Shown here piece by piece: positions 1 to 36,499 of a DNA stretch of 36,499 bases. The position numbers and the translations under genes were made by a program. Positions within the stretch are counted from its first letter, which is position 1. Every line of letters begins with the position of its first letter. The notes below the pieces were generated by a model. That model was not told where the DNA came from. It searched no databases and saw only the letters and a program-made list of their open reading frames with translations. The stretch is taken from assembly GCA_017556045.1 (NCBI GenBank), contig JAFZFF010000016.1:1-36499 (forward strand). The letters are read 5' to 3'. Source of the stretch: Bacteroidaceae bacterium (lineage in GTDB: Bacteria; Bacteroidota; Bacteroidia; Bacteroidales; Bacteroidaceae).

Positions 1-1568
1 CTATTGTTGAAGTGGCTCTTCATCTGTATATATTCGCCAATCTCTTTGCCTTTTAGTCCCAAGGCATAGAGGCAGCAGTAACCCATCTCCCACTCGTTGA
101 GTCCGCAACGCTCCAGGTGCTTGATGAAATGGGGATGGCTACCAGCAAAGGCCATACGGGTAGAGGTCATGAACTCCTCCTTATTCTTCAGTAGCGCGTC
201 GATCTCTTTATCCACCTTTCGGCTCGCGTCGGGGTTGTTGGTGATATTGGCCATAAAGAAGCGGTTGAGCAAGGCTATTCTTCCCAACAAGGCATCTCTT
301 GCAGCCTGATCCAATCCTTTGTTTTGCTCCAACAGTTCTGTGAGGGTATCGCGCTCTTGCTCCATCTGTGTATACAGCTGCATGTATCGCTCTTTCTCTT
401 GCTTGGCCAGTTCTGACTCCGCAGTCTTCATTCGCAGTCTATAGCGTGCGATGATGAGTAGTGAAAGTATAATAACTACAATCACCACTGCTACCAATAC
501 GACAATGTCGCTCTTTGCTTTCTCACGGACGCTCCTTAATTCCAAAGAATGTTTTTCTTCTACGAACTGGATGTCTGACTTAACCCTTGCATATTCTAAT
601 GAATCTGTGAGCGCCACATAATATTCGTACATTTCTAAAGCTTTTTTAAAATCTTCTTCCTGTTTGTATATATAAGCGAGCAAAGCATAGTTTTTTACTC
701 GCTGGGATGTGTTGAGTACTTCTCTATGGTTAGAAAGTGCATTCATTGCAGCAGATACATTACCGATTTTCAAATAGGCATTGGCTACCGATAGCCAATC
801 GGTACCGCTTGTTTCTGAAAGATTGATATAATTATCAATCACTGTTTGGATAAACTTCTCATATCGCCTATAATTAACCAAATAGGTGAGATAGTTGGAA
901 TAGAAATGGGCTTTTATCTTTTTACTACAGTCGTCAAGCTTTTCTTGTGCCAAAGCAATGTACTTTTCTGCTTGTACGGTGTCTCCTATTATGGTATATG
1001 CGTTGATGACATCAGCAATGCAATTAACATAGCTACTCGTTTTGCCCACACGCTTGAAGTGTTCGGCAGCCTCGAGATAGGCGGAAACACATTTGTCCCA
1101 TTTATAGATAGTGCCATAGATGCGGCCTTGGGTGAACAGCACTCGTGCCTTGGTCAGTATATCCTCTGATGCCGCACCTTCGGTCACCGCTTTCACGAAG
1201 CACTGCAGGGCAAGCTCGTCATGCTTCTGCTGGTTCTGATAGATACGCCCTTGGTAGTAGTAGGTGCGCAGCTTATCCGTAGCCGTACCGTGATTTTGGT
1301 AATAGTCGATGGCAGGCTGTAGTACCTCGAAGTCTGTCTTGTCCACATAGTTCTTGTCCAAAGCCATAGACAGCAGCAAAGCGTACTTCGCCCTCTCTTC
1401 CTTATTCAGCAATTCTTGTTTATCAATGCGCTGCAAAACTTTCAACGCACTATCAGGCTGGGCCTCAATGAAAGTCTCAACCTGTGTCAGCGTCTCCCAA
1501 TGTGCGGAGTGCCGACTACACGAGAACATGCAGAGGGTGGCGACAAGAATGGAGATATAGTATTTCAT
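1..1568 (-). CDS. TPR-repeat lipoprotein regulator with C-terminal HTH-like region, 3' end cut by window edge
   Basis: The frame is open on the minus strand from an ATG at 1568 to the window edge (about 522 residues seen, no stop reached). The start MKYYISILVATLCMFSC is a lipoprotein signal with Cys17 as the likely lipidated residue. Helical TPR-like repeats follow to about residue 340, then one transmembrane helix (about 347-370, IVVLVAVVIVVIILSLLII), a coiled-coil stretch rich in Lys/Glu/Gln, and a C-terminal segment reading YALGLKGKEIGEYIQ, which looks like the recognition part of a LuxR-like helix-turn-helix. This architecture is common in Bacteroidales, where such proteins are thought to be membrane-tethered regulators; DNA binding here is inferred. 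It is divergent from the beta-galactosidase operon, which makes that operon a plausible target. It has the same layout as the protein at 23136-24761. The last HTH residues lie outside the window. Confidence 0.82.
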   Translation of the reverse strand, partial: MKYYISILVATLCMFSCSRHSAHWETLTQVETFIEAQPDSALKVLQRIDKQELLNKEERAKYALLLSMALDKNYVDKTDFEVLQPAIDYYQNHGTATDKLRTYYYQGRIYQNQQKHDELALQCFVKAVTEGAASEDILTKARVLFTQGRIYGTIYKWDKCVSAYLEAAEHFKRVGKTSSYVNCIADVINAYTIIGDTVQAEKYIALAQEKLDDCSKKIKAHFYSNYLTYLVNYRRYEKFIQTVIDNYINLSETSGTDWLSVANAYLKIGNVSAAMNALSNHREVLNTSQRVKNYALLAYIYKQEEDFKKALEMYEYYVALTDSLEYARVKSDIQFVEEKHSLELRSVREKAKSDIVVLVAVVIVVIILSLLIIARYRLRMKTAESELAKQEKERYMQLYTQMEQERDTLTELLEQNKGLDQAARDALLGRIALLNRFFMANITNNPDASRKVDKEIDALLKNKEEFMTSTRMAFAGSHPHFIKHLERCGLNEWEMGYCCLYALGLKGKEIGEYIQMKSHFNN

Positions 1569-1593
1569 TGGAATTTCCTCTTAATCATTGCTG

Positions 1594-1627
1594 CGAAGAT
1601 AGATATAAATCACGATACGGCAAAAAA
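1594..1627 (-). promoter_or_regulatory. Bacteroidetes-type promoter of the TPR regulator
   Basis: On the minus strand a TTTTTTG (-33, 1621-1627) is followed after 19 bp by TATCTTCG (-7, 1594-1601), one base off the TAnnTTTG consensus. It ends about 25 bp before the regulator ATG at 1568. Confidence 0.6.
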
Positions 1628-1706
1628 GGACGAGTGAAAAGTTATCATATGGCGATAGAAGCAGCGCACATAGAGTTGTATGGGTAAGAAAAAATCATTC
1701 GAATAT

Positions 1707-1737
1707 ATTGAATGGTGCTTAAAAATGCGTATCTTTG
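1707..1737 (+). promoter_or_regulatory. Upstream promoter P1 of the beta-galactosidase operon
   Basis: ATTG (1707-1710), 19 bp spacer, TATCTTTG (1730-1737) fits the Bacteroidetes sigma-ABfr consensus. The 13 bases ATGCGTATCTTTG are repeated exactly in P2, about 110 bp downstream. A transcript from here would carry a leader of about 150 nt containing the 1770-1826 inverted repeat. Confidence 0.6.
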
Positions 1738-1752
1738 AGGTGAACCTCTTAG

Positions 1753-5822
<4,070 letters not shown>

Positions 5823-5845
5823 TCTGTAAGCATATCGAAAAGAGA

Positions 5846-5877
5846 AAAGCGGGCTCCCGAGGGGGAGTCCGCTTTCT
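5846..5877. terminator. Bidirectional terminator between GH16 and gltX
   Basis: A 13-bp stem (5846-5858 with 5863-5875, one G-T pair) with the loop GAGG has A residues on the left and TTTCTTT on the right. It sits between two converging genes and can stop both. Confidence 0.85.
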
Positions 5878-5896
5878 TTGAATATCTCTTGGGAAA

Positions 5897-7426
5897 TTAT
5901 TCCTTAGGCAAGACCTCGAGGGCACGGCGTGCACGACGCAGGGTCTCCTCCTTGCCGATGAAGTCGGTGAGCTCGAAGATGTGAGGACCTACGGCAGCAC
6001 CTACGAGGGTCACACGGAAGGCATTCATCACCTTACCGACAGCCCACTCCTTTGATGCGATCCACTCCATGATAAGGGGCTCTATCTTGGCACCGGCAAA
6101 TACGGGTGCGTTCTCGATGAAATCGCACAATTCGCCCACATAAGCTTGCGACATAGCAGGCTCTTTCCACCACTTCTTGAGTGACTTCTCATCGTAGCTC
6201 TCGGGAGCCTCGAAGAAGTAGCAGCAAGTGTTCCACAACTCGTGTACGAAGTTGACACGACCCTTCATGAGTGATACTACCTTGACGATGCGGTCAAACT
6301 CCTCATTGATGCCACGCTCGCGGAGCATGGGCTCGAAGAGGCGAGCAATGTCTGCGTCGTCCTTTGAGAGGATGTACTCGTGGTTGAACCATACGAGTTT
6401 CTTATAGTCGAAGCGTGCACCAGCCTTTGAGCAGCGTGAGAGGTCGAAGAGCTGTACCATCTCCTCGAGGGTCATCTTCTCCTGATCGTTACCGGGGTTC
6501 CAGCCAAGCAGGGCAAGGAAGTTGATTACTGCCTCGGGCAGATAGTCCTTCTCACGATAGCCTGAAGAGATGTCGCCAGTCTTGGGATCGTGCCACTCGA
6601 GGGGGAACACGGGGAAGCCGAGGCGGTCGCCATCGCGCTTGCTGAGCTTACCATTGCCTTCGGGCTTGAGCAGCAGGGGCAGGTGAGCAAAGGTGGGCAT
6701 GGTGTCTTCCCATCCGAAAGCGCGGTAGAGCAATACGTGGAGCGGTGCTGAGGGCAACCACTCTTCGCCACGGATAACGTGTGACACCTCCATGAGGTGG
6801 TCGTCAACGATATTGGCCAAGTGGTAGGTGGGGAGCTCGTCGGCTGACTTGTAGAGCACCTTGTCATCGAGTACAGATGAGTTGATGACTACGTTGCCAC
6901 GAATGATGTCATTGACATGTACCTCTACGCCAGGCTCGATGAGGAAGCGCACTACATACTGATGACCTGAGGCCAAGAGTGCATCTACCTCCTCCTTGGG
7001 GAGGGCGAGTGAGTTGCGCATCTGCATACGAGTAGTAGCATCGTACTGGAAATTGGGGATTTCGTTGCGCTTAGCCTCCAACTCCTCGGGGGTGTCAAAT
7101 GCCATATATGCCTTGCCGGCATCGAGCAACTGCTGCACATACTTCTTGTAGATGTCGCGACGCTCTGACTGACGGTAGGGACCGTGGTCGCCACCTACGC
7201 CTACACCCTCATCGAAGGCGAGACCCAGCCACTGGAACGACTCGATAATGTACTCCTCGGCACCAGGCACGAAGCGGTTTGAGTCGGTATCCTCGATACG
7301 GAAGATAAAGTCGCCGCCATGCTGACGTGCAAACAGATAGTTATACAAGGCAGTGCGCACACCACCGATATGTAAAGGTCCCGTAGGACTGGGTGCGAAA
7401 CGCACTCTTACTCTTCTTTCACTCAT
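5897..7426 (-). CDS. gltX: Glutamyl-tRNA synthetase
   Basis: 509 residues, normal length for a bacterial GluRS. It charges tRNA-Glu with glutamate in the cytoplasm. The class I signatures are present: [17 protein letters not shown] near the N-terminus (HIGH motif as HIGG) and KLSKRDGDR near residue 260 (KMSKS motif). The C-terminal anticodon-binding region follows to LEVLPKE. It has its own promoter just upstream. It is a housekeeping gene between the glycanase operons, with no sign of decay. Confidence 0.97.
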
Positions 7427-7479
7427 AAGTGTATGATATATCGTTATTTGGTAGTAGTGTAATTTCTAAATTATGATGA

Positions 7480-7510
7480 CAAAGGTACTACAAAATCTTC
7501 TATCTGCAAA
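7480..7510 (-). promoter_or_regulatory. gltX promoter
   Basis: Reading the minus strand: TTTG (7507-7510), 19 bp, TACCTTTG (7480-7487), an exact match to the Bacteroidetes consensus, about 54 bp ahead of the gltX ATG. Confidence 0.75.
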
Positions 7511-7511
7511 G

Positions 7512-7534
7512 AAAGGCCCTGAAAACCTGCCTTT
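7512..7534 (-). terminator. Possible weak metF terminator
   Basis: On the minus strand AAAGGC (7529-7534) pairs with GCCTTT (7512-7517), followed by CTTTG. The stem is only 6 bp and starts within the metF stop codon, so it is a tentative call. Confidence 0.35.
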
Positions 7535-8486
7535 AGTAAATGGCCTTCGCTACCTGCTTTACACTGTCGGTAGCAGCGACGGTGTAGAAGTGGAGGCTTG
7601 GCACTCCGTGGGCAATGAGTTCGCGGCACTGTGCAATACACCATTCGATACCTACCTGGCGCACCTCTTCGTCACTCTTACATTTGAGCACTTCGGTGGC
7701 GAGAGCCTGTGGTATGTCTACCTTGAAGGTCTTGGGGATGATGCTGAGCTGTCGTGCCGTCTTGAGGGGCTTGATGCCGGGGATGATGGGGATATCGATG
7801 CCTTCGGCACGGGCACGCTCTACGAATCTAAAGTATTTCTCATTGTCGTAGAAGAGCTGTGTCACGGCATATTGGGCACCTGCCTTTACCTTCTCCTTGA
7901 GCCAATAGATGTCCATCTCCATATTGGGTGACTCTTCGTGCTTTTCGGGGTAGCAGGCTACTCCGTATGAGAAGGGACGACCAGGCTCTTTGATGGGGGA
8001 ACCATCGCAGAAGAATCCCTCGTTGAAGCGATTGACCTGCGCTTGTAGCTCGATGGCATGGCTATATCCATTGGGGGTAGGGGTGAATACGCTCTCATGC
8101 TTGGCTTTGTCGCCACGCAAGAGGAGCAGGTCTGTGATGCCAAGGAACTGCAGGTCGAGCAGTACATACTCGGTCTCTTCCCGAGTAAATCCGCTACAGA
8201 GGATATGGGGCACTACGGTAATGTCGTAGCGATTCTTGATAGCTGCAGCTACAGCCACAGTGCCAGGGCGGCGGCGCAGTGATACCTTGTGGAACACGCC
8301 TTCGGGCGACTCTTGATAAACGTACTCGCTACGGTGTGTGGTGATGTTTATATACTTGGGGTCGAACTCACGCAGTTCGTCGATGGTGTGAAATAAACTA
8401 TTGATACCTGTACCTTTGAGTGGAGGCAACACCTCGAAGGAGAATGCTGTATGTGCATTGTCTTTTATGGAGTCTATAGCGTGCAT
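7533..8486 (-). CDS. metF: Methylenetetrahydrofolate reductase
   Basis: 317 residues from the ATG at 8486. It reduces 5,10-methylene-THF to 5-methyl-THF with a flavin cofactor, supplying methyl groups for methionine synthesis. Family signatures seen: FSFEVLPPLKG near the N-terminus (catalytic Glu in the beta1 strand), ITTHRSEY, LLLRGD, GVACYPEKHEESPN, QLFYDN and PIIPGIKPL. Length fits the MetF family. The frame runs back to a TTG at 8516, but that TTG lies inside the promoter -7 element, so it cannot be the start of the main transcript. It sits upstream of gltX on the same strand, but gltX has its own promoter. Confidence 0.95.
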   Translation of the reverse strand: MHAIDSIKDNAHTAFSFEVLPPLKGTGINSLFHTIDELREFDPKYINITTHRSEYVYQESPEGVFHKVSLRRRPGTVAVAAAIKNRYDITVVPHILCSGFTREETEYVLLDLQFLGITDLLLLRGDKAKHESVFTPTPNGYSHAIELQAQVNRFNEGFFCDGSPIKEPGRPFSYGVACYPEKHEESPNMEMDIYWLKEKVKAGAQYAVTQLFYDNEKYFRFVERARAEGIDIPIIPGIKPLKTARQLSIIPKTFKVDIPQALATEVLKCKSDEEVRQVGIEWCIAQCRELIAHGVPSLHFYTVAATDSVKQVAKAIY

Positions 8487-8513
8487 ATGTGTTGTAATTA
8501 AATTTTGAAGCGA

Positions 8514-8521
8514 CAAAGATA
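8514..8521 (-). promoter_or_regulatory. metF promoter -7 element
   Basis: TATCTTTG on the minus strand; transcription would start near 8507, about 20 nt ahead of the ATG at 8486. The best upstream TTG is 23 bp away, a little too far, so the -33 box is weak. Confidence 0.5.
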
Positions 8522-8571
8522 CGGATAAACGAGCGAAATGATATCAAGCTTGCTTGAATATTTTTACAGCG

Positions 8572-8620
8572 CCGACGCGAAATGAGCGTCGGTTGCGACG
8601 AAGGGGAGGTTTATCTCCCC
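8572..8620. repeat. Double-hairpin intergenic repeat, REP-like
   Basis: Two adjacent hairpins: CCGACGC (8572-8578) with GCGTCGG (8586-8592), and GGGGAG (8603-8608) with CTCCCC (8615-8620). The 15 bases GCGTCGGTTGCGACG (8586-8600) recur exactly, inverted, at 29802-29816. The rest of the 8522-8758 gap holds the yhhN-family gene promoter. Confidence 0.55.
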
Positions 8621-8694
8621 CCAGAGGAGTGCTGTTTGCAGCTTTTCAAGTATCTTGGAAATTTATCTCAAAGGTAATGAAAATAACAGTTATG

Positions 8695-8725
8695 TTTGAA
8701 AAAACTGCAAAATTCCCTATTTTTG
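8695..8725 (+). promoter_or_regulatory. Promoter of the YhhN-family gene
   Basis: TTTG (8695-8698), 19 bp, TATTTTTG (8718-8725) matches the Bacteroidetes consensus exactly; the ATG follows 33 bp downstream. Confidence 0.7.
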
Positions 8726-8758
8726 CGCTGTAAATTTAGTAACATAATTTAAAGTGTC

Positions 8759-9388
8759 ATGAAAACTCGTTTTCTCAATCCGAAGTACATTATCACTATC
8801 ATCTACTTCTTGCTTGCTGCGCTCTACTTTGCGCCGGTCCAGATACCTCACAAATTAGTGTTCCCACTGGCATTCCTTTCGCTATGTGCCTTGCGCCTTT
8901 CTCCATGGACGATGGTGCTGGCTATGGCCTTTTCGGCATTGGGCGATTGGATGGGTACTTGCCACAACTTTTGGGGGCAGATGGGGTTCTTTGCTTTGGC
9001 ACACATCGCCTATATCGTCTTCTTTAGCTGTTCTTGCAAACAGAGTCAGACGACGAATAGGGCGAAGTGGAAGTGTGGCATTGTGTCCCTGTACGGTCTT
9101 GTGATCGGCACGCTCGTCCTCAGACATGTGCATGGCCCGCTACAGATAGGTGTGTTGGTCTACATCTTGCTGATCATAGCGATGTGCATCCTTGCCTGGA
9201 TGCAGCAGAATCGTTATTTTGCTATAGGAGCTTGGCTCTTTGTGTTGTCAGATACGATACTGGCTTGGAACAAGTTTGTCTCTCCTATCGAATCGGCGAG
9301 CCTCCTCATCATGATACCATATTACCTGGGACAATGGTTGCTGTTCGTTCAGAGTTTGAAGCTCTGCCTTAAAACATCTCGTAGGTGA
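8759..9388 (+). CDS. YhhN family (TMEM86/lysoplasmalogenase-like) membrane protein
   Basis: 209 residues, nearly all hydrophobic, about seven or eight transmembrane helices. The family pattern is visible: SALGDWMG...FWGQMGFFALAHIAYIVFF in the first half and GAWLFVLSDTILAWNKF...MIPYYLGQWLL in the second, with the conserved Ser/Gly-Asp, Ala-His and Ser-Asp residues. The eukaryotic member TMEM86B hydrolyses the vinyl-ether bond of lysoplasmalogens; the role in bacteria is not settled. It has its own promoter. Its last 20 bp overlap the 3' end of the convergent PHP gene, so no separate terminator fits between them. Confidence 0.82.
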   Translation: MKTRFLNPKYIITIIYFLLAALYFAPVQIPHKLVFPLAFLSLCALRLSPWTMVLAMAFSALGDWMGTCHNFWGQMGFFALAHIAYIVFFSCSCKQSQTTNRAKWKCGIVSLYGLVIGTLVLRHVHGPLQIGVLVYILLIIAMCILAWMQQNRYFAIGAWLFVLSDTILAWNKFVSPIESASLLIMIPYYLGQWLLFVQSLKLCLKTSRR

Positions 9389-10568
9389 GCTTAAACACGG
9401 GGTGGCTATTCTCCCCAGGTATCCATAGGTTCTCTACGGTGAATGTCACATCTTTGCCTTTGTTGATGGTGACATCGCGTGAGGTGAAGGGGCGGAGCTG
9501 TACTGGGTTGCCTCCGAAGTTGAGGACGAAGGTCATAGAGGTGGGGTTGCTCATGCGTACCTTACGCTGTTTGCCATCTTTCTCGAAGAGTGTCTCATAG
9601 GTGATGCAGGCATTGAAGAAGTCACGTACCAACTGCTCCTCACCAGCGATGGTGCCATAAGAGTAGGCCAATGTGCGACGTGCCATGAGGGCCTCTTTCA
9701 CAGAGTCGAGTGATTTGTCCTTGGCGAATATCAGCGTCATATTGCGCAGCTGCCCTACTGAGGTATAGTCACGTGATGTGGTGCTGTGGATGTCGGTATT
9801 GGCAGCCATGAACATCTGTTTCTCTGATGCGCGGTCTACGACGATGGGGTAAAACTCTGAGCCATTCATGATCTCTACGCCATCAATCAAATCTTCTGCA
9901 TACACTTTCTGTTCAAACTCGATAACCTCGAGGTTCTTGCGGCGCCAGCCGGGGTGATTTTGCATAATGATAGCTCCCTGCTCACGAGCCTTCTTGATAG
10001 ACACGATGGGGTCGGCATTGTAAACGGTGTTTGCATCCTTGATGAAGAGTGCATTGTAGTGGCCTATGGTCAAGGGGTCGCGAGTAATCTCGATACCAGG
10101 GATCAGTGTGAGTCCATACTGCTCGGCAGAGGCCTTAGCTACTTGACAGGGGAGGTTCAGGTCTGAGAGGATTCCCTCTTCGCTTGCACTCTTCCCTACG
10201 AGGTTGGTATTGGTGCCCTTTGTGCCTTCGGGCATATAACCCTTGAGGAAGGTCACCATCTGTCCCTCCCATCTGCGATACTCTACATGGTCGGTGATAG
10301 CTATCACGTCAAGTCCGTCGGTCCACGCCTCTTGTATGCGGTATTCGGGAGTGACATTACCATCTGAGTAGACGGTGTGGGTGTGTAGGTCGCTCTTCAA
10401 GACTTGGAAGCCATTTACCTTGGGTAAGATGATCTCGTTGCGCAGGACTTCATTGCGCAGGGTGTGGCGCATCATGTCTTTGTTGCTCTTGTCTTGATAG
10501 TAGATAGACTGAGCAGCTGCTGTAGCAAATGTAGCAAATGCTGCTGTGAGGAGAAATAGCTTTTTCAT
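9369..10568 (-). CDS. Secreted PHP-domain phosphoesterase (Sb-PDE-like)
   Basis: 399 residues with signal peptide MKKLFLLTAAFATFATAAAQ. The PHP metal-binding motifs are clear: DLHTHTVYSDG (about 62-72), ITDHVEY, a Glu in IPGIEIT, NHPGWRRKN and an Asp-Ile-His near NTDIHSTT. PHP enzymes are metal-dependent phosphoesterases; the exported Bacteroidetes group resembles Sb-PDE phosphodiesterases, so a phosphodiester outside the cytoplasm is a likely substrate. A C-terminal beta-rich segment follows the barrel. It lies 7 bp downstream of the GH20 gene on the same strand, so the two form an operon. Whether it acts on phosphorylated glycans is only a guess. Confidence 0.85.
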   Translation of the reverse strand: MKKLFLLTAAFATFATAAAQSIYYQDKSNKDMMRHTLRNEVLRNEIILPKVNGFQVLKSDLHTHTVYSDGNVTPEYRIQEAWTDGLDVIAITDHVEYRRWEGQMVTFLKGYMPEGTKGTNTNLVGKSASEEGILSDLNLPCQVAKASAEQYGLTLIPGIEITRDPLTIGHYNALFIKDANTVYNADPIVSIKKAREQGAIIMQNHPGWRRKNLEVIEFEQKVYAEDLIDGVEIMNGSEFYPIVVDRASEKQMFMAANTDIHSTTSRDYTSVGQLRNMTLIFAKDKSLDSVKEALMARRTLAYSYGTIAGEEQLVRDFFNACITYETLFEKDGKQRKVRMSNPTSMTFVLNFGGNPVQLRPFTSRDVTINKGKDVTFTVENLWIPGENSHPVFKLTYEMF

Positions 10569-10575
10569 TGTTTCT

Positions 10576-12654
10576 TTATTTTTGGTTGTTAGATTTACAT
10601 TGATCAGGCGAGTAGATGAGGCCTTCTACGGCATTTGTACCATCAAGGTCGGTGAAGACGCAGGTGAACATCCATTTGTTGAGGCGCACGCCATCTGCTG
10701 CTACGTAGGGGAGTTTGATGAACACTTTGTTCCATCCCTTGTGGAGCTGTACGGGGATGGGAAGTCGTGCGCTGAAGTTCTCATTGCGCAGGGTCACCTC
10801 ATTGTTGATGGCAACACCGGTATTGTGCCATGTGGGGGGATTGATGCGAGTTCCGTTGACCCAAATGTCTGACCCCTTACGATCCCACTTACCGGTATCA
10901 GGAGCTTTGTCATTCTCCGAACGTCCATAGTTTTGGAACTCAATCTGCGCCCCTACGGTCTGCTTCTTGGGAGAGTAGACGTAGGTCCATGCGTATGACG
11001 TGACATTGTAGTAGTTGGTAGTACCGTAGTGGGTGGGTACAATGCCGTTGCCCCAGGTATGGCGTAGGTAGATGCCTGCCCCAGTGGCAAGAGTAGTGTG
11101 GTAGGTAGTACCATCATGTATGAAGCTCTCGGGTATCAGCTCTGTGTCGTTGTTGGTGGCATATGCCTCGGGGACGAAGGTGGCAGATGCGTCACCTCCA
11201 TTGGGGAAGGGCTCGGTGATGCGCCAATGCACGTTGGCTTGCTTCACATAGGGGATAGGTTCGCCCTTCAGAGAGTGGGCTTTATGGAAGAGGAAGCGGC
11301 GCTCCCAGTCGGCAAACTCTTCGTACTCGTCTCCCTCATTGGGGAGTGTGGTTCCGCCCTGCTCGATGTACTGCTTGCCTCCACCTATCCAAGCACGCTC
11401 GGCGCTGGCTATGACATTGGCGTACATGTTGTTTTGCTTGACGATATCCTCCTCGGTGGGAGTCTTGCGATCGTTCCAGTATGCCGAGATGGTACCTGCA
11501 GTTTCGGCATCGCCCTGCTCCTTATAATATATGGTGCTCTTGTAGATGCCTACTACATCGGCAAACACATCAAAGTGATTGGTATAGTTGTAGCGGCAGT
11601 CTATGTCGGGGACACCGGGGATGTCGGCGCCTCTGCTACTCCACATCTGAGTCATGTCGGCCATGGTATGATTGATGGCTACACCATGGATGGGGTTCCA
11701 TACGATCATCTTCTTGCCGAGGTTGTGGATGTGGTCTGCCATGATGCCGAGGAAGTTGGGGTAGGTGATACGTCTCTCGTCTGCACCGATGTGGATGTAG
11801 GGGGAGTTGGAGAATACCTCCGCAACTTGGCTGATGACCTCCTTCAGTACCTTTACGCCCTCGTCGGTCTGCATGTCAAATCCCATGGCACGTGTGAACG
11901 CTTCGCTGTGTCCGGGCATGTCAATCTCGGGGATGACAGTGACGCCGCGCTCTTGGGCATAGAGTGTCACCTCGCGACACTCCTCCTGGGTGTAATACTT
12001 GCCTTCGAAGCGGGTCATGCTCTCCGTAGAGGTGAGTTGTGGATAGCCTTTCACTTCGAAACGCCACGCTTGGTTTTCGGTAAAGTGCCAATGGAAGGTG
12101 TTGACCTTGAAGCGTGAGAGCAGGTCGATATGCTTCTTCAATTCTTCGATGCTTATGAACGAACGTCCTACATCATGTAGATAGCCACGCAACTTGAAGG
12201 CTGCCCAGTCGGTAATCTCCACTGCTTCGATGGCCTCTTTGCCATGCTTGTATCCCTCGGCAAGCTGAGCGAGTGTCTGCGCAGCACGTATGACGCCAAT
12301 GGGCTTAACCGCCTTGATGGTAATGGCATTTTTAGTCACCGAGAGCTGATATCCTTCGTTGTCATATCCTTCGAGGAGGTAGTCATAGGCTCCTTCGATG
12401 CGCTCTACCATCTCTACTCTTACGGTAGCTTTGGCATCCTTGTTAAGGGTGCATCCATAGTCGGTAAATACCTTTGCAAGTGCTTTGCTTTCAGTCATAT
12501 CAGAGATGGATACCGCGCGATGGAGCGTAAAGGGGGCGCCATCAGTCTCGATGAGTGAATGTACCTTGGGGAGCAGGTGCTCTACTTTGGCTTGCAGGCA
12601 GAGAGGTGAGCATAGTGCAAAAGCGACAAATGCCGAGAATACTATTTTTTTCAT
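10576..12654 (-). CDS. GH20 beta-N-acetylhexosaminidase, secreted
   Basis: 692 residues with signal peptide MKKIVFSAFVAFALCSPLCLQA. It removes terminal beta-linked GlcNAc or GalNAc by substrate-assisted catalysis. An N-terminal GH20b-type domain (about 25-150) is followed by the barrel starting at LRGYLHDVGRSFISI; catalytic Asp292-Glu293 sit in YIHIGADERR, with FHWHFTENQAWRFE and PEIDMPGHSEAF before it. An extra C-terminal beta-sandwich region (about 490-680) may bind substrate. It is the first gene of an operon with the PHP phosphoesterase and divergent from the M60 peptidases. The context suggests removal of GlcNAc from mucin-type or N-glycans. Confidence 0.93.
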   Translation of the reverse strand: MKKIVFSAFVAFALCSPLCLQAKVEHLLPKVHSLIETDGAPFTLHRAVSISDMTESKALAKVFTDYGCTLNKDAKATVRVEMVERIEGAYDYLLEGYDNEGYQLSVTKNAITIKAVKPIGVIRAAQTLAQLAEGYKHGKEAIEAVEITDWAAFKLRGYLHDVGRSFISIEELKKHIDLLSRFKVNTFHWHFTENQAWRFEVKGYPQLTSTESMTRFEGKYYTQEECREVTLYAQERGVTVIPEIDMPGHSEAFTRAMGFDMQTDEGVKVLKEVISQVAEVFSNSPYIHIGADERRITYPNFLGIMADHIHNLGKKMIVWNPIHGVAINHTMADMTQMWSSRGADIPGVPDIDCRYNYTNHFDVFADVVGIYKSTIYYKEQGDAETAGTISAYWNDRKTPTEEDIVKQNNMYANVIASAERAWIGGGKQYIEQGGTTLPNEGDEYEEFADWERRFLFHKAHSLKGEPIPYVKQANVHWRITEPFPNGGDASATFVPEAYATNNDTELIPESFIHDGTTYHTTLATGAGIYLRHTWGNGIVPTHYGTTNYYNVTSYAWTYVYSPKKQTVGAQIEFQNYGRSENDKAPDTGKWDRKGSDIWVNGTRINPPTWHNTGVAINNEVTLRNENFSARLPIPVQLHKGWNKVFIKLPYVAADGVRLNKWMFTCVFTDLDGTNAVEGLIYSPDQCKSNNQK

Positions 12655-12686
12655 AATAGACTTTGTGTCAGTTGTGTGTTGTGCTG

Positions 12687-12694
12687 CAAAGATA
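12687..12694 (-). promoter_or_regulatory. -7 element of the GH20-PHP operon
   Basis: TATCTTTG on the minus strand, 32 bp ahead of the GH20 ATG. No clear TTG lies 19-21 bp upstream, which may point to activator dependence. Confidence 0.5.
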
Positions 12695-12748
12695 GTTAAA
12701 TTGCGTAAAAATGAGTAGATATGTCGGGGCTAAATCGAAAAAAATATG

Positions 12749-12756
12749 TAACTTTG
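12749..12756 (+). promoter_or_regulatory. -7 element of the M60 peptidase operon
   Basis: TAACTTTG matches TAnnTTTG, about 70 bp ahead of the M60 ATG. The -33 box is not recognisable. It is divergent from the GH20 promoter, with about 55 bp between the two -7 boxes. Confidence 0.45.
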
Positions 12757-12825
12757 TCCCCAAATATGTTAATAATATTTCTACGGAAAGTGCTAAGTAT
12801 TAATTAAAACCATGATAAAGGACGT

Positions 12826-15800
12826 ATGAAGAAAAGATTTTACACATTATTTTTGTCTATCCTGAGTGTTTGTGGAGTGCTTGCGCAGTATGTCGCTCCC
12901 TCAGAAGGTGTGTTCCGCATCATCAGTGTAGAGTATGGTGCTGCTATCACCGAAAACTTTGTTAGTGGCAAACTGCAGTGCGCAGCCATTGGCGATGCTG
13001 ATGACTACGAGCAGATGTGGATGCTCAAGAAGAGCGGCAGCTACTACACTATCCAGAATGTATTCACTGGGGCCTATATCCAAACAGGTAACTCCGGTAC
13101 TGAGGTGCCTTATTGGACAGGAAGTGCTCCTAAGAATTTTAATATTGTCACCAATAACAATTGGGGAACAGTGTGCTACAACATTTGGGATACAGGCTTA
13201 GGCAATGGACAGGGTCTTCACTCAAAGGGAGGCACAGGCAACATCGTTCGTTGGTATGCTGAGACTGGCAAGGCTGCCTCTGAGTGGCGCTTTGTGAGCG
13301 TTGATATCACTGATGAGCAGATCGCTCAGGCTCGTGCTACTTTCAAGGAGTTCTCTTCTGTACAAGCCAAACAAGACACCTACGCTAAACTTTTATCGCA
13401 GGTCTTCGAAGACGCTGCTTGTACTGCGTTAAAAACTGAATACACTGCAATGAGCGATGAGGCGCTGGAGGAAGAGCTCACTACAATGGGACTCCCCGCT
13501 GCACTGACCGCCATGGCTGTAAAGGTGAAGAACGATGCTTGGGATGAGGCCAATGAGAATGGCAAGCCCTCATGGGATGGCAAGTATGCCAAGAAGTTCC
13601 GCGTACAGTTGGTAGAACCCTATAGTATCGCAGGTGAGATTACCGAGTGGTTTGGCTACAATGCTCACACCAATATGGACAACCCCACGGGTGTATATGC
13701 CAACAAGTGTGAGGTTGCCTACATCATGGTAGAGGGTAAGATTAAGGATGGTGCAGAACTTTGGGCTACATGGATCAATGGCCACAGCAAGATGCCCAAC
13801 TACAATAATGGCTATTCTAATGGTGTTCGCCTCAAGGAGGGTCTCAATGTCGTTCCCTTCGGTGCTGACGGTAGCGCTATCTTCATCAACTACTTGGTGC
13901 ATACCTATGATAAGTTGCTTCACAAGTTCCCCCACAAGCTGAGCGAGTATGACGACTTGAAGGTACACATCGAGGGTGGTCATATCAATAGCTATTACAA
14001 CGCTCATGGCGATGCTCTCTACACTGCTGATACTGATGCCGACTGGGTATACTACGAGGAGCGTGCAAACTTGGAGAATATCACCATTTTGGGTCGTCAC
14101 CAAGTGCTGCAGTTCAACCTCAATGATGTGACAGAGGATGGTACTACAGACCGCGGCTTGGCTAAGCTCTTCCCCGAGGAGTTGCCTAAGAGCCTCCCCG
14201 AGAACCAGCGTATCAACGCTATCGTAGAGGCTTGGGACCGTATCATGCTGTCAGAGTTGATGACACTGGGTGTGGTAAGCAAGGAGAAGGTTGACTCAAT
14301 GAATGCTCTCTATCCCCGCTGGGATGCTGCTTGGGAGAACAAGGCTGAGATCTACAATTACGAAGGTTATGTAGAGTATTGCGAGGGCATCGACTATAGC
14401 GAGTACTACAATCACCACGGCTTGGCCTTCGGCGTAGGTGGTAACTCTTATATGTATGGTACTTGGGACCACTGCGGATATCACCGCAATACCACACCGA
14501 GCATTTTGACTCGTATTGCTACGGAGCATGGTCCTACATGGGGTCCTGCTCACGAGATTGGCCACCAGCATCAGGGACTCTTCACGGTCAATGGCCTTAC
14601 TGAGGTGACTAACAACCTCTTCTCTAACATCGCAGTATGGTACATGGGTATGGGTACCTCACGTGTAAATGCTACTGAGGGTAACTTGGCTCACGTATAC
14701 GATGTATTTGTTGAGGGCGACGACTTCTTTAAGAACAACATCTGGGCGCTCACTCAGATGTACTACCGCTTGTGGCTCTACTACCACCGTGCTGGTAACA
14801 ATACACAGTTCTATCCCCGCTTGTTCGAGCAGTTGCGTCAGCATCCTATGACCAAAGGTTACGATCAGCAGGGTAAGAATACTATCCTTCACTTCTATAA
14901 ACTCTGTTGCGATGCTGCGCAAGAGGATCTCACCGAGTTCTTCCGTGCTTATGGCTTCTTCCGCGTGCTGAACAAGCGTCACGTAGGTGACTACTCTGAC
15001 TCAGAGTACACTCAGACACAGGCAGATATCAATGCTGCTATCGCATCTGTCAAAGCTAAGGGCTATCCTGTAAATAATATGCCTCTCTTCATCAATGACT
15101 GCACACCTCAGGCTACCTATGGTCACGATGGTAAGACCAAACGTGCATACTGGGATGGCGAGACCTCAGGCGGCTCTAATGCAGAGGTGGGCTTGTACGT
15201 AGACTACTTGTCAAAGGATTCTCTTACAGGCAAGTATCTCTACTCTGTCAACGACCTCAAGATCAAGTTCGAGGGTGGCAAGGGCGCTTTAGGCTTTGCT
15301 GTCTTCAAGAATGACGGTGAGATCGTGGCATTCTCTAACTACTCAAGCTTCGCCATCACCAGTAAGGTGAAGGAGATGCTCGAGAATGGTGAGGCCGAAG
15401 CTGTGGTATTCGCTGCTGTTGAGGGTCAGGTGAAGGTACCCACCAAGGCTGAGGGCGGTAATGAGACTGAGCAGCTTGCAGCACTGAAGACCTCATTGAC
15501 AGAGGCAAACGAGATGCTCGCTTTGTCAGACGACAAGGGCGTACATGTAGGTTACTTCAAGTCAGAGTCTTTGGCAAGCCTGAAGTCTTTGGTTGAGGCT
15601 GCTGAGGCTGCAAGAGACAATAAGGATACGTCTGTACACAGCTATGGCGAGTGGTCAAAGCTGCTCGATCAAGCTATGCGCGAGCTCAAGGCCGACAATG
15701 ATGCTAAGGTCCCCCTCTATGAGGCCGACTACTATGCATTGGGTAGTGTGTATCAGAAGAATACCTCTGCTGAGTACTCTACCGCAGGCCTTAAGGTGAC

Positions 15801-16950
15801 CTTCTCGGATCCTGCTGCTAACACCAAGAAACAATGGCTCTTCGTACCTACAGGAGTGGCAAACCAGTACTACATCCAGTGCATCTCTTCAGGTCTTTAT
15901 ATCTCATCGGCAAGCGAGGGCGTACGCGTGAAGGCTACTGCTGAGAATACAGATAAGGCTGTTGCATTTAACCTCGTAGAGGCTGAGCCTGCTCACTACT
16001 TCCTGCAGAGTGCAGCTAATACCAATCTGAATCTTATCTGCGATGGTAGCAAGAATATAGTTCCTGCCAAGAATAATTCAACCAGTGCAATGTGGACTCT
16101 CACCTCTATGGTAGATAATCATAGCGAGGCTATGAAGGCTAAGCTCGAGGGTCTCTTCGGTATGGTAGACGTTACACTCCAGAGCCTTGTAGCTGACACT
16201 GAGCCCGAGGTGAAGTTCTACGAAGATATCACCATCTTGGATGAGCAGTTGCCCGCATACGTAGCAACACTCTTGGAGGCTTACGCATCAGCTCGCAAAG
16301 CCCTCGAAGAGGGATATGCTTACCTCGATGCTGTATACGCAAAGCTTGCTGCCGCTCACGATCAGGTGAAGGCATCATTCCGCAAGGCACTCTATCAGCC
16401 CGAGGCTACCACTGGCGATGAGGTGATGTGCTACTACCTCCAGTGTCTCAGCACTGAGGCTTACGCATATCAGTTCACAGGTACAGGCCGTTACAATGGT
16501 GCCATCCGCACAGGTGAGCTCTCTGATGCTCAAGACAAGAACTTCTGGTTCTACTTGCGTCCCGGAGAAGCAGAGGGTCAGTACTACATCTATAATCTTG
16601 CTACAGGCAAGGCTGCTGGCTCAAGCGCGCGCTATCTCTATGTAAATGGAAGCATTGATGCTGCTGCTTACACTATCGAAGTGTCTGCAGAGGAGTATGG
16701 CTATATCATCAGCTCTGAATCTGGCGCATGGGGCGTACAGACCTCTGAGAATGGATATGCACAGTTCTCTTCCAAGGCTGCTCTGTGGAACCTGATTCCC
16801 ATAGGTCGCTTCAGCCTCGGAGCAATGGGCATCAACCCCATTGAGCAGGTGCAAGACGCTGGTATCTACTACGACCTGCTCGGTCGTCCCGTAGAGAATC
16901 CTGCAGCAGGCATCTACATCCACAACGGACGCAAAGTGATTATAAAGTAA
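12826..16950 (+). CDS. M60-like zinc metallopeptidase 1 (mucinase type), large secreted
   Basis: 1374 residues with signal peptide MKKRFYTLFLSILSVCGVLAQ. M60-like (enhancin-type) gluzincins cleave mucins and other O-glycoproteins next to glycosylated Ser/Thr. Layout: ricin-like beta-trefoil (about 25-165), helical linker, M60 N-terminal beta-sandwich (about 255-395, KKFRVQLVEPYSIAGEITEWFGY), catalytic domain with His576-Glu577-x-x-His580 (HEIGHQHQG) and a downstream Glu593 (GLTEVTNN) fitting the HEXXH...E motif, a small beta domain, a three-helix segment (about 885-955), two more ricin-like segments (about 960-1340) and a short C-terminal tail YYDLLGRPVENPAAGIYI...GRKVIIK. The trefoils probably bind glycans. 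The tail resembles a T9SS sorting signal and recurs in two other proteins here. The next gene, a second M60, starts 23 bp downstream. Residues 956-1374 are nearly identical in both. Confidence 0.9.
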   Translation: MKKRFYTLFLSILSVCGVLAQYVAPSEGVFRIISVEYGAAITENFVSGKLQCAAIGDADDYEQMWMLKKSGSYYTIQNVFTGAYIQTGNSGTEVPYWTGSAPKNFNIVTNNNWGTVCYNIWDTGLGNGQGLHSKGGTGNIVRWYAETGKAASEWRFVSVDITDEQIAQARATFKEFSSVQAKQDTYAKLLSQVFEDAACTALKTEYTAMSDEALEEELTTMGLPAALTAMAVKVKNDAWDEANENGKPSWDGKYAKKFRVQLVEPYSIAGEITEWFGYNAHTNMDNPTGVYANKCEVAYIMVEGKIKDGAELWATWINGHSKMPNYNNGYSNGVRLKEGLNVVPFGADGSAIFINYLVHTYDKLLHKFPHKLSEYDDLKVHIEGGHINSYYNAHGDALYTADTDADWVYYEERANLENITILGRHQVLQFNLNDVTEDGTTDRGLAKLFPEELPKSLPENQRINAIVEAWDRIMLSELMTLGVVSKEKVDSMNALYPRWDAAWENKAEIYNYEGYVEYCEGIDYSEYYNHHGLAFGVGGNSYMYGTWDHCGYHRNTTPSILTRIATEHGPTWGPAHEIGHQHQGLFTVNGLTEVTNNLFSNIAVWYMGMGTSRVNATEGNLAHVYDVFVEGDDFFKNNIWALTQMYYRLWLYYHRAGNNTQFYPRLFEQLRQHPMTKGYDQQGKNTILHFYKLCCDAAQEDLTEFFRAYGFFRVLNKRHVGDYSDSEYTQTQADINAAIASVKAKGYPVNNMPLFINDCTPQATYGHDGKTKRAYWDGETSGGSNAEVGLYVDYLSKDSLTGKYLYSVNDLKIKFEGGKGALGFAVFKNDGEIVAFSNYSSFAITSKVKEMLENGEAEAVVFAAVEGQVKVPTKAEGGNETEQLAALKTSLTEANEMLALSDDKGVHVGYFKSESLASLKSLVEAAEAARDNKDTSVHSYGEWSKLLDQAMRELKADNDAKVPLYEADYYALGSVYQKNTSAEYSTAGLKVTFSDPAANTKKQWLFVPTGVANQYYIQCISSGLYISSASEGVRVKATAENTDKAVAFNLVEAEPAHYFLQSAANTNLNLICDGSKNIVPAKNNSTSAMWTLTSMVDNHSEAMKAKLEGLFGMVDVTLQSLVADTEPEVKFYEDITILDEQLPAYVATLLEAYASARKALEEGYAYLDAVYAKLAAAHDQVKASFRKALYQPEATTGDEVMCYYLQCLSTEAYAYQFTGTGRYNGAIRTGELSDAQDKNFWFYLRPGEAEGQYYIYNLATGKAAGSSARYLYVNGSIDAAAYTIEVSAEEYGYIISSESGAWGVQTSENGYAQFSSKAALWNLIPIGRFSLGAMGINPIEQVQDAGIYYDLLGRPVENPAAGIYIHNGRKVIIK
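15691..16950 (+). repeat. 1260-bp direct repeat, copy A (3' end of M60 gene 1)
   Basis: This segment aligns without any gap with 19572-20831 (constant offset 3881). By eye about 15 of 419 encoded residues differ. One run, 16333-16454, is identical over 122 bases. It encodes the helix end, ricin-like domains and C-terminal tail. Confidence 0.95.
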
Positions 16951-16973
16951 TGAATATTCTTTAACTACACGAT

Positions 16974-19900
16974 ATGAAGAAAACGATTCTCCTATTATTC
17001 TTCTTGACATGCATATTTGGTGCAGTAGCACAAGACAAGGTGGTAAAAATCTCCAGTGCTACAGCAAGTTGTTATCAACCAGGAAATGAGGTATCATTGG
17101 CCATCGATGGAAATACAGGTACCTTTTGGCACTCTCCTTGGGGAAGTACACCTACGACCTTTCCTGTAACATTTACCATCAAGTTCAAGGAAGCTACACA
17201 TGTAGACTATGTACGCTATACTCCACGTCAAGATGGCAACACCAATGGTAACTGGGATCAGGTGTATGTAGCCTACAGCCCTACTACAACAGGTAACAAC
17301 TTTACCAATATAGGACTATACTCTTTGAATGGTTCAAGTTCGTCTTATGATTTCATCCTCCAAGAAGAGGGATTAGAATGTGGACAAATCCGATTTACCA
17401 TACAGAGTGGTGCTTCGGGATTTGCATCTGCTGCGGAAATCGCTGCATATGTCTACGACAATAGTAGAGCGGAAGCTTTTGCTCCTTACTTCTCTGATGC
17501 CTTGTTCACAGAGCTAAACCCTGAGGTTACAAGCAGTGAGGGTATCGAAGATGCAGTAGTGAAGCAGTTGGTCGATAATTTGCTCGGCGATGCTGCTGCA
17601 TACAAGAAGTTCCGCGTAGGCGAATACGAGCCATACATGACACTCAGCACTTTACAAAAGAGATTGGGCTCTAAGAACCAATATAACAGATACGAGAATC
17701 CTACTGGAATCTACTTGAAAAATGGAGAGACATGCTTTGCCGTAGTTAGCGGTATTGGCAAGGATCCCGTGAAACTTACTGTTAAGAACTGGTACTTGAG
17801 CGAAAGTGTTAGTGAATACTCATTGCGTAATGGCCTCAACTGCTTTACTGCAACATCAGAGGGTAACGTGTTTGTAAATTATTTTACAGATAATTTTGAG
17901 AATGTTCCTAACGTAAAGGTCCATTTCATCAATGCCAAAGTTCAAGGATATTGGGACCAAGAGACCATGACAAATGCGGATTGGGTAGAGATGCTTAAGG
18001 GACGCTCTGCGGATGATAACACTATCATTGTCACTCGTTCAAAGCACACTCAGTTGGCTTTCCCTGTATCGGCATGGCTCAAGTATTGTCCTAATAATGT
18101 AGATTCTACTATGACTCTCTACCAACAGGTGTCATGGGCTTTGCGCGACATCCTTGGAACCGAGAAATATGGTCTCCAAACCAAGAATCGCCACTTGTAC
18201 TACGCCACTAACTACGGATTTATGGCAGCTGGTGGTGAGGGTGCCTACTGTCATGTCAATAGTTTGGGAGCTATCATGTACCCCGATGCAGCAAAGTTTG
18301 ACTTCTGGGGCGTAGGACACGAATGGGGCCACAACAATCAGATTTCAGCAGGTTTCCATTGGTCAGGTTGTGGAGAAACTACCAATAACATATACGCATC
18401 TTGGGCTCAATTACATTTCACAGGCAACCGTAATGCCTCAACAGGAAAGCCCAATTATCTGCGTCTTGAAGACGAGACAACGGGTATCGGAGAATATTCA
18501 AATACCCGTGGTGGCCGTATGCAGACCTATTTTGAAGAAGCGCTGCGCAAGGGTGTAGCATGGCAATTGCAAGATGGTCCCGACTATCATGGTGCTACTC
18601 CTGAGAAGAAAGAGATCATAGGATATGATGCCAACGGAAATTCTATAGGTGTGGTGACTACCACTTCTCGCAACTACGACCACTTCGTAAAGCTCGTACC
18701 CTTCTGGCAGCTCAATCTCTGGGGTACCATGGCGGGTAAGTGTCCCGATATCATCACCATGGTTATCCATAGTATTCGTACTACCGAGAATTACTCTAAT
18801 ACCTACAATACTAATGGTAAGAAGCAGGTCAATTGGATGAAACTGGCTTGCGATAGCGCAAAGATAGACCTCCTTCCCTTCTTCGAAAAGGCAGGTATGT
18901 TGAGACCTATCAATGCGTATATCGAGGACTATGGCGCAGGTTGGAACGTCATTAGTGAAAAGATGATCGAAGAGTTGAAGGCCTACGTTAAGGCACAAGG
19001 CTATCCCGCCTTCAATGAGGAGATCAACTATATCAACGGCCACAACTACCATATCTATCGTGACTGTTTACCTCTCGAGGTACCTGAAAAGTTAGGTACT
19101 GGCTGCACTCTCGGCGGAAATAAACTTAAGGTTCAGCACAATGTGGTTCGTAATGCTGTAGCTTTTGAGACCTACAACTTCAACAATGAGCTCTTACGCA
19201 TCACTATGTATGGATTGGGCAGCGACGACAATCATTCATTTACTCAGGTCCTCTATCCTTCAGGAACTACTTTGGATGATATCCCTGCGTATGTCATGGC
19301 TGTAGGTTATGATGGTACTCGTAAGAAGATTTATGAGAATCCCGAGAATATACCCTTCAAACTCCTAAAGGAAAAGTTGTCTCATGCTAAAAATATGCTT
19401 ACCCTTATCGATCCTTACGGAGTAAATGTGGGTTACTACAAACCCGGTAGTTTGGATGGCTTGCAAGAGTTGGTCGACGCTATTCAAGAGGCTGTAGACA
19501 AAGAAGATACATCAGTACATAGCTTCTCAGAATGGAATAAGATTCTTGAGGATGCAATGGCTGCACTTCAGGCTGACAATGATGCTAAGGTTCCCCTCTA
19601 TGAGGCTGACTACTATGCATTGGGTAGTGTGTATCAGAAGAATACCTCTGCAGAGTACTCTACCGCAGGTCTTAAGGTGACCTTCTCGGATCCTGCTACT
19701 AACACCAAGAAGCAATGGCTCTTCGTACCTACAGGAGTGGCAAACCAGTACTATATCCAGTGCATCTCTTCAGGTCTTTATATCTCATCGGTAAGCGAGG
19801 GCTCACGTGTGAAGGCTACTGCTGAGAATACAGATAAGGCTGCAGCATTTAACCTTGTAGAGGCTGAGCCTGCTCACTACTTCCTGCAGAGCGCAGCTAA

Positions 19901-20831
19901 TACTAATCTGAACCTCATCTGTGATGGTAGCAAGAATATAGTTGCTGCAAAGAATAATTCGACCAGTGCAATGTGGACTCTCACCTCTATGGTAGATAAT
20001 CACAGTGAGGCTATCAAGGCTAAGCTCGTGGGTCTCTTCGATATAGTTGATCTCACCCTTCAGAGCCTTGTAGCTGCTACTGAGCCCGAGTTGAAGTTCT
20101 ACGAAGATATCACCATCTTGGATGAGCAGTTGCCCGCATACGTAGCAACACTCTTGGAGGCTTATGCATCAGCACGCAAGGCTCTCGAAGAGGGATATGC
20201 TTTCCTCGATGCAGTATACGCAAAGCTTGCTGCCGCTCACGATCAGGTGAAGGCATCATTCCGCAAGGCACTCTATCAGCCCGAGGCTACCACTGGCGAT
20301 GAGGTGATGTGCTACTACCTCCAGTGTCTCAGCACCGAGGCTTATGCATATCAGTTCACAGGTACAGGCCGTTACAATGGTGCCATCCGTACAGGTGAGC
20401 TCTCTGATGCTCAAGACAAGAACTACTGGTTCTACTTGCGTCCTGGTGAGGCTGAGGGTCAGTACTACATCTATAATCTTGCTACAGGCAAGGCTGCTGG
20501 CTCAAGCGCACGCTACCTCTATGTCAATGGCAGCATTGATGCTGCAGCTTACACCATCGAGGTGTCTGCAGAGGAGTACGGCTATATCATCAGCTCTGAA
20601 TCTGGTGCATGGGGCGTACAGACCTCTGAGAATGGATATGCACAGTTCTCTTCCAAGGCTGCTCTGTGGAACTTGATTCCCATAGGTCGCTTCAGCCTCG
20701 GAGCAATGGGCATCAACCCCATTGAGCAGTTGCAAGACGCTGGTATCTACTACGACCTGCTCGGTCGTCCCGTAGAGAATCCTGCAGCAGGCATCTACAT
20801 CCACAACGGGCGCAAAGTGATTATTAAGTAA
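16974..20831 (+). CDS. M60-like zinc metallopeptidase 2 with N-terminal F5/8C (CBM32-like) domain
   Basis: 1285 residues with signal peptide MKKTILLLFFLTCIFGAVAQ. Residues 21-155 form a galactose-binding-like F5/8 type C domain (SSATASCYQPGNEVSLAIDG, DYVRYTPRQDG, GQIRFTIQSG) in place of the ricin-like domain of its neighbour. An M60 N-terminal domain and the catalytic domain follow, with His449-Glu450-x-x-His453 (HEWGHNNQ) and Glu468 (GCGETTNN) as zinc and catalytic residues. The C-terminal 419 residues (867-1285) are almost the same as in peptidase 1, including the YYDLLGRPVENPAAGIYI tail. The catalytic halves are clearly diverged, so the two enzymes probably accept different glycopeptides while sharing anchoring and lectin modules. 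It is cotranscribed with peptidase 1 (23 bp gap) and followed by a terminator. Confidence 0.9.
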   Translation: MKKTILLLFFLTCIFGAVAQDKVVKISSATASCYQPGNEVSLAIDGNTGTFWHSPWGSTPTTFPVTFTIKFKEATHVDYVRYTPRQDGNTNGNWDQVYVAYSPTTTGNNFTNIGLYSLNGSSSSYDFILQEEGLECGQIRFTIQSGASGFASAAEIAAYVYDNSRAEAFAPYFSDALFTELNPEVTSSEGIEDAVVKQLVDNLLGDAAAYKKFRVGEYEPYMTLSTLQKRLGSKNQYNRYENPTGIYLKNGETCFAVVSGIGKDPVKLTVKNWYLSESVSEYSLRNGLNCFTATSEGNVFVNYFTDNFENVPNVKVHFINAKVQGYWDQETMTNADWVEMLKGRSADDNTIIVTRSKHTQLAFPVSAWLKYCPNNVDSTMTLYQQVSWALRDILGTEKYGLQTKNRHLYYATNYGFMAAGGEGAYCHVNSLGAIMYPDAAKFDFWGVGHEWGHNNQISAGFHWSGCGETTNNIYASWAQLHFTGNRNASTGKPNYLRLEDETTGIGEYSNTRGGRMQTYFEEALRKGVAWQLQDGPDYHGATPEKKEIIGYDANGNSIGVVTTTSRNYDHFVKLVPFWQLNLWGTMAGKCPDIITMVIHSIRTTENYSNTYNTNGKKQVNWMKLACDSAKIDLLPFFEKAGMLRPINAYIEDYGAGWNVISEKMIEELKAYVKAQGYPAFNEEINYINGHNYHIYRDCLPLEVPEKLGTGCTLGGNKLKVQHNVVRNAVAFETYNFNNELLRITMYGLGSDDNHSFTQVLYPSGTTLDDIPAYVMAVGYDGTRKKIYENPENIPFKLLKEKLSHAKNMLTLIDPYGVNVGYYKPGSLDGLQELVDAIQEAVDKEDTSVHSFSEWNKILEDAMAALQADNDAKVPLYEADYYALGSVYQKNTSAEYSTAGLKVTFSDPATNTKKQWLFVPTGVANQYYIQCISSGLYISSVSEGSRVKATAENTDKAAAFNLVEAEPAHYFLQSAANTNLNLICDGSKNIVAAKNNSTSAMWTLTSMVDNHSEAIKAKLVGLFDIVDLTLQSLVAATEPELKFYEDITILDEQLPAYVATLLEAYASARKALEEGYAFLDAVYAKLAAAHDQVKASFRKALYQPEATTGDEVMCYYLQCLSTEAYAYQFTGTGRYNGAIRTGELSDAQDKNYWFYLRPGEAEGQYYIYNLATGKAAGSSARYLYVNGSIDAAAYTIEVSAEEYGYIISSESGAWGVQTSENGYAQFSSKAALWNLIPIGRFSLGAMGINPIEQLQDAGIYYDLLGRPVENPAAGIYIHNGRKVIIK
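19572..20831 (+). repeat. 1260-bp direct repeat, copy B (3' end of M60 gene 2)
   Basis: Gap-free partner of 15691-16950. Recombination between the copies would delete 3881 bp and leave one hybrid M60 gene in frame. Confidence 0.95.
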
Positions 20832-20842
20832 TTAAAGACTAC

Positions 20843-20882
20843 GGTGACCGGCTAAATGTTAACTTTGGTCGGTCGCCTTTTA
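20843..20882 (+). terminator. Terminator after the M60 pair
   Basis: GGTGACCG (20843-20850) pairs with CGGTCGCC (20870-20877, one G-T pair), followed by TTTTAT. It lies 11 bp after the M60 stop. Read-through into the sialidase gene remains possible. Confidence 0.7.
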
Positions 20883-20922
20883 TACTCCACGTCAACGATC
20901 GACGTCTTTACACGACAACTCT

Positions 20923-22932
20923 ATGAAAAGAAAGACCTTTACTCTGACGCTCATCGCTATGATGTTGTGTCTTCCCCTGGCAGCTCAGATGAGTAGCGCT
21001 GATATGTTTGCCCATCGCTATGGCGATAAGTGGCTGCGACTTAGGATGCACCGCGACCATAGCTACACAGCAGGTGTGGCTATCAAAGGACAAAGCTCTG
21101 TAGGTACCACACAGGTGGGCGATCTCACCGCTCTCGGTGAGCAATGGTGCCTTGTAGGTACACCCGAGGCCTTTAAGTTGTACAATAGAGCTACGGGCAA
21201 AGGCCAGGCACTTGCTGTCAGTGAGACCTCTGAGGGCGCTACAGCTACTATGGTAAAGGCCCGCAAAGCTACCTTGTGGACGCTTGTTGACAAGGGAGGA
21301 GCTTATGCCATTGTGCCTGTCGAGGGTACACGTCTCAGTCTCAATGCCTTTGGCGGAAAGGGATTCGATCTGAAGCTCTATGCCGCTGATGATGAGGGAG
21401 GCTGGTGGAGCCCTGAGGCTGTAGGGCGCAAGACCGTAACACTGAGCGTAAAGGTCGATGGTAAGGGCTGGGAACCCAAGCCCCGCATCGCAGAGATGAA
21501 TATGTCAGTAGGTGGTATGCGTAGCAGTACACGTATCACAGGAGACCTCTCTAAGCAGACCTACTATCTTCCCGAGGGTGCAACTCGCTTCTCACTCCAT
21601 AGCATTACCTACCGAGGCTACACCTTCGTAGGATTTGAGCATGGTAAGGGCGATCTTGTAGCCTCTATCACCGATGCAGAGCTCACCGATAAGCTCCATA
21701 TCAAGGCCCACTACGCACCTAATGATTGGCGCACTCTCTACTACACTCCCGATGCTAAGGGCTTCCCCTACCGCATACCTGCTATCGCTACTGCCCCCAA
21801 TGGACATATCTTTGCCATATCAGACAATCGTCCCTGCTACATGGATATAGGCTATGGTGAGGTAGATATTAAGTGCCGCATCTCTACAGACCACGGTGAG
21901 AGCTGGAGCGATGAGTTTTTCGTGGCCGATGGTAAGGGTGGCGACACCAATGTGATGACCACAGGTTTTGGTGATGCAGCCATTGTCGCTGATAGCGAGA
22001 GCAATCGACTCCTTGTGATGATGGTATGCGGACGCACCGTGTGCTGGAACGGACGCTGGACCCCTGCCAAGACAGCCACCGACAATGCCGTCAATCGTGT
22101 AGCGCGTGTGTATGCTACCTATAATGAGTCTACTCGTGAGTGGGAATGGACAGAGCCCGTAGAGGTGACCAATGACATCTACCCCCTCTTCCTCGATGCT
22201 AATGGACAGCCTACCGTATCGTCACTCTTCATTGGTTCGGGTAAGATATGTCAAAGCCGTGTCGTGAAGAAGGGCGACTATTACCGCCTCTATTGCTCGG
22301 TATGGACTCGCGATGGTGGCAACCGTGTCATCTACTCTGATGATTTCGGAGGTTCGTGGAATGTGTTGGGCACCGTGGCAGACCGCCCTGCTCCCTCAGG
22401 CGATGAGCCTAAGGTAGAGGAGCTCCCCGATGGCACCGTCGTACTCAGCAGTCGCAAGGGTGCAGGCCGCTACTTCAACCTCTTCACTTTCAAGGACAAT
22501 ACATTTACTGCAGGCACATGGGGTGTAGCAGCATCAAGCAATGATGTACCCGATGGCCTCAGCTTCGGTGCTAACAGTACCAATGGTGAGATCATGCTCG
22601 TACGTGCCACCCGTAAGGCCGACGGCGCAAAGTGTGACCTCATGCTCCAGTCAGTGCCTGCCGGCAATGGACGTAGAGACGTAGCCATCTACTATAAGGA
22701 GATGACGTACAATGCTGATGGCACAAACCTCTATACCCCCATCACCTTCTCTCAGGGCTGGACAAAGGGTATGCAGGTGAGCGATCGTGGCTCAGCATAC
22801 TCTACCATGGCCATGCAGAAAGATGGCCGCGTAGGCTTCCTCTACGAAGAGGAGCCCGGTGGATACTGCATCGTATATGCTCCGCTCACCATCGAAGAGA
22901 TTACCTCAGGAGCCTACGCCGTAGCACCTTGA
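20923..22932 (+). CDS. GH33 exo-alpha-sialidase, secreted
   Basis: 669 residues with signal peptide MKRKTFTLTLIAMMLCLPLAAQ. It releases terminal sialic acid, the usual first step in opening host mucin glycans. Residues 30-165 look ricin-like, 170-265 form a beta-rich linker domain, and the six-bladed propeller starts near 275. The sialidase signatures are visible: the arginine of the FRIP-type motif (Arg284 in YRIPAIA) and Asp-boxes STDHGESW (from Ser321) and YSDDFGGSW (Ser472), with later DEPKVEELPDGTVVLSSR carrying the usual Glu and Arg region. Length fits Bacteroidales sialidases with an N-terminal carbohydrate-binding part. It sits 91 bp after the M60 pair and is followed by a strong terminator. 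No clear promoter was seen in the gap, so transcription may come partly from the M60 operon. Confidence 0.92.
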   Translation: MKRKTFTLTLIAMMLCLPLAAQMSSADMFAHRYGDKWLRLRMHRDHSYTAGVAIKGQSSVGTTQVGDLTALGEQWCLVGTPEAFKLYNRATGKGQALAVSETSEGATATMVKARKATLWTLVDKGGAYAIVPVEGTRLSLNAFGGKGFDLKLYAADDEGGWWSPEAVGRKTVTLSVKVDGKGWEPKPRIAEMNMSVGGMRSSTRITGDLSKQTYYLPEGATRFSLHSITYRGYTFVGFEHGKGDLVASITDAELTDKLHIKAHYAPNDWRTLYYTPDAKGFPYRIPAIATAPNGHIFAISDNRPCYMDIGYGEVDIKCRISTDHGESWSDEFFVADGKGGDTNVMTTGFGDAAIVADSESNRLLVMMVCGRTVCWNGRWTPAKTATDNAVNRVARVYATYNESTREWEWTEPVEVTNDIYPLFLDANGQPTVSSLFIGSGKICQSRVVKKGDYYRLYCSVWTRDGGNRVIYSDDFGGSWNVLGTVADRPAPSGDEPKVEELPDGTVVLSSRKGAGRYFNLFTFKDNTFTAGTWGVAASSNDVPDGLSFGANSTNGEIMLVRATRKADGAKCDLMLQSVPAGNGRRDVAIYYKEMTYNADGTNLYTPITFSQGWTKGMQVSDRGSAYSTMAMQKDGRVGFLYEEEPGGYCIVYAPLTIEEITSGAYAVAP

Positions 22933-22968
22933 AGCACTCTTATGTGCATCACCAACTCTAAATAGTGT

Positions 22969-23021
22969 AAAACTTCTCGTAGCTGAACGTGTAAATACAC
23001 ACGTAGTTACGGGAAGTTTTT
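22969..23021 (+). terminator. Long hairpin terminator after the sialidase
   Basis: A stem of about 21 pairs from AAAACTTC (22969-22976) to GAAGTTTT (23013-23020), with a two-base bulge, two G-T pairs and ACGTGT/ACACGT at the top, ends in a T run. Confidence 0.85.
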
Positions 23022-23123
23022 GTATCTTATCCCCATCATCAACACGCCATATACATCAATATATAATTTAAAGAAAAAATAGTATGTATATGATGAATGT
23101 GAGGATGATATAAAATAATTATG

Positions 23124-23131
23124 TACCTTCG
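23124..23131 (+). promoter_or_regulatory. Possible -7 element of the second TPR regulator
   Basis: TACCTTCG resembles the TATCTTCG found ahead of the first TPR regulator. It lies inside the frame that opens at an ATG at 23121, so translation more likely starts at 23136 or 23148. No -33 box was seen. Confidence 0.35.
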
Positions 23132-23135
23132 CAGT

Positions 23136-24761
23136 ATGAAATGTCGTATGCTGCTACATCTACTTCTTGTCGCTGCCCTCTGCATGGGGTGTAGCGGTCG
23201 TGTCTCAATGCGTCAGCTTGAATGGCTTGAGGCGCAGCTTGACTCGGTGCCTGAGCTGGTGAGAGAGGCGCTCGACAGCATCCCCTCGGCTTCGCTCCGT
23301 GGCGAGGCTCGTGCGCTCTACGCCATCTTGCGCACGCAGGCCGACTACAAGTGCTATGAGCCGCTCACCTCTGATAGCCTCATACGCTACGCTACAGATT
23401 ATTACAGCAGGAGTCGCAAGAGCTACCGCGCTGCCATGGCATGGTACTCATTGGGGTGCGTATATACCGAACTGAAGAACGATGCTGCTGCCGTAGAGGC
23501 ATACCTGCAGGCTCAGAGCCTCTTCCCCGACACCACGGTACGGTACCATCGACTTTGTTATCAGAATCTTGGTCAGCATTATTTGAGGAAGAATATGGGC
23601 GATGAGGCTTTGACAGCTTATACCGCATATCATAATGTTACAAATGGGCAAGCTCATTTATATGCTGATATCGCGTTGGCTCAAGCCTATATCTATAAGA
23701 AGCAGCCAGAGCAGGCACGTGAGATTTTGGAGAATCTTTTGCTATATCAAGCTGAGATTGATACGCTTAGTTTAGAGACTATCCTTTTCGATTTAGGTAA
23801 GATAGAGTATACCTTCTCTAAGGATTATGACAAGGCTGATGCTTATTTTGATAGACTTATATTGCTCAATGGCATTGGTAAACCAGATGCAGTCTATTGG
23901 TTTAAGGGAGATATCGCAGAGTCTCGGGGAGAACTCGATACTGCTAAGTTTTACTATGAAAGGGCCATGCTGGGACATTATGACATATATTTGCAATACA
24001 ATTGCTCTCGTAACTTGCTTTATTTGATGTTGGATTCAGCTGCATCCCCAGAGTGTTACAGCAACCTCAGACGTTTCGAGCAGACGAGCGACTCTATCAA
24101 TCGTATCGAGCGTCGTACTGAGATTGACGATATCCGTACCGCCCATGCTATGGAACTGCATCAGCGTGAACTTGCCCAGCGACACCAGAGATTTTTATTT
24201 ATCTTTGTATGTTTGCTTGGTGTAGTCGTCATCGGTGTACTCCTTACCGAGCGTCGCCGCAAACAACACTACCTACGCCTACAGCAAGAGCTGCAGCGCA
24301 ACCAGGCAGAGATATACAAGATGTACGAGTCTATCGAGGCGAAACGCGACAATGGCTCACTTACCCGTGAGCAGATGTTGGTGCTCTATCGTGATAATAT
24401 TTCGAAGAGTGTAGTTCTCTTTAAGAGTAATCGCTGGGCCGATCGCCTACAACACCTGAGCGAGCAGCGCAGCAAGGATATCCCCTCCTTCACCATCAAG
24501 GAACGCGAGCAGCTGGCGGAGGCGCTGGAGCAATGCTTTATCAATGTCATCACCAACTTGCGCGATGAGGCAGCTAAGCATAATAGCCGTCTTAGCTCCG
24601 AAGATATACACCTCTGCCTCTATTTAGCGCTGGGTTATTCTACTGGTGTTATCCGCGAATGCCTGGCTGCCGCTTCTGACAATGTTATCAATCAGCGCAA
24701 GAAGCGTCTTGCAGGCAAACTTCCGGAGGATATTTTAGAATTATTCACGCATAATGCGTAG
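23136..24761 (+). CDS. TPR-repeat lipoprotein regulator with C-terminal HTH-like region
   Basis: 541 residues from the ATG at 23136; the frame extends to an ATG at 23121, but a promoter-like box overlaps those codons. MKCRMLLHLLLVAALCMGC is a lipoprotein signal with Cys19. TPR repeats (AMAWYSLGCVYTELKNDAAAV, YQNLGQHYLRKNMGDEAL, and others) run to about residue 320, followed by a transmembrane helix (about 352-373, FLFIFVCLLGVVVIGVLL), a coiled coil and a C-terminal HTH-like segment (LCLYLALGYSTGVIRECL...VINQRKKRLAGKL). The topology would put the TPRs outside and the HTH inside the cytoplasm. It sits directly upstream of the DUF3244-S74-subtilisin operon, its most likely target. It has the same layout as the protein at the left edge but is not a close copy. 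Confidence 0.83.
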   Translation: MKCRMLLHLLLVAALCMGCSGRVSMRQLEWLEAQLDSVPELVREALDSIPSASLRGEARALYAILRTQADYKCYEPLTSDSLIRYATDYYSRSRKSYRAAMAWYSLGCVYTELKNDAAAVEAYLQAQSLFPDTTVRYHRLCYQNLGQHYLRKNMGDEALTAYTAYHNVTNGQAHLYADIALAQAYIYKKQPEQAREILENLLLYQAEIDTLSLETILFDLGKIEYTFSKDYDKADAYFDRLILLNGIGKPDAVYWFKGDIAESRGELDTAKFYYERAMLGHYDIYLQYNCSRNLLYLMLDSAASPECYSNLRRFEQTSDSINRIERRTEIDDIRTAHAMELHQRELAQRHQRFLFIFVCLLGVVVIGVLLTERRRKQHYLRLQQELQRNQAEIYKMYESIEAKRDNGSLTREQMLVLYRDNISKSVVLFKSNRWADRLQHLSEQRSKDIPSFTIKEREQLAEALEQCFINVITNLRDEAAKHNSRLSSEDIHLCLYLALGYSTGVIRECLAAASDNVINQRKKRLAGKLPEDILELFTHNA

Positions 24762-24786
24762 AGTGTTGATTTGCAGATAGTTACTA

Positions 24787-24796
24787 CCCCCCCCCC
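24787..24796. repeat. Homopolymer tract of ten C
   Basis: Ten consecutive C in the gap between the TPR regulator and the DUF3244 operon, 32 bp upstream of the TTGTCACT repeats. Such tracts slip during replication. Confidence 0.8.
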
Positions 24797-24827
24797 TTAA
24801 AATTGGGAGAAAATATTGTCGTCGAAT

Positions 24828-24886
24828 TTGTCACTATTTTGTCACTGACTTTTTTCGTCTGATACGCTGCGGAAGGTATACTTTTG
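24828..24886 (+). promoter_or_regulatory. Promoter of the DUF3244 operon with paired TTGTCACT sites
   Basis: Two direct TTGTCACT copies (24828-24835 and 24839-24846) start 11 bp apart, so they face the same side of the helix. A T-rich -33-like stretch follows, then TACTTTTG (24879-24886) as -7 box, 27 bp ahead of the ATG. The same arrangement occurs at 30112-30169. Confidence 0.7.
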
Positions 24887-24912
24887 CAGCGTAACTTTTA
24901 ATTTTATACGCT

Positions 24913-25254
24913 ATGATGAAAAAAGTAATTATGCTCGCAGCGTTGCTTTGCTGCACACTTTCGGGTTTCGCGGAAAAGAAACCAATTAATATTGAGAGGG
25001 AAAAACGCCCGCACGAGCGTAGCGAGATACAGTTACCCGACGCTTCTATTGATGGGCAAGTACTCACCATTAGCTTTTTGGCGAGCTGTGATTTTGAAGT
25101 CTCAGTAGTGGATGCGTCGGGTGTAGTCGTTTATACCAGTGTGTACAGTTCGCAGGGTGCGGTCATCACATTGCCCAATCTGCCTGAAGGTGATTACAAG
25201 TTGGAGATAGAGGATACCGCTCATCTCTATAGTGGTGAATTCGTAATTGAGTGA
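24913..25254 (+). CDS. DUF3244 family small secreted protein
   Basis: 113 residues. The signal peptide is MMKKVIMLAALLCCTLSGFA; ATG codons at 24913 and 24916 are equally possible starts. The rest is a short Ig-like beta-sandwich (ISFLASCDFEVSVVDASGVVVYTSVYSS...LPNLPEGDYKLEIED) typical of the Bacteroidales DUF3244 family, whose function is unknown. It is the first gene of an apparent operon with a fibre protein, subtilisin and Asp-box protein; gaps are 34, 11 and 54 bp. The strong regulated promoter just upstream suggests a highly expressed periplasmic or surface product. Confidence 0.8.
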   Translation: MMKKVIMLAALLCCTLSGFAEKKPINIEREKRPHERSEIQLPDASIDGQVLTISFLASCDFEVSVVDASGVVVYTSVYSSQGAVITLPNLPEGDYKLEIEDTAHLYSGEFVIE

Positions 25255-25288
25255 TCCTTTTTTATTAACTTTTTAATTTAATACGATT

Positions 25289-26533
25289 ATGAAAAAGAGA
25301 TTTTTATCGATGCTTTTGGTGGCATCATGCTTTGGAGTTGCTAATGCACAATTAATCGTTGATGAGAATGGTAAGGTCGGTATCGGAGTAGAAGACGACG
25401 TAGAGTTAAACTCTTCTTTGAATGTAAACACAGCAGGCGCATCGTATACAGCGGTACATATCAATCCCAATAATACAACCCAAAGAACAGGTTTGTATGT
25501 CGGAAGAACAGGACTAACCCCATCAGACGGATATCAGGTAGCTGGGCATTTTCAAATACAAAGAGTAGCAGCAAACAAACTCTCTATTGGACTTCTTTCA
25601 CGTGCGACAAGTAGTACGTTGGCCAATGTTGGACGCAGTTTTGGTATTATGGCATATGCGGGTAATGCAACGCATGGGTACAATTATGGTGTATTTGGAG
25701 TTTTAAGTGGAACGGCTAATGGTGCAGGAGTCTATGGTTCTACAAATTCTGAAGAAAACGGAACAGATACAGGTGGCCGATACGCAGGCTTCTTCAATGG
25801 AGATGTGCACACAACTGGTACGTTGACAGCTAAGGAATATACAACCCTATCAGACTATCGCGTTAAAAGAAACATACAATCTGTAACTGCGAACAATAGT
25901 CCGCTTGACAATTTGATGGGGATGAATGTTGTTGAATATAATTATATTGATGTGGAAGCCGCAATTGCAGCGTCAGAGGTCTCTGATACATTGCAAACAA
26001 CTAGACGTGCGTTATCTGAAGAGGCAAAGAAAGAGTTGGACGAAATACATTATGGATTGATAGCACAAGAGCTTCAGACAATTTACCCCAATTTGGTTAA
26101 GGAAGGACGTAGTGGCTACTTAACCATCAATTATATTGAGATTATTCCCCTACTCATCAGCTCTATTCAAGAATTAAAAACAGAAATCGACATGTTAAAG
26201 GGCGATAGTTCTCCTGTAAAGAAGTCGGCTTCTCGCTCTGCAGAGAATGAAGATACAGATATCGATGCCGTAGTGAATACTCTTTATCAGAATGAGCCCA
26301 ATCCCTTTACTGTAAGCACTGTTATCCGCTGCGATGTAGCAGATGAGGTGGCAAAAGCAGACCTCTACATCTATACAATGAATGGTGAGCAGATTGCTGA
26401 ATATACTGTTGCTGAGCGTGGCGAGACAAGCGTTACCATCGATGGCGGTAGCCTCAATGCAGGCATGTATCTCTATGCACTTGTTGCCGATGGTAAGGTG
26501 ATTGACACCAAACGAATGATATTGACCAAGTAA
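25289..26533 (+). CDS. Fibre-like surface protein with S74 chaperone domain and T9SS sorting domain
   Basis: 414 residues with signal peptide MKKRFLSMLLVASCFGVANA. Residues 20-185 are a glycine- and asparagine-rich beta passenger (GVFGVLSGTANGAGVYGST). Residues about 190-300 match the intramolecular chaperone of endosialidase (peptidase S74): LSDYRVKRNI with the usual Ser-Asp start, HYGLIAQELQTIYPNLV and YIEIIPLLISSIQELK. This domain trimerises phage tail spikes and fibres and can cut itself off. Residues about 335-414 are a type A T9SS C-terminal domain (NEPNPFTVSTVIRCDV...LYIYTMNGEQI...LNAGMYLYALVADGK), which would send the protein across the outer membrane and be removed by the PorU-type sortase. 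An S74 domain in the middle followed by a sorting domain is unusual in layout, because S74 is normally last. Function is unknown; an adhesin or surface fibre is likely. Confidence 0.82.
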   Translation: MKKRFLSMLLVASCFGVANAQLIVDENGKVGIGVEDDVELNSSLNVNTAGASYTAVHINPNNTTQRTGLYVGRTGLTPSDGYQVAGHFQIQRVAANKLSIGLLSRATSSTLANVGRSFGIMAYAGNATHGYNYGVFGVLSGTANGAGVYGSTNSEENGTDTGGRYAGFFNGDVHTTGTLTAKEYTTLSDYRVKRNIQSVTANNSPLDNLMGMNVVEYNYIDVEAAIAASEVSDTLQTTRRALSEEAKKELDEIHYGLIAQELQTIYPNLVKEGRSGYLTINYIEIIPLLISSIQELKTEIDMLKGDSSPVKKSASRSAENEDTDIDAVVNTLYQNEPNPFTVSTVIRCDVADEVAKADLYIYTMNGEQIAEYTVAERGETSVTIDGGSLNAGMYLYALVADGKVIDTKRMILTK

Positions 26534-26544
26534 ATCGTACCACT

Positions 26545-28431
26545 ATGAGACGATATATATCACTCCTATTAGGCATATTGGGCTTTGTCCCAATAATTGC
26601 CCAGCAAAGCGACTACTACTATTACTATAACGGTGAACGTATAGACCTGACGGTTGACTCCACTCGATTGTTCGTAGTATCTGAAGGAGAGTTTCAGCCT
26701 CAAAGTACAGCACGAGCAAACGCCATAAAGTATAATATTAGTAAATCAGCAAGAAGCTATGTGTACAATAATGTAGTGCCTTTGCAGAAACAACGTACCG
26801 TAACGCCAGAAGTGTATTTTTCCACCTTGGATGTTCTCGAGGGTACAACCGCTTCGCAATATAGTGCCTTGATTGATAAGGTAAAGGAAGAGAAGAATGT
26901 ATGGCAGGTGCTTCCATCGTTCACATCAAATGGAAAACCTTTAAATGTAACTAATAATTTCTATGTCGAATTGAAATCTGCAGATGATTTTACTAAACTT
27001 CAGCAGATGGCAGTACAGTATGGTTTGCAGATTATTGGGAACAATGAGTTTATGCCTTTATGGTATACATTGTCGTGTAATGCCATTTCCTCGGTGAATT
27101 CAATCGAGGCAGCGAATTTGTTTCTAGAATCTCAACTATTTGCCTGCAGTGAACCTGAGTTGCTACATAGTGTGGACTTGTATTCTGATCCAGATAATGA
27201 TGAACCATATATAAATGATTACTATTATCCAGTTCAATGGAATCTTAAGAATATAGGACAATATGGAAGTATTGCTGGTATTGATATCAATGTAGAAGGA
27301 GCTTGGGAAATAACAAAAGGGAATGGTGTAGTCGTTGCGGTATTTGATGAAGGTTCACACATGAGTCATGCTGACCTAAATAATCAGTTTTCGAAAAGTT
27401 ATGATGCCGTAACGGGGAACTCCTATTCTGTCATCTTGGATAGATCTTCTCATGGGACAAATTGTGCTGGTGTTATAGGAGCGATACAAAATAACGGAAT
27501 AGGTTCAAGCGGTGTAGCTCCTGAGGTGGAACTGATGGATATTAGTATAAATCTTAATATTACAAATGGTTTTTCCAGCCAACAGGCTGCGAATGGCTTT
27601 TGCTGGGCAAAGAGAGAGGGTGCAGATATAATAAGCTGCTCATGGGGAGGAGTAAATCATTGTAAGATAATAGATAGTGCCATCAATCAAGCTTTGTGTG
27701 ACGGACGTGATGGTAATGGATGTATTATTGTTTTCGCTGCAGGAAATGATGGCTTATCCACTATCGAATACCCAGGTAGTAGTAATCCTAAGATTATTGC
27801 TGTAGGTGGTATCACACCGATGGGAAAGCGTGCAGTAGGTATTGACGATTTAGGTGATGGAACAAGCGTTGGCCTTTACAGTAACTACGGAGAACTGTTA
27901 GATGTTGTGGCTCCTTCTATCCTTATTCCAACAACATCAGTCTTCGTTGATGAATGGGGGTTCCCATTTGATAGATATAAGTCTGAATTTGATGGAACTT
28001 CTGCAGCTTGCCCTCATGTCGCTGGCGTAGCAGCCTTGATGCTGAGTGTCAATCCTAATTTGACAGTTGAAGACGTTGAGTACATTATTGGGAAGACAGC
28101 GCGCAGGGTGAGACCTGATTTATACACATATCAGAAAGACTCAATTCATGCGCACGGAAAATGGAATATTGAAATGGGGTATGGTTTGATTGATGCTACT
28201 GCTGCTGTTAAAATGGCACAAAAGTATCATATGACGACCTATGTGGAATATATAGAAGTTAACACTGGTGAGCATGAATATTTTGGTAATTCATATGTGG
28301 AAATAGAAAATGTGACGGTCAATCCTGGTGGGCAACTTCATATTGATGAAGAAAAGAGGGCTATTCTCAAATCTTCTGTGCAAGTTAAAAGAGGAGGCCA
28401 TTTTACAATATATAACACACCGGTGCAATAA
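26545..28431 (+). CDS. Subtilisin-family (S8) serine protease, secreted
   Basis: 628 residues with signal peptide MRRYISLLLGILGFVPIIAQ. A propeptide-like region (about 22-215, with a tyrosine-rich start DYYYYYNGERIDLTV) precedes the S8 domain. The catalytic triad is present: Asp in VVVAVFDEGSHMSHADL (DEG in place of the more common DTG/DSG), His in SSHGTNCAGVIGA and Ser in DGTSAACPHVAG, with the oxyanion Asn in IVFAAGNDG. A short beta-rich tail (about 560-628) follows. It is the third gene of the operon, 11 bp after the fibre protein. In Bacteroidetes such proteases often process surface or secreted partners, so neighbours in the operon are candidate substrates; this is inferred. Confidence 0.88.
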   Translation: MRRYISLLLGILGFVPIIAQQSDYYYYYNGERIDLTVDSTRLFVVSEGEFQPQSTARANAIKYNISKSARSYVYNNVVPLQKQRTVTPEVYFSTLDVLEGTTASQYSALIDKVKEEKNVWQVLPSFTSNGKPLNVTNNFYVELKSADDFTKLQQMAVQYGLQIIGNNEFMPLWYTLSCNAISSVNSIEAANLFLESQLFACSEPELLHSVDLYSDPDNDEPYINDYYYPVQWNLKNIGQYGSIAGIDINVEGAWEITKGNGVVVAVFDEGSHMSHADLNNQFSKSYDAVTGNSYSVILDRSSHGTNCAGVIGAIQNNGIGSSGVAPEVELMDISINLNITNGFSSQQAANGFCWAKREGADIISCSWGGVNHCKIIDSAINQALCDGRDGNGCIIVFAAGNDGLSTIEYPGSSNPKIIAVGGITPMGKRAVGIDDLGDGTSVGLYSNYGELLDVVAPSILIPTTSVFVDEWGFPFDRYKSEFDGTSAACPHVAGVAALMLSVNPNLTVEDVEYIIGKTARRVRPDLYTYQKDSIHAHGKWNIEMGYGLIDATAAVKMAQKYHMTTYVEYIEVNTGEHEYFGNSYVEIENVTVNPGGQLHIDEEKRAILKSSVQVKRGGHFTIYNTPVQ

Positions 28432-28485
28432 GTTTTTATTAATCTTTATACCTTAGAGTTCTAGAATACTTATGTTATAATTATT

Positions 28486-29667
28486 ATGAAAATAACATTG
28501 ATGTTTCTTCTCTTTACATTCTGTACAGTGCAGAATATGAAAGCTCAGCTCACCTCTCTTGGCTTGGTGGAAGAGAGCAATATAGCTAACGTTAATAAAG
28601 ACGGATATATGAATTTTATTCCCGAATTGTCTTTTGTGGATGATTATTTGTATGTCGCTACACCCAAAGGGGTATATAGAATTCCGTATAAATCACAAGC
28701 TGAATGGGAGAAGCTACCTTTGACGGACGAATTGGTCTTGGATTTTGCAGTACGTGGCGATACTCTGATCGTCCTTACACGAAGTCAGCTGTTGTACTCT
28801 TTGGATGGAGGCAAAACGGCAGATGTGTATTCTGCTGCTGATATTGCCAGTGAAGGCTATAATCCTACGTTAGTAGGAATGGGAATTCACCCAAACAATG
28901 CCGCAGATATTTTTATTGTGACAAAAGGCTCTGGATTGTGGCGTACCTATGATATTGGTTCGGGATGGGTAGAGATTATAGGGAATAATAAGCAACATGT
29001 ATCTTTGACGAGATTATTTTATAGTCCTCATGATACGAACCACCTCGTAGGATTATACAACAACCCGATGATAGATTGTGCAGAACTTTTTTTTAGTCGT
29101 GATGGTGGTATTGAATGGAAATTTGGGGCAGGGGAATACATGCCTAGAAACATCTCTCAGGCTCTAAGCATTGCTTTTCATCCCACAAACGTGAACAATG
29201 TGGTAGCTTGTGGTCATAGCCTATATGCAATATCTGATGATGGAGGCGCTTCATGGTCTGCCATTACTGAGCCTAATGGCAGAGACTGTGTGGCCAATAT
29301 TACCGATGTGCAATTTGATTTGAGAAACTCCGATGTATTGTATGGTGCAGATTGGTTCATATCCAAGAAAAATACCACCACCGTACTTCGCAGCACTGAC
29401 GGTGGATACACATGGGAGACATTTTTTAGTGAGTCCATTGCTCCCAATGCCCATGTGCTCAGCTTCGATATGAAGGACAATCTTCTTGCTCTATACACTT
29501 TCTCTGGTGGTATCTATCTGCTCGATGTAGATGCCGTAGAGGCTTCTATCTCGACTGTACAGACCGATGTAACCACCACCTACTACGACTTGATGGGCCG
29601 CCCCGTAGCTCACCCCACACGTGGCATCTATATTAAGGAAGGGAAGAAAGTAGTAATCGGGCAATAG
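28486..29667 (+). CDS. Secreted Asp-box (BNR/sortilin-like) propeller protein with T9SS-like tail
   Basis: 393 residues with signal peptide MKITLMFLLFTFCTVQNMKA. Repeated Asp-box turns are visible: SLDGGKTAD, SRDGGIEWKF, SDDGGASWSA and STDGGYTWET, spaced as in a seven-bladed propeller of the sortilin/YCF48 kind. It lacks the sialidase arginine triad, so it is probably a binding protein rather than an enzyme. The C-terminus YYDLMGRPVAHPTRGIYI...GKKVVIGQ is the same tail seen in the two M60 peptidases. It is the last gene of the DUF3244 operon, 54 bp after the subtilisin. No convincing terminator hairpin was found right after the stop. Confidence 0.72.
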   Translation: MKITLMFLLFTFCTVQNMKAQLTSLGLVEESNIANVNKDGYMNFIPELSFVDDYLYVATPKGVYRIPYKSQAEWEKLPLTDELVLDFAVRGDTLIVLTRSQLLYSLDGGKTADVYSAADIASEGYNPTLVGMGIHPNNAADIFIVTKGSGLWRTYDIGSGWVEIIGNNKQHVSLTRLFYSPHDTNHLVGLYNNPMIDCAELFFSRDGGIEWKFGAGEYMPRNISQALSIAFHPTNVNNVVACGHSLYAISDDGGASWSAITEPNGRDCVANITDVQFDLRNSDVLYGADWFISKKNTTTVLRSTDGGYTWETFFSESIAPNAHVLSFDMKDNLLALYTFSGGIYLLDVDAVEASISTVQTDVTTTYYDLMGRPVAHPTRGIYIKEGKKVVIGQ

Positions 29668-29709
29668 TCCGAAGACTACTTTCTAACGATGACGTTAACG
29701 CTGACTCCT

Positions 29710-30001
29710 TCATTCCAATGGCGCATCGAGAAATAGCTGCTCAAGCTTGCGTGGCTCCTGTGCTGTATGTGATGACTCCTTTGTGAACCTAAAGGTTCAG
29801 CCGTCGCAACCGACGCCAAACCGAGAGCAGAGATAAGCTTGCTTAACCTATGCGGAGGTGCGAAGGAGGGAAACTGCAAGTTAACTGACGCTTTCATACC
29901 GCGTCGGCATGCAGCGCAGGAGTCTGCAGTATACCTTGATGGAGTGTTGTTTCCTTTAAGGAGACTGTAGTAAGTTACTCGGCTGATGTGGGCCTCTCGG
30001 C
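29710..30001 (-). pseudogene. Decayed small HTH gene, copy 2, interrupted by a repeat
   Basis: Reading the minus strand, pieces match the HTH pseudogene at 33820-34058: REAHISRVTYYSLLKGNNT at the right end and SHTAQEPRKLEQLFLDAPLE before a stop at 29710. The start is missing, and homology ends near 30001. A piece of about 128 bp (about 29780-29907) lies in the middle. The HTH part and C-terminal part are in different frames, as in the other copy. The rest of the 29668-30219 gap holds the promoter at 30112-30169. Confidence 0.65.
29780..29907. repeat. About 128-bp palindromic insertion in the HTH pseudogene
   Basis: Present here but absent from the other copy of the pseudogene. It holds a small hairpin (AACCT/AGGTT) and CGTCGCAACCGACGC (29802-29816), the exact inverse of 8586-8600. 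Its right end, read in reverse, begins CCGACGCG...ATGA like the 8572 element, so both belong to one intergenic repeat family. Borders are approximate. Confidence 0.5.
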
Positions 30002-30111
30002 GCTATCGTTAATTATTCAATTCTTTAGATATTTGTTGCCTATTCTTAACTTGCTGTTTGCTAGTGATTTACGATGGCCTGTCGAATCTATTCAATACAC
30101 CCATCCTGCAA

Positions 30112-30169
30112 TTGTCACTATTTTGTCACTAACATTTTTAGCCTACTATACCACAGACCTTTACTTTTG
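30112..30169 (+). promoter_or_regulatory. Promoter of the methyltransferase-TIR genes with paired TTGTCACT sites
   Basis: TTGTCACT at 30112-30119 and 30123-30130 (11 bp period), a T-rich stretch, then TACTTTTG at 30162-30169. The distance from second repeat to -7 box is 31 bp against 32 bp at 24846-24879. Bases after the -7 box are also alike (GCGTA, then T-rich). Confidence 0.7.
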
Positions 30170-30219
30170 TTGCGTATTTTTATTACATATATTTTATAAA
30201 CCTCAAATACACGAGAAAG

Positions 30220-31005
30220 ATGCAAGAAAGACATTCCGATTACGAGCAATACTTTCGAGAAAGCGAGAAGTCTTGTCTAAAATATTATCTGCCATATCTG
30301 AAAGAACAGACTTCACTATCTATGGGGAATAAAATAAATATTCTTGAAGTTGGATGTGGCTTAGGCGGAAATCTTGCTCCTTTCGCTAAATTGGGCTGTA
30401 ATGTCAAAGGTGTCGATATAGATTCTTTGTCTATTAGTTGGGCAAAGAAACTATTCCAAAAATACAATTTGGATGGCACTTTTGTTAGTTGTGATATACA
30501 TGAATACAAAGATTGCAGCAACTATCAAATCATCATGTTACATGACGCAATAGAGCATATTTCAAACAAAAAAAAACTAATGCTTCGCTTACGAGAACTA
30601 TTGCCTGAAGACGGTGTATTATATATTGCGTTCCCTGCTTGGTGTATGCCTTTTGGTGGTCATCAGCAAGTATCTCGGACAAAATTTGTGTCACGATGTC
30701 CTTTTATTCATCTACTTCCTCAAAATGTATTCGTATGGTTGCTCCGCCATTTAGGAGAACCCGAAGCTGTTATTCAAGATTTTCTTAATATAAAACGTAC
30801 AAGGATGAGCATACAACAATTCCAAAGGCTCTGCACTGATACAGATTTCGAGGTTATTCACAGGAGGTTATATTTTATTAATCCTCATTATGAAATGAAG
30901 TTCGGTTTGAAACCTCGAATACTGTGGGGTTGTATCTCAAGTATCCCTTACGTCCGTGATTTTTTCAGCACATCGTGTCATTATCTGATACGCAAAAAGT
31001 CTTAG
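30220..31005 (+). CDS. Class I SAM-dependent methyltransferase
   Basis: 261 residues, no signal peptide, so cytoplasmic. The Rossmann methyltransferase motifs are present: motif I ILEVGCGLGGN (about 42-52), the acidic VDID at the end of beta2, a CDIHEY turn and post-motif LHDAIEHISNKKKLMLRLRELLPEDGVLYIAFP. This pattern is typical of methyltransferase type 11/12 enzymes acting on small molecules, lipids or sugars; no target-recognition domain or DNA-methylase catalytic motif (NPPY, PC) was seen. A purine-rich GAGAAAG lies ahead of the ATG. The codons are AT-rich compared with the left half of the window. The TIR gene follows after 48 bp without a terminator, so the two may form an operon; a functional link is unproven. 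Confidence 0.8.
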   Translation: MQERHSDYEQYFRESEKSCLKYYLPYLKEQTSLSMGNKINILEVGCGLGGNLAPFAKLGCNVKGVDIDSLSISWAKKLFQKYNLDGTFVSCDIHEYKDCSNYQIIMLHDAIEHISNKKKLMLRLRELLPEDGVLYIAFPAWCMPFGGHQQVSRTKFVSRCPFIHLLPQNVFVWLLRHLGEPEAVIQDFLNIKRTRMSIQQFQRLCTDTDFEVIHRRLYFINPHYEMKFGLKPRILWGCISSIPYVRDFFSTSCHYLIRKKS

Positions 31006-31053
31006 CAAATATCAAACAAACCATCTTTTACAATTCTATAAATATTAATCTTT

Positions 31054-33393
31054 ATGAAAGTATTTATTTCCCATAGCAGTATTGATAAGCCCTTTGCAGA
31101 AGAAATGATAGAGTCTATTGGTCGTGATTCTGTCATATTTGACAAATATTCATTTGATCCTTGTGAAAACATAAATAATAGTATTGTAAAATCGATTAAC
31201 GAATCAGAAGTTTTTGTTCTATTGGTATCCAATAGTTCACTAAATTCAACTTGGGTAAAAGAAGAAGTTAAACTTGCTTCTGAACTTATGATAAAACAAG
31301 ATCTAACGTTCTTACCCTATTGCATAGATCCAGAAATAAAGGCTAAAGATCCAAGACTTGATGAATGGGTCTGGAACAGACTTATTAAAACATACACACA
31401 CCCCAAATTAGCAGCTAGGGCAATTCAGCGAAAATTAAATAAGATTATTGCAGCTAAATTCCCTGATTTACATTCCGTAAATAATCTGTTTATTGGACGT
31501 AATATTGATATGTCCAATCTTGAGAAGAACCATTATCGAGAAGATTTGACGAAGTTGAAAGTGATGTTTATTTCTGGATTCCCGTTTGTCGGCAGAAAGA
31601 CCTTACACAAAAGATTTATCACACAATACATAAAAAAGAATCCCTACTATCAGCCCATAACGGTACGATTATCCAGTACCGATAGCATCGAGCAGCTGGT
31701 AATTCAGTTAAATGAATATGTGGGCTTAAAAGAAAGCAGTCAGATCTTTAACTATATATCTCAGGGCTCAGACTATGCGATTAGTTTATGTGAAAAATTA
31801 GTTGTTTCACTCATAGAGGCTCAAGAAAAAATTATCATAGAGGATGACGTTTGTATTGTTAAACCTGGAGGCTCGATAGTCGACTGGTTTCTTGACTTAT
31901 TGCATAAAATTCAGCTTCCTTCGGAAGTGGTATTTTACGTTTCAACGCGGTTCAGACCCAATCCGACTTTCATTGCTTCAAACCCCATGCTGATGGAATA
32001 TCCGCTATCAACCCTACATCGGGATGATATGTATAGTTTATTTAAGCATTGCATTGGACTTAACGGCCAAAAGCTTAATGAAGATGACATCGATATGTAT
32101 GTTGATTATTTTAGTGGATATCCTAAACAAGCGATTGATGCAGCAACCATAATAAAAACACAGACTCCAATAATTGCAAAGAAGAGAATCTCAATGCTAA
32201 AGGAAAGCTATGATGGGAACTATTATCCTATATGGGATGAGCTATCAGATAAAAGCAAGAATCTTGTGATAATGATGGCAAAATTTGATTTCATCAACAC
32301 CCAATTACTAGTAGGCATATACAATGGTGAGGATATATCATCTTTGCTTGAAGAGATTGAATCATTTTCGCTTTATGAGACATTCGGACAGGCTAATGAG
32401 TATCTATGTCTATGTCCTGCTTTTTCTGACTTTATTACACGATCTAAATTTAAGTTGTCTTCTGATTTTGAAAAAGTTTTTAGGAACGCAACAAAGAAGA
32501 TGTTGGCAGATATTAATTGTGAGTTGACAGACATTTCGTCAAATTTATTTGCCATTAAAGAAATGATTAGAACCAATCCTAAAAATATAAAAGAAAAGTT
32601 CTTAGTCCCATCTTTCGTATTAAAAGTAATCATAGAGGAATATCATCAGAATCATGATGAGATTGTCGTAGAAATAGCTCATCGAATTATTAATGACTAT
32701 AAAAAGGTGAACTATGACAGCTGTTTTGATGCTATCCATTATTGGTTATGTTGTTCCTTGTGTAGATTGCAAGATAGGGATAGATTTGAACAAGAAATAA
32801 GTTTCTTTAGTGATGACAAATTTGACTATAATTATCTATACGGATTTTACTTTAGGCATAACAGCAAAAAAAGTAGCTTACTTAAATCAAAACAATACTA
32901 TCAAATTGCAATATCACAGAAAGAAGAAAGAGATTACAAGACATTAACCCCCATTGCGAAAGTTGAGCACGAACTCGTTATTGTAATGATGAAACTCAAA
33001 GAATTTTCTGGAGCAATTTCTACAGCAAAAATTAATTATCAAAACAATCCACGTAACTCTTATCATATTAGAGCATATTACAACTGCCTAGTTCATACAT
33101 CAGGTTCTGATAAAGAAGAACTATTAACACTTCTGAAAGAGATGAAAACTCTCGGGGCACGAGCTTCTTCCCAATTTTTACCTGCAATGGAAGCTCAATA
33201 CGAATTCTATGTGAATGACAATTTTACTCGAGCAATAGATATGTTTAGACAGATTATGAGTCAAGATCTGGTAGAAGGCCGAATCTATACAATGGAGGCC
33301 TTTAGAGATATTTGCAATACGAGGGGAGCTAATATGATATATGAAAGTATTGTAAAAGAAAAGAATATAGATGACGTAGATGCAATCTATTAA
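31054..33393 (+). CDS. TIR-STAND-like NTPase-TPR protein, candidate anti-phage NLR-like effector
   Basis: 779 residues, cytoplasmic, AT-rich. An N-terminal TIR domain (1-135) starts MKVFISHSSIDKPFAEEM and holds NSTWVKEEV, where Glu71 is in the place of the NADase catalytic glutamate (Trp67 plus four). A STAND-like module follows: FIGRNIDMSNLE (146-157), like the FxGRE entry motif, a degenerate Walker A GFPFVGRKT (175-183, with an extra Arg before Lys), an acidic IIIEDD that could serve as Walker B and VVFYVSTRF as a sensor strand. The C-terminal third is helical, with TPR-like repeats around 570-720 that could sense a ligand. In known bacterial TIR-NLR proteins, phage sensing triggers oligomerisation and NAD depletion; that role here is inferred. 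It lies in an AT-rich island between two copies of one pseudogene. Confidence 0.8.
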   Translation: MKVFISHSSIDKPFAEEMIESIGRDSVIFDKYSFDPCENINNSIVKSINESEVFVLLVSNSSLNSTWVKEEVKLASELMIKQDLTFLPYCIDPEIKAKDPRLDEWVWNRLIKTYTHPKLAARAIQRKLNKIIAAKFPDLHSVNNLFIGRNIDMSNLEKNHYREDLTKLKVMFISGFPFVGRKTLHKRFITQYIKKNPYYQPITVRLSSTDSIEQLVIQLNEYVGLKESSQIFNYISQGSDYAISLCEKLVVSLIEAQEKIIIEDDVCIVKPGGSIVDWFLDLLHKIQLPSEVVFYVSTRFRPNPTFIASNPMLMEYPLSTLHRDDMYSLFKHCIGLNGQKLNEDDIDMYVDYFSGYPKQAIDAATIIKTQTPIIAKKRISMLKESYDGNYYPIWDELSDKSKNLVIMMAKFDFINTQLLVGIYNGEDISSLLEEIESFSLYETFGQANEYLCLCPAFSDFITRSKFKLSSDFEKVFRNATKKMLADINCELTDISSNLFAIKEMIRTNPKNIKEKFLVPSFVLKVIIEEYHQNHDEIVVEIAHRIINDYKKVNYDSCFDAIHYWLCCSLCRLQDRDRFEQEISFFSDDKFDYNYLYGFYFRHNSKKSSLLKSKQYYQIAISQKEERDYKTLTPIAKVEHELVIVMMKLKEFSGAISTAKINYQNNPRNSYHIRAYYNCLVHTSGSDKEELLTLLKEMKTLGARASSQFLPAMEAQYEFYVNDNFTRAIDMFRQIMSQDLVEGRIYTMEAFRDICNTRGANMIYESIVKEKNIDDVDAIY

Positions 33394-33500
33394 ACGTCGT
33401 TTTTCGGCATCAAATGCCTTTGGCAATACTGCACTCTGATAATCGATACGTATTGTAGAACAGACAATGCTAATTGGAGCCAGGAAAAGAACCATGTTTT

Positions 33501-33534
33501 AGAAACAACAGTGATAGCCATCACTGTTGTTTCT
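33501..33534. terminator. Perfect 15-bp hairpin next to the M15 remnant
   Basis: AGAAACAACAGTGAT (33501-33515), loop AGCC, exact inverse at 33520-33534. It holds the same place relative to the M15 remnant as the hairpin at 35142-35165 does to the intact M15 gene. It may also end the TIR transcript. The sequence between 33394 and 33500 shows only a weak 5-bp hairpin. Confidence 0.6.
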
Positions 33535-33650
33535 ACCCACTATCCTGATAGCCGACTTCTAATGTCGTTGTTTCAGGAATTATGGTATCATCGTTGATAT
33601 TGACATCTATTACCTGATTCCGCAACATCCCTGGCACATAGGAGATATGC
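33533..33650 (-). pseudogene. 3' remnant of an M15 peptidase gene
   Basis: On the minus strand this reads HISYVPGMLRNQVIDVNIND...GYQDSG then stop: the last 38 codons of a paralogue of the M15 peptidase at 35169-35849, which has HISYVPGMLRGQVINVNDD and also ends YQDSG. Homology stops abruptly at 33650. Confidence 0.75.
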
Positions 33651-33660
33651 TCGCGAAGCG

Positions 33661-33750
33661 GCCGAGGATATAACCTTTACCATCACCATGACGCTGACCA
33701 ATGGTAAGGTGTTGACCGCCATAACGCCTGCGGTAAGTATCGTGAAGTGA
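33661..33750 (+). pseudogene. Possible 3' fragment of an unknown gene
   Basis: The plus strand reads DITFTITMTLTNGKVLTAIT...VSIVK and a stop, with codon use like a real beta-rich protein tail. No start or upstream part is present; it abuts the M15 remnant. Origin not recognised. Confidence 0.3.
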
Positions 33751-33766
33751 CAACTTAAAAATGGAG

Positions 33767-33805
33767 TATCGTAAACAAAAATGAACCTCATTTTTGTTTA
33801 CGATA
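33767..33805. terminator. Perfect 18-bp inverted repeat
   Basis: TATCGTAAACAAAAATGA (33767-33784), loop ACC, exact inverse at 33788-33805. It lies 14 bp beyond the HTH pseudogene stop on the minus strand. It could be a terminator or the remnant of a mobile palindrome. Confidence 0.55.
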
Positions 33806-33819
33806 ACTAAGACGAACAA

Positions 33820-34058
33820 TTATTCTAATAGCGCATCGAGAAAGCGCTGCTCAAACTCGCGTGACTCCTGTGCTGTGTGATACTCCCTCATGCAGCGCAG
33901 GAGTCTGCGATATACCGTGATAGTGTGTTGTTTCCTTTAAGCAGCTCGTAGTAGGTTACGCGACTGATGTGGGCCTCGCGGCAGAAGTCCACGACACGAA
34001 TGCCCAGCGCCTTGCGCTCGGCAACGATAAGATTCACTAATGAAGTGTAAGGAAACAT
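33820..34058 (-). pseudogene. Frameshifted small HTH regulator gene, copy 1
   Basis: From the ATG at 34058 the minus strand reads MFPYTSLVNLIVAERKALG...DFCREAHISRVTYYELLKGNNT, a helix-turn-helix, then runs in that frame to a stop after DSCAA. In the next frame the sequence continues VYRRLLRCMREYHTAQESRE...FLDALLE to a stop at 33820. The 239-bp length fits an 80-codon frame minus one base. Copy 2 at 29710-30001 has the same frame break. A programmed shift is conceivable but less likely. Confidence 0.7.
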
Positions 34059-34084
34059 AATGCTTCTATTTTAGCTGTATAGAA

Positions 34085-34110
34085 AACGCCTGAAAGTCGA
34101 CTTTCAGGCG
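34085..34110 (-). terminator. Terminator of the toxin-antitoxin operon
   Basis: A 26-base perfect palindrome with arms CGCCTGAAAGTC and GACTTTCAGGCG, followed on the minus strand by TTTTC, 45 bp after the antitoxin stop. Confidence 0.8.
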
Positions 34111-34154
34111 TGGGCAATTACCATACGATGGTAGTGGTAGTTCTCAATAAGCTC

Positions 34155-34460
34155 TTAATTGAGTACAGCATCAAAGCAGTTAACACCCAATTTTTCTTCA
34201 ATGTTTGCGATGCTCTTAAATGAGAGGTTTTCGGTTCCAGAGAGCAGTTTGCTTACATATTGAGGACTCACACCCAGCTGTTTGGCAAGGTCAGCCCTCT
34301 TCATTCCTCTCTCTTGCATATAGTCAATGATGGCAAGTGCCACCTGGCGTGACCAGCGTAACCAACTTGCATTCTCCTTGCGCCATTGTGCATTCTCTGC
34401 GAAGCGTGATGGGGTATCACTCTGGTGTGACTCCAAAAATTTCAGTGCATCGTTTGCCAT
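34155..34460 (-). CDS. XRE-family HTH antitoxin (HigA-like)
   Basis: 101 residues. The HTH spans about 50-95: MKRADLAKQLGVSPQYVSKLLSGTENLSFKSIANIEEKLG is a classic XRE/Cro helix-turn-helix pattern. An N-terminal helical extension (LESHQSDTPSRFAENAQWRKENASWLRW) probably contacts the toxin. It starts 2 bp after the toxin stop, with toxin first as in higBA systems. It would neutralise the toxin and repress the shared promoter at 35041-35071. The operon ends at the palindromic terminator downstream. Confidence 0.85.
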   Translation of the reverse strand: MANDALKFLESHQSDTPSRFAENAQWRKENASWLRWSRQVALAIIDYMQERGMKRADLAKQLGVSPQYVSKLLSGTENLSFKSIANIEEKLGVNCFDAVLN

Positions 34461-34462
34461 AA

Positions 34463-35020
34463 TTAGTCCTCCTCATTGGTTAGTTCTACAAAACTGTCTT
34501 TGTCAAATACACCTTGCGACTGTAGATATGCTTTGCAGCGGTTCAGTTTTTCCAGTTCTATTGCCGTATGCTCTCGCTCCTGCATGGTTCGAGTGAGCTT
34601 TATCGCACCTCCTGTGATGACGTATATATTCGGTTCGAGGCGAATGGCATAGATTCTTAACCAACTAGCATGTCGTCTGTTGTCCCAATTACGTGCCTTT
34701 TCCCGGCTTAGTTCCGTAGCACGGCTATCGGTTGCACCAAGTGGTTTGAACAGTTCGTCAAGGTTTTCTGTATACGGAAAATCGAGAATAAGTTCCTCCA
34801 ATGTTTCGGCATCATCTATCGTGTCGTTGATAGCTTGCGATATGCGTTCGATGTGAAAGAAGCCTTTGAGGTCTTCGAAATTCTCAGTAAAGAAGTTGAG
34901 CAAATACTCGACATTGTTCCATTTGTTGAACAAGTCTGTGAGTTCGTCATCCTTCCTACCTTGTGTCTTGACAGCCCAAAGGTGATCGTAATTATCAATA
35001 ATCCGTACAAACTTCATCAT
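34463..35020 (-). CDS. Probable toxin of a type II toxin-antitoxin pair (HigB/RelE-like C-terminus)
   Basis: 185 residues from the ATG at 35020 (next ATG at 35017). The frame opens at a TTG at 35071, but this lies in the promoter -33 box, so it is rejected. The C-terminal half, HASWLRIYAIRLEPNIYVITGGAIKLTRTMQEREHTAI..., has the strand-strand-helix order and basic/His residues of RelE/HigB mRNA interferases (compare LRIF...VLLHGF.KK.....EI). The N-terminal 90 residues (WNNVEYLLNFFTENFEDLKGFF) are helical and not recognised. The tight coupling with an XRE gene supports the toxin call more than sequence similarity does. Confidence 0.65.
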   Translation of the reverse strand: MMKFVRIIDNYDHLWAVKTQGRKDDELTDLFNKWNNVEYLLNFFTENFEDLKGFFHIERISQAINDTIDDAETLEELILDFPYTENLDELFKPLGATDSRATELSREKARNWDNRRHASWLRIYAIRLEPNIYVITGGAIKLTRTMQEREHTAIELEKLNRCKAYLQSQGVFDKDSFVELTNEED

Positions 35021-35040
35021 AAAGAACAATCTTGACAATG

Positions 35041-35071
35041 CAAAGTTAAGGGGAATAATCGAAAAATGCAA
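35041..35071 (-). promoter_or_regulatory. Promoter of the toxin-antitoxin operon
   Basis: On the minus strand TTG (35069-35071), 20 bp, TAACTTTG (35041-35048), with the toxin ATG 21 bp further on. It fits the Bacteroidetes consensus well. Confidence 0.7.
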
Positions 35072-35141
35072 CTTATAGGTTTACTCTTTTTGTATAAATC
35101 CACTTATTGCCCTCTTAAATAATGTTAAATGTTTGCGTAAA

Positions 35142-35165
35142 AGGGTGTGTCAAACGACACACCCT
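35142..35165 (-). terminator. Terminator of the M15 peptidase gene
   Basis: AGGGTGTGTC (35142-35151) and GACACACCCT (35156-35165) form a perfect 10-bp stem, followed on the minus strand by TTTT; it begins 3 bp after the stop codon. Confidence 0.8.
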
Positions 35166-35168
35166 CTC

Positions 35169-35849
35169 CTACCCACTATCTTGATAATCATTCAACGTTG
35201 ACTTTTCTTCTAACGTTAACGATGACGTTAACTCTTTTTCTAACGATGACGATAACGATGACGTTAACCAACCATCCGGCAGGCAGTTATCGTCAACGTT
35301 GACGTCATCGTTGACATTGATTACCTGACCCCTCAACATCCCTGGCACATAGGAGATATGCAGCCATCGGTAACCCTCCTCGGCGATGAGTTGGGTGAAG
35401 CGGATAGCGCCCTCGCGCTGCATCTGGATGATGAGATGAAACAATGCGAGATTGAAAGCCCCACCCCGACAGACCCCCTCAGTCCTTTGGACAGCTCCCC
35501 CTCTATGGGGAGCACCTTCGGGGTGTTCTCCTGAAATGTTTTGCAGCGATGCTTGCAAAGCCTCCCCATAGAGGGGGAGGTTGGAGGGGGTCTCCGTCCC
35601 CTTGATATCCGCCGCGCAGCCTACGATATGGTGGCTGTTAGCGACTCCACCTACAGCGGTGTTGAGTGCAGGGCAGCGGTAGCCAGAGGTGACGATGATG
35701 GGCGCGCCGTAATGGCGGCGTATGGGGTCGAGCAGCTGCTCTACGAGGATGGTGAGCATCTTACGTGCTGCACAGGGTGGGGTGTTGTCGATGGCCAAGC
35801 GCTCGGCGGTAGCGCTGGCGGACAACTCTTGAATAGTGAAATATTGCAT
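35169..35849 (-). CDS. M15A (Peptidase_M15_3-type) peptidoglycan peptidase with in-frame repeat insertion
   Basis: 226 residues, no signal peptide, like phage or mobile-element cell-wall peptidases. The zinc-site motif is visible: SGYRCPALNTAVGGVANSHHIVGCAADI (about 55-82, with SHH...AAD), and the second His in YRWLHISYVP. Between them, residues about 86-127 come from a 123-bp palindromic element (35471-35593) that keeps the frame but lies within the catalytic domain, so activity is doubtful. The tail after VPGMLRGQ (NVNDDVNVDDN...LTSSLSSSLEKELTSSLTLEEKSTLND) is low-complexity and encoded by short DNA repeats. It ends YQDSG, as does the remnant at 33533-33650. Upstream lie the smalltalk and HU-like genes, a known Bacteroidales trio. 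Confidence 0.75.
   Translation of the reverse strand: MQYFTIQELSASATAERLAIDNTPPCAARKMLTILVEQLLDPIRRHYGAPIIVTSGYRCPALNTAVGGVANSHHIVGCAADIKGTETPSNLPLYGEALQASLQNISGEHPEGAPHRGGAVQRTEGVCRGGAFNLALFHLIIQMQREGAIRFTQLIAEEGYRWLHISYVPGMLRGQVINVNDDVNVDDNCLPDGWLTSSLSSSLEKELTSSLTLEEKSTLNDYQDSG
35230..35325. repeat. Repeated AACGATGACGTTAAC-type units in the M15 3' end
   Basis: Units such as AACGATGACGTTAAC and their inverses (GTTGACGTCATCGTT) repeat on both sides of a short centre near 35272-35284. Similar bases (CTAACGATGACGTTAACG) occur at 29691-29710, beside the other HTH copy. Confidence 0.5.
35471..35593. mobile_element. 123-bp MITE/RPE-like palindromic element inside the M15 gene
   Basis: The outer ends AGACCCCCTC (35471-35480) and GAGGGGGTCT (35584-35593) are exact inverted repeats. 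Inner arms carry CTCCCCCTCTATGGGGAG and CTCCCCATAGAGGGGGAG. The 123 bp equal 41 codons, so the host frame is kept. The same sequence family occurs at 36181-36349. Confidence 0.75.
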
Positions 35850-35862
35850 GATATCAATTTAC

Positions 35863-35919
35863 AATTTGACGATTTACAATTTACGATTTATTTACAATTG
35901 AGCAATTTGACGATTTACA
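35863..35919. repeat. AT-rich direct repeats between M15 and smalltalk genes
   Basis: AATTTGACGATTTACA occurs at 35863-35878 and 35904-35919, with more ATTTACAATTTACGATTTA units between. Purpose unknown. Confidence 0.6.
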
Positions 35920-35930
35920 GGTCAGCGATG

Positions 35931-36036
35931 GTGTCATCCTGAACTAAAAGTGAAGCTTTAGGTCGCTGGCCCGAAGGGGACAAGCAAGGATCCTGTATAT
36001 AAGATGGGAGATTTTTCGCTGCGCTCAAAATGACAC
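35931..36036. repeat. 106-bp intergenic element with inverted ends
   Basis: The left end GTGTCATCCTGA (35931-35942) and the inverse of the right end, GTGTCATTTTGA, agree at 10 of 12 positions. The right part, GATTTTTCGCTGCGCTCAAAATGAC, resembles a dispersed bacterial intergenic repeat (TCATTCTGAGCGAAGCGAAGA) that I recall from several phyla. Confidence 0.5.
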
Positions 36037-36049
36037 TAATATGAATTAA

Positions 36050-36084
36050 GGGGTCAGCGGGGCGCGATGCGCCCTACTGACCCC
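36050..36084 (-). terminator. Hairpin after the smalltalk gene
   Basis: GGGGTCAG (36050-36057) pairs with CTGACCCC (36077-36084) and, after a 2x2 internal loop, GGGCGC with GCGCCC. It starts 4 bp after the stop; the downstream side is AT-rich without a long T run. Confidence 0.6.
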
Positions 36085-36088
36085 ATCG

Positions 36089-36250
36089 CTACCATCTTAC
36101 ACAAGCGCTCAGTCCTAATGCTCCTGCAAGAGCAGTGAGCACGGCTACGAGAGTCTTGAGCAGAAGGCTCCAATTGAAGGGGGACCCACCCCCAACCCCT
36201 CCCTCTATGGAGGGGAGAGCAAAGTCCATTGACTTTTTCTTGATATTCAT
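36089..36250 (-). CDS. Smalltalk-like small hydrophobic peptide carrying a repeat-derived insert
   Basis: 53 residues. The C-terminal half, LLLKTLVAVLTALAGALGLSAC, matches the hydrophobic, Cys-ended pattern of Bacteroidales 'smalltalk' peptides, usually about 30-35 residues. It begins MNIKKKSMDF, then has ALPSIEGGVGGGSPF, which is encoded by the palindromic CTCCATAGAGGGAG repeat and is not expected in the family. The ATG at 36250 lies between two arms of that repeat. It sits between an HU-like gene and the M15 peptidase gene on the same strand, the usual order for this module. Function is unknown. Confidence 0.6.
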   Translation of the reverse strand: MNIKKKSMDFALPSIEGGVGGGSPFNWSLLLKTLVAVLTALAGALGLSACVRW

Positions 36251-36349
36251 CATACTTCTACATTTTTTAGGGTTTATACTTTGGTTAATTTACCCACCCC
36301 GCCAGGTTCTCCCCATAGAGGGGGAGATACCCAAAGGGAGAGGGGGTCT
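36181..36349. mobile_element. Second copy of the CTCTATGGGGAG palindromic family (two arms)
   Basis: The left arm (about 36181-36218, CCCTCCCTCTATGGAGGG) lies in the smalltalk coding sequence. The right arm (36306-36349, TCCCCATAGAGGGGGAGA ending GAGGGGGTCT) abuts the HU stop codon. They may be the ends of one 169-bp element or two separate insertions. Confidence 0.55.
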
Positions 36350-36499
36350 TCACGCTAATGCCTCGCTTGTCACACGCTTCAGCGTGAGTGCTCCAGCGAT
36401 AGCGTTCTTGAGCTTAGCTTCGGGGCGGAACACGATACGGTGACCCGTGATCATGGCCGACGGAGAGAAGTCCGACGCTGCCATCGCATCTTGCGAGTA
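36350..36499 (-). CDS. HU-like DNA-binding protein, C-terminal part only
   Basis: The last 49 codons are visible before the stop at 36350; the rest lies beyond the window edge. The sequence ASDFSPSAMITGHRIVFRPEAKLKNAIAGALTLKRV resembles the C-terminus of the Bacteroidales HU-related family (compare RFRPSKELKEAL). Members of this family often sit next to smalltalk and cell-wall amidase or M15 genes, as here. They are thought to bind DNA as dimers in the nucleoid. The identification rests on a short segment and context. Confidence 0.55.
   Translation of the reverse strand, partial: YSQDAMAASDFSPSAMITGHRIVFRPEAKLKNAIAGALTLKRVTSEALA

Follow-up and report, generated by a model that had tools for sequence, protein, structure and literature searches.

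Near the right-hand end of the window, by which we mean the whole 36,499-nucleotide stretch of Bacteroidaceae DNA that was analysed, two palindromic elements, E1 and E2, lie within or across neighbouring open reading frames (Table 1), and the question raised by this locus is what such elements are and what inserts them. The initial annotation had described E1 as a 41-codon element with exact 10-bp inverted ends inside an M15 peptidase, and this was borne out by the inverted ends (AGACCCCCTC/GAGGGGGTCT) and by the uninterrupted host frame. The Pfam match of the host to Peptidase_M15_3 covers residues 3-88 (profile positions 2-80 of 108) and ends approximately where E1 begins, and the DNA from 35462 to 35602 folds with a z score of -4.9 relative to shuffled sequence. 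The same annotation had placed a related arm at about 36181-36218 in the smalltalk frame, and this arm is indeed present, but its inverted partner, and with it the element as a whole, had been overlooked; because the loop of E2, between both arms, contains the smalltalk start codon (36253), E2 constitutes an N-terminal extension of smalltalk rather than an internal insert. The arms share a layout consisting of a foot (AGACCC...), a side hairpin in some, and a palindrome such as CTCCCC-CTCTAT-GGGGAG, and the 18-nt core occurs three times in the window where 0.02 occurrences would be expected. A search of Rfam over the last 1.5 kb of the window returned six matches up to an E value of 1, every one of them below the gathering score. 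Separately, the 3' part of the M15 frame (35212-35321) contains ACGTTAACGATGACGTTAAC repeated in direct and inverted order, and a 779-aa open reading frame at 31054-33393 has an N-terminal, weakly ThsB-like TIR domain and is possibly defence-related.

Table 1. Positions of the two elements, their arms and the associated reading frames in the window.
Feature	Position	Strand	Remarks
M15 peptidase ORF, 226 aa	35169..35849	-	host of E1; frame open through E1
Element E1, 123 bp (41 codons)	35471..35593		in frame within M15 peptidase ORF; exact 10-bp inverted ends
E1 left arm	35471..35513	+	side hairpin AGTCCTTTGGACA, core CTCCCCCTCTATGGGGAG
E1 right arm	35561..35593	-	variant without side hairpin
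smalltalk/DUF6486 ORF, 54 aa	36089..36253	-	E2 forms its N-terminal part
Element E2, 166 bp	36183..36348		overlaps 5' end of smalltalk ORF; right end adjoins stop of next ORF (36350)
E2 left arm	36183..36215	+	translated in smalltalk frame within ALPSIEGGVGGGSP
E2 right arm	36308..36348	-	intergenic

Across the 2.54 Mb assembly from which the window derives, which is 78% complete, the core was found in 44 copies at up to two mismatches, 37 of them exact, compared with zero matches of a reversed control pattern over the same sequence. Grouped by hand, these copies fall into 31 sites, among which 21 are inverted pairs; two of the pairs are artefacts sharing a false right end (both in locus L127), and the remaining 19 comprise 18 elements of 94-200 bp and one of 514 bp that encloses a nuclease gene. 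The copies were not confined to intergenic sequence: when a frame of at least 60 codons was required on either side, six of the 31 sites were in frame, inside five genes, so that insertion into coding sequence, as proposed initially for this locus, proved to be recurrent. Besides E1 in the peptidase (contig C96), the in-frame sites are the junction of a single 798-aa frame matching HisD over residues 19-425 and HisC over 462-793 (C50), an element spanned by a BT4734-like_N match at 58-211 (C72), an element in a DUF6371 protein (C47), and two single arms in one BT4734-type protein (C23), of which a paralogue (L114) is continuous without arms. On a criterion like that used for Rickettsia palindromic elements, the predicted host frames that remain open with family matches are M15, BT4734-like_N, DUF6371 and hisDC. 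None of the remaining 25 sites is flanked on each side by 60 or more codons of one frame, which places them at gene ends, between genes, or where they break a frame. Elements also supply N-terminal tails to LeuC, a HAD hydrolase, M15 paralogues and smalltalk, and C-terminal tails to PhoH and an acyltransferase. Element lengths were mixed and mostly not multiples of three, which led us to abandon the idea of a built-in length divisible by three, and the host frame is instead probably kept by selection.

The 514-bp element provides a candidate for the enzyme. It contains the single match to PF04480 (DUF559) in the assembly, sitting exactly between two family arms, between leuA and leuC; 59 nt of E1 match its left end with one mismatch and a 1-nt gap, and the right 45 nt of E2 match its right end with two mismatches and a 1-nt gap. 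These matches, together with the survey that follows, make it probable that E1 and E2 belong, as non-autonomous copies, to a REPIN-like family of mobile elements that is linked to DUF559 and in which the nuclease would drive insertion. In the leu operon itself, leuC is preceded by the DUF559 element and followed by a second, gene-less one, which stands before a LeuD-like frame named by eye (C84, L126).

To survey DUF559 loci more widely, 151 genomes of the same bacterial family were searched, and of the 106 matches listed 84 were tested, the exclusions being 20 matches under 85 bits together with two good matches, G100:C167 and G019:C139. Flanking inverted repeats (score of at least 16) were present at 57/84 loci and at 2/162 shifted controls. 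A second set, comprising the 80 nearest of 586 loci and hence biased to close relatives, with seven loci repeated from the first, gave 62/80 among loci with named records and 0/152 among controls. Over the distinct loci of both sets combined, inverted repeats were found at 113/156 and at 0/298 shifted controls, with a median element length of 510 bp; eight rows in all were dropped from this count, from the site grouping and from the DUF559 tree. A direct-repeat control also scored at least 16 at 29 of the 156 distinct loci, which is ascribed to putative self-matching of the palindromes. All five recG loci scored below 16, and in a sample of the wider phylum the arms reached 16 in just 10 of the 29 loci, which were the best-scoring rather than a random choice. 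The left arm was C-rich in 94 of 113 elements overall and in 111 of 113 over the outer 14 nt, and a hairpin typical of some arms occurred in 33 of the 151 genomes, compared with 1/151 for the opposite polarity. Across 55 loci, the similarity of the arms tracked that of the DUF559 proteins (rho 0.31, 0/2000 permutations), as it did among divergent proteins from different genomes (rho 0.24, 2/2000 permutations). The protein consists of the nuclease domain only and has the Vsr/I-Bth0305I fold, with the acidic and histidine residues of the EDxHD/Vsr type conserved: E30, D58, E69, D71 and H75 were invariant across 54 sequences, selected by us from the 79 tested loci that remained after five of the 84 were found to contain internal stops.

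Comparison with relatives revealed empty, filled and differently filled sites. At the GCAAD motif of the peptidase, where E1 is inserted, 8 of 15 other M15 sequences were free of any insert (L138, L139, L140, L150-L154). The remaining seven carried three or four different palindromic families in that loop, namely the E1 family in G157, a GCCTCCCC family in G154 (twice) and G160, a GGCCCCCC family in G105 and a paralogue of G072, and one arm in G152. In the L154 paralogue of G152, a different loop carries an in-frame palindromic insert (GGAGCGAAAGGAGCTCCGCTTGCGACG...) that is unrelated, perhaps representing a further family that behaves alike. Across 18 of 19 genomes, the hisD-hisC junction was unfused in seven; five had a fused frame whose palindromic linkers were of three or more kinds, and six were fused with other linkers. 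In other species the linkers at L246, L248, L249 and L256 are non-palindromic spacers of TTTTCAATT- or TTGTCAATT-like units. Of 18 loci compared at leuA-leuC, six were unparsable; the gap was empty, at 18-19 bp, in seven relatives and 39-110 bp in three, and was filled in the genome of the window (G000) and in G157, where the DUF559 element is a different one, with a protein 58% identical and other arms. Some 11-14 bp of the leuC target were seemingly lost, and no target-site duplication was found in the flanks of the elements or in this comparison of empty and filled sites.

The nuclease-bearing elements themselves also occupy host frames. Of the 84 tested loci, 17 are contained in an open frame of at least 250 aa, 16 of them with another Pfam domain. 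Host matches were found on both sides of DUF559 in MiaB (L062), in a helicase (L089) and in the 849-aa RecG frame of Flavobacterium difficile (L228), and in three stretches in DegT (L105). Nine of the best 29 loci in the phylum sample, assigned to Bacteroidota through its named relatives, were inside long frames, comprising two each of LeuRS, MetH and HsdR, one HsdM and two methylase-type genes, and to five of these nine, which are restriction-modification genes, the nuclease domain might be native. No splicing domains were found in the scanned frames, Pfam giving DUF559 and host domains only, so that the insert should stay in the host protein. Translated in six frames, the arm DNA yields 51% Gly, Pro and Ser, compared with 23% in random segments, and has 4.75 of 6 frames open per arm, compared with 4.06 for random segments and 4.63 for shuffled arms; the value for shuffled arms indicates that base composition explains most of this openness.

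A mechanism that would connect these observations begins with a complete copy of approximately 0.5 kb, in which two inverted, C-rich, REP-like palindromic arms surround one small EDxHD/Vsr-type nuclease gene (DUF559, PF04480). The nuclease may cut DNA at or for the arms, and repair copying after the cut could then insert the element. We infer that the Gly/Pro/Ser-rich arm peptides ease insertion, in that their linker-like character would let insertions at gene junctions and in protein loops survive selection, and the survivors would add N- or C-terminal tails or occupy the linkers of fused genes such as hisD-hisC.

Whether DUF559 is the mover, as this mechanism presumes, was weighed against three other explanations. 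The arms could be repeats of the REP or MITE type moved by a RAYT or an IS transposase, with DUF559 a passenger between them, as might be supposed given that RAYTs are the enzymes of REPs and REPINs elsewhere and that Bacteroidetes have RAYTs of subclasses 2.4 and 2.6 (PMC6006769). Among the 151 genomes, 30 were arm-rich (at least three cores or at least five hairpins), and full-length DUF559 was present in 25 of these and in 15 of the 121 others (Fisher 1e-13), whereas the RAYT family Y1_Tnp was present in 13/30 and 41/121 respectively (p 0.22) and had zero matches in the 78% complete assembly of the window. When carriers of the window's core alone were considered, Y1_Tnp was somewhat commoner (9/15 carriers, 45/136 non-carriers, p 0.04), and five arm-rich genomes lacked full-length DUF559 (G017, G065, G083, G089 and G145, in assemblies 80-90% complete, three of them in one genus), both of which lend the passenger explanation a measure of support. 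One of the five, G017, has 137 hairpins, and the repeats at the one RAYT locus read in it differ from the arms. As an observation in its own right, four genomes of one genus (G017, G065, G083 and G044) have 3 to 137 arm-type hairpins each and no DUF559 match. At 20 RAYT loci of the same bacterial family (L311-L330), chosen by us among the strongest matches as a positive control of the repeat test and without a shifted control, 15 had long inverted repeats, which by eye are of other sequence, although some begin AGCCC. A RAYT is thus at best a weak candidate for the mover, and enclosure by covarying arms at 113 of 156 loci is hardly expected of a passenger, leaving this explanation unlikely. 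Still less probable, to the point of being improbable altogether, is a host function of the palindromes in regulation or mRNA stabilisation at gene ends, the in-frame cases being accidental; the 25 of 31 sites outside long frames and the strong folding of E1 would suit such a role, but sister species have different palindrome families at the same site, and the existence of empty sites further weakens it.

A more serious alternative, which we regard as possible but doubtful, is that the DUF559 genes are free-standing homing elements that copy only into the same junction (leuA-leuC, argG-argC, recG), the dispersed arms arising from repair or recombination at palindromes; it overlaps with the explanation preferred here, so that the likelihoods assigned to the two are not additive. 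The fold is that of the homing endonuclease I-Bth0305I, six sites each hold 5-14 DUF559 loci, and site labels are clustered on the DUF559 tree, with 10 changes compared with 32.4 when shuffled. Many loci, including the one before leuC, have common flanks and look to have been inherited in place, and the loyalty of DUF559 lineages to their junctions would be expected under homing or descent no less than under transposition, giving the site pattern a partly homing-like look. Against copying into one junction only, leuA-leuC and argG-argC each require two or more origins on starred branches, on a tree of few columns with many open forks, and the similarity between the loci L181 and L186 is confined to the 517 bp bounded by the arms (75%). 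A further pair, L077 and L188, is likewise similar solely from arm to arm (508 bp, 87%), though as neighbours on one contig they could be a local duplication. These comparisons are consistent with movement of the element as a unit. DUF559 is the inferred mover of the palindromic elements.

The small nuclease is thus linked to palindromes in coding sequence by position, co-occurrence and covariation, and the system includes natural cases in which fused genes contain a linker (hisDC, in one genus) or a nuclease domain lies inside LeuRS, MetH or RecG without an intein. Should DUF559 have the role proposed, the family would amount to a mobile element of a new class; the ends that the in-frame elements share with the nuclease element suggest mobile DNA able to write itself into working proteins. 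The chances appear evenly balanced that the elements constitute a new minimal class of transposable element in Bacteroidota, in which REP-like inverted arms and a single nuclease of approximately 120 aa of the Vsr/EDxHD type would move themselves and gene-less derivatives, with the linker-like arm peptides allowing in-frame settlement in working, even essential, proteins. Apart from RAYTs, we know of no candidate enzyme for palindromes of the REP-like or Rickettsia type that insert into coding sequence. In a literature search outside which most subscription journals fell, no paper naming DUF559 concerned such repeats judging by its title or the start of its abstract, and none combining DUF559 with such palindromic elements was found.

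Several known systems share parts of this behaviour. As in inteins, a nuclease gene lies in frame inside LeuRS, MetH and RecG, but the splicing domains of an intein are missing from the scanned DUF559 frames. EDxHD homing endonucleases such as I-Bth0305I, and Vsr, share the nuclease type, whereas here DUF559 was seen without an intron, an intein or an extra DNA-binding region, and is bounded by palindromic arms with gene-less relatives dispersed in the genome. The terminal inverted repeats without a gene, accompanied by a larger gene-bearing relative, recall MITEs, although the gene is DUF559 and no known transposase. The initial annotation had likened the elements to Rickettsia palindromic elements, and the likeness stands for behaviour, both being palindromic inserts in frame within protein genes, but does not extend to sequence: the arms begin AGACC, GGCC or GCCTC and lack the CGTC repeat end described in PMC3733652, and an enzyme-bearing copy, the linked nuclease being absent from that proposal, exists for the elements here. 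In-frame REP and Rickettsia-type inserts have been described previously, and the CGTC repeats apparently have no dedicated transposase, according to PMC3733652. The closest resemblance in organisation is to REPIN/RAYT systems, already known as RAYT REPtrons (PMC6006769), which have in common with the present family short palindromes in inverted pairs, numerous copies without a gene, an enzyme gene framed by those palindromes, and covariation of arm and enzyme. Even so, the arms begin AGACCC and are without the GTAG foot tetranucleotide of REPs and REPINs, and the enzyme is an EDxHD/Vsr-type nuclease where that of RAYTs is an HUH tyrosine transposase.
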